From positions 310,001 to 374,000 of the forward strand of contig NZ_JAJLLW010000004.1 of assembly GCF_020991005.1 (NCBI RefSeq): a DNA stretch of 64,000 nt, read 5' to 3'. Below the pieces are notes generated by a model. The model saw only the letters and a list, made by a program, of their open reading frames with translations, was not told where the DNA came from and ran no database searches. The stretch comes from Halomonas sp. CUBES01 (lineage in GTDB: Bacteria; Pseudomonadota; Gammaproteobacteria; Pseudomonadales; Halomonadaceae). The position numbers were made by a program, and so were the translations under genes. Positions 1 to 64,000 of the stretch are shown here, piece by piece (positions within the stretch are counted from its first letter, which is position 1; each line of letters begins with the position of its first letter).

Positions 1-305
1 AAAGCGCACAATGGCTTGCCAACCCCGACGACGCCCCGCTTTCGGCAACGCAGCTGGTGGGCGACATGGAAGTGCTGGTACCCATGGCCGACCTGATCGA
101 CAAGGACGCCGAGCTCAAGCGCCTGGCCAAGGAGATCGACAAGCAGGACAAGCTGATCGGCGGTATTGAGAAAAAGCTCGGCAATGAAGGCTTTATCGCC
201 AAAGCCCCCGACGCCGTGGTGGAAAAGGAGCGCGGCAAGCTGGCCGAGTTCCAGGCCGCCAAGCAGCTGCTTGAAGAGCAAAAGGCGAAGATTGCGGCTT
301 TGTAG
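1..305 (+). CDS. valS: Valyl-tRNA synthetase, C-terminal end (partial)
   Basis: This is the 3' end of valS, cut by the window edge; the reading frame begins at base 3. ValS charges tRNA-Val in the cytoplasm and edits misactivated threonine. What is visible is about 100 residues of Lys/Glu-rich helical sequence (DLIDKDAELKRLAKEIDKQ, then GNEGFIAKAPDAVVEKER). That is the typical C-terminal coiled-coil arm of bacterial ValS, which contacts the tRNA; the NEGFIAKAP stretch is highly conserved in the family. The stop is at 303-305. The catalytic core lies outside the window. No terminator is visible before the next gene, which starts 64 bases later. Confidence 0.93.
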   Translation, partial: SAQWLANPDDAPLSATQLVGDMEVLVPMADLIDKDAELKRLAKEIDKQDKLIGGIEKKLGNEGFIAKAPDAVVEKERGKLAEFQAAKQLLEEQKAKIAAL

Positions 306-369
306 CCTCTAGTTATTACCAAACCCAAAAGCGGTGCCGAGGAGCGCCGCTTCCATTTGGAGCTTGCAT

Positions 370-942
370 ATGCCTACCTGCTGGATAATTGCAGGCCCAA
401 ACGGAGCGGGTAAAACAACGTTTGCGTTTGAGTACCTACCGCAAGTCGCCAATGGCTCCCGCTTTGTCAATGCCGACCTCATTGCCGCAGGTCTTTCGCC
501 ATTCGCCCCTGAGAAGGAGCTGATGGCGGCAAGCCGGTTATTTCTTAAAGAAATTGATTGGTGTGTCAAAGCAAATGAAGACTTTGCCTTCGAGACCACG
601 CTTTCGGGTATCACTTATCTCCATAGAATTAATCAGTTACGCAGAAGTGGATGGCGCGTAGTGCTATTTTACCTGGCGTTACCCAGCGTTGAGATGTCTC
701 ATATGCGGGTTGCTGAGCGAGTTTCACATGGCGGGCATAACATTCCGAAGAGGGATATAGAACGGCGTTTTCCTCGTAGCCTTGCAAACTTGTTCATGCG
801 CTATAGCATCGCGGTAGACGAATGTCTTTGTTTTATGAACAGCGGCATGGAGCCTGAACTGGTATTTGAACAACACGGTTGTACCCGACATATTATCCAG
901 CATGAGCATTTCCAACACCTCCTGGAGGTAGCCGCATCGTGA
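370..942 (+). CDS. Zeta-toxin-like P-loop kinase (COG4185-type AAA ATPase)
   Basis: A 190-residue P-loop protein resembling the zeta toxin / COG4185 group. Walker A is GPNGAGKTT at residues 9-17. It is followed by FVNADLI (Asp36), FAFETTLSG at 72-80, and the late arginine-rich segment [21 protein letters not shown] at about 113-133. These follow the order of zeta-type nucleotide kinases, which phosphorylate UDP-N-acetylglucosamine or related substrates; the substrate here is unknown. The ATG at 370 is preferred over 334 because TTTGGAG lies 7 bases upstream. Its 3' end overlaps a 55-aa gene by three bases (GTGA), so the two are probably translated together. The DNA is AT-richer than its neighbours, which suggests transfer. 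It could be a toxin or a non-toxic kinase; the sequence does not decide. Confidence 0.8.
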
Positions 943-1106
943 ATACTGACGGACACACTCCCTCACCCTTTGCGCAACAAGCACTTGCTGCAATGAAACA
1001 GGCTGTCAGCAAGGAACTAGATCGCAAGAAGCGTTTAGGACACTATGCTGTGGTTTGGAAAGACGGCAAACCGATTAAAATCGGCGAGGACGCTTTACCG
1101 CGTTAA
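939..1106 (+). CDS. 55-aa partner of the zeta-like kinase (putative antitoxin)
   Basis: A short gene starting at the GTG at 939, which overlaps the TGA of the upstream kinase (GTGA). It ends at TAA 1104-1106 and encodes 55 residues. The N-terminal half is predicted to be helical ([21 protein letters not shown]). The C-terminal half carries [17 protein letters not shown], a short two-strand pattern that I recall from small proteins beside COG4185 kinases; that recollection is unverified. There are no membrane segments or cysteines. The overlap implies translational coupling and a shared function, possibly as antitoxin. The order, kinase first, is the reverse of classical epsilon-zeta. The gene is supported by overlap, context and coding-like sequence rather than by a recognised family. 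Confidence 0.6.
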
Positions 1107-1113
1107 CAGCAAC

Positions 1114-1269
1114 TTGTGTCTCTACTGCCGACTTGCTCCCTGCTTGACAGGGGGCTTAGCGTCGTTGGAGTGCCCTGTTTGCGATTGGGAGCCTGCTTTA
1201 GACGAGCAAGGGGAAATGGATAAGGAACAAAACCGAAGACAGCCTGCCCATAAGATCTGGATCATTTGA
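1114..1269 (+). CDS. Possible small cysteine-rich (CPCC-like) protein or remnant
   Basis: An open frame of about 51 residues from a possible TTG at 1114 to TGA 1267-1269. It carries LCLYCRLAPC, then LECPVCDWEPALDEQG. The CPVCxWE sequence followed by acidic residues resembles the second half of CPCC-type cysteine-rich proteins, which bind zinc through paired Cys-x-x-Cys motifs. The first cysteine pair (CLYC) is atypical, no ribosome binding site is clear, and the end is not family-like. It may be a degraded copy or chance. The ATG-started version at 1045 overlaps the preceding 55-aa gene in another frame and is unlikely. Confidence 0.25.
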   Translation: MCLYCRLAPCLTGGLASLECPVCDWEPALDEQGEMDKEQNRRQPAHKIWII

Positions 1270-1345
1270 TCCTGATGGTCCGAGGCGGGTCACCCTCTCT
1301 AGCGAGTGACGCTGCCCAGCATTCACCCATCGAGGTCGCTTCCCT

Positions 1346-2422
1346 ATGGCAACATCCTCCGATAAGTTCCTGAGCACGCCACCCACAATACCGCCGCTGG
1401 ATCCTGACCGCGTGTCGCTATTCGAGCAAGCGGGACTGACGGTCAAGCCCCTGGAACCGCTGGGCGTTGAAATATACGGCGCCGATGTTCGCACCCGACT
1501 TCCCCAGCCCGTCATCGACGCCCTGGAAGTGGAAATGGCCCATCGCGGGTTCATCGTCTTCAAGCACCAGACGGATCTTTCGGCGGATGAACTGGTAGAG
1601 GCCAGCACGTGGTGGGGCGCCGGCGAAATCCATTCGACTCACGGCGTCCACCCGGCAACGCCGGGCATGAACCGGGACGTCTTCCGCTGCTCCAACGACA
1701 ACCGCTACGGCATCCTGGGCGTGGGCCCGCAGTGGCACAACGACGGCAGCTTCGAAGCCGCCACCTTCTCGCATTCCGCCTATTATATGGCGCGGGCGCC
1801 CGAACAGGGCGGCGGCACCCACTTCGCCCACCAGGGCGCCGCCTTCGACGTGCTCCCCGAGGAAAAGCAGGCTTTCTGGGAGCGCCTTGTCTCGGTCAAT
1901 TCCGCGTCAGGGGTGAGCCATCCCGTCGTCCACACCCACCCGATCTCGGGACGCAAGAGCGTGTGGCTGCACCTGGGCATGACCGGCGCGGTCATCGAAC
2001 GGCTGCCGGAGGACAGACGCCCCATCGACGAACTGCAGCAGGATCCCGCCTCGACCGACCAGCTTCGTCTGCTCAATGAAGACGAGATGAAGCAGCTGTT
2101 CAACGACTACAACGACCTGCTGAACGCGTCGTTCGAGAAGGGCTACGGCATACGCTACCACTACGACACCGGCGACCTGCTGTACATCGATAACTGGGCG
2201 CTGGCGCACCGGGCGGCGCCGGAGGCACACATGTCCGCCGAGGAGCAGGGCCTGCGGATCATGGACCGCGTGACGGTCAAGTCCAGGCAGAACCTGGCGC
2301 CGCACTTTGGCTTGCCGCAGTACATCAACCTGGCCGGCCCGCACCCCTTCAATCGCGATGGCGTCTGGAAAACCGGGGGCGTCGGCTTTCGCTGGAAAGA
2401 CGACATCCCCATGCAAAACTAG
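1346..2422 (+). CDS. TauD/TfdA-family Fe(II)/2-oxoglutarate dioxygenase
   Basis: A 358-residue member of the TauD/TfdA fold. These cytoplasmic non-haem iron oxygenases couple decarboxylation of 2-oxoglutarate to hydroxylation of a small substrate, often a sulfonate or other organic acid. The iron ligands are visible: the HxD pair is His131 and Asp133 (WHNDGSF), and the distal histidine is about His288 in DNWALAHRAAP. An arginine-bearing RIMDRVTV strand follows, where the 2-oxoglutarate carboxylate normally binds. The protein is longer than E. coli TauD (283 aa), mainly at the N-terminus and in an insert at about 215-265. It stands alone, with no sulfonate transporter next to it, so the substrate cannot be named. 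Confidence 0.8.
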   Translation: MATSSDKFLSTPPTIPPLDPDRVSLFEQAGLTVKPLEPLGVEIYGADVRTRLPQPVIDALEVEMAHRGFIVFKHQTDLSADELVEASTWWGAGEIHSTHGVHPATPGMNRDVFRCSNDNRYGILGVGPQWHNDGSFEAATFSHSAYYMARAPEQGGGTHFAHQGAAFDVLPEEKQAFWERLVSVNSASGVSHPVVHTHPISGRKSVWLHLGMTGAVIERLPEDRRPIDELQQDPASTDQLRLLNEDEMKQLFNDYNDLLNASFEKGYGIRYHYDTGDLLYIDNWALAHRAAPEAHMSAEEQGLRIMDRVTVKSRQNLAPHFGLPQYINLAGPHPFNRDGVWKTGGVGFRWKDDIPMQN

Positions 2423-2546
2423 GCGGTAAGTCGCATGCGTTGATCATCCCCGTCGCGTCCTGGCCTTTTTTTCTCTGAACCGTGTAAGGTTGGTACAACA
2501 ACGGCCACTGAGTGGCATCGAATACTGCTTTTACACGGATTGTGCT

Positions 2547-3581
2547 ATGCCGACACCCTCAGAGACGCGCATACAGGCGCTGGCGGGCGAATTACAGCAA
2601 GCGGGGATCGCCTACCGCACGCTTTCGCCCATGGCGGATACCGGGCTTGCCCACGACCATGTTTGGCTCCACCGCGACGGCGAAGACTGGGTGGCGCGGC
2701 TGCCCAAGCAGAGCCAGATGAACCTGGGGCCGGAAGATAACCTGGCCTACGAGGCGGCATGCTACGCGCGCGCCAGCCAGGGCGGGCAGGTTCCACGCCT
2801 GCACGGCCTGCTGGAGGTCAGCAACGCCCTGCCCCGGGGTGGGCTGCTGGTGGAGGCGATCGACGGCCGGTTGGCGCGACTGCCGGAGGATCTGCCGCGC
2901 ATCGCCGAGACGCTTGCCAGCCTGCATCGCTTGCCGCTGCCGGATGAGCCCGCTCCGCTGTTGTCGCCGGTGGATCCGTGGCGGGCCATGCGCGAGGAAG
3001 TCGCCCGTCAGTCTGAGTGGCTCGAGCAGGCGGACTTGAGCAGCGACGTCATCGACCGCATCCGCGCCGAGCTGGACGCCCTGCCAGCGGCGCTACCCGA
3101 TGCCGCCCGCTGCCTGATCAGCTTTGACACCCACCCCGGCAACTTCCTGATCGACGCCGAGGGGCGCGCGGTGCTGGTGGACCTGGAAAAGGGCCGCTAC
3201 GGTCTGCCGGGCATTGACCTGGCGCATACCAGTCTTTATACCTCCACGACCTGGGACCTCAACAGCCAGGCGAACCTCTCGCTGGACGAAGTGGTCAATT
3301 TTTACCGCCGCTGGCAGGCTGCCATGGGCGACTCCCCCAGCGCCGAGACGCTGGTCGCCTGCCGCCGCGCCACCTGGCTGTGGTCGCTGACCTGGTGTGC
3401 CAAGTGGCGCGCCCAGCACCTGCGCGCCAAGGATACCCGGCAGCGCGGCGAGGACTGGTCGGCAGAGCTTACCGATCCCGCCGTGATTGCCCACGTGCGC
3501 GACCGGGTGGATCACTACCTGTCACCGGCGATCATTGACCGTGTTCAGGACGAACTGCAGCGCCTGCGCGCCACGCTTTAA
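2547..3581 (+). CDS. Aminoglycoside/choline-type phosphotransferase (APH fold)
   Basis: A 344-residue APH-like small-molecule kinase. The catalytic loop reads ISFDTHPGNFL, with the conserved Asp, His and Asn of the usual HGDxHxxN pattern, although the leading His-Gly is replaced by Ser-Phe. The metal-binding segment is VLVDLEKG (Asp in the DFG position). The N-terminus has HDHVWLHRDGEDWVARLPK, with the expected nucleotide-binding strands. The ATG at 2547 fits the family better than a TTG at 2490, though no strong ribosome site precedes either. It lies 62 bases before the ABC-transporter binding protein on the same strand. It may therefore phosphorylate the imported compound, by analogy with thiamine or choline kinases. 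Substrate unknown. Confidence 0.72.
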   Translation: MPTPSETRIQALAGELQQAGIAYRTLSPMADTGLAHDHVWLHRDGEDWVARLPKQSQMNLGPEDNLAYEAACYARASQGGQVPRLHGLLEVSNALPRGGLLVEAIDGRLARLPEDLPRIAETLASLHRLPLPDEPAPLLSPVDPWRAMREEVARQSEWLEQADLSSDVIDRIRAELDALPAALPDAARCLISFDTHPGNFLIDAEGRAVLVDLEKGRYGLPGIDLAHTSLYTSTTWDLNSQANLSLDEVVNFYRRWQAAMGDSPSAETLVACRRATWLWSLTWCAKWRAQHLRAKDTRQRGEDWSAELTDPAVIAHVRDRVDHYLSPAIIDRVQDELQRLRATL

Positions 3582-3643
3582 TTTAATGCCGGGCGTTGGA
3601 TAGACGCCGGCCAGCTCCCTATTGTTCTATTGAGAGGTATGCG

Positions 3644-4855
3644 ATGTTGAATCCCCGCCGTTTTACCCTGATGGCCCCTCTGCTGGCACTGGCGCTGCCC
3701 GCCGTGGCAGCCCCCGACCCCGGCAACTGGCAAGACGTGTTAGCCGAGGCCGAGGGCCAAACCGTTTATTGGAACGCCTGGGGCGGGGATTCGCGTACCA
3801 ATCGCTATATCGACTGGGTGGCCAAGCAAATGCAGGCGCAGCACAACGTGACGGTCGAGCACGTCAAGCTGGACGACACCAGCAGTGCGGTGTCCCGGGT
3901 ACTGGCCGAAAAGCAGGCGGGCAACGACGACGACGGCAGCATCGACCTGATCTGGATCAACGGCGAAAACTTTGCCGCGATGCGTGACCGCGACCTGCTG
4001 TTTGGCCCCTTCGCCGAATCGCTGCCCAACTTTGCGCTGACCAACGCCGCCGAGAATCCCGAAGTGGTGACCGACTTTACCCTGCCTACCGAGGGCTTTG
4101 AGTCGCCCTGGGGTAAGGCGCAGATCACCTTCTATTACGACGCTGATCAGGTCGACACGCCACCTCAGGACATGCAGGCACTGCTTGACTGGGCGCGCGC
4201 CAACCCGGGGCAGTTCAGCTACCCGAAAATCCCCGACTTCACCGGCAGCACCTTTTTAAAGCAGGCATTGATCGAACTGACCGATCAGGATGAGGCGCTT
4301 TATCAGCCCGTTGAAGAGAGCGATTTCGAAGCGGTGACAGCGCCGCTATGGGCCTATCTGGATGCGCTCCATCCGCACCTGTGGCGCAGCGGGCGCACCT
4401 TCCCCGACTCAGGCCCCAACCTGCGCACGCTGATGAGCGATGGCGAGCTGAGCCTGGCGTTTTCGTTCTACCCCACCGATGCCGCCGTGGCGGTAAGGGA
4501 ATACGAACTGCCCGAGAGCGTGCGCAGCTATGTCCTGGACGGCGGCACGCTGGGTAACGTTCACTTCGTGGCGATTCCCTACAACTCGCCCCACAAGGCC
4601 GGCGCCATGATACTGGCCGACTTTCTGATGTCGCCGGAAGCCCAGGCCCAAAAGCAGTCGCTCGCGATGTGGGGCGACCGCAGCGTGCTGGATATCGAGT
4701 CGCTCGACGCCGAAGATCAGGCGCTGTTCGAACAAGGGGATCGCCATCCTTCCGAGCTACCGGCAGATGCCCTGTCCAACACGCTCCCCGAGCCGCATCC
4801 GAGTTGGATGACGGCGCTACAGGATGCCTGGCTCGAGCGTTACGGCGTTAACTGA
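3644..4855 (+). CDS. ynjB: ABC transporter substrate-binding protein, YnjB-like
   Basis: A 403-residue periplasmic solute-binding protein of the YnjB (COG4134) type. The start at ATG 3644 has GAGAGGT upstream and gives a Sec signal peptide (NPRR, then a hydrophobic stretch, cleavage near AVAA). The mature protein begins with the family-typical block QTVYWNAWGGDSRTNRYIDW at about 36-55 and contains IDLIWINGENF. It would capture an unknown substrate in the periplasm and deliver it to the permease encoded two bases downstream. Together with the next two genes it reproduces the order of E. coli ynjBCD, whose substrate is not established. A relation to thiamine-type transporters (ThiBPQ) is only an inference from the fused permease. 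Confidence 0.8.
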   Translation: MLNPRRFTLMAPLLALALPAVAAPDPGNWQDVLAEAEGQTVYWNAWGGDSRTNRYIDWVAKQMQAQHNVTVEHVKLDDTSSAVSRVLAEKQAGNDDDGSIDLIWINGENFAAMRDRDLLFGPFAESLPNFALTNAAENPEVVTDFTLPTEGFESPWGKAQITFYYDADQVDTPPQDMQALLDWARANPGQFSYPKIPDFTGSTFLKQALIELTDQDEALYQPVEESDFEAVTAPLWAYLDALHPHLWRSGRTFPDSGPNLRTLMSDGELSLAFSFYPTDAAVAVREYELPESVRSYVLDGGTLGNVHFVAIPYNSPHKAGAMILADFLMSPEAQAQKQSLAMWGDRSVLDIESLDAEDQALFEQGDRHPSELPADALSNTLPEPHPSWMTALQDAWLERYGVN

Positions 4856-4857
4856 GC

Positions 4858-6537
4858 ATGCTGCGACTCGCGCCGGCGCTGCTTGCTACCCTGCTGGTCC
4901 TCCCGGTGGGGGCCGGCCTGCTGATGGTGCTGCTACCGGCGTTCGGCTATCTGCCTGCGCTGGGCGGCGACGCAGTCAGCCTGGCGCCCTGGCGAATGCT
5001 GTTCGACCATCCCGGGCTTGGCCGCTCGGTGGCGGTAAGCTATGCCAGCGGCCTGGTGAGCACCTTGTTGGCGCTGGCCATCGTCGTGCTGTTTCTGGCC
5101 GCCAGCCGCGGTACTTGGCTGGACCGGGGCATTCGTCGCCTGGTATCACCGCTGCTGGCGATTCCCCACGCTGCCGTGGCCTTTGGCCTGGCGTTCTTGA
5201 TGGCACCCTCCGGGCTACTGGCACGCTGGATATCCCCTGGCCTCACCGGTTGGGAGCGCCCGCCCGACTGGCTCATCGTCAACGACCCCCTGGGGCTTTC
5301 ACTGATGGCCGGGCTGGTGCTCAAGGAAGCGCCGTTTCTGCTACTCATGTGCCTGGCCGCACTGCCTCAGCTGCGCCCCGAGCAAGGCGTCACCCTGGCG
5401 CGCTCGCTGGGTTATTCGCCGAGTATCGCCTGGTTGAAGGCCGTACTGCCGGCGCTATATCCGCTGATTCGCCTACCGGTTTACGCGGTGATTGCCTACG
5501 CCACCTCGGTGGTCGACATGGCCATGATTCTGGGCCCGACGTTGCCGCCCACGCTGAGCGTGTCGATTCTGACCTGGTTCAACGATCCCGACCTGGAGCA
5601 GCGTTTCATGGCCTCCGCCGGGGCCGTGCTGCAGCTTGGCGTGACGCTGGCGGCGCTGCTGACCTGGTGGCTGGGCGAGCAGGCTACCAAACGGCTCGGC
5701 TATCACTGGGTGGTCAACGGCGTGCGACGGCGGGGCTCGCTTGCCATCACGCTGGGCGGACGCGGGTTGCTGGGCATGACCACCCTGCTGGTACTGAGCG
5801 CGCTGGCCGGGCTGGCGGTGTTTTCGGTGGCCGGTTTCTGGCGCTTCCCTGACGCCTTGCCCGGGTCGTTCACCCTGGATCACTGGCAGCGCGTGCTGCC
5901 CACCGTCGCGACACCGCTCCTCAATACCCTGAGCGTGGGACTTGCCGCGACGCTGATAGCCGCGGTACTGGTCGTGGCCACGCTTGAAAGCGCGACGCGA
6001 AACCAGCTGCCGCCGCGGGCGGGCCAGTGGCTGCTGTATCTGCCACTGATGGTTCCCCAGGTGGCGTTCTTGTTTGGCCTGGTGGTCGCGGCGGAAAGCC
6101 TCGGCCTTGGCCCGCAGTGGTCGCTGGTGATGGTGGCGCATCTGCTGTTTGTGGTGCCCTACCTGTACCTGTCGCTTGCCGAAGCGTATCGGCGGCTGGA
6201 TCCGCGCTGGCTGCAGGTCGCGCATTCGTTGGGGGCATCGCCGTGGCGAGCCTTCTGGCAGATACGGCTGCCGCTGCTGCTGGCGCCGCTGCTGACCGCC
6301 TGCGCGGTCAGCCTTGCCGTAAGTATCGGCCAGTACCTCCCTACGCTGTTGCTAGGCGGCGGCCGCGTCCCCACCATTACCACCGAAGCCGTCGCCATGG
6401 CCTCGGGCGGCAGCCGCCGCCTGATGGCGGTGCTGGCGCTGCTCCAGGCGCTGCTGCCATTCATCGGTTTTAGCCTGGCGCTGCTGATACCGCGCCTAAT
6501 ATGGGCCAGACGGCGCAATATGCGAGGCGTTGCATGA
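4858..6537 (+). CDS. ynjC: ABC transporter permease, fused double-domain, YnjC-like
   Basis: A 559-residue inner-membrane permease with two tandem permease domains, giving about 12 membrane segments. This is the architecture of YnjC and of ThiP/FbpB. Each half carries an EAA-like loop that contacts the ATPase: LARSLGYSPSIAWLKAVLP near 180-200 and VAHSLGASPWRAFWQIRLP near 455-475. The start ATG at 4858 is two bases after the stop of the binding-protein gene. The gene ends in an ATGA overlap with the ATPase gene, so the three are clearly one operon. The substrate is unknown. Confidence 0.83.
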   Translation: MLRLAPALLATLLVLPVGAGLLMVLLPAFGYLPALGGDAVSLAPWRMLFDHPGLGRSVAVSYASGLVSTLLALAIVVLFLAASRGTWLDRGIRRLVSPLLAIPHAAVAFGLAFLMAPSGLLARWISPGLTGWERPPDWLIVNDPLGLSLMAGLVLKEAPFLLLMCLAALPQLRPEQGVTLARSLGYSPSIAWLKAVLPALYPLIRLPVYAVIAYATSVVDMAMILGPTLPPTLSVSILTWFNDPDLEQRFMASAGAVLQLGVTLAALLTWWLGEQATKRLGYHWVVNGVRRRGSLAITLGGRGLLGMTTLLVLSALAGLAVFSVAGFWRFPDALPGSFTLDHWQRVLPTVATPLLNTLSVGLAATLIAAVLVVATLESATRNQLPPRAGQWLLYLPLMVPQVAFLFGLVVAAESLGLGPQWSLVMVAHLLFVVPYLYLSLAEAYRRLDPRWLQVAHSLGASPWRAFWQIRLPLLLAPLLTACAVSLAVSIGQYLPTLLLGGGRVPTITTEAVAMASGGSRRLMAVLALLQALLPFIGFSLALLIPRLIWARRRNMRGVA

Positions 6538-7166
6538 CCGCCAGTCCCACGCTGCACATCCATCAGGTTCAGGTCTCGCTGAACGGCGATCCACTGCTTG
6601 CGATCGACCGATCCATCGCCCCCGGCGAGGTATTGACCGTCATGGGGCCGTCGGGGTCGGGCAAGTCCACGCTGCTGGCCTATCTCGCCGGGTTTCTGTC
6701 GCCTACCTTCAACGCCCGGGGCGAGGTATTTCTGGGCAACCTGCGTCTCGACACGCTACCCGCTGAGCAACGCGGGCTGGGGCTTTTGTTCCAGGATCCC
6801 CTGCTGTTTCCCCATTTGAGCGTGGCGGGCAACCTGCGTTTTGCGCTCCCCCGCGATGCGCGACACAAACAATCGCAGATCCGCGAGGCCCTTTCACAGG
6901 TCGGCATGGCGGATTTTGACACCCGGGATCCGGCCACGCTCTCCGGTGGCCAGCAGGCCCGCGTGGCCTTGATGCGGCTGCTGCTGTCGACGCCCAGAGC
7001 GGTGCTGCTGGACGAACCCTTTTCCAAGCTGGACACCGCACTCCGCCAGGACATGCGCGCGCTGGTATTCGGCCAGCTGCGCGACGCCGGCCTGCCGGCG
7101 CTGCTGGTCACCCACGACCACGCGGATGCCGAGGCGGCGGGAGGGCCAATCATTGAGCTTGGCTAG
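6534..7166 (+). CDS. ynjD: ABC transporter ATP-binding protein, YnjD-like
   Basis: A 210-residue ATPase that powers the YnjBC-like importer at the cytoplasmic face. Walker A is GPSGSGKST at 38-46, the Q-loop region is LLFQDPLLFPHLSV, the signature is LSGGQQARVAL near 138-148, Walker B is AVLLDEPF followed by a D-loop (SKLD), and the switch histidine is in VTHDHADA near the end. The ATG at 6534 overlaps the permease stop (ATGA), which supports this start over the ATG at 6501. The protein stops soon after the switch histidine, normal for the YnjD group (about 217 aa). The downstream transferase gene begins inside or right at its end. Confidence 0.85.
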   Translation: MTASPTLHIHQVQVSLNGDPLLAIDRSIAPGEVLTVMGPSGSGKSTLLAYLAGFLSPTFNARGEVFLGNLRLDTLPAEQRGLGLLFQDPLLFPHLSVAGNLRFALPRDARHKQSQIREALSQVGMADFDTRDPATLSGGQQARVALMRLLLSTPRAVLLDEPFSKLDTALRQDMRALVFGQLRDAGLPALLVTHDHADAEAAGGPIIELG

Positions 7167-7857
7167 TCCACCGCCACCGGCGGCACTGAGCATTGTCATA
7201 CCGGTGCTCAACGAAGCCGCAGGCCTTGAAGCAACCCTTGAAGCGCTTCAGCCACTGCGTGCCCAGGGCGCTGACGTCATCGTGGTGGATGGCGGCAGCG
7301 CCGATGAGAGCGTGGCGCTGGCGACGCCGCTGGCGGATAAGGTGATCAGCGGTGTGCCTAGCCGGGCACGGCAAATGAATCTGGGCGCACAGCTGGCAAG
7401 TGCCCAAGCGCTGGTGTTCCTGCATGCCGACACCCGGCTACCCGATGATGCTATGAGCCAGATCACCACGGCGCTGACCCGCCACGCCTGGGGGCGATTT
7501 TCGATTGCGCTGACAGGCCGCAGTCGCTGGCTGCCGGTCATCGGCTGGATGATGAACCAGCGCTCCAGGCTCACCGGCATCGCCACCGGCGACCAGGCGA
7601 TCTTCGTGCGTGCCGCCACGTTTCGTCACCTCGGCGGGTTTGCCGACCAGCCCCTTATGGAAGACGTCGAACTGACGCAACGCCTCAGACGGGTGTCGCG
7701 CCCCGCCTGCCTGGCGGCGAAAGTGGTAAGCTCGGGAAGGCGTTGGGATCAACACGGCGCCTGGGCCACCATCCGCCTGATGTGGCGGCTGCGCTATCGC
7801 TACTGGCGCGGCGCGAGCCCGACTCAACTCGCCAAGGAGTACCGCGATGCCCGCTGA
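7126..7857 (+). CDS. TIGR04283-type transferase 2 (selenodomain/arsenosugar-associated GT2)
   Basis: A glycosyltransferase family 2-like protein of about 240 residues. The N-terminal GT-A motif is LSIVIPVLNEAAGLEATLEAL, followed by VIVVDGGSADES, the SRARQMNLGA segment, and FLHADTRLP as the DxD-like site. A later GDQAIFVRA and GFADQPLMEDVELTQRLRR are typical of TIGR04283, first described as a transferase beside radical-SAM/selenodomain proteins and later named in arsenosugar biosynthesis. The start is uncertain: ATG 7126 overlaps the ABC ATPase by 41 bases, while TTG 7153 has GGGAGG about 9 bases upstream. Its 3' end overlaps the next transferase gene by 11 bases. The real donor and acceptor are unknown here. 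Confidence 0.82.
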   Translation: MPRRREGQSLSLASPPPPAALSIVIPVLNEAAGLEATLEALQPLRAQGADVIVVDGGSADESVALATPLADKVISGVPSRARQMNLGAQLASAQALVFLHADTRLPDDAMSQITTALTRHAWGRFSIALTGRSRWLPVIGWMMNQRSRLTGIATGDQAIFVRAATFRHLGGFADQPLMEDVELTQRLRRVSRPACLAAKVVSSGRRWDQHGAWATIRLMWRLRYRYWRGASPTQLAKEYRDAR

Positions 7858-8461
7858 GCAGCCTCATTTACATTTGTTAGCCAAGGCCCCGCTGCCCGGG
7901 CAGGCGAAAACACGCCTGATGCCGCTGCTCGGCGCCGAAGGGGCCGCCGAGGCCCACGCCGAGCTGGTGCGTCACTGTGTGGCCAATGCCTGCCGGGCGC
8001 TGCCCGCCGAGCGCATCACGCTGTGGACAGCCCTCGACCACGCCCACCCGCTGTTTGGCGAGCTGGGGGCCCATTTCGGCATTGCCCTGCGTGCCCAGCC
8101 CGAAGGCGATCTGGGCGCACGTATTCGCCACGCCCTGGCGAGCACCCCCGGCCCTGGCATGGTCATGGGCAGCGACTGCCCAAGCGTCACCCGCGACTTG
8201 ATCACGACCTGCGCGCAGCGCCTCGCCAGCTTTGAGGTCGTCCTGCTGCCCGCCGAAGACGGCGGCTACGGGCTCATCGGCACTCGGCACGACCACCCCG
8301 GGCTGTTTGAACTGATTCCCTGGGGCAGCAAGAGTGTCTTGACCGCCACCCGCCAGCGTATCGAGGCACTCGGCCTTAGCGCCAGCTATCCCGCCACGGT
8401 GTGGGACGTCGACCGCCCTGCTGATTGGCAACGCTGGAAAGGCGTTCAGGCACCGGTGTAA
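7847..8461 (+). CDS. TIGR04282-type transferase 1 (selenodomain/arsenosugar-associated, CofC-like)
   Basis: A 204-residue nucleotidyl/glycosyltransferase-fold protein of the DUF2064/TIGR04282 kind. The N-terminus LLAKAPLPGQAKTRLMPLLG has the nucleotide-binding pattern. GDLGARIRHAL, MGSDCPSV and LLPAEDGGYGLIG follow in family order, with the SDxP and DGGYxLIG motifs that diagnose the group. AAGGAG lies 10 bases before ATG 7847. It overlaps the TIGR04283 gene by 11 bases, so the pair is translated together, as in many genomes. The radical-SAM partner (ArsS) and the methyltransferase ArsM of the arsenosugar pathway are not in this window. Confidence 0.85.
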   Translation: MPAEQPHLHLLAKAPLPGQAKTRLMPLLGAEGAAEAHAELVRHCVANACRALPAERITLWTALDHAHPLFGELGAHFGIALRAQPEGDLGARIRHALASTPGPGMVMGSDCPSVTRDLITTCAQRLASFEVVLLPAEDGGYGLIGTRHDHPGLFELIPWGSKSVLTATRQRIEALGLSASYPATVWDVDRPADWQRWKGVQAPV

Positions 8462-8515
8462 GGAAACACGCTGCCCGCCCACTGAACCTTACCTCTTAAA
8501 TGGCTTTCGCTGGAG

Positions 8516-10663
8516 ATGACCTTGAACCGACAACGCTTATTGATCGCCGCGCTACTCATCATTGCTATCGGTGCTTTTTTTCTGAGCGGCGCCCACCAAT
8601 GGTTCACGCTCGACACCCTGAAAGCCTACCAAAATGATTTCCAGGCGGCGTTCAGCCAGTCACCCTGGCAGGTGGCAGGCATCTTCTTTGCCATCTATGT
8701 CGTGATGACCGCGCTGTCGTTGCCCGGGGCCACCCTGCTCACCCTGCTCGGCGGCACCCTGTTCGGGCTGGGCTGGGGGCTTTTGATCATCTCCTTTGCC
8801 AGTACGATGGGGGCGACGCTTGCGTTTCTGCTGTCGCGCTTCCTGTTCCGTCGCCCCATCGAAAAGCGCTTTCCGCGCCAGTTTGCCTCGGTCAACCGTG
8901 GCGTCGAGCGCGACGGCGCGCTGTATCTGTTCACCATGCGGCTGGTGCCGGTGTTCCCGTTCTTCATGATCAACCTGGTCATGGGCCTGACGCGTATCAA
9001 GACCGTCACGTTTTACTGGGTCAGCCAGGTGGCCATGCTTCCCGGCACCGCCATCTACGTCAACGCCGGGGGACAGTTGGGCGAGCTCGAGACGCTCAGC
9101 GGTATCCTGTCGCCGACGCTGATCGGCTCCTTCCTGCTGCTGGCCATCTTCCCCTGGATCGCCCGCCGCCTCGTGCGGCTGGTGCAGACGCGCAAGGCCT
9201 ACCAGGGCTTTACCCGGCCCGAGCGCTTTGACTACGACATTCTGGTCATCGGCGGTGGCTCGGCCGGGCTGGTCACCAGCTATATCGCCAGCGCCGTCAA
9301 TGCCAGGGTGGCGCTGGTCGAAAAGCACAAGATGGGCGGCGACTGCCTGAATACCGGCTGCGTGCCCTCCAAGGCGCTGATCCGCGCCGCCCGGGCGGCC
9401 CACGAGATTCGCACGGCTCCCCGCTTCGGTGTCACCGCCAGCGAGCCGCAGGTCGATTTCCCGCGCGTCATGGGGCACGTCCATCAGGCCATCCGCGATA
9501 TCGAACCCCACGACAGCGTGGAGCGCTACCGCGGGCTGGGCGTCGAGGTCTACCAGGATCACGCCACACTGACCTCCCCGTGGCACGTCCAGGTCGGCGA
9601 CCAGACCCTGAGCGCCCGGCATATCGTGCTGGCCACCGGGGCGCGGCCCAAGGTCCCGGCGATTACCGGCATCGAAAGCGCCCCCGTGCTGACCTCTGAA
9701 AACCTGTGGTCGCTGACCGAACTGCCCAAACGTCTAGTGGTGCTAGGTGGGGGCGCCATCGGCTGCGAACTGAGCCAGAGCTTCGCCCGCCTGGGCAGCC
9801 AGGTCACCCTGGTGGAAGGCATGCCTCAGCTGTTGGGTCGCGAGGACCAAGAAGTCGGCGAGGCCGTCGACGCCACCCTGACCCGTGAGGGCGTGACGGT
9901 GATGACCGAGGCCAAGGCGTTTGAGGTGGTCAGCGATGACGCCGGGCATCAGCTGGTCGTCGAGCAACACGGCGAGCGCACGACGCTGGCCTTTGATTAC
10001 CTGCTGGTCAGCGTCGGTCGCCAGGCCAACATCGAAGGGCTGGGGCTCGAGGCCCTGGGTGTTACCACCAGCGCCGCCGGCACGCTGGAGCTCAACGAGC
10101 AGTTGCAAACGCGCCTGCCCAATCTCTGGGCCTGCGGTGACCTCGCCGGGCCCTACCAGTTGACCCATGCAGCGGCCCACCAGGCCTGGCATGCGGCGGT
10201 GAACGCCCTGTTTGGCGAATTGAAGCGCTTTGCGGTGGACTACCGCTTCATGCCCGCAGTCACCTATGTCCAGCCGGAGGTCGCCCGGGTCGGCCTGAAC
10301 GAGAAAGAGGCGATCGACAAGGGCATTGACTATGAAGTGACCCGCTACGCCATGAGCGAAAGCGACCGCGCGATTGCCGAAGGCGCCACCGAGGGCTTTA
10401 TCAAGGTGCTCACCGTGCCGGGAAGGGACAAGATTATCGGCGCGACCATCGTCGCGGAGAACGCCGGCGAATGGCTGGGCGAATTTACCCTGGCCATGAA
10501 ACACGGCCTGGGCCTGAACAAGCTGCTGGGCACCATTCACCCTTACCCGACACTCGGCGAGGCCGCCAAGGCGACGGCAGGCGTATGGAAAAACGCTCAC
10601 AAACCCGAGCGGGTGCTGAGACTGTTGAAGCGCTACTTTACCTGGCGGCGCGGCGAGTCGTAG
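8516..10663 (+). CDS. TVP38/DedA-like membrane domain fused to MerA-like disulfide reductase
   Basis: A 715-residue two-domain protein. Residues 1-230 are a TVP38/TMEM64 (SNARE-associated/VTT) membrane domain with several hydrophobic helices and the family segment LPGATLLTLLGGTLFG near 62-77. From about 240 it is a flavin disulfide reductase: FAD motif GGGSAG, redox-active CLNTGC near 277-282, NAD motif VLGGGAIGCE near 412, the second FAD segment ACGDLAGPYQLTH, and the C-terminal HPYPTLGE carrying the His-Glu pair. The active-site layout matches mercuric reductase/dihydrolipoamide dehydrogenase, but the N-terminal HMA domain and the C-terminal Cys pair of MerA are absent. TTG 8522 may be the true start, because GGAG touches the ATG at 8516. 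Confidence 0.88.
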   Translation: MTLNRQRLLIAALLIIAIGAFFLSGAHQWFTLDTLKAYQNDFQAAFSQSPWQVAGIFFAIYVVMTALSLPGATLLTLLGGTLFGLGWGLLIISFASTMGATLAFLLSRFLFRRPIEKRFPRQFASVNRGVERDGALYLFTMRLVPVFPFFMINLVMGLTRIKTVTFYWVSQVAMLPGTAIYVNAGGQLGELETLSGILSPTLIGSFLLLAIFPWIARRLVRLVQTRKAYQGFTRPERFDYDILVIGGGSAGLVTSYIASAVNARVALVEKHKMGGDCLNTGCVPSKALIRAARAAHEIRTAPRFGVTASEPQVDFPRVMGHVHQAIRDIEPHDSVERYRGLGVEVYQDHATLTSPWHVQVGDQTLSARHIVLATGARPKVPAITGIESAPVLTSENLWSLTELPKRLVVLGGGAIGCELSQSFARLGSQVTLVEGMPQLLGREDQEVGEAVDATLTREGVTVMTEAKAFEVVSDDAGHQLVVEQHGERTTLAFDYLLVSVGRQANIEGLGLEALGVTTSAAGTLELNEQLQTRLPNLWACGDLAGPYQLTHAAAHQAWHAAVNALFGELKRFAVDYRFMPAVTYVQPEVARVGLNEKEAIDKGIDYEVTRYAMSESDRAIAEGATEGFIKVLTVPGRDKIIGATIVAENAGEWLGEFTLAMKHGLGLNKLLGTIHPYPTLGEAAKATAGVWKNAHKPERVLRLLKRYFTWRRGES

Positions 10664-10687
10664 CGATCCCCTCGGGGCGAGGCCTGG

Positions 10688-11080
10688 TCAGTTTGAATGG
10701 GCCTTGGCAAAGGTTTCCATCACCTGGTGCACGGTCTTGCGCTGCTCTGCGGGCAAGCTGCGGTATAACGCCAACAACCGTCGTTCCTCGCTGCTGGCAG
10801 ACACATCCCAGGCGGCTTTCGGTTCCTGGATGGACGCGTGCTTCTCCCCACCATAGCGCAGCTGATGGGGATCCATGGCCAGCCAGCTTGCCAATACCTG
10901 AAGCTTTTCCTGGCTGGGAATGGAGTCCCCCCGCAGCCAGCGCCTGACCGCCTGGTAGGTAACCGGCTTTCCCCAGTAGCGCAGGTTGAATTCGCGCTCC
11001 AGGACGGAGGAGCGCACGTCATACCCCGCGCCTTGCATGGCGTTCTTTAATCGCTCGGCGAACATCTGTTTTTCATTCAT
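10688..11080 (-). CDS. XRE-like helix-turn-helix regulator
   Basis: A 130-residue protein with an N-terminal Cro/CI-like helix-turn-helix, seen as MFAERLKNAMQGAGYDVRSSVLEREFN, then VTYQAVRRWLRGDSIPSQEKLQVLASWL (about residues 6-66). The recognition-helix region is YQAVRRWLRG. The C-terminal part (EERRLLALYRSLPAEQRKTVHQVMETFAKA) is helical and may dimerise. It is transcribed away from the diguanylate cyclase gene. Two inverted repeats lie just upstream of its start and could be its operators, suggesting autoregulation and perhaps control of the divergent gene. The regulator's signal is unknown. Confidence 0.72.
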   Translation of the reverse strand: MNEKQMFAERLKNAMQGAGYDVRSSVLEREFNLRYWGKPVTYQAVRRWLRGDSIPSQEKLQVLASWLAMDPHQLRYGGEKHASIQEPKAAWDVSASSEERRLLALYRSLPAEQRKTVHQVMETFAKAHSN

Positions 11081-11098
11081 GCCGCCAATGTGAAGCGA

Positions 11099-11153
11099 TT
11101 ATTCAATAAAAGTTGAATAACGGTTAACCTTTTGATTGAATCGTAACTTCAAT
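11099..11153. promoter_or_regulatory. Two inverted repeats, candidate XRE operators
   Basis: Two palindromes lie 19-73 bases before the XRE-regulator start and before the divergent cyclase gene. The first is TTATTCAA, 6 bases, TTGAATAA (11099-11120), with perfect 8-base arms. The second is ATTGAA, 7 bases, TTCAAT (11135-11153), with perfect 6-base arms and a similar core. The shared ATTCAA/TTGAAT-like core and the tandem layout are what autoregulatory repressor sites look like. Binding is inferred. Confidence 0.5.
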
Positions 11154-11224
11154 ACCCGTCCGTCGTTCCACCCATACCAAGCCACGCCTTGGCTGTTGAA
11201 GCCGTGCTTGAGGAGTCATTCAGG

Positions 11225-12619
11225 ATGAGTGGCCTATCTTCCACACCGGTTAATTCGTTTGATTGCCTGTGCCATGCATTGGGCCTCATCAGCCGATCGG
11301 AAACGCCTGCGGTGCTTTTCGAGCGACTTTCCAGCACCCTGCACACACTGGTCGGCAGGCAACCCATCGCGCTTTATCGACGCTCACCATCGGGAGAGCT
11401 GCGGTTGACCTATTGCCACCCTGTCGACAGCGCCATCACCGCTTGCAGGCAGCTGATGGGCGTTCGCTCGCTGGATGAATTACGGGCGTTCGAATACCAG
11501 TATTATGCGCTGCCAGGCGAGCACGGCGCATGGGGCTATATAGGCCATCCGTCTGCGCCGCCCAAGGAGGCCCTGCACTGGATCAGCATCGTTGTCGATA
11601 TCGCTGCGCAGCGGCTCCGGCTGCTGAAAGCGGATCACATGGCCAGGCGTCAGATCGATCTCAAGGCCCGCCGCCGCCAGCTCTCTCGCGACATCAAACG
11701 GCTCACATCCCTTGCAGACTGCCTCCAGCATCACGGTCAGGGCTGGTGTGACATCTTTCAAGCGGATGGCATCGCGTTAGCCCACAAGGATGAGCTCTAT
11801 TGTGTCGGAAAGACACCGGATCGGCGCTGTATTTTTCAACACCTCGGACACTTGGATGCACAAGCCGACCTGGACGACAGCCCGATAGAACTGGAGGGCG
11901 AGTGCCAGGGTGGGATTGCGACACCGCTGAGCATGGCCGGCAGTCAACTGGGATGGCTGTTGATGTTCCGTGCGCCGTCGACCGTCAGCTTTGCGGCGCG
12001 AGCGGCACCGGACATCCCGCTCAGTGTCTGGCTGCCGGTTGAAGCCTCCATGGTACTGGAACTCGCCGACGACCTGGCGGTTGCGATTACGGCCCTGGAA
12101 GTGGTTCACGTCAACCGCCAGTTGAGGAAAACCAATCAGCGCCTGGAAAGCCTTGCCCACACTGACCCGCTCACCCGCTGCTGGAACCGTTATTACACGG
12201 AGCACGTTATCGAGGCACTGTGTGCTTCCAGCACCCCCTGCGCGGTGTCGATGTTTGATATTGATGACTTCAAGGGTATCAATGACACCTATGGCCATGC
12301 CGTCGGTGACGACATCCTGCGTGAGGTCGCCAACCTAGCGACGCAACTATTGCGCAGCAACGACTACCTGGGCCGATGGGGCGGCGAAGAGTTTATCGTG
12401 ATCCTTGCTGACACGGCACAAGACGAAGGCGCTTTCATCGCCCAGCGGCTCTGCCGATACATCGAGCAACACCCCTTTTCCATTCCAGAGACGGTGACCA
12501 TCAGTGCAGGACTTACCACCGTCCAGCCGGGTGAACCTTCCCACTCATTATTAGAACGCGTGGATAAAGGCATGTATCTTGCCAAGGCGGCAGGTAAAAA
12601 TCAGGTCATGATCTGCTAG
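11225..12619 (+). CDS. GGDEF diguanylate cyclase with an N-terminal sensor region
   Basis: A 464-residue cytoplasmic protein with no membrane segments. The first 300 residues form a GAF-like sensor region of unclear identity. The C-terminal GGDEF domain makes cyclic di-GMP from two GTP: TDPLTRCWNR opens it, FDIDDFKGINDTYGHAVGD carries the metal site, and GGEEF is at 386-390. An RSND inhibitory site (RxxD) ends five residues before GGEEF, so product inhibition is likely. The ATG at 11225 follows GAGGAG and is preferred to a TTG at 11189. It is divergent from the XRE regulator and may share its operator region. No EAL domain is present. Confidence 0.87.
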   Translation: MSGLSSTPVNSFDCLCHALGLISRSETPAVLFERLSSTLHTLVGRQPIALYRRSPSGELRLTYCHPVDSAITACRQLMGVRSLDELRAFEYQYYALPGEHGAWGYIGHPSAPPKEALHWISIVVDIAAQRLRLLKADHMARRQIDLKARRRQLSRDIKRLTSLADCLQHHGQGWCDIFQADGIALAHKDELYCVGKTPDRRCIFQHLGHLDAQADLDDSPIELEGECQGGIATPLSMAGSQLGWLLMFRAPSTVSFAARAAPDIPLSVWLPVEASMVLELADDLAVAITALEVVHVNRQLRKTNQRLESLAHTDPLTRCWNRYYTEHVIEALCASSTPCAVSMFDIDDFKGINDTYGHAVGDDILREVANLATQLLRSNDYLGRWGGEEFIVILADTAQDEGAFIAQRLCRYIEQHPFSIPETVTISAGLTTVQPGEPSHSLLERVDKGMYLAKAAGKNQVMIC

Positions 12620-12749
12620 CGTGGCGGGTAAGGCGTTTGATCCAAGGCATGTAGCGAACGTTCCCATGCGGCGCTAGGCAGTTCTCGCCCTTGCGTTTTT
12701 ACACGCATCACGACCTGTTCGCTACACACGCTATCAGAGAGGCATTGGC

Positions 12750-13886
12750 ATGCAGCATCTATTACTGATTGGCGCGGGCCATGCGCACGCCTTCGTGCTG
12801 GAAGCCTTTGCCCGGCGCCCCGATACCAGGGTGGCCATCACCGTGGTCAGCGACAGTCACCTGGCCGCGTACTCAGGCAGCGTACCGGCCTGGCTGGCGG
12901 GGGAATGTTCGCTGCGTGACACCCAGATCGACGTCGCGGCACTCTGCCAGCGGGCAGGCGCGCGGTTTGTGTCTTCACCGGTGGTGGCCCTGGACAGCGC
13001 GGCGCGCCACGTCACCCTGGCCAGTGGCGAGACGCTGGCCTTCGACGTGGCCTCGCTCAATGTCGGCTCGACCCTGGCATTGCCGATACAGCATGGCGGC
13101 CACCTGCCGCATCTGCTGGCCATGCGCCCGCTGAGCTCGCTGCACCATCGCTGGCAGGCGCTGCGCGATGATATCGACCGGCTCCCTCAGGAAAGTCACC
13201 AGCGCGTGGTGAGCGTCGGGGGCGGTGCAGCAGGCTGCGAAACCTTGTTGAGCGTCCTGGCCCAGGTGCGCCACCAACGCCCGGATATCCATTGGTCGGG
13301 GCATCTGCTCAGCGCGTCGCCAACGCTGCTCCCCGGCGCGGGTCGGCTGCCCCGCTGGCTGACCCGGCGCGCATTAGCCAGGGCGGGCATTCAGCTACAT
13401 CTCCGGCAGCGTGGGGCCTCGCTGGTCAAGGGCGGCGTCGCCACCACCCAGGGCGGCTTCATCGCCGCTGATATCGTGCTGTGGGCCACCGGAGCGGTCG
13501 GCCACGACTGGCTTTCCAGCACCCAGCTGCCGTTGGACGCTCAGGGATTTATTCAGGTCGAAAAGACGCTGGCAATCGTGGGCCAGCCGGGCATCTTCGC
13601 GGCCGGCGACTGCGCCGCGTTTGACCCGCCCCTGCCCAACGCCGGGGTGTATGCGGTACGCATGGGCTCCTGCCTGGCGGACAACCTGCGCCGGGCCTGC
13701 CACGGCGAGCCACTCACCGACTGGCAGCCGCCTAAACGCGTCCTCGCGCTGATCGGCACCGGCGACGGACGCGCCATTGCCAGCCGGGGCGCGCTGGGCA
13801 TTAGGGGCAAGTGGGTGTGGGAATGGAAAAAGCGGATCGATGCGCGCTTTATCGCCCGCTTCAATCCGCCTTTTGAGGATCAATGA
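12750..13886 (+). CDS. Pyridine nucleotide-disulfide oxidoreductase, SelD-N-terminus-like (TIGR03169 type)
   Basis: A 378-residue flavoprotein. The N-terminal FAD motif is LLLIGAGHAHAFVLEAF at 4-20, the central NAD motif is VSVGGGAAGCETL near 151-163, and GIFAAGDCAAF near 280 is the second FAD site. The C-terminus (NAGVYAVRMG, then RVLALIGTGDGRAIASRG and KWVWEWKKRID) is diagnostic of the oxidoreductase that occurs fused to selenophosphate synthetase SelD (Nterm_to_SelD). Here it is a stand-alone gene with no selD in the window. It resembles NDH-2/sulfide-quinone reductases but lacks their redox cysteines. Substrate unknown. It lies 130 bases after the cyclase gene. Confidence 0.8.
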   Translation: MQHLLLIGAGHAHAFVLEAFARRPDTRVAITVVSDSHLAAYSGSVPAWLAGECSLRDTQIDVAALCQRAGARFVSSPVVALDSAARHVTLASGETLAFDVASLNVGSTLALPIQHGGHLPHLLAMRPLSSLHHRWQALRDDIDRLPQESHQRVVSVGGGAAGCETLLSVLAQVRHQRPDIHWSGHLLSASPTLLPGAGRLPRWLTRRALARAGIQLHLRQRGASLVKGGVATTQGGFIAADIVLWATGAVGHDWLSSTQLPLDAQGFIQVEKTLAIVGQPGIFAAGDCAAFDPPLPNAGVYAVRMGSCLADNLRRACHGEPLTDWQPPKRVLALIGTGDGRAIASRGALGIRGKWVWEWKKRIDARFIARFNPPFEDQ

Positions 13887-13916
13887 CGACCGTCATATAC
13901 GCACGGAACGGTCGTC
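13885..13916. terminator. Hairpin between convergent genes, possible bidirectional terminator
   Basis: GACGACCGT (13885-13893) pairs perfectly with ACGGTCGTC (13908-13916) around a 14-base loop, between the plus-strand flavoprotein gene and the minus-strand META lipoprotein gene. No T-run follows on either strand, so intrinsic termination would be weak. Confidence 0.3.
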
Positions 13917-13928
13917 TCGCCATCGCGA

Positions 13929-14390
13929 CTAGTTCGATTCTCGCCAGCCACCGAGCACTCGACTATCCGGGCCAAAAAACACCAGCCGATCATGGTCGAT
14001 CAAGTAGCGATAGGCGTTTTCGAGCATGTCCGTCACCCGTCGGGCGTCGTCCATGTTAGGGCACGCTTTGCGCGTGGTAGACAGCTCGCTTATCTCGATA
14101 CGCTGGCTTTCGCCTAGCCGCGCCTCGCCGGTAAACCGATTACAGCCGTCGTGGCCGCTGATGCGGCCGTCCCGGTCGATTGCAAAAAAGGGGGTTTCCG
14201 GCATCGACAGCCGCTCGTTGGTGCCGACCAGCAACAGATTCCAGCGCTGCTCGACAACCGGCCCGGAAAGCTCGCCACCGCTTGGTGCTTCCTGGGGTGA
14301 CGAGCTTGGGCCTGGCGCGCTGCTGCAGGCGCTGAGCAGCAGCGCGGCCGGGGCCAGCCAGAGGCATAAACGCCCGCCTTTCATGGTCAT
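13929..14390 (-). CDS. META-domain lipoprotein (HslJ-like)
   Basis: A 153-residue lipoprotein. The signal peptide ends in the lipobox LSAC followed by SSAPG, so the mature protein is lipid-anchored, probably in the outer membrane. The rest is a META domain: QRWNLLLVG at its start, then FFAIDRDGRISGHDGCNRFTG (the conserved GxxGCNxFxG pattern) and STTRKACPNM. Proteins with this domain include HslJ and bacterial stress or secretion-linked lipoproteins; the molecular role is not settled. The extra Pro/Ser-rich stretch after the lipobox is a usual linker. It is followed on the same strand by nothing obvious and is preceded by gloA, 23 bases away. Confidence 0.78.
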   Translation of the reverse strand: MTMKGGRLCLWLAPAALLLSACSSAPGPSSSPQEAPSGGELSGPVVEQRWNLLLVGTNERLSMPETPFFAIDRDGRISGHDGCNRFTGEARLGESQRIEISELSTTRKACPNMDDARRVTDMLENAYRYLIDHDRLVFFGPDSRVLGGWRESN

Positions 14391-14413
14391 GATGAACCTT
14401 CCTTGAATGAGAA

Positions 14414-14854
14414 TTACCAGCTGCCAGTATTTTCCATCGACGCCCAGGGCTCCTGGGGCGCCAGCGCGTCGCCTTTTTGCAACAGCTCAACCGAGATGCC
14501 ATCCGGCGACTTGACGAAGGCCATATGGCCGTCCCGCGGCGGGCGGTTGATGGTGACGCCATTGTCAGCGAGCTTCTGGCACAGCGCATAGATATCATCG
14601 ACCCGGTAGGCCAGGTGACCGAAATTGCGCCCGCCGGTATATTCTTCCGGATCCCAGTTGTAGGTCAGCTCAAGTTCCGGCGCCGTCAGCCGCGCTGAAC
14701 GCTCCTCGTCGCCGGGGGCGGCGAGAAACACCAGCGTAAAGCGGCCTTTCTCGTTTTCCTTGCGACGCACTTCCTTGAGGCCCAGCAGCTCGCAGTAAAA
14801 GTGCAGCGAGGCATCCAGATCGCTGATGCGAACCATGGTGTGTAGGTATTGCAT
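14414..14854 (-). CDS. gloA: Lactoylglutathione lyase (glyoxalase I)
   Basis: A 146-residue single-domain glyoxalase I. It isomerises the hemithioacetal of methylglyoxal and glutathione to S-lactoylglutathione in the cytoplasm. The four metal ligands are in place: His5 in LHTMVRI, the Glu in LELTYNWD, the His in GHLAYRVDD and the Glu in [29 protein letters not shown] is typical of the family. The length is close to E. coli GloA (135 aa). AGGAGA lies just upstream of the ATG at 14854. Absence of the insert seen in zinc-type GloA suggests the nickel/cobalt class, an inference. It probably shares a transcript with the META lipoprotein downstream. Confidence 0.93.
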
Positions 14855-15076
14855 GCATCTCTCCTGATGGGGTCATGTAACGATGGTGACATAAAACGCC
14901 CGACGCGCGCTCATTATGCGTCAAGTTTAGCATTCCTGTTGCCGTCCTGCGGGCAGAATGGTGGCTCACGTGGCGCGCCGGTTGAGCGCATTAATTAGAC
15001 AACAGTCTTACATGAGAATACTTTATTAACAATCATGTGCAATTAGCGTCACTTTCACCTTAACGGGGGAGACAAC

Positions 15077-16159
15077 GTGGATTCAGTCACACAGGCGGCA
15101 CTGGGCGCAGCCGTGGGCGGCGCCGTATTGGGGCGACGACTGGGGCGCAAGGCCGTACTGATGGGCGCGCTGCTGGGCACACTGCCGGACCTTGACGTGG
15201 TGCTCGACTACGGCGATGCGGTGGCCAACGTTACCGAGCACCGCGGCTTCAGCCACTCGCTGTTCGTGCTCACCGGCCTGGCCGCGTTGCTAAGCGTATT
15301 GAGCGCGGGACTGGCACCCGCCCGGGATATTTCGCTCGCCCGCTGGAGCGCCTTCTTTGGACTGATTCTGATCAGCCACCCGCTTTTGGATGCCTTGACC
15401 GCCTACGGCACCCAGCTACTGTGGCCGCTTGCGACCCCACCGGTCGCCTGGCCGCTGGTCTTCATCATCGACCCGTTTTACTCGCTGCCGCTGCTGGCCT
15501 GCCTGATCACCGCGTTACTGACCCGCCGGGTCAGGCGCTGGTGCGGCTGGGGACTGGCGATATCCAGCCTGTACCTGGTGCTGGCCTTTGGCGCCAAGCT
15601 CAGCGTTGAACACCGACTTGCGCCGGCGCTCGCCGAACAGGGGCTCGACACGGCACCGCACCTGGTACAGCCGACGCCGTTCAACATCCTGCTCTGGCGG
15701 GCCACCGTGGTCGACGGTGACCGCTACTATGAAAGCCTGGTGAGCCTGTTCGATAGCGATGCGCCGCCAGCTCTCGAGCCGCTACGCCGCGGCGCGGCGC
15801 TGGAAAGTGCGGCCTTCGACAGTCAGGCGGGGAAGCGACTTGCGTGGTTTGCCGGGCCGTTTCTACGCTACGAGATGCGCCCGATCGAGGGCAAGCTCAC
15901 CTTGATCGCGACCGATCTACGCCTGGGGTTCCCAGGGTTTCATCCGTTCAGCTTCACGCTGGCCACCCGTGAGAACTCAAGGTGGCAGCCGGTCGACCCG
16001 ACCGTCGAACTTGGCAGTGAGCGGGGCGTTCAGCTCGCCACGCTGTCGCGCCTGGCGGCACGCGCGTTGGGCGAGCGTGGCGCGCTTTGCGCCACTGCCT
16101 ACGTGGCGGCTGAGTGGCAGCTTCAGCCGCTCACCCTACCCTGTTCGCCTGACGCCTAA
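15077..16159 (+). CDS. ydjM: YdjM-like membrane-bound metal-dependent hydrolase
   Basis: A 360-residue inner-membrane protein of the YdjM / PF04307 family. The N-terminus (DSVTQAALGAAVGGAVLGRRLGRKA), then GTLPDLDV and HRGFSHSLF, are the diagnostic motifs; the Asp and two His residues would bind a metal. Four or five hydrophobic helices follow, at about 65-185, and residues 200-350 form a soluble domain. GTG 15077 is the start, with GGGGGAG nearby upstream. E. coli ydjM is LexA-controlled, but I see no SOS box here. Its stop overlaps the convergent lipoprotein gene by four bases. The physiological substrate is unknown. Confidence 0.82.
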   Translation: MDSVTQAALGAAVGGAVLGRRLGRKAVLMGALLGTLPDLDVVLDYGDAVANVTEHRGFSHSLFVLTGLAALLSVLSAGLAPARDISLARWSAFFGLILISHPLLDALTAYGTQLLWPLATPPVAWPLVFIIDPFYSLPLLACLITALLTRRVRRWCGWGLAISSLYLVLAFGAKLSVEHRLAPALAEQGLDTAPHLVQPTPFNILLWRATVVDGDRYYESLVSLFDSDAPPALEPLRRGAALESAAFDSQAGKRLAWFAGPFLRYEMRPIEGKLTLIATDLRLGFPGFHPFSFTLATRENSRWQPVDPTVELGSERGVQLATLSRLAARALGERGALCATAYVAAEWQLQPLTLPCSPDA

Positions 16160-16887
16160 GGCGCGATCCCCTGACCGCAGCCGCTGTATTGCTCACCGTC
16201 TACGGTCAGGGTGACCCGCGCCGGGAAGGGATGCCCACTCATGCCGTCGAAGCAGGCACCGGCTTCGATGCGCACACGGAAAAAGTCGTCGGCATCGGCA
16301 TTTTCAAGCACCACGCGCCCGGCGTCGTTATCCATGACGCTGACCATGTAAGGCAGCGTTTCCTCGTTTTCCCCATACTGGGTCGACAGGGTAAGCTGGG
16401 GCGAGTCATGGGCCATGGCGACCGTCCAACCGGGTTCGTTGCCCTGCCCCCGGAACATCACGCCCGGGTAGTCCTCGCGGGTCAGGGCATCACGGCGGGC
16501 GGCCAGTTCGCACTTGAGCTGGCCGCGTGGCGTTTCGACCATGGCCTGCTCGCCGCGATTCCAGAAGCTGATCTCGCCGTCCTGATAGCGCGCACCGCTG
16601 GCCACAACGGCCTGGGGCAGGCGCCAGGCGCCGTGCAGCGACCATAGTCGCAGTATTTCGCCGTCGACAGCGGTCACCAGATGCTGGCGCGCCGGACTGC
16701 AGTGCCAGGCCTCGAAGGCATCCGCCTGGCCGGAAAACAGTGCCGAAGGCAGCAACGGCGCTTGGGTATCCAGCGCGGACTTGTCGTCTGAAGGGACAGC
16801 GCTCGAGGTCGGCTCCAGTGCAGCGCAGCCGCCGATCGCTACAATAGCAGTACCTAATACAACAAGCCTTACGGCAAGGGTGATCAT
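16156..16887 (-). CDS. Lipoprotein with MliC-like and COG3650-like domains
   Basis: A 243-residue lipoprotein. The start at 16887 is chosen because CAGGAG lies 9 bases upstream and the signal peptide then ends neatly in the lipobox IGGC (Cys21). Residues of about 70-135 (AWHCSPARQHLVTAVDG to the pattern SGARYQDGEISFWNRGEQAMVE and KCEL) look like MliC, the membrane-bound inhibitor of C-type lysozyme, with its SGARY core and flanking cysteines. The next part, RGQGNEPGWTVAMA, is the hallmark of the COG3650 family. It would sit in the outer membrane facing the periplasm and may protect the wall from host lysozyme; that function is inferred. DUF3087 gene lies upstream. Confidence 0.7.
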   Translation of the reverse strand: MITLAVRLVVLGTAIVAIGGCAALEPTSSAVPSDDKSALDTQAPLLPSALFSGQADAFEAWHCSPARQHLVTAVDGEILRLWSLHGAWRLPQAVVASGARYQDGEISFWNRGEQAMVETPRGQLKCELAARRDALTREDYPGVMFRGQGNEPGWTVAMAHDSPQLTLSTQYGENEETLPYMVSVMDNDAGRVVLENADADDFFRVRIEAGACFDGMSGHPFPARVTLTVDGEQYSGCGQGIAP

Positions 16888-16920
16888 GGCAAAAGGCTCC
16901 TGAGCTAACGAGTGGGTCAC

Positions 16921-17421
16921 TTAGTGACGTTTGAAGGCATGTAAATCCTGGGGGTCGAAGCGCTCGACCTCGGCGGGCAAGCCGAGGGAAACCCGATGCT
17001 CGCGGATGCGCCGGGATTCATTATCGTCGCTTGGCTCACGGCCGTTGAACGCGGCAAGCTGCGCCAGCCCCTGATGATAAAAGGCCAGAATATCCAGCGC
17101 CGTGCGGTTATCCTCCCCCGTCGCCTGGTGAAGCGCTGGCAGATGGCCGTTGATCCGTGACAGGTGCTGCTTGAGCTGCCAGACATAGCCGACTTCCTGC
17201 ATCCAGGGGCGGTCGCGTAACGCCGCAAACATGGCGCTGGTGGCAAGCAATCCGAGCACGCCGCCAAGGAGGTTGAGCCATAGGCTCTGGCCGAAGACGG
17301 TGGTGAGCAGCATGGCAAACAACAGCCCGAAAATCAGCAGTTGCCCGGCCATGATAAAGGTGATCATACGCGCCTTGCGGCGGTAGCTCGTGGGGTCGTG
17401 CGGCTCCAGGGTGAAGACCAT
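16921..17421 (-). CDS. DUF3087 family membrane protein
   Basis: A 166-residue protein recognised as DUF3087. Residues near 19-40 (FIMAGQLLIFGLLFAMLLTTVF) and 45-65 (WLNLLGGVLGLLATSAMFAAL) are two membrane helices; the rest is a cytoplasmic helical domain containing WQLKQHLSRI and LAFYHQGLAQL. The function of this family is not known to me. The start at 17421 is preferred because GAGG precedes it by 8 bases; an ATG six codons earlier lacks such a site. It lies downstream of the DAHP synthase gene but is separated from it by a palindromic element. Confidence 0.7.
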   Translation of the reverse strand: MVFTLEPHDPTSYRRKARMITFIMAGQLLIFGLLFAMLLTTVFGQSLWLNLLGGVLGLLATSAMFAALRDRPWMQEVGYVWQLKQHLSRINGHLPALHQATGEDNRTALDILAFYHQGLAQLAAFNGREPSDDNESRRIREHRVSLGLPAEVERFDPQDLHAFKRH

Positions 17422-17505
17422 GGCCAACCTCGCAGGCATAAAAGTGTAGGACGTGCCTATGATACGGGGCTGGCCAGGGCAAACAAGTCATAGCGTTCGT
17501 CGCTT

Positions 17506-17600
17506 CCCAGGACAAGTTTCCGCAAGGGCGCTGTAGACCCATCCATGGGCGCTACTTTCGCCATCCATGGCGAAAGACCCTTGCTTTAACTTGTCCTGGG
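17506..17600. repeat. 95-bp palindromic element (REP/MITE-like)
   Basis: A highly self-complementary block between the DAHP synthase stop and the DUF3087 gene. The outer arms CCCAGGACAAGTT (17506-17518) and AACTTGTCCTGGG (17588-17600) match perfectly. After a 3-base bubble the inner arms GCAAGGG (17522-17528) and CCCTTGC (17578-17584) also match. Inside are two further hairpins, CCCAT/ATGGG (17538-17549) and TTTCGCCAT/ATGGCGAAA (17556-17575), so the whole folds like a cloverleaf. GGGCGCT is directly repeated at 17526 and 17547. There is no coding sequence. Other copies were not seen in this window. Confidence 0.7.
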
Positions 17601-17624
17601 CATCTCGCTCGTGTGTTTCGTTAC

Positions 17625-18686
17625 CTACGACAAGCGTTCCGCGGCGTTCTTTAACAGATGTTCGGTGGTTTCCCAGCCGACGCAGGCGTCGGTGACCGAG
17701 ACGCCGTAACGCAGGGCGCCGGGCTTGAGCGGCTGCTTGCCTTCATAAAGGTGACTTTCCAGCATCAGCGCCACCAGGTTGGCATCGCCTGCCTGGCGCT
17801 GGGCCAGAACGTCGAGCATCACCTCGCTTTGGCGGCGGTGGTCCTTGCGCGCGTTGGCGTGGCTGCAGTCGACCATCAGACGGGGATTCTGTCCCGCTTC
17901 GCGCAGTGTATTGACGGCGGCGCGTACGTGGTGGGCCTGGTAATTGGGCTCGCCGTGGCCGCCGCGCAGTACCACATGGGTATGCGGGTTGCCGGCCGTC
18001 TGCTGCATGACCGGGCGCCCCTGGTCATCGAGGGCAAACCGCTGGTGCGAATGCGCCGCTGCCTGCATGGCATCGACGGCCACCTGGATATCGCCGCTGG
18101 TGGCGTTCTTGAAGCCGACCGCCGCAGTGAGGTCGCTGGCGAGCTCCCGGTGCAGCTGGGACTCGGTCGTGCGCGCACCGATCGCCACCCAGCTCAGGAC
18201 ATCTTCCAGATAGGGCGCCAGCATTGGCTGGAGCAGCTCGGTGGCCACCGGCAAGCCGCGACGCGCCACGCTCTGCATGACGTCGCGGGACAGCGCCAGG
18301 CCCTTGGGCAAATCACCGTGACCGTTCAACTGCGGGTCATAGGCCAGGCCTTTCCAGCCCACGGTGGTGCGGGGTTTTTCGACGTACACCCGCATGACCG
18401 GCAGAATCCGCTCGCTGACCTCGTCGCTCAAGGCGGCAAGACGGTCGGCGTAGTCGAGCGCGGCCTCAGGGTCGTGCACCGAGCAGGGGCCGACCACCAC
18501 CAGAAGGCGATCGTCCTGTCCGGCAAGGATGCGCTGCACCGCGCGGCGCTGATCGGCAATCTGCGCCGCGAGCGCGGCATCCATGGGCAGCTGGGCGTGT
18601 AATTCAGACGGCGTGGGCAGCCGCATCGTCGTCGAATCGTGCGAGGTGGACGGCGTATTGCGCATGGCGCTGACGGTGGCATTCAT
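17625..18686 (-). CDS. 3-deoxy-7-phosphoheptulonate (DAHP) synthase, class I
   Basis: A 353-residue AroF/AroG/AroH-type enzyme that condenses phosphoenolpyruvate with erythrose 4-phosphate, the first step of the shikimate pathway to Phe, Tyr and Trp. Family blocks are LLVVVGPCSVHDPEAALDYA, VMRVYVEKPRTTVGWKGL, WVAIGARTTESQLHRELAS, VGFKNATSGD, VLRGG and MVDCSHANARKDHRRQ. These include the metal-binding Cys and His. Start at 18686 has GGAG 9 bases upstream and fits the family N-terminus. An aromatic-rich leader peptide and terminator upstream suggest attenuation control. I do not assign F, G or H, because feedback specificity cannot be read safely. Confidence 0.93.
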   Translation of the reverse strand: MNATVSAMRNTPSTSHDSTTMRLPTPSELHAQLPMDAALAAQIADQRRAVQRILAGQDDRLLVVVGPCSVHDPEAALDYADRLAALSDEVSERILPVMRVYVEKPRTTVGWKGLAYDPQLNGHGDLPKGLALSRDVMQSVARRGLPVATELLQPMLAPYLEDVLSWVAIGARTTESQLHRELASDLTAAVGFKNATSGDIQVAVDAMQAAAHSHQRFALDDQGRPVMQQTAGNPHTHVVLRGGHGEPNYQAHHVRAAVNTLREAGQNPRLMVDCSHANARKDHRRQSEVMLDVLAQRQAGDANLVALMLESHLYEGKQPLKPGALRYGVSVTDACVGWETTEHLLKNAAERLS

Positions 18687-18690
18687 GGGG

Positions 18691-18846
18691 TTAACTCTCC
18701 GTAATCGTGGGACATCGTTTGACCAGCAGGCCACCGGTACGGGCACGGTCGGAGGTGGCAGCTGACACCGACCGCGCGTCGCTAAATCGCCAGCCGTCGT
18801 CCAGATAGCGATGTTCACCAGCGAATAAATAGGCGCGATAGGTCAT
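18691..18846 (-). CDS. Possible 51-aa peptide between the attenuator and the DAHP synthase gene
   Basis: A short open frame with GAGGAG 6 bases before its ATG, ending four bases before the DAHP synthase start. It encodes 51 residues beginning MTYRAYLFAGEHRY and including DDGWRF, so the first 21 residues contain three Tyr, two Phe and one Trp. The good ribosome site and tight spacing suggest it is translated and may couple initiation of the enzyme gene. No family is recognised. It may be a second sensing peptide or only a spacer. Confidence 0.4.
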   Translation of the reverse strand: MTYRAYLFAGEHRYLDDGWRFSDARSVSAATSDRARTGGLLVKRCPTITES

Positions 18847-18929
18847 GGTCAGCTCCTCAATGAAATACCTGTGAATGGATAAAACGCTCGTCAATGCTGC
18901 TTTGCTCAATAATGGTTTGCCTGACATGC

Positions 18930-18961
18930 AAAAAGCCCCGGTGGGGTTACCCACCGGGGCT
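18930..18961 (-). terminator. Intrinsic terminator, candidate attenuator of the DAHP synthase gene
   Basis: On the minus strand, AGCCCCGGTGGG pairs with CCCACCGGGGCT through a 12-bp perfect GC-rich stem with a 4-base loop (18934-18961). It is followed at once by five T residues. It lies about 50 bases after the stop of the aromatic leader peptide and 244 bases before the DAHP synthase start, in the same direction. That arrangement fits attenuation rather than termination of an upstream gene. Confidence 0.8.
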
Positions 18962-19007
18962 TCTTCGTTCGGCAGGCAACCCGTGGGGTGTGCCTGAAAG
19001 CGCGACG

Positions 19008-19133
19008 TTAGGCGTCGGCCATCGGCACACCGTTGCTAAACCAATAGCCATAACCAAAAACGCCAGGCGCGCAGCCACTATCCGCCATTATTGGCAGGCG
19101 GAAAACAGAGAACTGGGCACATGGTGATAACAT
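19008..19133 (-). CDS. Aromatic-rich leader peptide of the DAHP synthase gene
   Basis: A 41-residue open frame starting at ATG 19133, with AGGA 6 bases upstream; an internal in-frame ATG at 19088 would give 26 residues. Its second half reads VFGYGYWFSNG, so Phe, Tyr, Tyr, Trp and Phe codons cluster in seven positions about ten codons before the stop (TAA 19008-19010). Downstream, CAGGCA/TGCCTG (18973-18996) can form a small hairpin, and CCCAC (18983-18987) could compete with the 5' arm of the terminator. This is the classical layout of a translation-coupled attenuator sensing charged aromatic tRNAs. The frame is too short for routine gene finding. A weak TTGTCA/TAAAAG promoter may lie at 19192-19219. 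Confidence 0.65.
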   Translation of the reverse strand: MLSPCAQFSVFRLPIMADSGCAPGVFGYGYWFSNGVPMADA

Positions 19134-19256
19134 AAAACGTCCTGTTATGGTGTGGCTGCAACACGGCGGCAGCGAACGGTCTGGAACACGTCTTTTATCC
19201 TGCCTGTATGCGCTGACAATAGCAACACCCGGTGCGATTTATGCGCCCCGGCGCCT

Positions 19257-19994
19257 TCAGCGACGCGGCGCGTAGGAGAACACATCGGAGAATACCCGAT
19301 TCTCGTCGAGCCCCTTGCGCTCCAGCACGTCCATGCAGGCGTACACCATACCGGGAGAGCCGGAGATGAACACGTCCCACTCACTGGGCGTCATCGACGA
19401 CTGTTCGAGCGCCAAGTCGATGCGCCCCTGGTGGTGATGGATGCGCTCGCCGGAGGCCATCGGCTCGGTCAGCGGAAACTCGGTGACGGCCTGGAAGTCG
19501 ACGTTGGGATAACGCTGCGCCCAGTCGCAGGCGAGGTTTTCCGCATACAGATCGCGGTGCTCACGTACCGCCCACCACAGCGATACCCGACGTTCGGGCT
19601 GATGCGCAAGCGAGGCTTCAATGATCGCTTTCATCTGGGCAAAGCCGGTACCCGCCGCAATCAGCCATAGCGGACGCTCGCTTTGGGTGTCCAGCACGCA
19701 GTCGCCGCCGGGTAACCGCACGGTGAGCTGATTGGCGACCTGGAGCAGCTCGCGCAGCCGCGCGGAGTTGTCGCGCTCGGGCCAGTGCTGGATATGCAGC
19801 TCGATGATGCCGTCGCCACGCTCGGCACTGGCGATCGAGAAAGGCACCCAAGTGGCATCGTCGAGCTTGAGCTCCAGATACTGCCCGGGGGCGTGCTGCA
19901 TGGCTTCGGCGCGCCCCTCGAGGGTAACGCCGAATACGTCGGGGTTGAGATCCTCGACGGCCGTAACGTGGCAAGTCAACATCCTTGCGCTCAT
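19257..19994 (-). CDS. fre: NAD(P)H-flavin reductase (Fre/LuxG type)
   Basis: A 245-residue ferredoxin-reductase-fold enzyme that reduces free FMN or FAD with NAD(P)H. The flavin-side motif is VPFSIAS near 50-56 (the usual RPFSIAS), the nicotinamide motif is LIAAGTGFAQMKAIIE near 111-126, and the C-terminal ISGSPGMVYACMDVL matches the family CGPxxM segment. ATG 19994 has AGAGG upstream. It directly follows ubiD with the same orientation, as in E. coli ubiD-fre. There it plausibly supplies reduced FMN for the prenyl-FMN cofactor system of UbiD/UbiX. UbiX is not in the window. Confidence 0.88.
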   Translation of the reverse strand: MSARMLTCHVTAVEDLNPDVFGVTLEGRAEAMQHAPGQYLELKLDDATWVPFSIASAERGDGIIELHIQHWPERDNSARLRELLQVANQLTVRLPGGDCVLDTQSERPLWLIAAGTGFAQMKAIIEASLAHQPERRVSLWWAVREHRDLYAENLACDWAQRYPNVDFQAVTEFPLTEPMASGERIHHHQGRIDLALEQSSMTPSEWDVFISGSPGMVYACMDVLERKGLDENRVFSDVFSYAPRR

Positions 19995-20027
19995 GAAAGC
20001 CTCTATGGTTAGAAAAGGTCTGGAATA

Positions 20028-21530
20028 CTAGGTGTTGCTACCTTTGCGCGCGGGCGGCAAGGGAATATCGATGCCCAGGCTGTCCCAGCGCGCGTCGACG
20101 CGGGCTTTGACGTCCTCGTCCATGACGATGGGCGTGCCCCATTCGCGATCGGTTTCGCCTGGCCACTTGTTGGTGGCGTCGAGGCCCATTTTCGACCCTA
20201 AACCGGACACCGGCGACGCGAAATCGAGGTAGTCAATCGGCGTGTTTTCGACCATGACGGTGTCCCGTGCCGGGTCCATGCGCGTGGTAATCGCCCACAT
20301 CACGTCTTCCCAGTTGCGCGCGTCGACGTCATCATCCAGGACGATGACGAACTTGGTATACATGAACTGGCGCAGAAAGCTCCATACCCCCATCATCACG
20401 CGCTTGGCGTGGCCGGGGTACTGCTTCTTCATGGTGACCACTGCCATGCGGTAGGAGCAGCCTTCCGGCGGCAGGTAGAAGTCGATGATTTCCGGGAACT
20501 GCTTGTGCAGAATGGGCACGAACACTTCGTTCAGCGCCACGCCCAGGATGGCGGGCTCATCCGGCGGCCGACCGGTGTAGGTCGAATGATAGATCGCGTC
20601 GCGACGCATGGTCATGCGCGTGACGGTGAACACCGGGAAGTGGTCGACCTCGTTGTAGTACCCGGTGTGGTCCCCATAGGGGCCTTCCGGCGCCATGTCA
20701 TCGGGGTAAATAAACCCTTCGAGGATGATTTCGCTCGAGGCGGGCACGTCGAGTTCGGCATGCGCGCACTTGACCAGCTCGGTGCGCGAACCGCGCAGCA
20801 GCCCGGCAAAGGCATACTCGGACAGCGTGTCCGGCACCGGCGTGACCGCGCCCAGAATCGTGGCCGGGTCAGCGCCCAGCGCCACCGCCACGGGAAACGG
20901 CTCGCCGGGATGCGCCTTTTGAAATTCCTGGAAGTCCAGCGCCCCGCCGCGATGGGATAGCCAGCGCATGATCAGGCGATTTCTGGCAATTTTCTGCTGG
21001 CGATAGATCCCCAGGTTCTGGCGCTTTTTGTGCGGCCCCTGGGTGATCACCAGCGGCCAGGTCACCAGCGGCGCGGCATCGCCCGGCCAGCAGTGCTGGA
21101 TAGGCAGTCGCCCGAGGTCGACCTCGTCGCCTTCAAGGATCACTTCCTGAACCGGCGCGCGCTTGACGTGCTTGGGGCCCATGCTGAGCACCTGCTTGAA
21201 GATCGGCAGCTTGCTCCAGGCATCCTTGAGCCCCTTGGGCGGATCTGGTTCCTTGAGAAAGGCCAGCAGCTTGCCGACTTCGCGCAGCGCTTCGACCGAA
21301 TCCTGGCCCATGCCCAGGGCCACCCGTTTGGGCGTACCAAACAGATTGCCCAGCAGCGGCATGTCGTGGCCCTTGACGTTTTCAAACAGTAACGCCGGAC
21401 CACCGGCACGCAGGGTGCGGTCACAGATTTCGGTGATTTCCAGGTAAGGATCGACTTCAGCGGTAATTCGCTTCAGTTCGCCCTGGGCTTCGAGGGCCGT
21501 GATGAACTCGCGCAGATCATGGTACTTCAA
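20028..21530 (-). CDS. ubiD: 4-hydroxy-3-polyprenylbenzoate decarboxylase
   Basis: A 500-residue UbiD enzyme. It decarboxylates 3-octaprenyl-4-hydroxybenzoate in ubiquinone synthesis using prenylated FMN made by UbiX. The N-terminus [21 protein letters not shown] is very close to the E. coli protein. [21 protein letters not shown] is the conserved catalytic block with Glu and Asp residues, and [16 protein letters not shown] follows. The start appears to be TTG 21530 with GGGAG 7 bases upstream; no ATG upstream keeps the frame. It lies 50 bases after rho and 33 before fre, so rho, ubiD and fre may be one transcript. Confidence 0.93.
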
Positions 21531-21580
21531 TGCACACTCCCCGGCTGGCGGTCGTGCCGCGACATCTGTGTGGGCTGACG

Positions 21581-22840
<1,260 letters not shown>

Positions 22841-23169
22841 CGGTGTGTTAGAAAGTTGCTCATGAAAGCTGGGCGCCAGGCGCCGGGATAAGACAGGAGG
22901 CGTTCATTCCGCCGTGTGATGCGTTCAGACCCCGAGAAGACACGCGCTCGAATAAAGGGGCTAGACCGAATCGTATTAACCACAGGATTAACAGTGATTC
23001 AGTTCGAGGGTGCTGGTGCTGGTAACTCTGGTCAGCACAGGAACGGCTTAACCAGCGGGTTATCTGACGACTTGGACATCTGGCCGACATCAACCGGCGC
23101 GATAGTTAAACATTCACCGCGCTATGGCGCCGACGTCGACGCTGAATGATGCCTGGGGCGACCTAGTTT

Positions 23170-23197
23170 ATATATGGGTAAATCCGGTCGGATCAAG
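23170..23197 (-). promoter_or_regulatory. Candidate sigma-70 promoter for rho
   Basis: On the minus strand, TTGATC (23192-23197) and TATATA (23170-23175) are separated by 16 bases, and TATAAA overlaps as an alternative -10. It would give a leader of roughly 320 bases before rho. The rest of the 464-base rho-ppx interval (22841-23304) shows no gene; a TTGACA at 23249-23254 may be part of a ppx promoter, but its -10 is poor. Confidence 0.45.
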
Positions 23198-23304
23198 CCA
23201 GTAGCTCGATGTTAGTCAACCCCTGCGCCAAACGCAAGCTTTTGGCAATTGACAATAAATAAAGCCCCCCGCAACCTTGGCATAGCCAACACGAAGGATA
23301 GCCC

Positions 23305-24861
23305 ATGCCCAAGGACATTTCGTTCCCCCTCGACGCGCCTGCCACAGCGGCTGACAGGGACACCCCGCAACGCCTCGCCGCTATCGACCTGGGGTCGAAC
23401 AGCTTCCACCTGTTGGTGGCCAACTATCAGAATGAGCGCCTTCAGGTCGTGGCGCGGATGGGCGAAAAGGTCCAGCTGGCGGCAGGCCTAGACGACAGCG
23501 GTCAGCTCAGCGAAGCGGCCATCCAGCGTGCCCTGGACTGCCTGGGTCGGTTTGCGCCCTTCCTGAGCGATATCACCCAGCAGAATCTTCGCATCGTCGG
23601 GACCAATGCGCTGCGCGATGCGCATAACAGCCAGGCCTTTATCGAGCGCGCCGAGGCCCAGCTGGGCCACGCCATCGAGATCATCGCCGGCCGCGAAGAG
23701 GCGCGGCTGATCTACCTGGGGGCGGCCCACGCCCTGGCCGAAAACGGTCGCCGCTTGATTGTCGATATCGGCGGCGGCTCCACCGAGTTCATCATCGGCG
23801 AGGCCTTCGAACCCAGGGCACTGGAAAGCCTGCGCATGGGCTGCGTGACGTTTTCACGGCGGTTTTTCCCCGAGGGCGAGCTGAGCGAAAAGCGTATGCG
23901 CCGCGCCGAGCTTGCCGCGCTTTCGGAGCTGGCCAATATCCAGCGCCCCTACCAGCGCCTGGGCTGGGATGACCCGGTGGGCTCCAGCGGCACCATCAAG
24001 GCGGTGGCCGGCGTACTTTACGCCTACGGCGATACGTCGCAGGAAGGACTGATTACCCGCAGCGGACTCAAGAAGCTGCGCGAGCGGCTGATCAAGTGCA
24101 AGCAGCTGGACAACGTCGCCCTCGACGGCTTGAAGGCCGACCGCGCCAAGGTGTTTCCCGCCGGCGTGGCCATATTGAGTGCGATTTTCGAAGCCTTTGA
24201 TCTCAGCCAGATGCGCTTCGCCGACGGCGCTCTGCGCGAAGGGGTGCTGTATGACATGGCCGGGCGCAACAGCGCCGAGGATTCACGCTCGAAGAGCCTG
24301 GACGTGCTCAAGCGCACCTACGAGGTGGATAGCCGCCAGGCCGACAACGTGGCGGATACCGCCGCCCGGCTGTTTGACGCGGTGAGCCGCGAGTGGTCGT
24401 TAAGCCCTGGCCTGGGGCGCTACCTGCAGTGGGCGAGTCATGTCCACGAGATCGGCCTGGCGATTTCCCACAGCCAGTTCCATCGCCACGGGGCGTACCT
24501 GCTCGAACATTCAGACCTTGCCGGGTTTTCGCGCCCGGAACAGCAGCTGCTGGCATTTCTGGTACGCGCCCATCGCCGCAAGTTTCCGCTCAAGGAGTGG
24601 CAGGCGCTGCCCAAGCATCAGCAGGCGCAAAACGCCAAGCTGGCACGCCTGCTGCGCCTGGCGGTGCTGCTGAACCATTCGCGGCCGGAGAACGCCCCGC
24701 CGCTTCCCGCTATCGCCGCGAGCGGCGATGAGATGACCATCACGCTGCCCGAAAGCGACGAACCAACGCTGCTGAGCACCGACCTCGAGCAAGAGCAAAG
24801 CTACATGGAGTCGGCAGGCTTCAGGCTGACCCTCGTTGAGCCCCCTGCCCGTCAAACCTAG
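23305..24861 (+). CDS. ppx: Exopolyphosphatase (Ppx/GppA family)
   Basis: A 518-residue Ppx/GppA enzyme. It hydrolyses terminal phosphate from inorganic polyphosphate; GppA paralogues act on pppGpp instead. The ASKHA-fold motifs are AAIDLGSNSFHLLVAN near 27-42, LIVDIGGGSTEFIIG near 150-164 and VGSSGTIKAVAGV near 229. The C-terminal part (HVHEIGLAISHSQFHRHGAYLLEHSDL) is the HD-like domain of full-length Ppx. The length matches E. coli Ppx (513). It is divergent from rho, as in many gammaproteobacteria, and its 3' end overlaps tilS by 41 bases tail to tail. Confidence 0.92.
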   Translation: MPKDISFPLDAPATAADRDTPQRLAAIDLGSNSFHLLVANYQNERLQVVARMGEKVQLAAGLDDSGQLSEAAIQRALDCLGRFAPFLSDITQQNLRIVGTNALRDAHNSQAFIERAEAQLGHAIEIIAGREEARLIYLGAAHALAENGRRLIVDIGGGSTEFIIGEAFEPRALESLRMGCVTFSRRFFPEGELSEKRMRRAELAALSELANIQRPYQRLGWDDPVGSSGTIKAVAGVLYAYGDTSQEGLITRSGLKKLRERLIKCKQLDNVALDGLKADRAKVFPAGVAILSAIFEAFDLSQMRFADGALREGVLYDMAGRNSAEDSRSKSLDVLKRTYEVDSRQADNVADTAARLFDAVSREWSLSPGLGRYLQWASHVHEIGLAISHSQFHRHGAYLLEHSDLAGFSRPEQQLLAFLVRAHRRKFPLKEWQALPKHQQAQNAKLARLLRLAVLLNHSRPENAPPLPAIAASGDEMTITLPESDEPTLLSTDLEQEQSYMESAGFRLTLVEPPARQT

Positions 24862-26116
24862 CCCCTTCCGCCCGCCACAACAGCGTGTCGGGGGGCTGCA
24901 CCACGCCCAGGCACGCGTCCCCCTGCATCACCATGATGAGCCGTTCACGCTGCCAGGGCGGCAGCCGTGTTGCTTGCAGCAGCCGCTTCACGTCGCGCCG
25001 CCCGCGTTCGGGAAGACGAATTACCTCGCCGCCCTGCCGCCAGCGAAGCGTGACCGGTCGCTGGCTGTCCAGCGCCAGCGTCAGCGGCCCAAGCGGCGTC
25101 AAAAGCCCCGGCTGCCCGTCCCACGTCACCTGCCAGGGGGGAAGATCCCTCCAGGGAGGCATCAGATACAGGCAGCGCCGCCAGATGCGCGCTTCGGCCC
25201 CGGGCCAGGTGACGCGCACCTGGGCATCGCGTCCGGCGCTCAACTGGTCAAGCAGGGTTTCCAGCCGCTGGCGCGGCGGCTTAGGCAGGCCCGCCTGCTG
25301 GCACGCGGTGCGTACCAGCAACCGTTGACGCGGGCGGTCGCGTAGACCAAGCGCGGCCACGTCGAGACTGTCATCGCCATGCGTCAGCGTCTGGAGCTCC
25401 TCACCGGCATAGGCGGCCAGTAGCTGGTCGGCCTCGCCGGCGTGTCGCGCGCTTTGCGCAAGCCCACGCTGCGCCCCGGGCCAGCGGGCCTCAAGCGCGG
25501 GGAATACCCGATGTCGCAGGCGGTTGCGGTCCAGGCCAACGTCCTGATTGGTCGGGTCGTCGCACCAGTCGAGGGTCAACGTATTGGCGACCTCGGCCAG
25601 CTGTTGGCGACTGACGTACAGCCAGGGACGCAGCAGGGTCATGCCCTGCCAATCGCGCCGATAGGGCATCGCCGCCAGCCCGCGAATACCGCTGCCGCGC
25701 AGCGCCGCCAGCAGCAGCGTTTCGGCCTGATCATTCTGATGCTGCGCCAGCCACAGCGTATCGCCGGGCGGCACATGGCGCCGAAAGGCATCAAGGCGGG
25801 CCCGGCGGGCGGCGCCTTCGAGCCCTTCCCCGTGACGTTCGACCGACACCTGGGCCACCGTGAGCGGCACATCCAGCGCCGCACACAGGGTCTCGCAGTG
25901 GGCCTCGAACGCCTCGGCGGCTGGCTGCAGGGCATGGTTGACGTGAAGCGCCCTGAGCGGTCGCTGGTGCCGCCGGCAGACTGCAGCGGCCAGTGTCACC
26001 AGCAGCGACGAGTCGAGGCCGCCGGATAGGGCCACCCAAATGGCGCGCCCCGATGGGGTTTCCACCAGGGCGTCGTCAAGCAGGTCAATCAGCGGTTCAG
26101 GCGGCTGGGGCGCCAT
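24821..26116 (-). CDS. tilS: tRNA(Ile)-lysidine synthetase
   Basis: A 431-residue N-type ATP pyrophosphatase that converts C34 of the CAU-anticodon tRNA-Ile to lysidine, so that it reads AUA. The PP-loop [13 protein letters not shown] is at about 30-42, and [32 protein letters not shown] and [21 protein letters not shown] are conserved blocks of the catalytic domain. The C-terminal half holds the TilS substrate-binding domains. The start overlaps the accA stop by 20 bases, so the two genes are co-transcribed. The C-terminal codons overlap ppx in the opposite direction. The gene is essential in most bacteria. Confidence 0.93.
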
Positions 26117-27053
26117 AGCTCATCAGGCGGTCGTAGCGGCGTGCCAGAAGCGCGTCGGTGTCCATCCCCTGCAGGCGATCGATACTGGCCACCATGGCCT
26201 CCTTGACGCGCTCGGCAGTGGTCACCGGATGGCGGTGGGCGCCGCCCAGCGGTTCCTTGATCAGCGAGTCGACAAAGCCCAGCTCTTTCAAGCGCTCGGC
26301 GGTAATACCCATCGCCTGGGCGGCTTCGGAGGCCTTGTCGGCGCTCTTCCACAGAATCGACGCGCAGCCTTCCGGCGAGATCACCGAATAGGTCGAATAC
26401 TGCAGCATCTGCAGCTCATCGCAGACGCCGATGGCCAGCGCGCCGCCGGAGCCGCCCTCGCCCACCACCGTGGAGATGATCGGGGTCTTGAGGCGCGACA
26501 TGACCGCCAGGTTATAGGCAATCGCCTCGGACTGACCGCGCTCTTCGGCGTCGATACCCGGGTAGGCGCCCGGCGTGTCGATGAAGGTCAGCACCGGCAT
26601 CTTGAAACGCTCGGCCATTTCCATCAGCCGGCAGGCCTTGCGGTAGCCTTCGGGACGCGGCATGCCAAAATTGCGCCGCACCTTTTCCTTCACGTCGCGA
26701 CCCTTCTGGTGGCCAATCACCATGACCGGCTGGTCATCCAGACGCGCAACGCCGCCTACCAGGGCGGCATCGTCACCGAAATTGCGATCGCCGTGCAGCT
26801 CGTCAAAATCGCTGAACATGTGCTCCAGATAGTCCAGCGTATAGGGACGCTGCGGGTGTCGCGACAGCTGGGACACCTGCCAAGGCGTCAGATCCTTGAA
26901 GATCGATTCCGTCAGCTTGCGGCTTTTTTCTTCCAGCCGGGCGATTTCGTCGGAAAGATTGACCTGGCTATCGGAGCTGACCAGACGCAGCTCCTCAATT
27001 TTTGCCTGAAGCTCGGCAATCGGCTGTTCAAAATCGAGATAGTTGGGATTCAT
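26097..27053 (-). CDS. accA: Acetyl-CoA carboxylase carboxyltransferase subunit alpha
   Basis: A 318-residue subunit of the heterotetrameric carboxyltransferase that makes malonyl-CoA, the first committed step of fatty acid synthesis. The N-terminal coiled region ([21 protein letters not shown]) and the crotonase-like core are visible: [61 protein letters not shown], and [13 protein letters not shown] with the oxyanion-hole glycines. The length is the same as E. coli AccA (319). It follows dnaE by 98 bases with the same orientation, the usual dnaE-accA order. AccD lies elsewhere. Confidence 0.96.
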
Positions 27054-27151
27054 CGGCTCTGCCTGTTAAAAATAAGCCCTGTCGAAACGCGCATGTATCG
27101 CGCCATTATCGCACCCTGGCCCTGCCACGCAAGCTAGCGCCGGGAGGTGCC

Positions 27152-30100
27152 TTACTTGTAGCGTAGCTGGACACCTACCTGCCCCTGGACATCGCGCAGG
27201 GTGAGCAGCAAATCGTCGCTGGGCGACACCTTCCACTCGTCGGCAAGCTCCAGCCAACCGACCGCTTCGGGATGGCGATACTGCAGGCGTACCGGCAGCC
27301 CGGCCTCGTCGCGGAAGGGCGCAAGGCTTGCGCGCAGGCTATCCACCAGTCGGCCATTGAGCTGCTTGGCATCCAGTGCCAGCTCCACCGCCTGACCGAA
27401 GCGCGTGCGCGCCGCGACCATGGGGGTGACGTCCTTGCCGCGCAGCTTGAGCCCGCCGGAAAAGTCATCGTTGGAAACTTCGCCTTCGACAATCACCACC
27501 TCGTCGGCGGCGATCTGGCCGCGCAGTTGCTCGAAGAGTTCGCCGAACAGCGACGCCTCGATCCGTCCGGTACGGTCATCCAGGGTAATGAACGCCATGG
27601 TGTCGCCGCGCTTTGACTTCATGGTGCGCATGGCGATCACCAGTCCGGCCACCCGCTGCGGATCACGCGACGCTTTCAAGTCGCTGATGCGGGTGGAGAC
27701 AAAGCGTTTCAGCTCGCGTTCGTACTCGTCGATGGGATGGCCGGTCAGATACAGCCCCAGGGTATCCTTTTCGCCGGATAGCCGCTCACGGTCGGTCCAC
27801 TCACGCACGTGACGGTATTCCGCGTAAACATCCACTGCCGCCTCATCGGCGGTGAATGCTTCGCCGAACATGTCCAGCATTCCCAGGTTCTGATTGGCGT
27901 GATTCTGCGCGGCGGCCTTTAGCGCGTCTTCCATGGCCGCGGCCAGCACGGCGCGGTTCGGCCCCAGGTTGTCCAGCGCACCGGAGCGGATCAGCGCTTC
28001 CAGCGTACGCTTGTTCATGCGCTTGGGATCGAGACGCTTGCAGAAATCGAAAAGGTCGCTAAAGTCGCCGCCCGCTTGACGAGCCTCGACGATGGCGCCA
28101 ATCGGGCCTTCCCCCACGCCGCGGATCGCGCCGAGCCCGTACACGACGCGGCCTTCGGTATCCACGGTGAACTTGTAGCCGCCCACGTTGACGTCTGGCG
28201 GCGTCACCGTCAATTTGAGATGGCGACACTCCTCAATCAGCGGCACGACTTTATCCAGGTTATCCATTTCGGTGGACATGACGGCGGCCATGAACGGCCC
28301 TGGATAGTGCGCCTTGAGCCAGGCGGTCTGGTAGGAAACCAGCGCGTAGGCGGCCGAATGCGACTTGTTGAAACCGTAACCGGCGAATTTTTCCACCAGG
28401 TCAAAGATATTGCCCGCCAGATCCTTGTCGATGCCGTTGGCCGCGCAGCCTTCCATGAAGCCGGCGCGCTGCTTGGCCATTTCCTCGGGCTTCTTCTTAC
28501 CCATGGCGCGGCGCAGCATGTCGGCCTGGCCAAGCGTGTAGCCGGCCATCACCTGGGCGATCTGCATGACCTGTTCCTGGTACAGGATGATGCCGTAGGT
28601 AGGGCCCAGCACGGGTTTCAACAGCTCGTGCTGGTAATCCGGGTGTGGATAAGATACTTCGGCGCGGCCGTGCTTACGGTTGATGAAGTCATCGACCATG
28701 CCCGACTGCAGCGGGCCAGGGCGGAAAAGCGCTACCAGGGCGATCATGTCGTCGAGGGAGTCGGGCAGCAGACGCTTGATCAGCTCCTTCATGCCGCGGG
28801 ATTCGAGCTGGAAGACCGCGGTGGTCTCGGCGCGCTTGAGCATCTCGAAGGTTTTGCCATCGTCGAGCGGAATGGCGTCGATATTGAGCGGGCCCTGACT
28901 GTTGGCCTCGCGGACCTTGTCGACCATTTCCAGCGCCCAGTCGATAATCGTCAGCGTGCGCAGCCCCAGAAAGTCGAACTTCACCAGGCCCGCTTCTTCG
29001 ATATCGTTTTTATCGAACTGCACCATCAGGCCGGAGCCGTCTTCGTCGCAGAGCAGCGGCGAGAAATCGGTGAGCTTGGTGGGCGCGATCACCACGCCCC
29101 CGGCGTGCTTGCCGGTGCCGCGGGTGGTGCCCTCCAGCTTGAGGGCCATTTCCCAGATTTCTTCGGCCTCTTCGTCGCTGTCGATAAATTCTTTCAGCGC
29201 CGCTTCCTGCTCGATCGCCTTGTCCAGCGTCATGCCCACTTCAAAGGGAATCAGCTTGGAGAGCTTGTCGCCAAGCGAGTAAGGTTTGCCCTGGGCACGG
29301 GCGACATCACGTACCACGGCCTTGGCGGCCATGGTGCCAAACGTGACGATCTGCGATACCGCGTTGCGGCCATAGCGGTCGGCGACGTAGTCGATGACGC
29401 GGTCGCGCTTTTCCATGCAGAAGTCGACGTCAAAGTCGGGCATGGAGACACGTTCGGGGTTGAGGAAGCGCTCGAAGAGCAGGTCGTAGCCGATGGGATC
29501 CAGGTCGGTGATCTTCTGCGCGTAGGCAACCAGCGACCCCGCACCGGAGCCGCGCCCGGGGCCCACCGGCACGTTGTTGTCCTTGGCCCACTGGATAAAG
29601 TCCATGACGATCAGGAAGTAGCCGGGGAAGCCCATCTGGATGATGATGTTCAACTCAAAATCGAGCCGCTCCCGGTAGCGCTGGTCGATCGCCTGGTACT
29701 CCTCCCCGTCGCGGGGGTAACGCTCTGCGGGGAAGAGAAAATCCAGGCGATCCGTCAGGCCGTCGTGGGACACCTTGCGGAAAAATTCATCCTGGGTCAT
29801 GCCCTCGGGGATGCCGAACTCGGGCAGGAATATGTCGCCCAGGCGCACGTCGACGCTGCATCGCTCGGCGATCATCACGCTGTTTTCAAGCGCCTCGGGG
29901 ATATCCGCAAACAGCTCGGCCATCTCCTCGGGGCTTTTCAGGTATTGCTCTTCGGTGTAGCGCCGCTCGCGGCGGGGATCGTCGAGGGCCTTACCTTCGC
30001 CGATCGCCACCCGGGTCTCGTGCGCCCAGAAATCGTCGCGCTCCAGGAAGCGCACGTCGTTGGTCGCCACCACCGGGGTGCCTGTCTCGATGGCCAGCTT

Positions 30101-30655
30101 GACGCTTTGGTGCACGCAGCTTTCTTCGAGGGGGCGGCCGGTACGGATCAGCTCAAGATAGAAACGATCCGGGAAGGCGCACTGCCATTCCTCGAGCAGT
30201 GTCTTCGCTTCGCGTTCGTGCTCCGAGAGCAGGTGGCGGCCTATCTCGCCGTCGCGTCCACCCGACAGCGCGATCAGACCGGCGCTTTGCCCCAGAACCC
30301 ACTGCTTGTCGAGAATCGCCCGGCCCTGGCGCTGGCCGTCGGTCCAGCCTCTGGAAATCAGCTCGGTGAGGTTGCGATAACCCTCTTCGTTCATCGCCAG
30401 CAGCGTGATGCGGTAGGGATGCGCGTCGTCGTGGGGGTTATGCAACCATAAATCGCTGCCGATAATCGGCTTCAGCCCCGCGCCCTGGGCGGCCTTGTAG
30501 AACTTCACCAGCCCGAAGAGGTTAGCTTCATCGGTCAGCGCCAGCGCCGGCATCCCGCGCTCAGCGGTGGTACTGACCAGTGACTTGAGCTTTACCAGGC
30601 CATCAACCAGGGAGTATTCACTGTGCAAACGTAGATGAACGAACGGAACTGTCAT
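27152..30655 (-). CDS. dnaE: DNA polymerase III subunit alpha
   Basis: The 1167-residue catalytic subunit of the replicative polymerase. The N-terminal PHP domain begins FVHLRLHSEYSLVDGLVKL. The C-family palm motifs are GPGRGSGAGSLVAYAQKI near 365-382 and PDFDVDFCMEKR near 400-411, with the catalytic aspartates. Later come GYGFNKSHSAAYALVSYQTAWLK near 755, a helix-hairpin-helix region, and the OB-fold domain (VAGLVIAMRTMKSKRGDTMAFITLDD) near 995. Size matches E. coli DnaE (1160). It is preceded by rnhB (46 bases) and followed by accA. The large open frames on the opposite strand are coding shadows. Confidence 0.98.
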   Translation of the reverse strand: MTVPFVHLRLHSEYSLVDGLVKLKSLVSTTAERGMPALALTDEANLFGLVKFYKAAQGAGLKPIIGSDLWLHNPHDDAHPYRITLLAMNEEGYRNLTELISRGWTDGQRQGRAILDKQWVLGQSAGLIALSGGRDGEIGRHLLSEHEREAKTLLEEWQCAFPDRFYLELIRTGRPLEESCVHQSVKLAIETGTPVVATNDVRFLERDDFWAHETRVAIGEGKALDDPRRERRYTEEQYLKSPEEMAELFADIPEALENSVMIAERCSVDVRLGDIFLPEFGIPEGMTQDEFFRKVSHDGLTDRLDFLFPAERYPRDGEEYQAIDQRYRERLDFELNIIIQMGFPGYFLIVMDFIQWAKDNNVPVGPGRGSGAGSLVAYAQKITDLDPIGYDLLFERFLNPERVSMPDFDVDFCMEKRDRVIDYVADRYGRNAVSQIVTFGTMAAKAVVRDVARAQGKPYSLGDKLSKLIPFEVGMTLDKAIEQEAALKEFIDSDEEAEEIWEMALKLEGTTRGTGKHAGGVVIAPTKLTDFSPLLCDEDGSGLMVQFDKNDIEEAGLVKFDFLGLRTLTIIDWALEMVDKVREANSQGPLNIDAIPLDDGKTFEMLKRAETTAVFQLESRGMKELIKRLLPDSLDDMIALVALFRPGPLQSGMVDDFINRKHGRAEVSYPHPDYQHELLKPVLGPTYGIILYQEQVMQIAQVMAGYTLGQADMLRRAMGKKKPEEMAKQRAGFMEGCAANGIDKDLAGNIFDLVEKFAGYGFNKSHSAAYALVSYQTAWLKAHYPGPFMAAVMSTEMDNLDKVVPLIEECRHLKLTVTPPDVNVGGYKFTVDTEGRVVYGLGAIRGVGEGPIGAIVEARQAGGDFSDLFDFCKRLDPKRMNKRTLEALIRSGALDNLGPNRAVLAAAMEDALKAAAQNHANQNLGMLDMFGEAFTADEAAVDVYAEYRHVREWTDRERLSGEKDTLGLYLTGHPIDEYERELKRFVSTRISDLKASRDPQRVAGLVIAMRTMKSKRGDTMAFITLDDRTGRIEASLFGELFEQLRGQIAADEVVIVEGEVSNDDFSGGLKLRGKDVTPMVAARTRFGQAVELALDAKQLNGRLVDSLRASLAPFRDEAGLPVRLQYRHPEAVGWLELADEWKVSPSDDLLLTLRDVQGQVGVQLRYK

Positions 30656-30701
30656 GGGACTCTCAGCAAAACGCTAGGCAACCTAGGGGGAGAAAAATAC
30701 G

Positions 30702-31319
30702 TTACAGCAGCGCCAACTGACGCTGCACCGGCGCAAAGCTTCGGCGGTGTTCGGCCAGGGGGCCGTGAGCCGCCAGGGCGGCCAGGTGCTCTTTGGTCGG
30801 GTAGCCCTTATGGCGCGCAAAACCATACTCAGGATAGCGCATATCCAGGCTGGCCATCTGCGCATCGCGGGTGACCTTGGCCAGAATCGAGGCGGCGGCA
30901 ATCGCTGCATGGCGCGCGTCGCCCTTGACCACCGCCTGTCCGGGCAGCGCATGCCCGGGCAGCCGGTTGCCATCCACCAGCAGGTATTCCGCTGCCGGCG
31001 CCAGGCCATCGATGGCGCGGCGCATGGCCAGATGCGTGGCATGGTAGATATTGAGCTGGTCGACTTCGGCAGCACCGGCCTCGGCCACGCTGAACGCCAG
31101 CGCCCGCTCGCGGATCAGCGCATCCAGCATCTCGCGCTTCCGGGCGGTCAGCTTCTTGGAATCGGTCAGCCCGTCAATGGGCTTGGCCGGATCCAGCATG
31201 ACAGCGGCGGCCACCACGCTGCCGACCAGCGGCCCACGGCCGACTTCATCCACCCCGGCGAGGCGTACCCCGGCGTAATCAATGACCAGCGGCGGATAGT
31301 CAGTGGCGTTAATACCCAT
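30702..31319 (-). CDS. rnhB: Ribonuclease HII
   Basis: A 205-residue type 2 RNase H that removes single ribonucleotides and RNA from RNA-DNA hybrids. The catalytic Asp-Glu pair is in [21 protein letters not shown] near 17-37. [27 protein letters not shown] and the late [17 protein letters not shown] complete the family signature. The ATG at 31319 lies inside the end of lpxB (11-base overlap) and gives a family-length protein; the longer open frame to 31427 would be a shadow of lpxB. The order lpxB-rnhB-dnaE is typical of gammaproteobacteria. Confidence 0.95.
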
Positions 31320-32493
31320 CGATAGCGTCGTCCTGTACGTCCAGCGGCTGCCCGGCCACCAGGGCGTCGATGGCATCCGCCGCACGGCGGCTGGCGTTGC
31401 GCTGGAGCGAAGCATGCAGCGTGGCAAAGCGCGTTTCCAACGCCTCCCGACCGGCCTTGTCGGTCAACAGCGTGCTCAGCTGGTCGGCAATCGACTCGGG
31501 GGTCGCCGCGTCCTGAATGAGTTCGGGAACCATCGTCTGCTGCGCGATCAGGTTAGGCAATGACACCCAGGACGTCTTGACCAGTCGTTTGGCCAACCAG
31601 TGGGTCATCGGCGCCATTTTATAGGCAACCACCATGGCGCGGTGGCACAGCATGGCCTCCAAAGCGGCCGTACCCGAGGCCAGCAGGACGGCATCGCTGG
31701 CCACCATTGCCTCGCGGGCCTGACCGTCGAGCAATACCACCCGCTCACTCAGTGCCGGATACGCCTGCAGTAGCTGATCGATTTCGTCGTGGCGCTGGGC
31801 GCTGGCGGCCGGAATGACCACCTGAAGCGACGGATGCCGCTGGCACAGCTGCTCCGCCGCCTGTAAAAACGTGGTGCCCAGAAAGCGGATCTCGTTGCCC
31901 CGGGAGCCGGGCAGCAGTGCCAATACCGGCGCTTGCGGATCAAGGCCAAGCCCCTGACGGGTACGTTGACGGTCATTGTCAAGCGGCAGCTCATCGGCCA
32001 GCGGATGGCCGACAAAGGCCACCGGCACCTGATGGTGGCGATAAAAGGCCGCTTCAAAGGGCAGCAGCGTCAGCATGCCGTCGACGGCCCTGGCGATTTT
32101 TTTCACCCGCCCCTGCCGCCAGGCCCAAACCGACGGGCTGACGTAGTGCGCGGTCTTGATGCCCGCCTCGCGCAGCTGCTTCTCCAGGCCGATATTGAAG
32201 TCGGGAGCATCGATGCCGATCATGATATCAGGCTGCCAGGCTTTGGCTTCTTCACGGAGCGTGCGGCGCACGCGAATCAGTGCCGGCAGATGCTTGATGA
32301 CTTCAACAAGGCCCATCACCGAGAGGGTTTCGAGGGGAAAGCGACTGCTGAGACCCTGAGCTTCCATGCGCGGGCCCCCGATGCCGCGAAACTCGACCCC
32401 GGGGTGGCGCGCGTTCAGCTCGCGCATCAGGCCCGCCCCCAGAATATCCCCGGAGAGCTCGCCTGCCACTAGGTAGATGCGCTGCAATGCCAT
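31309..32493 (-). CDS. lpxB: Lipid-A-disaccharide synthase
   Basis: A 394-residue GT19 glycosyltransferase that joins UDP-diacylglucosamine with lipid X to form lipid A disaccharide at the inner face of the inner membrane. The N-terminus [21 protein letters not shown], then [14 protein letters not shown] and [11 protein letters not shown], are diagnostic. [47 protein letters not shown] and [10 protein letters not shown] follow in order. It starts five bases after lpxA and overlaps rnhB at the 3' end. It belongs to the lipid A cluster fabZ-lpxA-lpxB. Confidence 0.97.
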
Positions 32494-32498
32494 GCCGG

Positions 32499-33266
32499 CT
32501 AGCGGGTAATGCCGCGGGTGGAACGCTCGATGGAATCAGCGAAGTGAGACACTTCCGGCAATGGGTACTGGCGACGCATTTCGCTGAGCGCCTGCTCGAC
32601 GGTCAAGCCCTGACGGTAGACCAGCTTGTAAGAGGCACTCAGCGCATTGACCGCTTCACGGCTGAAACCGCGGCGTTTAAGACCCACCAGATTGAGCCCG
32701 CGGGCTTCCGCAGGGTTGCCGTTGATCATGACATAGGCAGGGGTGTCTTTGGTAATGATCGAGCCACCGCCCGCCATGGCATGGTCGCCAAAGTAGCAGA
32801 ACTGATGCACGGCCGCCAAACCACCCAGAATCGCGAAATTACCCACCGTCACGTGGCCGGCCAGGGTCACCTGATTGGCCAGGATACAGTCATCGCCGAT
32901 CACACAGTCGTGACCGACGTGCACATACGCCATCAGCAGATTGCGCGAACCGATGGTGGTTTCCCCGCGATCCTGCACGGTACCGCGATGTATCGTGGCG
33001 CCCTCGCGAATGACGTTGTCATCGCCCATGACCAGACGCGTCGGCTCACCGGCGTACTTCTTGTCCTGGCAATCCTCACCCACGGAGGCGAACTGAAAAA
33101 TACGCGTCCGATCACCCAGGGTCGTCGGGCCCTTGACCACCACATGCGGGCCAATAACCGAGCCGGCTCCGATGGTGACATCCGGGCCGATCACGCTAAA
33201 CGGGCCGACCTCGACGTCGTCGGCAAGCCGCGCGGCGGGGTCAACAAGGGCAGTAGGATGTATCAA
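32499..33266 (-). CDS. lpxA: UDP-N-acetylglucosamine acyltransferase
   Basis: A 255-residue cytoplasmic trimer, the first enzyme of lipid A synthesis. It transfers a 3-hydroxyacyl group from ACP to UDP-GlcNAc. Left-handed beta-helix hexapeptide repeats run from about residue 2 ([26 protein letters not shown]) to about 185. The catalytic His region is [17 protein letters not shown], and [19 protein letters not shown] starts the helical C-terminus. The length is close to E. coli LpxA (262). The ATG overlaps the fabZ stop by four bases. Confidence 0.97.
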
Positions 33267-33706
33267 GCCACTTTCCTCTCAGCACAAATAATCTCTGCTT
33301 CGCAGGCGAGTTCACCGTCCACCGTGGCCCGGCAGGCAAATTTCCAGATGCCGCGCTTGCCACGGATGACATCGGCCTCGAGCATCAACTGGTCGCCGGG
33401 CATGACCGGGCGCTTGAAGCGCACGTTATCACTCCCCACCAGATAATACACGTAACCGTCGGCGGGAAGCTTGTTGACCGTCTTGAACCCCAGGATACCG
33501 CAGGCCTGTGCCAGCGCTTCGATCACCAGCACGCCCGGCATGATCGGATGATGGGGAAAGTGGCCGTTGAAAAACGGCTCGTTGATGCTAACGTTTTTAT
33601 ACGCAACGATGGATTCGCCCTTGGTTAGCTGCGTTACCCGATCAATCAGCAAAAACGGGTAGCGATGCGGCAAGTACTCGCGAATTTCGTTAATATCCAT
33701 AACCAT
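33263..33706 (-). CDS. fabZ: 3-hydroxyacyl-ACP dehydratase
   Basis: A 147-residue hot-dog-fold enzyme that dehydrates 3-hydroxyacyl-ACP in fatty acid elongation and competes with LpxA for the same substrate pool. The motifs are [20 protein letters not shown] near 5-24 and [26 protein letters not shown] near 41-66, including the active-site His and the later Glu. GAGG 8 bases before ATG 33706 supports that start over the ATG two codons inside. It overlaps lpxA by four bases. A strong promoter-like site precedes it, so fabZ-lpxA-lpxB may have their own transcript besides read-through from lpxD. Confidence 0.96.
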
Positions 33707-33783
33707 CGTAGCGACCTCTAAAAAGACAAAACACCTGTCATTGCAGGCAAATATCGGCGCACGGGCCGATCAAAAGGCAGTGG

Positions 33784-33811
33784 ATTATAACGCGCTGCGG
33801 GTGAGCCTCAA
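33784..33811 (-). promoter_or_regulatory. Candidate sigma-70 promoter for fabZ-lpxA-lpxB
   Basis: On the minus strand, a perfect TATAAT -10 (33784-33789) lies 16 bases after TTGAGG (33806-33811), within the 130-base gap between lpxD and fabZ. It would start RNA about 75 bases before fabZ. The rest of the gap shows no other feature. Confidence 0.6.
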
Positions 33812-33836
33812 CCGACCCACTGCCATATTTACACCG

Positions 33837-34877
33837 TTACGGCTGGCCGCGTTGATGTTTTTCCAGGCGTGACAAGCGCTTGGCAATGTCATCAAGCTGT
33901 TTGAAACGCACGGCGTTCTTTCGCCACTGGGCATTGCTCATGGCACCGGTGCCGGAAGAGTAGACGCCGGGCTCGTGGATAGAGTTGGTCACCAGGCTCA
34001 TGCCGGTCACCTGAACCCCGTCGCAGATCGTCAGGTGGCCGGAAAGCCCCACCCCGCCGCCGAGCATACAGTGTCGTCCCACATGGGTGGAGCCGGCGAT
34101 ACCCACGCAGCCGGCCAGGGCGCTGTGATCCCCCACCGTCACGTTGTGGGCGATCTGCACCTGGCTGTCGATCTTCACGTCGTTGCCGATCACGGTATCG
34201 CCCAACGCTCCCCGGTCGATACTCGAACAGCTGCCGACTTCCACGTCGTCACCCAGCACAACGCCGCCCAGTTGGGCGATCTTGTGCCACTGCCCGCCGT
34301 CATGGGCAAAGCCGAAGCCATCGCCGCCAATCACGCAGCCACTTTGCAGAATCACACGCTGGCCCATCACCACACCATGACAGACGGTCACGTTGGCATG
34401 CAGGCGGGTATCATCGCCCAGCACGCTATCGGCACCTACCACGCTCCCGGCGCCGATGACCACGCCGTCACCGAGCACCACGCCGTCTTCAATCACCGCG
34501 TTGGCGTGAACGCTGACGCCAACGCCCAGCGTGGCGCTTTCGGCCACCACGGCGCCGGGATGGATCCCGGGCACATCACGCATAGGTAGCGGATCGAAAA
34601 GCTGGGACAGCTGGGCGTAACCCAAATAGGGATTGTTGATCTCGAGGCGGGGAACCGGGCAGTTCTTGGCGTGCTCGGGATGCAGCAACACTGCTGCCGC
34701 CTGAGTCTCGGCCAAATCTTTCAGGTAGGCCCGGTTGGCCAGAAACGCCACCTGGTCGTTCTGGGCCTCCTTGAGCGTCGCCAGCCCTCTGATGGGGCGA
34801 TCTCCGTCACCCTCGAGGGCGACGTTCAAATGGCGGGCAATATCCGCAAGCGTTAGGTCGTGAGAAGCGTGGGTCAT
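33837..34877 (-). CDS. lpxD: UDP-3-O-(3-hydroxyacyl)glucosamine N-acyltransferase
   Basis: A 346-residue trimeric acyltransferase, third step of lipid A synthesis. The N-terminal uridine-binding domain starts LTLADIARHLNVALEGDGDRPIRGLATL. The beta-helix follows from about 110 with hexapeptide repeats (GVSVHANAVIEDGVVLGDGVVIG), and the catalytic His region is DGFGFAHDGGQWHKI. The C-terminal helix LDDIAKRLSRLEKHQRGQP is typical. The start is uncertain: ATG 34877 fits other LpxD proteins, while GTG 34892 is possible; neither has a strong ribosome site. It follows skp by about 54 bases in the bamA-skp-lpxD order. Confidence 0.95.
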   Translation of the reverse strand: MTHASHDLTLADIARHLNVALEGDGDRPIRGLATLKEAQNDQVAFLANRAYLKDLAETQAAAVLLHPEHAKNCPVPRLEINNPYLGYAQLSQLFDPLPMRDVPGIHPGAVVAESATLGVGVSVHANAVIEDGVVLGDGVVIGAGSVVGADSVLGDDTRLHANVTVCHGVVMGQRVILQSGCVIGGDGFGFAHDGGQWHKIAQLGGVVLGDDVEVGSCSSIDRGALGDTVIGNDVKIDSQVQIAHNVTVGDHSALAGCVGIAGSTHVGRHCMLGGGVGLSGHLTICDGVQVTGMSLVTNSIHEPGVYSSGTGAMSNAQWRKNAVRFKQLDDIAKRLSRLEKHQRGQP

Positions 34878-34930
34878 GGGCGGCCAAGGCACCTTTGGTG
34901 CGGCGGGGCCGCACCGATCATTATGGGTAG

Positions 34931-35437
34931 TTAGTTGAGCGAATTAAAAATCTGCGTCACTTCATCGGTCACGTTGGGCAAATCCCTGGAGGAATGCAGG
35001 ACACCCTGTGGATCCACCAGCACTTCGATGCCGTGGCGGTCGATGACCTGTTCGACGGCTTGCTCCAACTTGGACTCAGCGCCTTCCAGAAACTGCTGCT
35101 CGGAGCGCTGCTGGGCCTGGCCGATTTGCTGGCGTAACTGCTCAAAACGGCGTCCCTTCTGCTGCAGTTCGGCAATCAACGACTCGCGCTCGGCTTCAGG
35201 CATCATTTCACCTTCATTCTGCAGGCGTTCTTGCAGTCCCTGCAGCTCGTTACCGAGGCTTTCCGCCTCGCGTTGCTGATCGCCAATTTCACCTTCCAGG
35301 CGACTGATGGAGGATTGCGCAGATTCGCTGTTCATCAACGCCGCACGCCAGTCGAGGACGGCAACTTCTTCCGCCTGCGCCTGTGCCGACAACACCATGG
35401 CACCCAGTAGACACACGACCCCAGTGAGCTTACGCAT
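34931..35437 (-). CDS. skp: Periplasmic chaperone Skp/OmpH
   Basis: A 168-residue periplasmic chaperone that carries unfolded outer-membrane proteins to the Bam complex. A Sec signal peptide is visible (RKLTGVVCLLGAMVLSAQAQA, cleavage near residue 22). The mature part starts VAVLDWRAALMNSESAQ, the usual IAVVDxxxxL pattern. Long alpha-helical, Glu/Gln-rich arms follow at about 45-125 (QLRQQIGQAQQRSEQQF), as in the tentacles of the Skp trimer. The end VLVDPQGVLHSSRDLPNVTDEVT is the conserved C-terminal strand region. It lies between bamA and lpxD on the same strand, the classical arrangement. Confidence 0.93.
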   Translation of the reverse strand: MRKLTGVVCLLGAMVLSAQAQAEEVAVLDWRAALMNSESAQSSISRLEGEIGDQQREAESLGNELQGLQERLQNEGEMMPEAERESLIAELQQKGRRFEQLRQQIGQAQQRSEQQFLEGAESKLEQAVEQVIDRHGIEVLVDPQGVLHSSRDLPNVTDEVTQIFNSLN

Positions 35438-35491
35438 GGTAACAACTCCTTTTTTGTAAAGCGGGCGCGCCTTGCGACGCGCGTCAAGACG

Positions 35492-37837
35492 TCAGAATGA
35501 CTGGCCTAACGAGAACTGGAAGAACTGAGTATCATCACCACTTTCCTCGTTCAGCGGCTCGGCCACCGCAAAGGTCAGCGGCCCCACCGGCGTCAGCCAG
35601 GATAACCCCAATCCGGCGCTGTAGCGTAGATCGCCAAGATCAACGCCGGAATTGCACTGCTGGCGGCCAGCGTCTTCGTCGAGGACGTCGTAACAGGACG
35701 ACAGGAACGTATTACCCGCATCTAAGAACAGAGAAGCCTGCAAAGAGTTCTGATTTTCGACAAAGGGCACCGGGAATATTACTTCGGCACTACCTTCAAC
35801 GAGCACGTTGCCACCCAGGGTACGATCACGCCCACCTTCCGTTGCCGGCGTCGTACGCTGACCCAGGGTATTGGAGGTAAAGCCGCGCACCGACCCCAAA
35901 CCACCGGCATAGAAGTTCTCATAGAACGGATAGGGGTCGTCGCCCCCCAGTGTGTCGGCATAGCCGATGTCGCCCGTAAACTTCAATGACCACGCATCGT
36001 TGAGGGCAAACAGCTGTTGCGCACGAGCACTGAGTTTATAGTATTCCGCATCGCTGCCCGGCGTACTGGTTTCCAAGGAGAGGCGCTGGTAATTACCCGC
36101 GGTCGGCATGATACCGCGATTGAGATTGTTGCGCGTCCAGTTGGCATTGAGTTTCAGCGCCTGTGCATCTTCCCCTTCGTCCTGAACGTAACGGCGAATC
36201 TCGGAGGCGGTATCACGGTAAGTCTTGACGGTAATATCTTCGGCGCTGGCGCCAAAATTCAGCCTTGATAGCTCGCTGATTGGATAGCCGAAGTTGATCC
36301 CGGCACCAAACGCATCCGTGGAGTAGCTGGAGATATCGGAATCTTCATAGTCCGTTTCGCGGTAGAAAACATTGTAGCCCCGCGAAATGCCGTCCAGCGT
36401 CCAGTAGGGATCCGTGAAGCCGAAGTTGATGCTGGTAAAGGTATCGCTTCGCTGGGCACCGATATTGACGCGATTGCCGGTGCCGAGGAAGTTGTTCTGG
36501 GAAAGCGACGCGCCGTAGATCACCCCGGCACTCTGCGAGAAGCCGATGCTCGCTGAAATGGAACCCGACGGTTGCTCCTCGACGTTATAGGTAACGTCTA
36601 GCTTGTCGGGCTCGCCGGGCACCTGCTCGGTATCGACTTCCACCTGACTGAAAAAGCCTAGTCGCTCGAGACGCTGGCGCGACTGGGTAATCGAATCCGT
36701 CGAGGCGGGTGCGCCCTCCATCTGGGTCATTTCCCGACGCAGGACTTCATCGTCAGTGGTCGTGTTGCCGACGAACTCGATGCGTCGCACATAGGCGCGC
36801 CGGCCAGGATCCACGGCAATCACCAGATCCACGGTTTCGCCGTCGTCCGCGACGTCGGGCGAGCCCTGGACATCAGCAAAGGCAAAGCCTTCGGCACCCA
36901 ACCGCTGGCGCAGCGCTTCCGTGGAGGCATTGAGCGCCTGACGCGAGAAGATTTCGCCGCGCTCGACGGTCAACAGATCCCGGGCCTCCTGCTCGCCGAT
37001 TTCCAGGTCACCGGTGAAACGCACGTCGCCAACGCGGTACTGGCTGCCTTCATTGACATTGAGGGTAATGAAGATTTCCGACTTGTCGGCGCCAATGGAT
37101 ACCTGGGTCGAGGTCACTTCAAAATTGACGTAGCCGCGATCCAGGTAGTAAGAGCGCAAACGTTCGATGTCACCGGCCAATGCCTCGCGGGAATATTCGT
37201 CACTGGAGAACCAGCCAAACAGGAAGCCCGGACGGTCTTCCAGCTCGAAGATATCCAGCAGCGTTTCATCGTCAAAGGCGTCATTGCCGACAATATTGAT
37301 CTGGCGGATCTTGGCCACGTCGCCTTCGTTGATATCGATATCAACGCTGACCCGCCCCTCGTCGACTTCCTCGACGCTGGTTTCGATTCCGGCGCTGTAA
37401 CGGCCCTGGGACTGATACACGCCTTCCAGCTCACGCTCCATCTCTTCGAGCGTGGAGAGCTGCAGCACCTGGCCCTCGGCTATACCGGCATCACGCAGGC
37501 CCTGGCGCAGATCGTCTTCCGAGATCTGATCATTGCCGCTGATATTCAACTGGGCGATAGTCGGACGCTCGACGACCTGAACGATCAGCACATCGCCTTC
37601 CCGGGCCAGCGATACATCTTCAAACAATCCGGTTTCGAAGAGTTCCCGTGCCGCTGCCGCCAGCTCGCTTTCGCTCACCCGGTCATCGGCACTGACAGGA
37701 AACGCATTAAAGACCGAGGCGGCGGATACCCGCTGCAGTCCTTCCACACGAATGTCCGAAACATCAAAGGATTGTGCCTGGGCACCGCTGGCACCCGCCA
37801 GCAGGAGTACCGCCATTCCAAAGGTCTTGATTTTCAT
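35492..37837 (-). CDS. bamA: Outer-membrane protein assembly factor BamA
   Basis: A 781-residue Omp85 protein, the core of the Bam complex that inserts beta-barrels in the outer membrane. The start at 37837 gives a signal peptide (KIKTFGMAVLLLAGASGAQAQ). Five POTRA domains follow to about residue 410, opening with FDVSDIRVEGLQRVSAASVF, and then a 16-strand barrel. GGLGSVRGFTSNTLG is the conserved loop-6 VRGF motif. The protein ends with FQFSLGQSF, the C-terminal Phe signature of barrels. Longer N-terminal readings lack a signal. It follows rseP by 100 bases, the normal rseP-bamA-skp order. Confidence 0.97.
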   Translation of the reverse strand: MKIKTFGMAVLLLAGASGAQAQSFDVSDIRVEGLQRVSAASVFNAFPVSADDRVSESELAAAARELFETGLFEDVSLAREGDVLIVQVVERPTIAQLNISGNDQISEDDLRQGLRDAGIAEGQVLQLSTLEEMERELEGVYQSQGRYSAGIETSVEEVDEGRVSVDIDINEGDVAKIRQINIVGNDAFDDETLLDIFELEDRPGFLFGWFSSDEYSREALAGDIERLRSYYLDRGYVNFEVTSTQVSIGADKSEIFITLNVNEGSQYRVGDVRFTGDLEIGEQEARDLLTVERGEIFSRQALNASTEALRQRLGAEGFAFADVQGSPDVADDGETVDLVIAVDPGRRAYVRRIEFVGNTTTDDEVLRREMTQMEGAPASTDSITQSRQRLERLGFFSQVEVDTEQVPGEPDKLDVTYNVEEQPSGSISASIGFSQSAGVIYGASLSQNNFLGTGNRVNIGAQRSDTFTSINFGFTDPYWTLDGISRGYNVFYRETDYEDSDISSYSTDAFGAGINFGYPISELSRLNFGASAEDITVKTYRDTASEIRRYVQDEGEDAQALKLNANWTRNNLNRGIMPTAGNYQRLSLETSTPGSDAEYYKLSARAQQLFALNDAWSLKFTGDIGYADTLGGDDPYPFYENFYAGGLGSVRGFTSNTLGQRTTPATEGGRDRTLGGNVLVEGSAEVIFPVPFVENQNSLQASLFLDAGNTFLSSCYDVLDEDAGRQQCNSGVDLGDLRYSAGLGLSWLTPVGPLTFAVAEPLNEESGDDTQFFQFSLGQSF

Positions 37838-37937
37838 GCAGTCATTTCGCTCGCGTTGGTCTGCCCATGGATTCAAACAGGCACCATATACATTTGTGCA
37901 GGCAGATGACAAGGCATCCTTGGCACTACACGCGTCG

Positions 37938-39296
37938 TTACCAGAGGCGCATCAGATCAAAATACAGGGCCATCAGCATCAGGGTGCCAACCATGGCCAG
38001 CCCGATACGCAAGCCGATGGCCTGGGTTTGCTCGGAGACCGGTCGACCGCGCACGACCTCCAGAAAATAATAAAGCAGATGCCCCCCATCCAGCACGGGA
38101 ATGGGCAGCAGGTTCAGCACCCCAAGGCTGATAGAAAGATACGCTAGAAAGCTGACAAATGCTTCCAGGCCTGCCCGGGCGGAATCTCCCGAAATCTGCG
38201 CGATGGTGATCGGGCCCGACAGATTGGACGGTGATATCAACCCTATCAGCATCTTGCGAATGGCATCCACGGTCAACAGGGTCATGTCCGCCGTGCGCTC
38301 GAGTGACTGGCCGACGGCCTCGATGGGACCGTAGCGAATCTCGCGCTGGTACTCTTCAGGCCAGGCCACCGGCTCGGCCCCGGCGCCAATGTAGCCAATC
38401 TCGACGCCGGTCTCCAGGCGGTTGCGCCCTGGGGTCAAGGTGGTGGTCCGGCGTTCGCCATCGCGTTCGAATTCGATTTCCAGGGACTCACCGGGGCTGC
38501 CGCGAATCACGTTGACGAACGCCATCCAGTCCGCGATGGGCGAGCCGTCCACCGCGACCATGCGATCGCCGACCTCAAGCCCCGCTGCGGCGGCCGCTTC
38601 GCCGTCGATCACCTGGCCAAGCGTGGCCGGCACCTCAGGTTGCCAGGGGGTGAGGCCAAGCGTTTCCAGCGGCTGGGGCGGATCCTGCCGGGTCAGGTAG
38701 TCGCGCAGCGGCAGCTGATAAACCACCACGTCGTTCTCACCTTCAGGGCGCGCCTCGATGGTCAGGTCGCCGCTGAAGCCGATCATCGAGACCAGCTTGA
38801 AATTGATCGCTTCCCAGTTACTGACCGCCTCTCCCTGAATCGCGGTAATTTCATCGCCCTGGGCAAGGCCGGCTTCCGCCGCCGGCGAGTTCGGCGTGGT
38901 GTCGCCGACCATCGGCGCCACCGCCGTGGTGCCGACCACAAACAGCGCCCAATACGCCACAATGGCCAGCAGGAAATTGGCAATGGGGCCGGCGGCCACG
39001 ACCGCAATACGTTGCCAGACCGTCTTGCGGTTGAAGGCCTGGTCGAGCTGATCATCGGGCACAGGCGCTTCGCGCTCGTCGAGCATCTTTACGTAGCCGC
39101 CAAGGGGGATGGCGGCGATGGCAAACTCGGTGCCGTGACGATCCACTCGCGACCACAGCGGCTTGCCAAAGCCCACCGAAAAGCGCAGCACCTTGACCCC
39201 ACAGCGGCGTGCCACCCAGAAGTGCCCGAACTCGTGGAAGGTGACCAGCAGGCCCAACACCACGATCACCGCCAAAATGTTTTGTATAAGGCCCAC
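37938..39296 (-). CDS. rseP: Site-2 protease RseP
   Basis: A 452-residue inner-membrane zinc protease that cuts RseA after DegS to release sigma-E, and also cleaves remnant signal peptides. The zinc motif HEFGH is at 21-25 within the first helix, and the late NLLPIPVLDGGHL near 393-405 gives the third ligand Asp. Two tandem PDZ domains are seen at about 115-190 (GLAQGDEITAIQGE) and 205-285 (GLEVGDRMVAVDGSP). The size matches E. coli RseP (450). It lies between dxr and bamA, so precursor synthesis, stress signalling and outer-membrane assembly are expressed together. Confidence 0.96.
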   Translation of the reverse strand: MGLIQNILAVIVVLGLLVTFHEFGHFWVARRCGVKVLRFSVGFGKPLWSRVDRHGTEFAIAAIPLGGYVKMLDEREAPVPDDQLDQAFNRKTVWQRIAVVAAGPIANFLLAIVAYWALFVVGTTAVAPMVGDTTPNSPAAEAGLAQGDEITAIQGEAVSNWEAINFKLVSMIGFSGDLTIEARPEGENDVVVYQLPLRDYLTRQDPPQPLETLGLTPWQPEVPATLGQVIDGEAAAAAGLEVGDRMVAVDGSPIADWMAFVNVIRGSPGESLEIEFERDGERRTTTLTPGRNRLETGVEIGYIGAGAEPVAWPEEYQREIRYGPIEAVGQSLERTADMTLLTVDAIRKMLIGLISPSNLSGPITIAQISGDSARAGLEAFVSFLAYLSISLGVLNLLPIPVLDGGHLLYYFLEVVRGRPVSEQTQAIGLRIGLAMVGTLMLMALYFDLMRLW

Positions 39297-39336
39297 AGGA
39301 TACTCCTTGGTGTACGACTCAGCCGCGCTGAGATGA

Positions 39337-40533
39337 TTAAGCGGACCAACGTTTCAACCAGCCAGCGGCATGTTCGCGGGCGCGCTGATCGGCCGACAGG
39401 ACACTTTCCAGGCAGTCGGCGTGACCGCCGATGGGCGCCGACAGGGCTTCTTCAACCAGGTTGCCAATCTCGAGAAACCTCAGCCGGTGGTCAAGAAACG
39501 CCTCGACCGCCACTTCATTGGCCGCGTTGAGCACTACTGGCGCCACGCCGCCGAGACGCATGGCTTCACGGGCCAGCGGCAGACAGGGAAAGCGCGCTTC
39601 GTCGGCCGTCTCGAAATCAAGACGCGCCACCTGGAAAAGATCCAGCGCCTCGACGCCCGCATCAATGCGCTCTGGCCAGGCCAGGCCATACGCGATAGGC
39701 GTGCGCATATCGGGGTTGCCTAGCTGGGCAAGCACCGAACCGTCGTGATAGGCCGCCATCGAGTGAATGACACTCTGGGGATGCACCACGACCTGGATCT
39801 GGTCGGGCGTGGCGTCAAACAGCCAGCATGCTTCTATCAGCTCAAGCCCTTTATTCATCAAGGTGGCACTATCCACGGATATCTTGCGGCCCATCGACCA
39901 GTTGGGATGCGCGCACGCCTGTTCGGGCGTGACCTGTGCAATCGCCGCGTCACTCCAGGTGCGAAAGGGGCCGCCAGAGGCCGTCAGCAGTAGCTGCGAG
40001 ACACCATGACGCGCAAGCCCGCCACGATGCTCGGAGGGTAGACACTGATAGATGGCGTTATGTTCGGAATCGATCGGTAAAAGCGTCGCCCCGGAGCGCG
40101 CCACGGCCTGCATGAACAGTGCCCCGCTCATCACCAAAGCTTCCTTGTTCGCCAGCAGCACGCGCTTGCCCGCCTCTGCCGCCGCCAACGAGGGCAATAG
40201 CCCAGCCGCCCCGACAATCGCTGCCATGACCACATCGACGCTTGAATCGCGGGCCACATCGCATAGCGCTTCGGGGCCTGCCACGACCTCGGTGACCTGC
40301 TGCCGCTGCCCCAGCTCGGCGCGCAGCCACTCGGCGTCCCGCTCGCTGGCGAGCACCGCAACGGCCGGACGAAAGGCCAGGCATTGAGCAAGCAGTGTTT
40401 CCTTGGACGTATGGGCGGTCAGCGCATGCACTTGATAGCGCTCGGGATGGCGGGCGATGACGTCAAGCGTACTGGTGCCGATGGAACCGGTAGAGCCCAA
40501 CACCGTGACGCGTTGCCTGGCAGTCGAGGTCAT
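39337..40533 (-). CDS. dxr: 1-deoxy-D-xylulose 5-phosphate reductoisomerase
   Basis: A 398-residue enzyme (IspC) making 2-C-methylerythritol 4-phosphate, the second step of the MEP isoprenoid pathway. The NADPH motif [25 protein letters not shown] is at 9-33. [27 protein letters not shown] (metal and substrate binding), [11 protein letters not shown] and [22 protein letters not shown] are all present. PNEA-like [16 protein letters not shown] closes the family set. It overlaps cdsA by four bases and is the target class of fosmidomycin. Confidence 0.97.
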
Positions 40534-41336
40534 AGACTCAGCACCTGTAGGTAAAGCAGTGCGAACAGCGGAATCGCCGCGGTCAAGCTGTCGATACGAT
40601 CCAGCACACCACCATGGCCAGGCAGCAGCTGGCTCGAATCTTTCACGTCCCGGTAACGCTTGAGCATGCTCTCCAATAGATCACCCAGCACCGAGATCAA
40701 CGTGACCAGCAGGGTAATCACGACCAGTGCGACGCTTTCACCAAGCCCAAGCGACAGGCCGATAGCAAAACCGATCGCCAGCAGGGTGGTGGCCGCCATG
40801 CCACCAAACACGCCTTCCCACGACTTGCCGGGGCTGACGCTGGGCGCCAGCTTGCGCTTCCCCCAGCGACGGCCCGCAAAGTATGCGCCGATATCCGCCG
40901 ACCAGACGAGCAACAGCACAAAAAGCAGCCAGATCGCGCCGCTCTCGCGCAGGATATTAAAGCCCACCCAGCAGGGCAGCAGCACCCACAGCCCCATCAA
41001 CAGACGGCCCGGAGTTGAGTGCCACTGTATGGCGAGACGGGGGTAGCGTGCGACCCACACAAGATTGGCCAGCCAGCCGGCGGCAGCCAGCCACAGCGGC
41101 CACTCGGCATGCGCCGAGCCGGTCAGCCACATGAGCAGCATCAGGACGGCACACCCCGCGACCAGCAGCGTTCGCTTGAGCGGCTGTTCCACCCCCGCCA
41201 GATTCGTCCACTCCCACGCGCCCAGCAGCACGATACAGGCCGTGAAGAGCGCATAGCCGCCACCCTGCAAACCAAACAAGCCGGCCAGCACCAGCGGCGC
41301 CAGCCAGGCAGCTGTCATCACTCGCTGTTTAAGCAC
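40530..41336 (-). CDS. cdsA: Phosphatidate cytidylyltransferase
   Basis: A 268-residue inner-membrane enzyme that makes CDP-diacylglycerol from phosphatidic acid and CTP, the branch point for all phospholipids. About eight hydrophobic helices are seen. The C-terminal signature [21 protein letters not shown] and the late [35 protein letters not shown], with its metal-binding Asp residues, are diagnostic. The start overlaps the uppS end by eight bases and the end overlaps dxr by four, so the uppS-cdsA-dxr unit is tightly coupled. Confidence 0.95.
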
Positions 41337-42120
41337 CTTGGGCCTCTAATTGTTCGTCGGTCATGCCAAATCGCCGCTGACGCCGGCAGAAATCCGCCAG
41401 TGCCTCGTCGAAGGCGTCCGCCTGAAAATCGGGCCAGAGTAACGGTGAAAAATGCAGCTCCGCATAGGCTAGCTGCCAGAGCATGAAATTGGACAGCCGC
41501 TGTTCACCGCTGGTGCGAATGCACAGGTCGATGGGCGGTACGCAGGTGTTACCGGCCATGGCCTGATCCATTGTCTGCTCGTCGATCGCCGCCGGCGAAA
41601 TGTCGCCGGCCACCGCCTGTTCCGCCAGCCGACGGGCGGCCTGGGCAAGATCCCACTGGCCGCCGTAATTGGCTGCGATCACCAGATGCATGCCGGTGTT
41701 GCTGGCGGTCAGCGTCTCGGCGCGCTGAATATGCTTCTGGATCGCATGGGAAAAGCCACGCTGCTCGCCGATGATCGACAGCCGGATATTGCGCTCATGG
41801 AGCTTTTTGACCTCGCGCTTGAGGGCCATCAGGAATAGCTCCATCAGCGCATTGACCTCTGCCGCCGGGCGTTTCCAGTTCTCGCTGGAAAAGGCGAACA
41901 GGCTGAGCGTGTCAACCCCGCGCTCGGCGGCGCGCTGAATGACGGCTCTGACGGCTTCCACGCCCGCTCGGTGCCCGCGCACCCCTGACAGGCCGCGGGC
42001 ACGCGCCCAGCGATTGTTACCGTCCATAATAATCGCTACGTGGGACGGCACCGTTTCCTGCGCGGACTCGCGCGCCTGGGCATCGTCCGGTCGTTGTCCG
42101 GGAAGCTGCGGTGACGTCAT
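41329..42120 (-). CDS. uppS: Undecaprenyl diphosphate synthase
   Basis: A 263-residue cis-prenyltransferase that makes the C55 lipid carrier for peptidoglycan and O-antigen. The diagnostic block HVAIIMDGNNRWARARGLSGVRGHRAGVEAVR is at about 27-58, with the catalytic Asp. TLSLFAFSSENWKRPAAEV follows, and the C-terminal IRTSGEQRLSNFMLWQLAYAELHF carries the substrate-binding Arg, Ser and Glu. ATG 42120 is chosen over an upstream TTG (42135); neither has a clear ribosome site. It is preceded by frr with a 91-base gap that holds a hairpin. Confidence 0.95.
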   Translation of the reverse strand: MTSPQLPGQRPDDAQARESAQETVPSHVAIIMDGNNRWARARGLSGVRGHRAGVEAVRAVIQRAAERGVDTLSLFAFSSENWKRPAAEVNALMELFLMALKREVKKLHERNIRLSIIGEQRGFSHAIQKHIQRAETLTASNTGMHLVIAANYGGQWDLAQAARRLAEQAVAGDISPAAIDEQTMDQAMAGNTCVPPIDLCIRTSGEQRLSNFMLWQLAYAELHFSPLLWPDFQADAFDEALADFCRRQRRFGMTDEQLEAQGA

Positions 42121-42172
42121 GAATGCTTGCACCAAGGATCAGTTATAGAAAAAGCCAATCATGGATGGCAGA

Positions 42173-42193
42173 GCGGGCAGCGCTGCTGCCCGC
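42173..42193. repeat. Perfect hairpin between frr and uppS
   Basis: GCGGGCAGC (42173-42181) pairs with GCTGCCCGC (42185-42193) around a 3-base loop. No T-run follows on the minus strand, so it may be an RNA-processing or pause structure rather than a terminator. The remainder of the gap shows nothing. Confidence 0.4.
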
Positions 42194-42211
42194 GGCGTGA
42201 ACATCCGCTTA

Positions 42212-42769
42212 TTACACCTGCATCAGGTCGTGCTCTTTCGCGGCAAGGGCCTTATCGATCTCGGCGATATACTTATCGGTCAGCTTCTGAATGGCGTCTT
42301 CACCTTCACGCTGATCGTCTTCGGTAATGTCCTTGTCTTTCAACAACGTCTTGAAGTCACCGTTGGCATCGCGGCGAACGTTACGTACCGCCACTCGGGC
42401 ATGCTCGGCTTCGCTGCGCGCCTGCTTGATATAGCCCTTGCGCGTCTCTTCGGTGAGCATCGGCATCGGCACGCGAATCACGTTGCCCGCACTGGCCGGA
42501 TTGAGGCCCAGATCAGCGGTCATGATGGCCTTCTCGATCTTCTGCACCATGCTCTGCTCCCAGGGGGAGATCGACAGCGTACGCGCGTCCTCGACGTTCA
42601 CCGAGGCCACTTGATTGAGCGGCACCTGCCCACCGTAATATTCCACGGTAACCGCATCCAGGATGCTTGGATGGGCGCGCCCGGTGCGGATCTTGTTGAA
42701 GTTGCTGTGCAGCGCCTCCACGCTTTTCTTCATGCGCGACTCGGCGTCTTTCTTGATATCGTTAATCAC
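42212..42769 (-). CDS. frr: Ribosome recycling factor
   Basis: A 185-residue tRNA-like protein that splits the post-termination ribosome together with EF-G. The N-terminus [36 protein letters not shown], then [32 protein letters not shown] and [29 protein letters not shown], match the family throughout. The length equals E. coli RRF (185). It starts four bases after pyrH, and tsf-pyrH-frr is the standard gammaproteobacterial order. Confidence 0.97.
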
Positions 42770-42773
42770 GTCG

Positions 42774-43550
42774 TTACCCTCTGTCTATCAGCGTACCTTC
42801 CCTGCCCCCGACTACTAAATTCAGCAGGGCACCAGGCTTGTTCATGTCAAACACCCGCACCGGCATGTCATGGTCACGTACCAGGCAGATAGCGGTCAAA
42901 TCCATGACGCCAAGCTTTTGATCGAGCGCATCATCATAGCTGAGCTGCTCATACTTGACGGCGTCGGGATGCTTCACCGGGTCTTTATCGTAGACACCGT
43001 CAACCTTGGTTGCCTTGATCACCACGTCGACATCGACCTCGATGCCCCGCAAGCAGGCGGCCGAGTCGGTGGTAAAGAACGGGTTGCCGGTTCCGGCGGA
43101 AAACAGCACCACGTCGCCGGACGTCAAATAGCGGATGGCCGTACGCCGGTCATAGTGCTCGACGACCCCGCTCATGGGAATCGCCGACATCACCCGCGAA
43201 CGGATATTGGAGCGTTCCAGCGCGTCGCGCATCGCCAGGGCATTCATGACGGTGGCCAACATGCCCATGTGATCACCGGTAACGCGATCCATGCCGGCTT
43301 CATTCAGCGCCGCCCCACGGAAGAGGTTGCCGCCACCGATGACAATGCCCACTTGAACGCCAATACCCACTAGCTGGCCAATTTCCAGCGCCATCCGATC
43401 CAGCACCTTCGGATCAATGCCAAAATCATGCTCTCCCATGAGCGCTTCGCCGGACAGCTTGAGCAAGATACGTTTGTATTTTGACTTCGAGCCATCGGCT
43501 TTTGACTTGCTGGACACGGAAGTTAGCGGTTCTTGAATATCGCGCGACAT
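42774..43550 (-). CDS. pyrH: Uridylate kinase
   Basis: A 258-residue hexameric UMP kinase making UDP, regulated by UTP and GTP. After a short Ser/Lys-rich N-terminal extension, the core begins [64 protein letters not shown] and [34 protein letters not shown] follow, all conserved. ATG 43550 is selected because AGGAG lies 8 bases upstream; the frame is open further back. The roughly 20-residue extension is longer than in E. coli (241 aa). It lies between tsf and frr. Confidence 0.96.
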
Positions 43551-43628
43551 GGCAATTCTCCTGGGGGCAGACCTGGGCACCGACAAGCGGCATCACCCCT
43601 CCCATTATGCAGGGGCTGGATACGCGAA

Positions 43629-43650
43629 GGCGTGCGCTCGCGCGCACGCC
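43629..43650. repeat. Perfect hairpin between tsf and pyrH
   Basis: GGCGTGCGC (43629-43637) pairs with GCGCACGCC (43642-43650) around TCGC. It is 24 bases after the tsf stop. No T-run follows, so partial termination or RNA processing is possible but unproven. Confidence 0.4.
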
Positions 43651-43674
43651 AACCTACAACTGGACACTCTGACC

Positions 43675-44544
43675 TTAGCGACGGCCAGCCTGTTCCATGA
43701 CTTCCTTGGCGAAATCGACTTCTTCTTTCTCGATACCTTCTCCCACCCCAAAGCGGGTAAAGCCAACCACTTCGCCACCAGCCGCCTTGACGTATTCGGC
43801 AACGGTCTGGTTGGGATCCTTGACGAACGCTTGCTCGGTCAGGCTGTTCTCGGCCAGGTACTTCTTGAGACGACCCTGCACCATTTTTTCAGCGATCTGT
43901 TCCGGCTTGCCGGCCATGTCGGGCTGCGCCAGGATGATCGCCTTTTCAGCGTCCAGCTCTTCCTGCGGCATGTTTTCCGGATGGGCAACGGACGGGTTGA
44001 TCGCCGCCACGTGCATGGCAACGTCTTTCGCCACTTGGGCATCGCCACCGGTCAGCACGGTCAGCACGCCAATACGGCCGCCGTGGACGTACTCACCAAC
44101 CACACCACCGTCGGCCGCTTCAACGACCACGGCACGGCGTACGCCGATGTTTTCGCCGATTTTCTGAACCAGCTGCTCACGGGCGGATTCCAGCTCGCCG
44201 TCCATTACCGCCGCCACGTCGTCGCTCTTGGCGGCGAAGAATGCATCGGCAATCTTGTCGGCAAAGGCGATGAAATTATCATCGCGGGCAACGAAGTCGG
44301 TCTCGGAGTTGATTTCCACCATGACACCGTAGCTGCCGTCATCGGCAACGCGGGTCACGACGGCGCCTTCCGCGGCGGTGCGGCCGGCCTTCTTCGCGGC
44401 TTTCAAGCCGGAGCTTTTACGCAGGTTCTCGATGGCAACGTCGATGTCGCCACCCGCTTCGGTGAGTGCCTTTTTACACTCCATCATGCCCAAGCCGGTG
44501 CGTTCGCGAAGATCTTTAACCTGAGAGGCGCTGATAGCGGCCAT
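43675..44544 (-). CDS. tsf: Elongation factor Ts
   Basis: A 289-residue nucleotide exchange factor for EF-Tu. The N-terminal UBA-like domain reads [39 protein letters not shown], a textbook EF-Ts start. The core has [26 protein letters not shown] (the TDFV motif at about 80-83, which displaces nucleotide) and [10 protein letters not shown]. The length is near the E. coli protein (283). It follows rpsB after a gap with a strong hairpin, as in the rpsB-tsf operon. Confidence 0.97.
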
Positions 44545-44695
44545 GAGATTTCACCTCTGAAATGGTTCTAGCTGAGAGTTAGTTATACGCCTTGCCGAGT
44601 GTCGCAACGGTTCATGACCGAATGATCTCACTCTGCACGACGCCGCCGGCATTGATGCCGGCCCAAGACTGCCCACTCCAAGCCTTAACCCAAAG

Positions 44696-44721
44696 CGGGA
44701 AAAAGGGGGCCCAGGCCCCCT
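44696..44721 (-). terminator. Hairpin with T-run between rpsB and tsf
   Basis: On the minus strand, GGGGGCC and GGCCCCC (44705-44720) form a very GC-rich stem followed by CTTTTTCC. It lies 46 bases after the rpsB stop. In E. coli an attenuating terminator also sits between rpsB and tsf and lowers tsf expression; the same role is inferred here. The rest of the 222-base gap shows nothing clear. Confidence 0.65.
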
Positions 44722-44766
44722 CTTGAATGATGCGGCACCCGTGACGACACCGCATCGGCCACCGAT

Positions 44767-45522
44767 TTACTCGGCGGCGGCGCTGCTGTCGACGTCAGCG
44801 GCTTCTTCGGCGTCAGTCACTTCGACGAACTCGTCGGGGCGACCTTCCTTGGAGCGTGCACAGGCATCGGCAATCGCTTTTACGTAAATCTGGATAGCGC
44901 GGATGGAGTCATCGTTGCCCGGAATTACGTAGTCCACGCCGTCGGGGTTGGAGTTGGTATCCACCACGCCGATAACAGGAATGCCCAGCTTGTTGGCTTC
45001 GTTGATCGCGATGCGCTCGTGGTCAACGTCGATCACGAACAGCGCGTCCGGAAGGCCGCCCATGTTCTTGATACCACCTACGGAGCGCTCAAGCTTGTCC
45101 TGCTCGCGGGTGGCCATCAGCACTTCTTTCTTGGTCAGCTTCTCGAAGGTGCCGTCTTCATGCATCGCTTCAATTTCGCGCAGACGCTTGATGGATACGC
45201 GAATGGTCTTGAAGTTTGTCAGCATGCCGCCCAACCAGCGATGGTTGACGAACGGCTGACCAACGCGGTTGGCTTCTTCCTTGATGATCTTGCTGGCGCT
45301 GCGCTTGGTGCCAACAAACATGATCTTGTTGTTGGATGCCGCCATCTTCTCGACCACGTCGATCGCTTCGTTCAGCGCCGGCAGGGTGTGTTCGAGGTTG
45401 ATGATGTGAATCTTGTTGCGCGCGCCGAAGATGAACTTACCCATCTTCGGATTCCAGTACTTGGTCTGGTGACCGAAGTGAGCGCCTGCTTTGAGCAGGT
45501 CACGCATATTGACGTGAGACAT
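44767..45522 (-). CDS. rpsB: 30S ribosomal protein S2
   Basis: A 251-residue ribosomal protein of the small-subunit body, near S1. It starts [44 protein letters not shown], and contains [23 protein letters not shown] and [27 protein letters not shown], all universal S2 blocks. The C-terminus is acidic and Ala-rich ([12 protein letters not shown]), which suits halophile-like acid proteomes. CAGGAG precedes the ATG. It is divergent from map, with 341 bases between them. Confidence 0.98.
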
Positions 45523-45863
45523 GGTAAAACTCCTGAAACTCGGGTTAGGCCTCCACGCACCCCATGGATCCGACCGTTGGCATCGTCAGACGTTGCCGGC
45601 GGCACCCGGGACCATGTGCCGGTGCATGTGTGTTTTCAAGGCTTGCTGTTCAATATCGCAACGGTGATCCGCCCCACTGGCAGATACCGGCGATGCCGTG
45701 ATTACGCTCTGCTGCTGCATCAACCTGGCAATTGTCTCGGATGACGATTGCAGGAAAGCGCGCGGCTTTATACCATAGATCCTCGTCAAGATGAAGCTGT
45801 CATCCGTTCAGCGGGCCTTTTATTGCCGCTCAACTTGCCATTCTGAGTCACTATCGAGAATTC
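45523..45863. promoter_or_regulatory. rpsB/map divergent control region
   Basis: This 341-base gap holds no gene I can support. On the minus strand TATAAA (45767-45772) may be the rpsB -10; on the plus strand TTGCAG (45748-45753) and TACCAT (45771-45776), 17 bases apart, overlap it and may serve map. The roughly 240-base RNA between that site and rpsB has self-complementary GC stretches. In enterobacteria this position holds the S2-binding rpsB leader (t44 RNA), so a similar leader is inferred by position only. Confidence 0.35.
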
Positions 45864-46655
45864 ATGAACGTTCCCATTAAAACGCCTTCTGAAATCGACA
45901 AGATGCGCGACGCGGGCCGCCAGGCCGCCAGCGTCATCGAGATGATCACGCCCCACGTCCAGGCGGGCATCAGCACCGGCGAAATCGACCGCCTGTGCCA
46001 CGCATATATCGTCGACGAGCTGGGCTCCACGCCGGCCCCGCTCAACTACCACGGTTTCCCCAAGGCCACCTGCACGTCGATCAACCACGTGGTGTGCCAC
46101 GGGATTCCCGACGACGCCAAGAAGCTCAAGAACGGCGACATCATGAACCTGGACATCACCGTGCGCACCGCCGAGGGCTACCACGGCGATTCCAGCGTGA
46201 TGTTCGTGGTCGGCGAGACCATCCAGGGCGAACGCCTGTGCCGCATTACCCAGGAATGCCTGTATAAAAGCATCGAGCTGGTCAAACCCGGCGTGCACCT
46301 CTCGGAGCTTGCCCGCGTGATCCAAAAGTACGCCGAAAGCAACGGCTACTCCGTGGTTCGCGACTTCTGCGGTCATGGCATCGGCGCCGAATTCCACGAA
46401 GACCCCCAGTTCCTGCACTACGACGGCTACGCCCCGGGAGCGGACATCCGCCTTGAAGCTGGCATGTGCTTCACCATCGAGCCCATGATCAACGTTGGCG
46501 GCTACAAGACCAAGGTGCTGCGCGATGGCTGGACGGCGATCACCAAGGACCGCAGCCTGTCAGCCCAATGGGAGCACACGCTACTGGTCACCGATAGCGG
46601 CGTTGAGGTGCTGACCGCACGCGGCGACGAAGACTTCAGTTTTCTGACGCACTGA
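45864..46655 (+). CDS. map: Methionine aminopeptidase, type I
   Basis: A 263-residue metalloenzyme that removes the N-terminal Met from nascent proteins. It begins VPIKTPSEIDKMRDAGRQAASV. The metal site residues are spread over NGDIMNLDITV, then YHGDSSVMFVVG, RDFCGHGIGAEFHEDPQFLHY and CFTIEPMINVG (Asp, Asp, His, Glu) with a final Glu in WEHTLLVT. The length matches E. coli MAP (264). It overlaps glnD by one base (TGATG), so the two are translationally coupled. Confidence 0.97.
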   Translation: MNVPIKTPSEIDKMRDAGRQAASVIEMITPHVQAGISTGEIDRLCHAYIVDELGSTPAPLNYHGFPKATCTSINHVVCHGIPDDAKKLKNGDIMNLDITVRTAEGYHGDSSVMFVVGETIQGERLCRITQECLYKSIELVKPGVHLSELARVIQKYAESNGYSVVRDFCGHGIGAEFHEDPQFLHYDGYAPGADIRLEAGMCFTIEPMINVGGYKTKVLRDGWTAITKDRSLSAQWEHTLLVTDSGVEVLTARGDEDFSFLTH

Positions 46656-49330
46656 TGCTACTTCACCATTACCGGTTTGAACCGGACACCACGCTGTTCG
46701 ACCTTGAGCTGTTCCGCACCGAGCTTGCGGGGTCACGCTCCCCCATCGCGCCGTTCAAGGCTGCGCTTGGCGAAATTCAGACCCGCCTGGACGAACGCTT
46801 TCGTGCCGGGGCCGATATTCGCGATCTGGTGCGTGGTCGCGCATGGTATCTGGATCAACTGCTGGCCATCGCCTGGGAACAGCACGACTGGCCCGACGAC
46901 GGCGTCGCCCTTGTGGCCGTGGGAGGTTACGGCCGTGGCGAACTGCACCCGCATTCGGACATCGACCTGCTGTTGCTGCTCGAGCAAGATGACGACACTC
47001 CCTATCGCGAACCGCTGACCGCCTTTATCACCTTTCTATGGGACATTGGCCTGGAAATCGGCCACAGCGTGCGCTCGCTCAATGACTGCGAGCGCGAAGC
47101 GGCCGCCGATGTCACGGTGATCACCAACCTGCTCGAGTCACGCCTGATCGCCGGTCCGGAAGCGCTGCGGGAGCGCATGCGCGAGCGGCTCAATGCCGAC
47201 CATGTCTGGCCGGCAGACCGCTTCTTCGAGGCCAAGTGGCAGGAACAGATTGCCCGTCACTACCGTTATAACAACTCCGAGTACCATCTCGAACCGAACC
47301 TCAAAAGCTCGCCAGGCGGGCTTCGCGACATCCAGATGATCGGCTGGGTCGCCAAGCGCCATTTCGGCACCGAGGAATACACCGATATCGTCGCCAACGG
47401 CTTCATGAACGATGCCGAACTGCGCATCTTAAGCCAGGGGCAGGCGTTTCTGTGGCAGGTCCGCTACGCCCTGCACATGCTCACCGACCGCGCCGAAGAT
47501 CGCCTGCTGTTTGATCACCAGCGCACCATTGCCGAGATGTTCGGTTTTCGCGACACCCCCGAACGCCTGGCCGTCGAACAGTTCATGAAGCGCTACTACC
47601 GGCACGTGACCGCGCTCGCCGGCCTCAACGACATGCTGCTCCAGCACTTCGATGAGGCCATCCTGCGCGGCAAGGAATCGCTGGAAACGGTCAACCTCAA
47701 CGAGCGCTTTGAAACCAAGGGCGGTTATATTCAGGTGCGTTCGCGCAACCTGTTCCGGGAACAGCCTTCGGCCATGCTGGAACTGTTCCTGCTAATGGCC
47801 GAGCATCCGGAAATCGAAGGCGTGCGGGCCGATACCATTCGCCTGATCCGCGACCATCGCCACCAGATCGACGACCACTACCGGGACGACCCCCGCCACC
47901 AGCGGCTGTTCATGGCCATCGTGCGTGCGCCGGGCAACGTACCCCGCCAGCTGCGGCGCATGAACCGCTACGGCATACTCGGCAAGTACCTGCCCGAGTT
48001 TGGTCGCGCCGTGGGCCTGATGCAGCACGACCTGTTCCACATTTACACGGTCGATGCCCATACCCTGCTGCTGCTCAAGTTTCTGCACAATTTTCGCAAG
48101 CCGGAAGCGAAAGGCGAGTTTCCCGTCGCGGTGGCGCTGATGCAGCAGCTCCCCAAACTGGATCTGCTTTGGATAGCAGGGCTGTTTCACGATATCGGCA
48201 AGGGCCGCGGCGGCGATCACTCGGAAATCGGCGCCCGGGACGTCGAACAGTTCTGCCAGCGCCACCAGATTTCCCAGCACGATACCAACCTCGTCAGCTG
48301 GCTCGTCGAACATCACCTACTGATGTCCATGACCGCCCAGAAGCGCGACATCAGCGACCCGGACGTGATCCGCGAATTCGCCACCGAGGTGCGCACCGAG
48401 ACGCGACTGGACTATCTCTACGTGCTGACGGTGGCCGATATCAACGCCACCAACCCTACCCTGTGGAACGGCTGGCGGGCATCGCTGATGCGCCAGTTGC
48501 ACGCCGAAACCAAACGCGCCCTGCGCCGCGGCCTGAAAAACCCGCCCGACCGCGACGACTGGGTTCGCGAGACGCGCTCTGAAGCTCGTTCGCTGCTGCA
48601 GTCGATCGGCGTCAATGAAGCCGAAATAGACCGGCTGTGGGAATCCCTCGGCGAAGACTACTTCCTGCAGTACGCGCCCAGCGAAATCGTCTGGCAGACC
48701 CAGGGGATACTCACCCACCAGCCCTCCCAGCTGCCGCTGGTGCTGATCAGCGCGCCCACGGCGGACATGGCCGAAGGCGGCACCAAGGTGTTTATCCACA
48801 CCCGCTCGGTCGACGACCTGTTCGCCGCCACCGCCGCTGCCATGGAGCAGTTGGGGCTGTCGATCCACGATGCGCGCATCGCCACCTCAAACAATAACTG
48901 GACGCTCAACACCTTCATCGTGCTCGACAACCTGGGCCAGCCGATTCGCGACCCGGCGCGCATTGAAGAAATGCGCCAGCACCTGGTGGAAGAGCTGGAC
49001 GATCCCGACGACTATCCGGATATCGTCACCCGGCATACGCCGCGCCAGCTCAAGCATTTCCGGGTCGCCACCGAGGTCCTGATCGAACAGGACCCCGCCA
49101 ATGACCGCACGCTGCTGGAGCTCAGCGCACCGGACCGACCCGGGCTTCTGGCCCGCGTCGGGCGCATCTTCATGGAGCAGGATATTGCGCTCTCCGCGGC
49201 GAAAATCGCCACCCTGGGCGAACGCGTGGAAGACGTGTTCTTCATTACCACCAAAGACGGCGAGCCCCTGACCGACCCCGACCGCCAGCAGCAGCTGCGC
49301 GAACGTCTGATTGAGGTGCTGGGGGTTTGA
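46655..49330 (+). CDS. glnD: [Protein-PII] uridylyltransferase / uridylyl-removing enzyme
   Basis: An 891-residue bifunctional nitrogen sensor that uridylylates PII under low glutamine and removes UMP when glutamine is high. The nucleotidyltransferase motif VAVGGYGRGELHPHSDIDLLLLLEQ is near 88-112. The HD phosphohydrolase motif is LFHDIGKGRGGDHSEIGA near 510, with HH further on. Two C-terminal ACT domains bind glutamine, at about 700-790 and 815-891 (LLELSAPDRPGLLARVGRIF). The size equals E. coli GlnD (890). It lies between map and the dap genes. Confidence 0.97.
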   Translation: MLLHHYRFEPDTTLFDLELFRTELAGSRSPIAPFKAALGEIQTRLDERFRAGADIRDLVRGRAWYLDQLLAIAWEQHDWPDDGVALVAVGGYGRGELHPHSDIDLLLLLEQDDDTPYREPLTAFITFLWDIGLEIGHSVRSLNDCEREAAADVTVITNLLESRLIAGPEALRERMRERLNADHVWPADRFFEAKWQEQIARHYRYNNSEYHLEPNLKSSPGGLRDIQMIGWVAKRHFGTEEYTDIVANGFMNDAELRILSQGQAFLWQVRYALHMLTDRAEDRLLFDHQRTIAEMFGFRDTPERLAVEQFMKRYYRHVTALAGLNDMLLQHFDEAILRGKESLETVNLNERFETKGGYIQVRSRNLFREQPSAMLELFLLMAEHPEIEGVRADTIRLIRDHRHQIDDHYRDDPRHQRLFMAIVRAPGNVPRQLRRMNRYGILGKYLPEFGRAVGLMQHDLFHIYTVDAHTLLLLKFLHNFRKPEAKGEFPVAVALMQQLPKLDLLWIAGLFHDIGKGRGGDHSEIGARDVEQFCQRHQISQHDTNLVSWLVEHHLLMSMTAQKRDISDPDVIREFATEVRTETRLDYLYVLTVADINATNPTLWNGWRASLMRQLHAETKRALRRGLKNPPDRDDWVRETRSEARSLLQSIGVNEAEIDRLWESLGEDYFLQYAPSEIVWQTQGILTHQPSQLPLVLISAPTADMAEGGTKVFIHTRSVDDLFAATAAAMEQLGLSIHDARIATSNNNWTLNTFIVLDNLGQPIRDPARIEEMRQHLVEELDDPDDYPDIVTRHTPRQLKHFRVATEVLIEQDPANDRTLLELSAPDRPGLLARVGRIFMEQDIALSAAKIATLGERVEDVFFITTKDGEPLTDPDRQQQLRERLIEVLGV

Positions 49331-49415
49331 GCAAGCTCCGGGGCTTGCCTATAATCGTCGGCTACTTTCGCGAAACGACGCCTACAACGACGCCGGCACG
49401 GCGTTCTGGACACCC

Positions 49416-50612
49416 ATGAACCCTGATCTCGACGCCCTGCATCCGTATCCGTTCGAAAAGCTGGCGGCCCTCAAGGCGGATCTAACGCCACCTTCGACGC
49501 TAACGCATATTCCGCTGACAATCGGTGAACCTCAGCACGCCCCCTATCCCGGGGCTCTCGCCGCGCTGGTTGCCCACCAGGCCGAGATGGCGCGCTACCC
49601 GGCCACCAACGGCCTGCCTGCCCTGCGCGACACGATCGCCACCTGGGCCACCCAGCGCTTCGCGCTGTCAGGGCTCGACGCCGAGCGCCAGGTACTGCCG
49701 GTCAACGGCACGCGGGAAGCCATTTTCGCCTTCGTTCAGGCAGCCCTTGATCGCACGCGCCCGGCACAGATAGCGGTTCCCAACCCCTTCTACCAGATTT
49801 ACGAAGGCGCCACGCTGCTGGCGGGGGGCGAGCCGCTCTACCTGGACTGCACCGCTGATAACGACTTTCGCCCGGACGTTTCGTCCGTCAGCGCGGACAC
49901 CTGGCGCAATGTGCAGATTGTGTTTGTCTGCTCACCCGGCAACCCCACCGGCGCGGTCACGCCGCTTGCCGAATTCAAGCAGCTGATCGCGCTGGCCGAC
50001 GAGCACGACTTCATCATCGCCTCCGATGAGTGCTACTCGGAGCTCTATCTGGATGAAGCGGCGCCACCCCCGGGGCTCCTGCAGGCCTGCGCCGAGCTCG
50101 GCCGCCACGACTATCGCCGCTGCGTGGTGTTTCACTCGCTGTCCAAACGTTCCAACCTGCCGGGGCTTCGCTCAGGGTTTGTCGCCGGCGATGCAGACCT
50201 GCTTGCACCGTTCAAGCGCTACCGCACCTACCACGGCTGTGCAATGTCATTGCCGCTGCAGCACGCCTCCATGGCCGCCTGGCAGGATGAAAGCCACGTG
50301 CGCGCCAACCGCGAGGCCTACCGCGAAAAGTTCAGCGCGGTTACCGAGGTGCTCGCCCCGGTAATGGACTTCCCCACCCCGGAAGCCAGCTTTTACCTGT
50401 GGCCCGCCGTGCCGGGTGGCGACGACATTGCCTTCACCCAGCGGCTGTTCGTTGAACAGCATGTCAGCGTGCTGCCGGGCAGCCTGATGGGCCGCCCCGG
50501 ACGCGGCGGCCACAATCCCGGTAGCGGTCGGCTACGCTTGGCGCTGGTGGCGGAGCTGGCCCCGACGCTCGAAGCCGCCGAACGCCTGCGCCAACTCGTT
50601 GAGCGCGGCTAA
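49416..50612 (+). CDS. dapC: Succinyldiaminopimelate transaminase
   Basis: A 398-residue PLP class I/II aminotransferase that makes N-succinyl-LL-diaminopimelate in the succinylase branch of lysine synthesis. It begins NPDLDALHPYPFEKLAALKADL, which is typical of DapC. PVNGTREAIFAFVQA and CSPGNPTGAV follow, then FIIASDECYSELYL with the PLP-ring Asp and Tyr, and HSLSKRSNLPGLRSGFVAG with the Schiff-base Lys. ATG 49416 is preferred over an upstream frame that overlaps glnD. It heads dapC-arsC-like-dapD-dapE. Confidence 0.9.
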   Translation: MNPDLDALHPYPFEKLAALKADLTPPSTLTHIPLTIGEPQHAPYPGALAALVAHQAEMARYPATNGLPALRDTIATWATQRFALSGLDAERQVLPVNGTREAIFAFVQAALDRTRPAQIAVPNPFYQIYEGATLLAGGEPLYLDCTADNDFRPDVSSVSADTWRNVQIVFVCSPGNPTGAVTPLAEFKQLIALADEHDFIIASDECYSELYLDEAAPPPGLLQACAELGRHDYRRCVVFHSLSKRSNLPGLRSGFVAGDADLLAPFKRYRTYHGCAMSLPLQHASMAAWQDESHVRANREAYREKFSAVTEVLAPVMDFPTPEASFYLWPAVPGGDDIAFTQRLFVEQHVSVLPGSLMGRPGRGGHNPGSGRLRLALVAELAPTLEAAERLRQLVERG

Positions 50613-50655
50613 CGCACGTTAATGACAACTCGACGCCATTGCCAGGAGGTCATCC

Positions 50656-50994
50656 ATGCTCACGCTCTACATTATCAGCAACTGCGATACCTGCCGCAAA
50701 GCGCGCAAGGCGCTTGACGAAAAAGGTATCCCCTTCAAGACCTACGACCTGCGCAAGGACGGCCTGTCGGCGCCGCTTCTGGAACACATCCTGCATCGTG
50801 TGCCGCTGGTCGAAGCGATCAACAAGCGCAGCAAGACCTGGCGGGAACTATCCGATGAAGAGAAGGACTTTGACGCCAATTCGGGACGCGAACTGCTCCT
50901 GAAGCACCCCACCCTGTTAAAACGCCCGCTACTGGAAGTCGACGATGACACGATACTCGTCGGCTACCAGGACGGCGACTACGACAAACTCTGA
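50656..50994 (+). CDS. ArsC/Spx-family protein, YffB-like
   Basis: A 112-residue thioredoxin-fold protein of the ArsC/Spx family. It starts LTLYIISNCDTCRKARKALDEKGIPFKTYDLRKDGLS, with a CDTC pair at about 11-14. LLKHPTLLKRPLLEVDDDTILVGY closes it, with the ArsC-like arginine. The group with CxxC is called YffB and probably acts as a glutathione-dependent thiol reductase rather than an arsenate reductase. Position between dapC and dapD is usual in gammaproteobacteria (yffB-dapE in E. coli). AGGAGG lies just upstream. Arsenate resistance should not be assumed. Confidence 0.85.
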   Translation: MLTLYIISNCDTCRKARKALDEKGIPFKTYDLRKDGLSAPLLEHILHRVPLVEAINKRSKTWRELSDEEKDFDANSGRELLLKHPTLLKRPLLEVDDDTILVGYQDGDYDKL

Positions 50995-51030
50995 CATCCT
51001 GATCAAACACTGACCCAAAGGAACGCAGTT

Positions 51031-52056
51031 ATGCTGAGCTTTGCGCTTGGAATCGGCACTCAAAACACCCAGGGCGACTGGCTGGAAATCTACTACCCGG
51101 CGCCGCTGATCAACCCGCCCGAAAGCCTGGTCAGTGCCGCCAAGGAAGCCCTTGACGCACCCAGCGGTAACGCGGCCATCAGCTTCCTGCCGGAAGACTG
51201 CGCGCGCCTGGCCAAGGCGCTTGAAACGGCCGGCCACGCCGAACAGGCGGAGCTGGCGGCATCCTTCGCCGCCAGCCAGCGTCCGCTGGTCGCCATGTTC
51301 CTGGACACCAACCAGCCCCCGCAGACCGCCCCCGAGGTCTACCTCAAGCTGCACCTGCTCTCCCACCGGCTGGTGAAACCCCACGGGCTGGATCTGACCG
51401 GCATGTTCGGCCTGCTGCGCAACATCGCCTGGACCAACGAAGGCGCGATCGACATCGAAGAGTTGCCCGCACGCCGCCTCAAAGCCCGTTTGGAAGGCCG
51501 CGCCCTGTCGGTGGACTGCGTGGATAAATTCCCCAAGATGACCGACTACGTAGTGCCTCACGGCATCCGCATCGGCGACACCGCCCGAGTGCGCCTGGGC
51601 GCCTATCTCGGCGAAGGCACCACGGTGATGCACGAAGGGTTCGTTAACTTCAACGCCGGCACCGAGGGCCCCGGCATGATCGAAGGCCGCATCTCCGCCG
51701 GCGTCATGGTGGGTAAAGGCTCTGACCTGGGCGGCGGTTGCTCGACCATGGGGACGCTGTCCGGCGGTGGCAACATGGTGATCAAGGTCGGCGAGGGCTG
51801 CCTGATCGGCGCCAACGCGGGCATCGGCATCCCGCTGGGCGACCGCTGCACGGTGGAAGCCGGGCTGTATATCACGGCGGGGTCGAAAGTCACACTGCTG
51901 GATGACCAGGGCCAGGAGGTCAATACCGTCGCTGCGCGCGAGCTGGCCGGCCAGGACGACCTGCTGCTGCGCCGCAACTCGCAGAACGGCCGCATCGAAT
52001 GCCTGACCAATAAAAGCGCCATCGCGCTCAACGAGGCGCTGCATGCCCATAACTGA
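51031..52056 (+). CDS. dapD: Tetrahydrodipicolinate N-succinyltransferase
   Basis: A 341-residue acyltransferase of the long DapD type found in pseudomonads and actinobacteria (E. coli DapD has 274). It transfers succinyl from CoA to tetrahydrodipicolinate. The N-terminal domain has [22 protein letters not shown]. The left-handed beta-helix runs from about 180 ([40 protein letters not shown]) to 290, with catalytic residues in that block. AAAGGA precedes the ATG at 51031. It overlaps dapE by 14 bases. Confidence 0.95.
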
Positions 52057-53215
52057 GCCGGAGGGGCTGTCGCCGACGCTGCAGCTGGCCTTTGATCTGC
52101 TGCGCCGCGCGTCGGTCACGCCCGACGACGAAGGCTGCCAGGACCTGATGATCGAGCGCTTGAGGGCGCTCGATTTCCACATCGAGTCACTGCCGTTTGG
52201 CGATGTGAAAAACGTCTGGGCGGTGCGCGGCCATCACGGCCCGGTGCTGGCCTTTGCCGGGCATACCGATGTGGTGCCCAGCGGGCCGCATACCAACTGG
52301 GAATTTCCGCCCTTCACGCCCTGCATCAACGACGATGGCATGCTGTGCGGTCGCGGTGCCGCGGACATGAAAGGCAGCCTGGCCGCCATGCTCACCGCCG
52401 TCGAGCGCTTCGTCGACGCCCACCCCGACCACGACGGACGTATCGCGTTTTTGATCACATCCGACGAAGAAGGCCCCGCCGTCGACGGCACCCGCGCGGT
52501 GGTCGAGCATCTACGCGAGCGCAACGAACGCCTCGACTACTGCATCGTCGGCGAGCCGTCCTCTACGGCGCGGCTTGGCGATGCCATCAAGAACGGCCGG
52601 CGCGGCTCGCTGGGCGGCATCCTGCATGTGAAAGGCGTACAGGGCCACGTGGCCTACCCTCACCTGGCGCGCAACCCTATCCATCAGGTAATGCCCGCGC
52701 TCGACGCCCTGGTCAATGAACATTGGGATGCCGGCAACGATTTCTTCCCGGCGACCAGCTTTCAGGTATCCAACCTGCGGGCGGGCACCGGGGCGACCAA
52801 CGTCATCCCCGGCGAGGTGGAAGTGGTGTTCAATTTCCGTTACTCCACGGAAGTCACCCACGAAACCCTGCGGCGGCGTACCGAAGCGCTGCTGGATCAG
52901 CACGGCCTTGAGTATCACATCGACTGGACGCTCAACGGCGAGCCGTTCCTGACCGCCGAGGGCGAGCTGGTCGACGCCGCCATTCGCGGTGTCGAAGCGG
53001 TCACCGGCGAGCGACCGGCGCTTTCCACGAGCGGCGGCACCTCGGATGGCCGCTTCATTGCCACCCTGGGCGCCCAAGTGGTCGAGCTGGGGCCTCTCAA
53101 CGACACCATCCACAAGGTAGACGAGCGCGTCCGGGCCAGCGACCTGGATGCATTGAGCCGGATCTACGAAGCCACGCTGCAGGCGTTGCTCACCTCCGGC
53201 GAGGTCAACGTATGA
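52043..53215 (+). CDS. dapE: Succinyl-diaminopimelate desuccinylase
   Basis: A 390-residue M20 dinuclear zinc hydrolase releasing LL-diaminopimelate. The zinc ligands sit in [14 protein letters not shown] (His), [16 protein letters not shown] (bridging Asp), [14 protein letters not shown] (catalytic Glu and ligand Glu), GEPSST and the late [13 protein letters not shown] (His). The dimerisation domain lies at about 190-300. Size is close to E. coli DapE (375). GAGG lies 7 bases before the ATG, which is inside the dapD end; it also overlaps the next gene by four bases. Confidence 0.96.
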
Positions 53216-53601
53216 TGGAGCGCTATCCGGATATCGAGATCTACCTGGCAAGCGTTGCCCACCCCGCCCTCAACGACTGGCTGGCGAAGGCGCTGGACGC
53301 CCCGCCGCTGACGTCGGCGGGCAAAGGCAAGTGGCGTACCCAAGGCCACCACCAGGGGCACAAGGTGCCGGTGCTGCTGGTCGAAAACGCCGCCGATGGG
53401 TTTGCCAGCCTGTGGCTCGATAGCGGCCACAGCCCCTGGCAAACCGATCAGGAAGCCGCCCAATACGCGGCGGAAGCCCTGCAGACCGAAATTCGCTGCT
53501 CGCTGGGCGGCTGGCATCCGGGCGATGATCCCGATCGTTTCTGGCAGGTGCTGCCCGACGGCCGTGAAGGGCCCATCGAGTGGCCCGACTCGGGCCGCTA
53601 G
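53212..53601 (+). CDS. Unknown 129-aa protein coupled to dapE
   Basis: I do not recognise a family. The 129-residue product is soluble, with no signal or membrane segment. It begins [29 protein letters not shown] and contains [20 protein letters not shown], then [40 protein letters not shown]. The mix of short strands and one amphipathic helix suggests a compact alpha/beta domain. It shares the ATGA overlap with dapE, so it is co-translated with the lysine genes, and is followed by a strong hairpin. A role in diaminopimelate metabolism is only guilt by association. Confidence 0.7.
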
Positions 53602-53613
53602 TTCCCCAAAACG

Positions 53614-53643
53614 CATTTGACCCCGCCGGAGCGGGGTCAAATG
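53614..53643. terminator. Bidirectional hairpin between the dap operon and the cold-shock gene
   Basis: CATTTGACCCCGC pairs perfectly with GCGGGGTCAAATG (13 bp, loop CGGA) between convergent genes. On the minus strand it is followed by CGTTTT; on the plus strand no T-run follows. It probably ends both transcripts. Confidence 0.65.
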
Positions 53644-53675
53644 TCGTGCGAAGCAATCTCAAGCGGGATTGATCG

Positions 53676-54212
53676 TTACTCGATGATGCTCACGTCGTCG
53701 GCCTGCAAACCACGCTCGTTTTTAATCACGTGATAACGCACGATCTGGCCTTCTGCCAGCATGCGCGGCCCGCGACCACGAATCGCCCGGAAATGGACAA
53801 ACACATCGTCGCCGTTATCGCGGGTAATGAAGCCGTAGCCTTTGTTGGTATTGAACCACTTCACTTCGCCCTCTTCGCGGCCGTCATTGGGGTCGATGAT
53901 ATCGTCATCGTCCGGCGCGCTGGGGGCTTGAGACTGACGCGGTGCCGGCTTGGCACGCACTGCCACATCCGGCGACACCACCACGGGTGGCGCCAGCGCG
54001 GCAGTCGCTAACGTACCGATACACAGCACAACGAAGCTGCCGATGGCCACGGCGATGTAGATGCCGCCAGCCCCGGTCACAGCCAGCTCGTCAAGCCACC
54101 GCTCAGCCAGCGGTGCGTCGGTTAAATGAACAATCCCCGCCAGCAGCAATGGCGTGGGGGCGGCAAGCAAGACACTGATCAAGATACAGCGAAACACAAC
54201 TTTTGGGTTCAT
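53676..54212 (-). CDS. Membrane-anchored cold-shock-domain protein
   Basis: A 178-residue protein. Two hydrophobic helices occupy about 5-27 (VVFRCILISVLLAAPTPLLLAGI) and 47-72 (GGIYIAVAIGSFVVLCIGTLATAALA). A Pro/Asp-rich linker follows (about 80-112), and then a complete cold-shock domain: GEVKWFNTNKGYGFITRDNGDDVFVHFRAI, with RNP1-like KGYGFI and RNP2-like VFVHF. Ordinary CspA proteins are about 70 residues and soluble, so this one would bind RNA or single-stranded DNA at the inner membrane. The orientation is convergent with the dap operon and divergent from slyX. Function unknown. Confidence 0.85.
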   Translation of the reverse strand: MNPKVVFRCILISVLLAAPTPLLLAGIVHLTDAPLAERWLDELAVTGAGGIYIAVAIGSFVVLCIGTLATAALAPPVVVSPDVAVRAKPAPRQSQAPSAPDDDDIIDPNDGREEGEVKWFNTNKGYGFITRDNGDDVFVHFRAIRGRGPRMLAEGQIVRYHVIKNERGLQADDVSIIE

Positions 54213-54323
54213 GGATAAAAAAAGCTCTCTTGTTGTATGGGTAACAGAAGAAGGACAATACCCAGTTCAGCCGGGCTTGACGACCCGATGAACCGAGCTA
54301 CTACACAAGGTTGCAATGTTACC

Positions 54324-54572
54324 ATGACATCTTCTTTATCGCCTGCCGACCTGATTCAACAGCTTGAATCTTTAGAAAGCCGCCTGGCCTATCAAGAGCA
54401 CTGGCTCGACACCCTGGATCAAGCGGTCGCCCAGCAGGAGCGTCGGCTGGCGACGCTCGAACAGCTCAGCGCGCTGATGCGCGAGCGCCTGCGCGAACAG
54501 CACCAGGCGCTACAGGCCGGTGACGACCCCGACGGCAGCCGTCCCGAAGACGACATACCGCCCCACTACTGA
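54324..54572 (+). CDS. slyX: SlyX family protein
   Basis: An 82-residue coiled-coil protein. LIQQLESLESRLAYQEHWLDTLDQAVAQQERRLATLEQLSALMRERLRE covers most of its length in heptads, and the C-terminus is acidic and ends DDIPPHY, the PPHY ending typical of SlyX. Its cellular role is unknown. The start at 54324 gives the usual size (about 72-80 aa); ATG 54288 would add 12 residues. No strong ribosome site precedes either. Confidence 0.82.
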   Translation: MTSSLSPADLIQQLESLESRLAYQEHWLDTLDQAVAQQERRLATLEQLSALMRERLREQHQALQAGDDPDGSRPEDDIPPHY

Positions 54573-54593
54573 TCCACAATCCCGATCGATAAC

Positions 54594-55712
54594 TTACCGG
54601 TTCACCGCCTCGGCGGGGTCGATGCTCGTCAGACCAAAGGCATCCGCCACCGCCGCGTAGGTTACCTGGCCGTCATGCACGTTGAGCCCCGGCAAGAAAT
54701 GCGGGTTGTCGCGCAAGGCCTGCTGCCAGCCCTTGTCGGCCAGGTCGAGGACAAAGGGCAGCGTGGCGTTGGTCAGCCCCAGCGTCGAGGTGCGCGCGAC
54801 CGCGCCGGGCATGTTGGCCACGCAGTAATGCACGATGCCGTCGACGATGTAGGTCGGCTCCGCATGGGTCGTGGGCTTGCTGGTCTCAAAACAGCCGCCC
54901 TGATCGATGGCCACGTCCACCAGCACGCTGCCAGGTTGCATATCCGCAAGCATCGCCCTAGTGATCAGCTTCGGCGCGGCGGCGCCGGGAATCAGCACCG
55001 CACCAATGATCATGTCCGCCGTTCTCGCCGCTTCGTCCAGCGCGTCCGCCGTCGAATAGACGGTCTTGATACGGCCCTGATAGCGGTCGTCCAGGACTTC
55101 CAACCGAGCAATCGACTTGTCGAGAATGGTCACCTCGGCACCCAGCCCCAAGGCCATCCGCGCGGCGTTTTCACCCACCACGCCGCCGCCGATCACGGTC
55201 ACCTTACCCGGCGCCACGCCGGGGACACCCGGCAACAGCACGCCGGCGCCGCCCTGCGCCTTTTCCAGGCTGTGGGCGCCGGCCTGCACGGCCATACGGC
55301 CGGCCACGGTGCTCATGGGCGCCAGCAACGGCAGGCCGCCTTTCGCATCGGTAATCGTTTCATAGGCAATGCAGGTGGCGCCGCTTTCTATCAGCCCCTG
55401 GGTCAGCGATTCCTCGGCGGCCAGATGCAGGTAGGTAAACAGCGTGTGCTGAGGTGTCAGACGGGCGACTTCCTCCGCCTGGGGCTCCTTCACCTTGAGA
55501 ATCAGCTCGGCGTCTTGCCAGAGCGTCGCCACATCGGCCTCGATGCGCGCACCGGCGGCTTCGTAGTCGCGGTCGGCAAACCCGGCGCCCTCGCCGGCGC
55601 CCGCCTGAACACTCACCTGATGACCACGGCCGGTCAGCTCCCGCGCCCCGGTCGGGGTCAAGGCGACCCGATATTCATGGTTTTTTATCTCTTTGGGAAC
55701 GGCAATGCGCAT
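54594..55712 (-). CDS. ald: Alanine dehydrogenase
   Basis: A 372-residue NAD-dependent enzyme that interconverts L-alanine with pyruvate and ammonia. The N-terminus [30 protein letters not shown] carries the pyruvate-binding Arg and Lys. [20 protein letters not shown] (catalytic His region) and the nucleotide motif [28 protein letters not shown] follow, and [19 protein letters not shown] is a strong family block. ATG 55712 with AGGAGT 8 bases upstream is chosen. The gene is convergent with slyX, 21 bases away. Confidence 0.95.
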
Positions 55713-55805
55713 GTCTGTTACTCCTGATGGTGTCGGTAGCAATTCGTTACTTTTCATCCATTACAGCACAGCTTTTATGCCTCTCCCTACCCCGAAATTA
55801 AAAAC

Positions 55806-55830
55806 AAAAAAAACGCCGGTTAAGGCGTTT
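55806..55830 (-). terminator. Intrinsic terminator after the thioesterase gene
   Basis: On the minus strand, AAACGCC and GGCGTTT form a 7-bp stem with a 6-base loop, followed by TTTTTG. It lies 50 bases after the thioesterase stop and 94 bases before ald, whose promoter must lie between or overlap it. Confidence 0.75.
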
Positions 55831-55879
55831 CTCAGGAGAAAAATCTAGCGATTACCGGCTAAAGGCAAAAAAATCATCG

Positions 55880-56314
55880 CTATTCGTCGACGACGGCGTC
55901 ACCGTAAAGTCGTCGATACTCGTCGGGCAGACGCATGGGCCGCCCGCTGGAAAGCGCCACACAGGCAAAGCGGGTGCGGGCATTCAACAGCGTTTTGCTA
56001 TCGCTTATGCGCTTTAGCTGAAAGCGGCGGGTGAGACTAAAGCGGCCGTCGCAGGCGACGATCCAGGTCGCCAGCTTGAGCGCATCACCGGCGTAGGCCG
56101 GGGCCAGGTAATCCAACTCATGGCGATGGACGACCATGGCGCGATCCAACTCCCGGTAACGCGCAAGCGACAGCCCCAGCGCCTCCGAGTGGGCCCAGCT
56201 AATCTGTTCCACCCAGCGCAGGTATTCGCTGTTATTGACGTGCCGATAGGCATCGATCGCCTCATCGGTCACGTCAATCTCGATCACAAAAGGCTCGGGT
56301 AGCGCCCATTCCAT
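55880..56314 (-). CDS. Acyl-CoA thioesterase, 4HBT/YbgC-like
   Basis: A 144-residue hot-dog-fold thioesterase. The N-terminal block is IEIDVTDEAIDAYRHVNNSEYLRWVEQISWAHSEALGL. The Asp usually found in D-x-x-G-H-V-NN is shifted here to DAYRHVNN, with His and Asn kept. It continues VVHRHELDYLAPAYAGDALKLATWIV and GRFSLTRRFQLKRISDSKTLLNARTRFACV. It probably hydrolyses acyl-CoA in the cytoplasm; chain length cannot be read. It lies 30 bases after the rlmI end on the same strand. Confidence 0.82.
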   Translation of the reverse strand: MEWALPEPFVIEIDVTDEAIDAYRHVNNSEYLRWVEQISWAHSEALGLSLARYRELDRAMVVHRHELDYLAPAYAGDALKLATWIVACDGRFSLTRRFQLKRISDSKTLLNARTRFACVALSSGRPMRLPDEYRRLYGDAVVDE

Positions 56315-56344
56315 TGTTCAGGCTCCTTCACCAGTCGTTGCGAA

Positions 56345-57535
56345 CTAGTCGCGGAAAACGCGCACGCCCAGCGCCTTCAGGTACGACGTTTCCGGAATGG
56401 CCGGGTGCACCGGATGGTCCGGCCCCTGATGCCCCTGGTAGATCACCTGGCCGTGACGGTCCTGGTGGCGAACCGCGCCGCGCACCACGTCGACCAGGCG
56501 CTCAGGCGCCAGGTGCATCGAGCAGGACGCCGATAGCAGCAAGCCGTCGCGGCCGAGCAGGCGCATCGCCTCACGGTTCAGTCGCGCATAGGCGCGTTCG
56601 CCGTTGGGGATATCCTTGCGCTTCTTGATAAACGCCGGCGGGTCGAGCACCACCACGTCGAACTGCTCGCCGTCGGCCTTGAGGGCCGCCAGCGCCTCGA
56701 ACGCATCACCTTCCCCCACGGCCACCTGTTCCTGAACGCCATTCAGCTCGGCGTTGCGGGCCACCTGCTCGAGCGCCGGGCCAGAGCCATCCACGCACAG
56801 CACCTCAGAGGCGCCGTTGGCAGCGGCCTGCACGCCCCAGCCCCCGACGTAGCTGAAGACGTCCAGCACGCGCTTGCCGGCGACCTGGCGATTGAGCCAC
56901 GCACGGTTGACGCGGTGGTCGAAGAACCAGCCGGTTTTCTGGCCGTCGAGCACCGGCACGGCAAAGCGTACGCCGTTCTCTTCCAGCAGCACTTCGTCGG
57001 GCAAGGTGCCCTTGACCACGTCCACGTGGGCTTCCAGGCCTTCCTGACGACGGCCACCGGTGTCGTTGCGGAACACAATCGCGCTGGGCTTGATGACCTT
57101 TTCCAGCGCATCGACGATGTCCTCGGCCAGCGCCTGCATACCCGCGGTGTTCAACTGCACCACGACCACGTCGCCAAAGCGGTCGATCACCAGCCCCGGC
57201 AGCAGGTCACCCTCACCGTGGATCAGGCGGTAGAAGGGTTGATCAAACAGCTGCTGACGCAGGGCCAGCGCCTGGTTGAAGCGGTGCACCAACAGCGAGC
57301 GATCCAGACGCATCTCAGGGTCCCGGGACATCACCCGGGCGCAAATCAGCGAATGCGGATTCACGTAGGCCACGCCGAGGGTCTTGCCATTGGACGCTTC
57401 GACCAGGGCGGCTTCACCCGGCGCAAAATCCTTCAGCGGCGTTTCCTTGATATCGACTTCGTTGGAATAAATCCACAGGTGGCCCGCCTTGAGGCGGCGG
57501 TCAGCGTTTTTATTCAGGCGCAGGCGTTGGGTCAC
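56345..57535 (-). CDS. rlmI: 23S rRNA m5C1962 methyltransferase (RlmI type)
   Basis: A 396-residue SAM-dependent methyltransferase, the same length as E. coli RlmI (YccW). A PUA RNA-binding domain covers about 1-75 (LRLNKNADRRLKAGHLWIYSNEVD). The Rossmann domain has VLDVFSYVGGWGVQAAANGASEVLCVDGS and VVLDPPAFIKKRKD, then LLSASCSMHL with the catalytic Cys. The start is probably GTG 57535, because GGAG lies 6 bases upstream; a TTG at 57547 would place GGAG inside the gene. The order is mutM upstream and a thioesterase downstream. Confidence 0.87.
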   Translation of the reverse strand: MTQRLRLNKNADRRLKAGHLWIYSNEVDIKETPLKDFAPGEAALVEASNGKTLGVAYVNPHSLICARVMSRDPEMRLDRSLLVHRFNQALALRQQLFDQPFYRLIHGEGDLLPGLVIDRFGDVVVVQLNTAGMQALAEDIVDALEKVIKPSAIVFRNDTGGRRQEGLEAHVDVVKGTLPDEVLLEENGVRFAVPVLDGQKTGWFFDHRVNRAWLNRQVAGKRVLDVFSYVGGWGVQAAANGASEVLCVDGSGPALEQVARNAELNGVQEQVAVGEGDAFEALAALKADGEQFDVVVLDPPAFIKKRKDIPNGERAYARLNREAMRLLGRDGLLLSASCSMHLAPERLVDVVRGAVRHQDRHGQVIYQGHQGPDHPVHPAIPETSYLKALGVRVFRD

Positions 57536-57602
57536 AGCAATCTCCAAAAGAGCGCCTCAAGAGCGTTGGCTCCCAAGGCACGGGCAAATCAGTAGCAAAT
57601 CG

Positions 57603-58430
57603 TTAACGCTGGCAGCCGGGACAAAAAACGCTTGCCCGCTGGCCAAGGGTGATACGGCGTAGCTCTGTTCCGCAGCGCATGCAGGGTTGGCCGTGCCGGC
57701 CATACACATTGAGACGCTGGGCAAAATAACCGGGCTCGCCCTGGCCGCTGACAAAATCGCGCAGCGTCGTGCCGCCCTGAATGATAGCAGCGGCCAGCAC
57801 CTCCTTCACGGCGGCGGCCAGCGTCTCGTAGCGGGCCAGAGACACTCGGCCCGCCGCCCGACGCGGATCGATACCCGCCATGAACAGGGCTTCAGCGGCG
57901 TAGATATTACCCGCCCCGACCACCACGCGGTTATCCATCAGAAACGGCTTCACTGCGACGCGCTTGTTGCGTGACAGGCGATACAGCCAGCGGCCGTTGA
58001 AGGCGTCATCAAGCGGCTCCGGGCCGAGGTGCGCCAGGCGCTTGTCGGCGCTGCCGTCACCCAACTGCCAGTCGACGAACCCGAAGCGGCGGGGATCGTG
58101 GTAGCGCAGTACATGGCCGCTTTCGGTCACCACATCCACGTGGTCATGTTTCTTGGGCAAGTCACCTACCCGGGCAATGCGCAGGCTGCCCGACATGCCC
58201 AGGTGCCATAACAGCGTGGCAGCCCCCGCCGGCGCCTCGAGCGGCATCTGCAGGTATTTGGCACGCCGCTGCAATTCCCCGACCCGTGCGCCCACCAGCC
58301 GCTCGGCGAGGTCCTCGGGCACCGGCACGCGCAGCCGCGGCTGGCGCACCCGCACTTCGGTGATTTCCTGGCCTTGCAGATACGGCGCGATACCGCGCCG
58401 GGTGGTTTCAACTTCGGGCAGCTCGGGCAT
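57603..58430 (-). CDS. mutM: Formamidopyrimidine-DNA glycosylase
   Basis: A 275-residue base-excision enzyme that removes 8-oxoguanine and nicks the backbone. It starts with [17 protein letters not shown], where the mature N-terminal Pro and the next Glu are catalytic. [13 protein letters not shown] follows, [29 protein letters not shown] is the H2TH block, and [26 protein letters not shown] is the C-terminal zinc finger. It lies 158 bases after rpmG, with a terminator between them. Confidence 0.97.
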
Positions 58431-58516
58431 GATGAGAGCCTTTGATGACAGCGTGGTGACGGTCGTTCAAGCCCGCCATATCGAGGCCTTGCCGGGGCAT
58501 AACACCCAGGCATGCA

Positions 58517-58543
58517 AAAACCCGGCTGTGTAGGCCGGGTTTT
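58517..58543. terminator. Terminator after rpmB-rpmG
   Basis: AAAACCCGGC (58517-58526) and GCCGGGTTTT (58534-58543) form a perfect 10-bp stem. On the minus strand the T-run extends to TTTTTG. It ends the ribosomal-protein transcript before mutM and may work in both directions. Confidence 0.85.
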
Positions 58544-58588
58544 CAACAGGTGCTCGCCTGCAGTGAAAGCCAGTCATCGCAACCGCGA

Positions 58589-58744
58589 TTACTTGATTTT
58601 GGCTTCCTTGTACATGACGTGCTTACGGACCACCGGGTCGTATTTCTTGAATTCGAACTTATCCGGGGTGTTCCGCTTGTTTTTATCAGTGGTGTAGAAG
58701 TGACCGGTACCGGCACTGGACACCAACTTGATCTTATCGCGCAT
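58589..58744 (-). CDS. rpmG: 50S ribosomal protein L33
   Basis: A 51-residue ribosomal protein too short for common length cut-offs. The translation begins [23 protein letters not shown] and ends [23 protein letters not shown], which is L33 of the cysteine-free type (no CxxC zinc site). Length matches E. coli L33 (55). It lies 25 bases after rpmB, the universal rpmB-rpmG pair. Absence of zinc ligands means it does not depend on zinc supply. Confidence 0.95.
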
Positions 58745-58769
58745 GGTTTAACTCTCCCAAAATGCAGTC

Positions 58770-59006
58770 TTAGATGGCGTCGCCGCGCTTACGGATATCA
58801 GCCAGAACCGTCTCAATACCTTTCTTGTCAATGATACGCATGCCCTTGGAGGATACGCGCAGCTTGACGAAGCGGCTTTCAGACTCAACCCAAAAGCGAT
58901 GGGTGTGAAGGTTCGGCAAGAAACGACGACGTGTCTTACGCTGGGAGTGCGAAACGTTATTACCAGTTACCGGACGCTTACCGGTAACCTGACATACTTT
59001 GGACAT
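58770..59006 (-). CDS. rpmB: 50S ribosomal protein L28
   Basis: A 78-residue ribosomal protein equal in length to E. coli L28. It begins [28 protein letters not shown] and ends [11 protein letters not shown]. The ATG at 59006 is the family start; an ATG four codons upstream lacks support. A zinc-type cysteine set is absent except one Cys. It is first in the rpmB-rpmG operon with a promoter near 59105-59133. Confidence 0.96.
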
Positions 59007-59104
59007 GAGAGCCTCCAACTGCTTGGCCAGGATTTAATTACCTGAGTGTTCAAAACTGTCGGGCAAACCGGAGCAGGGAGGGCGTCAACGCGGTTAACCG
59101 CCTA

Positions 59105-59133
59105 GCTATACCCAAATCCGTTATTCAACCCAA
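59105..59133 (-). promoter_or_regulatory. Candidate promoter for rpmB-rpmG
   Basis: On the minus strand TTGGGT (59128-59133) and TATAGC (59105-59110) are 17 bases apart. RNA would start about 90 bases before rpmB. The gap 59007-59258 also contains a CAAAAGGC/GCCTTTTG hairpin (59190-59214), possibly the radC terminator; nothing else is visible. Confidence 0.45.
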
Positions 59134-59258
59134 GTTCAAAGGTGGCACTTTATACCAGAGCACTCGCCATTCAGCAAGAAAAACCGTGACAAAAGGCCGA
59201 AAAACCGCCTTTTGATCCATGCTACTTAACATCGTTGCTGATTGGCCGGGTAGCGTGC

Positions 59259-59933
59259 TTACAGCCAACCCCGCTCGGCAAATGACACCACGTCTCCGTC
59301 CCCCACCACGAAATGATCCAGCACCCGCACATCAAAGAGGGCGAGTGCATCTTTCAAACGTTCTGTGATTCGTCGATCAGCATCGCTGGGCTCGGCCACG
59401 CCCGAAGGGTGATTATGCGCCAGGATAACAGCGCCAGCATTGTGCGCCAGGGCACGCTTGGCAACTTCGCGGGGATAAACGGATGCGCTATCTAGGGTAC
59501 CGCGAAACAGGGATTCATAGCGAATAATTCGGTGCTGTGTATCCAAAAAAAGTACCGCGAACTCCTCATGGCCAAGATGGCGCAGCTGAGCGCTCAAATA
59601 ATGGCGTACCAGCGTGGGTGAGGTCAGCGCCTCCCCGCGCGCTAGCTGCGTGGCCAGATGGCGCCTGGAAAGTTCGAGCGTGGCCTGCAGCTGGGCAAAC
59701 TTGGCGCTGCCCAGCCCGCGTGCATCACAGAAGCTTGCCTGGTCGGCCTCCAGCAGCTGACGAAGGCCCCCAAAGCTTGCCAGCAGATCCCGCGCCAGGT
59801 CCACCGCCGAGCGCCCCTGCACCCCGACGCGCAGAAAGATCGCCAGCAGTTCGGCGTCCGAGAGCGCCTGGGCGCCCAGGTTCAATAATTTTTCACGCGG
59901 CCGCTCGCCTTCCGGCCAGTGGTTGATACCCAT
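59259..59933 (-). CDS. radC: RadC/JAB-domain protein
   Basis: A 224-residue protein of the RadC family, named for DNA repair although E. coli RadC's repair role was later questioned. The helix-hairpin-helix part is [34 protein letters not shown]. The JAMM metalloprotease-like motif is [17 protein letters not shown] near 174-190, with its preceding Glu in [12 protein letters not shown] 59933 is chosen because GGGAGG lies 5 bases upstream and the protein then begins [16 protein letters not shown], as in relatives. It is divergent from coaBC. Confidence 0.93.
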
Positions 59934-60049
59934 CGCTGCCTCCCTGAGCGGTGTTTCACCTTTCCCTGTGCGTGGATGCAGCATGCCAAATTGTGCAGAC
60001 GAATGGTATGGTAAGCGACCTAAAGAATGCTCAACGTGGGTCTACTGCC

Positions 60050-61330
60050 ATGTCGTCCGTGATTTCGCCAACGCCGCCAATCGCTAACGGTAAACGCGTG
60101 CTGCTGGGCATCAGTGCCGGCATCGCCGCGTATAAAAGTGCGCTGATCGTGCGCCTGCTCAAACAGGCAGGCTGCGAGGTTCGCGTGGTGATGACCAGCG
60201 GCGCCCAGGCGTTCATTACGCCGTTGACGCTCCAGGCGCTGTCCGGTGAGCCGGTGCGTACCTCGCTGCTCGATCCCGAGGCCGAGGCGGGCATGGGGCA
60301 TATTGAGCTCGCCCGCTGGGCCGACGTCGTCCTGGTCGCGCCCGCCACCGCTGATCTCATGGCCCGCCTGGCCCAGGGCATGGCCGATGACCTGCTCACC
60401 ACGCTGTGTCTGGCCAGCACTGCCCCCAAGCTGATGGCCCCCGCCATGAACCAGGCCATGTGGCGCCATCCCGCCACCCTGCGCAATGCCCGGCAGCTGG
60501 AAGACGACGGCTGGCAGCTGATTGGTCCCGCCGCGGGCGACCAGGCCTGCGGCGACGTCGGCCCGGGCAGAATGAGCGAGCCAGAAACCATCGCGGACGC
60601 GCTGCTTCAGCATCTGGCGACCCCCACCATCGCGCCCGCCAGCAGCGAGGCGCCGCACGTGGTAATCACCGCCGGCCCGACCCGCGAAGCCCTCGACCCG
60701 GTTCGCTACCTCTCGAACCACAGCTCCGGCAAGATGGGCTACGCCCTCGCCGCCGCTGCGGCCACCCAGGGGGCGCGTGTCACCCTGATCAGCGGGCCAG
60801 TGAGCCTCGCCACGCCGCCGGGCGTTACCCGCATTGACGTGGAATCCGCCACGGAGATGCACCGTGAAGCGCTGGCCCTTGCTTCCCAGGCGGCGCTGTT
60901 CATTGGCTGCGCGGCCGTGGCCGACTACCGCGCCGCCAGCGCCGCCGAGCACAAGATGAAAAAGACCGACGACAACGACACCCTGACGCTTACCCTGGTC
61001 AAAAACCCCGACATTATTGCCGATGTGGCAGCGCTGCCCACCGACACCCGACCCTTCGTGGTCGGCTTTGCCGCCGAAACCCAGAACGTCGAGCACTATG
61101 CCGCCGACAAGCTGACGCGCAAGGGACTCGACATGATCGTGGCCAACGACGTCAGCCATCAGGGTCTCGGCTTCGGCAGCGACGATAACGCGGCATTACT
61201 GCTATGGCGCACGCCCCAGGGGGTTGAGCGTCGGGAAGAAGCCCCGCAACGCAAGACTCAGTTGGCGGCTCGCGTTATCCAACAAGCCCTTAGACTACTA
61301 CCCCCGTCTACCACCGGAGTGCCCTCATGA
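60050..61330 (+). CDS. coaBC: Phosphopantothenoylcysteine decarboxylase / synthetase
   Basis: A 426-residue bifunctional CoA-synthesis enzyme. The N-terminal CoaC flavoprotein starts [42 protein letters not shown], and contains [16 protein letters not shown] with the substrate-binding Asn and VGPGRMSEP with the redox Gly region. CoaB follows from about 195 ([31 protein letters not shown]). Lys in [10 protein letters not shown] is the likely CoaB catalytic residue. ATG 60050 gives the normal length. It overlaps dut by four bases (ATGA). Confidence 0.95.
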
Positions 61331-61785
61331 CCGCCCGCCCTTGCCTGCAGTGCAAAGTCCTCGATGAACGACTGCGTGACTATTTACCGCATTACGCGAC
61401 CGACGGGTCGGCGGGCATGGACCTTCGCGCACTGCTTGACGAGCCGCTTACTCTGCACCCGGGCGACACACAGCTCGTACGAACGGGCCTGGCAATCTAT
61501 ATTGAAGACCCGGGCCTTGCCGGCATGATTCTGCCGCGCTCCGGTCTGGGGCATAAACACGGCATCGTGCTGGGCAATCTGGTGGGCTTGATCGATGCCG
61601 ACTACCAGGGAGAGTTGATGATTTCCGTATGGAACCGCGGCCAAAGCGCCTTTACGCTCGCGCCGTTCGAGCGGTTGGCACAGTACGTGCTTGTGCCTGT
61701 GGTGCAGGCGGCGCTTGAGCTGGTCGATCAGTTCAGCGATTCCAACCGCGGCAGCGGCGGCTTCGGCAGCACCGGCCGTCATTAA
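61327..61785 (+). CDS. dut: dUTP diphosphatase
   Basis: A 152-residue trimeric dUTPase that keeps uracil out of DNA and supplies dUMP for dTMP. The five motifs are visible: [10 protein letters not shown] near 28-37, [27 protein letters not shown] (motifs 2 and 3 with catalytic Asp), RLAQYV and the C-terminal Gly-rich [11 protein letters not shown] that closes over the nucleotide. The size matches E. coli Dut (151), and coaBC-dut is the conserved order. Confidence 0.96.
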
Positions 61786-61817
61786 TCGGTACTGGCTACT
61801 TGAGTAAGGATACTTCC

Positions 61818-63206
61818 ATGACGACAGCTACAATTCCCGCTTCGATCTTTCGCGCCTACGACATCCGCGGCATCGTCGATGACACCCTCACCGAAGACAC
61901 AGTGGAATGGATCGGCCGTGCGATCGGCGCCGAAGCCACTGACCGGGGCGAATCCACCGTGGTGGTCGCCCGCGACGGACGTCTTTCGGGCCCACGGCTT
62001 CAGGCGGCCCTGATGCGCGGCCTGAACGCGGCGGGATGCGACGTGATCGATATCGGCATGGTGCCCACCCCGGTGCTGTATTTCGCCACCCATATTCTTG
62101 ACGGTACGCGCTCCGGAGTCATGGTCACCGGCAGCCACAACCCGCCCGACTACAACGGCTTCAAGATTGTGCTCGATGGCGACACCCTATCGGGCGATGC
62201 CATCACCGCCCTCTACGAACGTTTACAGTCAGGCGATCTACCCCAAGGAGAAGGCCACATTCGCCAGGAAGACGTGCGCGACGCCTACTTAACGCGCATC
62301 CTGGGTGACGTAACGATTAACCGGCCTATCAAGGCCGTGGTCGACTGCGGCAACGGCGTGGCCGGCGAGCTTGGTCCGCAATTGATTGAGCGTCTGGGCG
62401 TTGACACCGTACCGCTGTTTGACGAGATCGATGGTACCTTCCCCAACCATCATCCCGACCCCGGCAAGCCCGAGAACCTGCAGGATCTTATTCGCACGGT
62501 GCAGGAAACCAACGCCGATATAGGCCTGGCCTTCGACGGCGACGGCGACCGCCTCGGCGTCATTACCCCTCGCGGCCGGCTGATCTACCCGGACCATCTG
62601 TTGATGGCGTTTGCCACCGATATGCTGGGCCGCAATCAAGGCGCCAAGGTCATTTTTGACGTCAAGTGCACCGGCAACCTGGTCAAGGTGATAAGCGACG
62701 CCGGGGGTGAGCCGGAAATGTGGCGCACCGGCCACTCGCTCATCAAGGCACGCATGAAGGAAACCGGCGCCCTGCTGGCCGGCGAAATGAGCGGGCATAT
62801 CTTCTTCAAGGAACGCTGGTACGGCTTCGACGACGGCATTTACGCCGCCGCTCGGCTGTTGGAAATCCTGGCCAACTACGCGGGCGACGCCGATGCGTAT
62901 TTTGACAGTTTCCCCCAGGACCTCGGCACGCCGGAAATCAATATCACCGTCACCGACAGCAATAAATTCAACCTGGTCGATAAACTTGCTCGGGAAGGCG
63001 ACTTCGGCGATGGTATCAAGACCACGCTGGATGGCATTCGGGTCGACTACCCGGACGGATGGGGCCTTTGCCGGGCCTCCAACACCACCCCCGTGTTAGT
63101 ACTGCGTTTTGAAGGAAAAAATGAAGCGGCCTTAACGCGCATTAAAGCGCAGTTTGCCAATGCACTGAAAAACGTCGACCCCGCTTTGACGCTACCCCCG
63201 GCTTAG
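61818..63206 (+). CDS. algC: Phosphomannomutase/phosphoglucomutase
   Basis: A 462-residue hexose-phosphate mutase of the AlgC type, converting mannose or glucose 6-phosphate to 1-phosphate for exopolysaccharide, LPS core and rhamnose precursors. It opens IPASIFRAYDIRGIVDDTLTEDTVEWIGRAIG. The phosphoserine loop is VTGSHNPPDYNG near 103-114, the metal loop is AFDGDGDRLGV near 238-248, and GEMSGHIFF near 320 binds sugar. AAGGA 8 bases before ATG 61818 supports that start over TTG 61800. The order coaBC-dut-algC-argB matches Pseudomonas. Confidence 0.93.
   Translation: MTTATIPASIFRAYDIRGIVDDTLTEDTVEWIGRAIGAEATDRGESTVVVARDGRLSGPRLQAALMRGLNAAGCDVIDIGMVPTPVLYFATHILDGTRSGVMVTGSHNPPDYNGFKIVLDGDTLSGDAITALYERLQSGDLPQGEGHIRQEDVRDAYLTRILGDVTINRPIKAVVDCGNGVAGELGPQLIERLGVDTVPLFDEIDGTFPNHHPDPGKPENLQDLIRTVQETNADIGLAFDGDGDRLGVITPRGRLIYPDHLLMAFATDMLGRNQGAKVIFDVKCTGNLVKVISDAGGEPEMWRTGHSLIKARMKETGALLAGEMSGHIFFKERWYGFDDGIYAAARLLEILANYAGDADAYFDSFPQDLGTPEINITVTDSNKFNLVDKLAREGDFGDGIKTTLDGIRVDYPDGWGLCRASNTTPVLVLRFEGKNEAALTRIKAQFANALKNVDPALTLPPA

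Positions 63207-64000
<794 letters not shown>

Follow-up and report, generated by a model that had tools for sequence, protein, structure and literature searches.

A leader region upstream of the DAHP synthase gene of Halomonas sp. CUBES01 probably acts as a ribosome-mediated transcription attenuator, which would sense shortage of charged tRNA for Phe, Tyr or Trp through the alternative pairing of five RNA strands. Attenuation by this region, referred to here as leader 1, is supported by comparative evidence, the regulation itself being predicted from the sequence. Such an attenuator would respond jointly to all three aromatic end products where the pathway begins, its logic being the reverse of that of the trp leader. 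Added here are the link to the Pseudomonas sRNA P15, the proposed five-strand logic, the order-wide spread and a tandem second leader (leader 2). In addition, the comparison offers a testable function for a Pseudomonas RNA family that is catalogued as an sRNA without a stated function. Throughout, the window denotes the whole stretch of 64,000 nucleotides that was analysed, and the features of the leader region described below lie on its minus strand.

Organisation of the Locus

The gene at 17625..18686 (minus strand) encodes a DAHP synthase of the class I AroFGH type with 353 amino acids (TIGR00034, 437 bits against a cut-off of 173). Along the minus strand, the leader 1 open reading frame (ORF), a long hairpin, a terminator, the leader 2 ORF and DAHP synthase (ATG at 18686) follow one another, and fre, encoding a flavin reductase-like protein, lies upstream of leader 1 in the same direction and ends at 19257. 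Directly downstream of DAHP synthase is an ORF of 172 amino acids (16921-17439, minus strand) without an NCBIfam match. The genome itself holds one full-length copy of leader 1 according to a covariance model. A second AroFGH-type DAHP synthase is present elsewhere in this genome (G000:C24:267425-268447), upstream of which no such leader was found either with the covariance model R1 or by eye, and a class II DAHP synthase was not found in the genome.

Leader peptide 1, of 41 amino acids (MLSPCAQFSVFRLPIMADSGCAPGVFGYGYWFSNGVPMADA), is encoded at 19008..19133, from the ATG at 19133 to the stop codon TAA at 19010-19008, behind the ribosome-binding site AGGAC at 19139..19143 (AGGA, 19143-19140). 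A 41-codon ORF with a ribosome site and the codons F-G-Y-G-Y-W-F had been reported in the preliminary description of this DNA, and both are present by direct reading and in the ORF list, the aromatic stretch occupying 19058-19038 on the minus strand.

Five strands follow these codons. Strand 1 (GGTGTGCC, 19024..19031) lies within codons G-V-P of leader 1 and starts 9 nt downstream of the first T in the final Phe codon, TTT, both in the window and in alignment A1. Strand 2 (AGGCACACC, 18987..18995) has strand 1 or strand 3 as its partner, while strand 3 (GGGTTGCCTGCC, 18971..18982) can pair with strand 2 or strand 4. Strand 4 (GGTGGGTAACCC, 18944..18955) comprises the upper 5' arm of the terminator, its loop and the beginning of its 3' arm; with strand 3 it would form the antiterminator (3:4), and alternatively its arm pairs with strand 5. 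The intrinsic terminator (strands 4:5 together with T5) spans 18930..18962, as judged from sequence, folding and conservation of 4:5. Its hairpin, GCCCCGGTGGG / TAAC / CCCACCGGGGC at 18960-18935, has 11 bp, or 13 with two A-T pairs added, and T5 (18934-18930) follows on the same strand as DAHP synthase. The terminator, its T-run and its direction had been described correctly, the stem length of 12 bp having to be adjusted; the hairpin ahead of it, formerly called small, is in fact a long stem at 19031-18987 whose 5' strand begins inside the leader 1 ORF.

The fold of 19133-18925 has a z-score of -5.25 against 200 shuffles. A simple terminator scan gave no terminator at leader 1, where some of the T-run can be taken up into the stem, and a simple scan for sigma-70 promoters gave none for leader 1. 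By eye, a possible weak promoter (TTGTCA, 16 nt, TAAAAG) is visible upstream of leader 1 at 19192-19219 on the minus strand.

Conservation and Distribution

Each of the 82 genus genomes searched at the DNA level matched the leader region (82/82). In 16 of the 82, the segment running from the aromatic codons through the terminator formed a separate alignment at 80-88% identity, the identity in the remaining genomes being mostly lower, with a minimum of 67%. Named genomes were searched with protein sequence, and of 357 loci the best 80 were kept, which belong to Halomonas, Vreelandella and one Halovibrio; 36 of them are among the 37 rows of R1, the covariance model built for leader 1. R1 finds leader 1 in 79 of the 80 (best 80 of 357), all at E < 1e-19, and 43 of the 44 which lie outside the model; the sole miss, L106, is located on a contig that starts 33 nt before the gene.

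With positions placed by R1, the last Phe codon and the 11 codons before it include F, Y and W in 78 of 79 loci, the exception (L098) being without Tyr. These 12 codons hold on average 5.25 aromatic residues across the 79 loci, against a background of 76 in 1098 residues in three neighbouring proteins. Matches in all 82 genus genomes and this enrichment of aromatic codons argue that leader 1 is not a product of chance. The last Phe codon is TTT in 49 of 49 rows of A1 and in 24 of 24 rows of A5. Conservation of the aromatic codons and the terminator in relatives had been named as a test of the attenuator in the preliminary description, and it holds for 79 of the 80 named loci, with F, Y and W in 78 of 79.

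Across the order, R1 matches 85 of 390 genomes at E<=0.01, some over the terminator only, and full-length matches at E<=1e-6 are found in 60 of the 390, the genome of the window included, from four families (f1, f20, f21 and f43). In a sample of the class, 7 of 369 match at E<=0.001, with one clear match outside the order (G634). DAHP synthase adjoins leader 1 in 49 of the 51 order or class loci that were fetched; the R1 matches without it, L149 and L150, are both weak. The fre gene lies upstream in 78 of the 80 named loci (best 80 of 357), the other two being short contigs. At the order level, 23 of 30 loci gave no fre, 2 of the 23 being the weak L149 and L150. Since fre was not detected at many order-level loci, leader and terminator go with DAHP synthase.

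Competing Helices

Helices were assessed in A1, which comprises 49 rows of 77 available, and in A5, with 24 rows from families f21, f43 and f207. In A1, helix 1:2 has 97.7% of its cells paired with 16 double-change cells (best slid register 49.1%), helix 2:3 has 93.1% and 12 (46.0%), helix 3:4 has 89.8% and 10 (63.3%), and helix 4:5 has 90.6% and 27 (81.8%). The double changes of 2:3 all fall at one pair and are no more than shuffles reach, in a shuffle control that ignores the relatedness of rows. The most variable pair of 1:2, 27/99, is UA in 31 rows, CG in 6, GC in 3, UG in 3, GU in 2 and AU in 1, the rest being unpaired (2) or a gap (1), and it connects the third base of a Gly codon with a base beyond the leader 1 ORF. 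As strands 2, 3 and 4 are each common to two helices, neighbouring helices are mutually exclusive.

The strand sequences of A5 differ from those of Halomonas, and strand 1, which there overlaps the leader 1 stop codon, starts 12-13 nt downstream of the first T in the final Phe codon, TTT. In both alignments (A1, 49 rows; A5, 24 rows) the control codons stop upstream of strand 1. Helix 3:4 is kept in A5, with 85.9% paired and 10 double-change cells, one of its pairs being AU in 9 rows, UA in 9, CG in 1 and unpaired in 5; slid by -3, it gives a covariation of 0.126 against 0.124, although only 70.3% is then paired against 85.9%. Helix 1:2 is 88.4% paired in A5 with hardly any variation, and being nearly invariant it has no covariation support there. 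The alignments thus point to a mutually exclusive antiterminator 3:4, with a reservation from the slid control in A5. A search for mutually exclusive pairing had been suggested with the preliminary description, and the overlapping helices proved to be conserved, with some compensatory changes.

Proposed Mechanism and Folding Tests

During shortage of Phe, Tyr or Trp, the ribosome would stall while decoding the Y/W/F codons, its leading edge then being close to where strand 1 begins. Most of strand 1 would then be left free, so that 1:2 forms and strand 3 is released, and free strand 3 with strand 4 would constitute the antiterminator, preventing the terminator and allowing DAHP synthase to be transcribed. 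When all three amino acids are plentiful, a ribosome at the stop codon would cover strand 1 or keep strand 2 away; with strand 1 blocked, 2:3 would form and strand 4 would pair with strand 5 as the terminator, and termination at about 18930 would release an RNA related to P15. For an untranslated leader 1, read-through is predicted, opposite to E. coli trp. We infer the stalling, the order of events and the termination in vivo, while the switch logic, above all read-through of the untranslated leader, is read from the architecture and is partially supported. The attenuator proposed in the preliminary description is upheld on comparative grounds, and is extended in that the design would not be the trp four-strand one and that a second leader peptide stands before the gene.

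In equilibrium folding at the point where strand 4 has just been completed, 3:4 was above 0.5 for 41 of 49 rows even when the ribosome had reached the stop. A ribosome holding Phe in its A site would touch strand 1, and 1:2 then exceeded 0.5 in 36 of 49 rows. Once the RNA was full-length, the terminator won whatever the ribosome state. Because equilibrium folding separates no states, the switch model depends on kinetics, and equilibrium folding was set aside as a switch test, being uninformative at full length.

A crude stepwise folding with a barrier of 8 or 6 kcal was applied to 13 of the 49 A1 rows and 12 of the 24 rows from other families. At 8 kcal, the Halomonas rows formed the terminator in 11 of 13 cases with the ribosome at the stop, in 1, 1 and 2 of 13 at Tyr, Trp and Phe stalls, and in 3 of 13 without a ribosome; among the stalled cases, the antiterminator formed in only 6, 4 and 6 of 13. 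At 6 kcal, the same rows gave the terminator in 5 of 13 at the stop, in 0, 1 and 2 of 13 at Tyr, Trp and Phe, and in 5 of 13 without a ribosome. For the other families, the terminator formed at 8 kcal in 6 of 12 at the stop, in 5, 4 and 2 at Tyr, Trp and Phe, and in 6 without a ribosome, and at 6 kcal in 7 of 12, in 2, 5 and 5, and in 4, respectively. E. coli trpL behaved as expected at 8 kcal: no terminator formed when the ribosome was stalled at Trp, and one formed when it had reached the stop. With the ribosome left out, trpL formed its terminator at 8 kcal but not at 6 kcal. The outcome of stepwise folding is fragile, and these simulations would support the five-strand logic in part.

A Second Leader Peptide

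Between the terminator and the gene lies a second ORF, absent from the preliminary description, of 51 codons and a stop, with the ribosome site GAGGAG. It encodes leader peptide 2 (51 amino acids, MTYRAYLFAGEHRYLDDGWRFSDARSVSAATSDRARTGGLLVKRCPTITES, 18691..18846, minus strand), and 4 nt separate the end of its stop from the DAHP synthase ATG. The core of leader 2, TGGCGATTTAGC at 18781..18792, carries the codons Trp-Arg-Phe-Ser and occurs in several families. In the form GGCGATTTA it is present in the window and in 76 of 79 named loci (best 80 of 357, L106 left out). It is lacking in L075, L076 and L110, where the leader 1 terminator precedes the gene, so that leader 1 can stand alone. Among loci with a recognised DAHP synthase start (L063 left out), the leader 2 stop ends in 75 of 75 within a range from 7 nt ahead of the first base of that start to 4 nt beyond it. 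Of 28 loci in the wider set, 22 contain TGGCGATTT and 17 of these have the complete 12-mer TGGCGATTTAGC; L128, L133, L138, L143 and L152 have leader 1 without the leader 2 motif. In the 38 rows of alignment A2, TGG-CGA-TTT is invariant. L137 keeps CGATTTAGC, with the Trp codon absent. The codon pair TTT-AGC (Phe-Ser) is found in both leaders (18781-18786 and 19035-19040), and in leader 2 it is strongly kept across families. The exact 13-mer TGGCGATTTAGCG has a single occurrence in the genome, at leader 2; a 25-nt match to the motif at G000:C27, antisense in a sensor kinase-like ORF, was taken as chance.

Downstream of the core, two stems at 18730..18774 together make an H-type pseudoknot, stem one pairing CGGTCGG (18774-18768) with CCGACCG (18752-18746) and stem two GCCACC (18759-18754) with GGTGGC (18735-18730). 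Over 38 rows, 97.2% of cells are paired with 5 double-change cells; the register slid by -1 has 7 double-change cells but just 50.8% paired. L136 and L142 have a Pseudomonas-like leader 2 in which TGGCGATTTA is followed by two elements similar to strands of the Halomonas pseudoknot, GGTGGC and CCGATCGG, and the other f21 loci inspected are without these elements by eye. In the Pseudomonas-like loci, as seen by eye, tens of bases separate the end of the second ORF from the gene, and coupling is therefore not general. The DAHP synthase ribosome site had a mean unpaired probability of 0.35 without a ribosome, 0.39 with one at Trp and 0.28 with one at Phe, computed on 37 of the 38 sequences with a model that has no pseudoknots; ribosome position thus made no clear difference to this site.

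Two further candidates were rejected. A frameshift from leader 2 into DAHP synthase is at odds with the frame offset between GGCGATTTA and the ATG, which varies (33, 27 and 15 of 75 loci), and an anti-Shine-Dalgarno pairing CTCCG/CGGAG in leader 2 is seen in many rows, but CTCCG is altered in a Halomonas group that includes L079, L083, L088, L094-L099, L102-L105 and L107. With low confidence, we suggest that leader 2 may add a second aromatic-dependent control, of translation or of transcript survival. It raises the question of why the Trp-Arg-Phe-Ser codon stretch stays almost invariant across families.

Relation to the P15 RNA Family

At gathering thresholds, Rfam gives nothing at the leader 1 locus, the sole match of the window at that level being t44 RNA (RF00127; 45544-45650, minus strand, 69.7 bits). 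RF00627, the Pseudomonas sRNA P15, matches 18935..19062 on the minus strand over its full model (1-119) with E 3.1e-7 and 42.7 bits, a score below its gathering score of 70. At gathering scores, P15 recognises 8 of 20 loci, at 87.0-125.6 bits, these being 7 of 7 from f21 and L138 of f43; DAHP synthase is adjacent in all of them, and the matches in f21 suggest that this is the Pseudomonas family. By E-value at 0.01, 6 of 14 sources match P15, and the 8 without a match include most of the Halomonas ones. The Halomonas-derived R1, for its part, finds the loci recognised by P15. We take the leader 1 RNA, apparently homologous over the full model at the same locus, to be a diverged relative of RF00627. 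P15 itself has reportedly been noted upstream of DAHP synthase and seen on Northern blots.

RF00627 is typed as a Gene in Rfam, in a record without a leader ORF or an attenuator role. In PMC2375449, P15 figures among the sRNAs detected in P. aeruginosa, from Livny et al. 2006, and the roles of the vast majority of such sRNAs are given there as unknown. As a tentative reading, about which we are somewhat more doubtful than confident, P15 may be the terminated half of an order-wide attenuator of inverted logic (five strands, with read-through as the untranslated default and termination only once a ribosome has passed the Tyr, Trp and Phe codons), acting in series with leader 2, with its pseudoknot and nearly invariant RNA core, which would gate DAHP synthase post-transcriptionally. 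If this is true, the entry gene of the pathway would be controlled twice by the same three amino acids.

Alternative Explanations

A standard four-strand attenuator of the trp or phe type, in which the stalled ribosome masks strand 1, the antiterminator forms and the untranslated leader terminates, is an unlikely description of leader 1. Its leader peptide, control codons, hairpin and terminator match that type, and in the non-Halomonas rows the untranslated state equals the stop state, with 6 of 12 terminators each at 8 kcal. However, the control codons lie upstream of strand 1, which starts 9 nt (A1) or 12-13 nt (A5) after the first T of the TTT codon, and the competitor of the terminator is strand 3, which also pairs with strand 2, giving a parity opposite to that of trp. 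The invariance of TTT (A1, A5) and of TGG-CGA-TTT (38 A2 rows) goes beyond what aromatic codons would need, as might be expected if YWFS and WRFS were arrest peptides whose chain itself, with an amino acid or drug, stalls the ribosome. Yet the residues before YWF vary while staying aromatic-rich, as control codons would, and the C-termini of leader 1 differ by family (GVPLADA, FSRSRA, FSQSRGRP), tracking the RNA strands, so that arrest appears quite improbable.

It is very unlikely that the leader 1 RNA serves mainly as a trans-acting small RNA of the P15 kind: DAHP synthase immediately follows in 49 of the 51 loci fetched, the leader keeps its aromatic codons and the genome has a single full-length copy, all of which fits cis control, whereas the RF00627 match, the detection of P15 among P. 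aeruginosa sRNAs (PMC2375449) and a Sinorhizobium trp leader peptide described as having a regulatory role of its own (PMC7298713) speak for action in trans. That the terminator merely ends the fre transcript and the leader ORF is fortuitous would agree with the position of fre, which runs in the same direction, ends at 19257 and precedes the leader at 78 of 80 named loci (best 80 of 357). We give this explanation hardly any credence, as matched changes connect the leader ORF to sequence past its stop and leader and terminator remain with DAHP synthase in the order-level loci, in 23 of 30 of which fre was not found.

Comparison With Known Systems

In a trp-type attenuator, the control codons lie inside strand 1, which is masked by the stalled ribosome, and the antiterminator 2:3 shares strand 3 with the terminator 3:4. 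Leader 1 has in common with E. coli trpL-type leaders a short ORF with control codons, alternative hairpins, a terminator and a biosynthetic gene downstream: end-product codons are found in the predicted translation at 78 of 79 loci, and an intrinsic terminator (4:5) stands before the gene. Unlike these leaders, it has five strands and opposite parity, three amino acids are combined in one leader, and read-through is predicted when it is untranslated. Its control codons lie upstream of strand 1 rather than inside it (A1, A5), and in place of the 2:3/3:4 sharing there is an extra helix, such that 2:3 excludes 3:4 and 3:4 excludes 4:5.

The literature searches, which did not extend to subscription papers such as Panina et al. 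2001 on aromatic regulation in gamma-proteobacteria, yielded no description of an attenuator upstream of DAHP synthase for this order. Within the parts of PMC2965389, PMC8632094 and PMC1262725 that were covered, only an Acholeplasma motif is relevant. This motif, uORFC-13-1, likewise has an upstream ORF with Phe codons and a terminator before aroF; it is reported only from Acholeplasma and environmental sequences, and is likened to leader 1 here by its description (PMC8632094). The same source mentions attenuation of E. coli aroF as an earlier hypothesis (PMC8632094). Two short ORFs in one leader are also known from the Salmonella mgtCBR leader, which differs in responding to two distinct signals, ATP and proline (PMC3641672). 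A mutation of the mgtP start codon in that leader is described as lowering expression sevenfold (PMC3641672), opposite to what is predicted for an untranslated leader 1.
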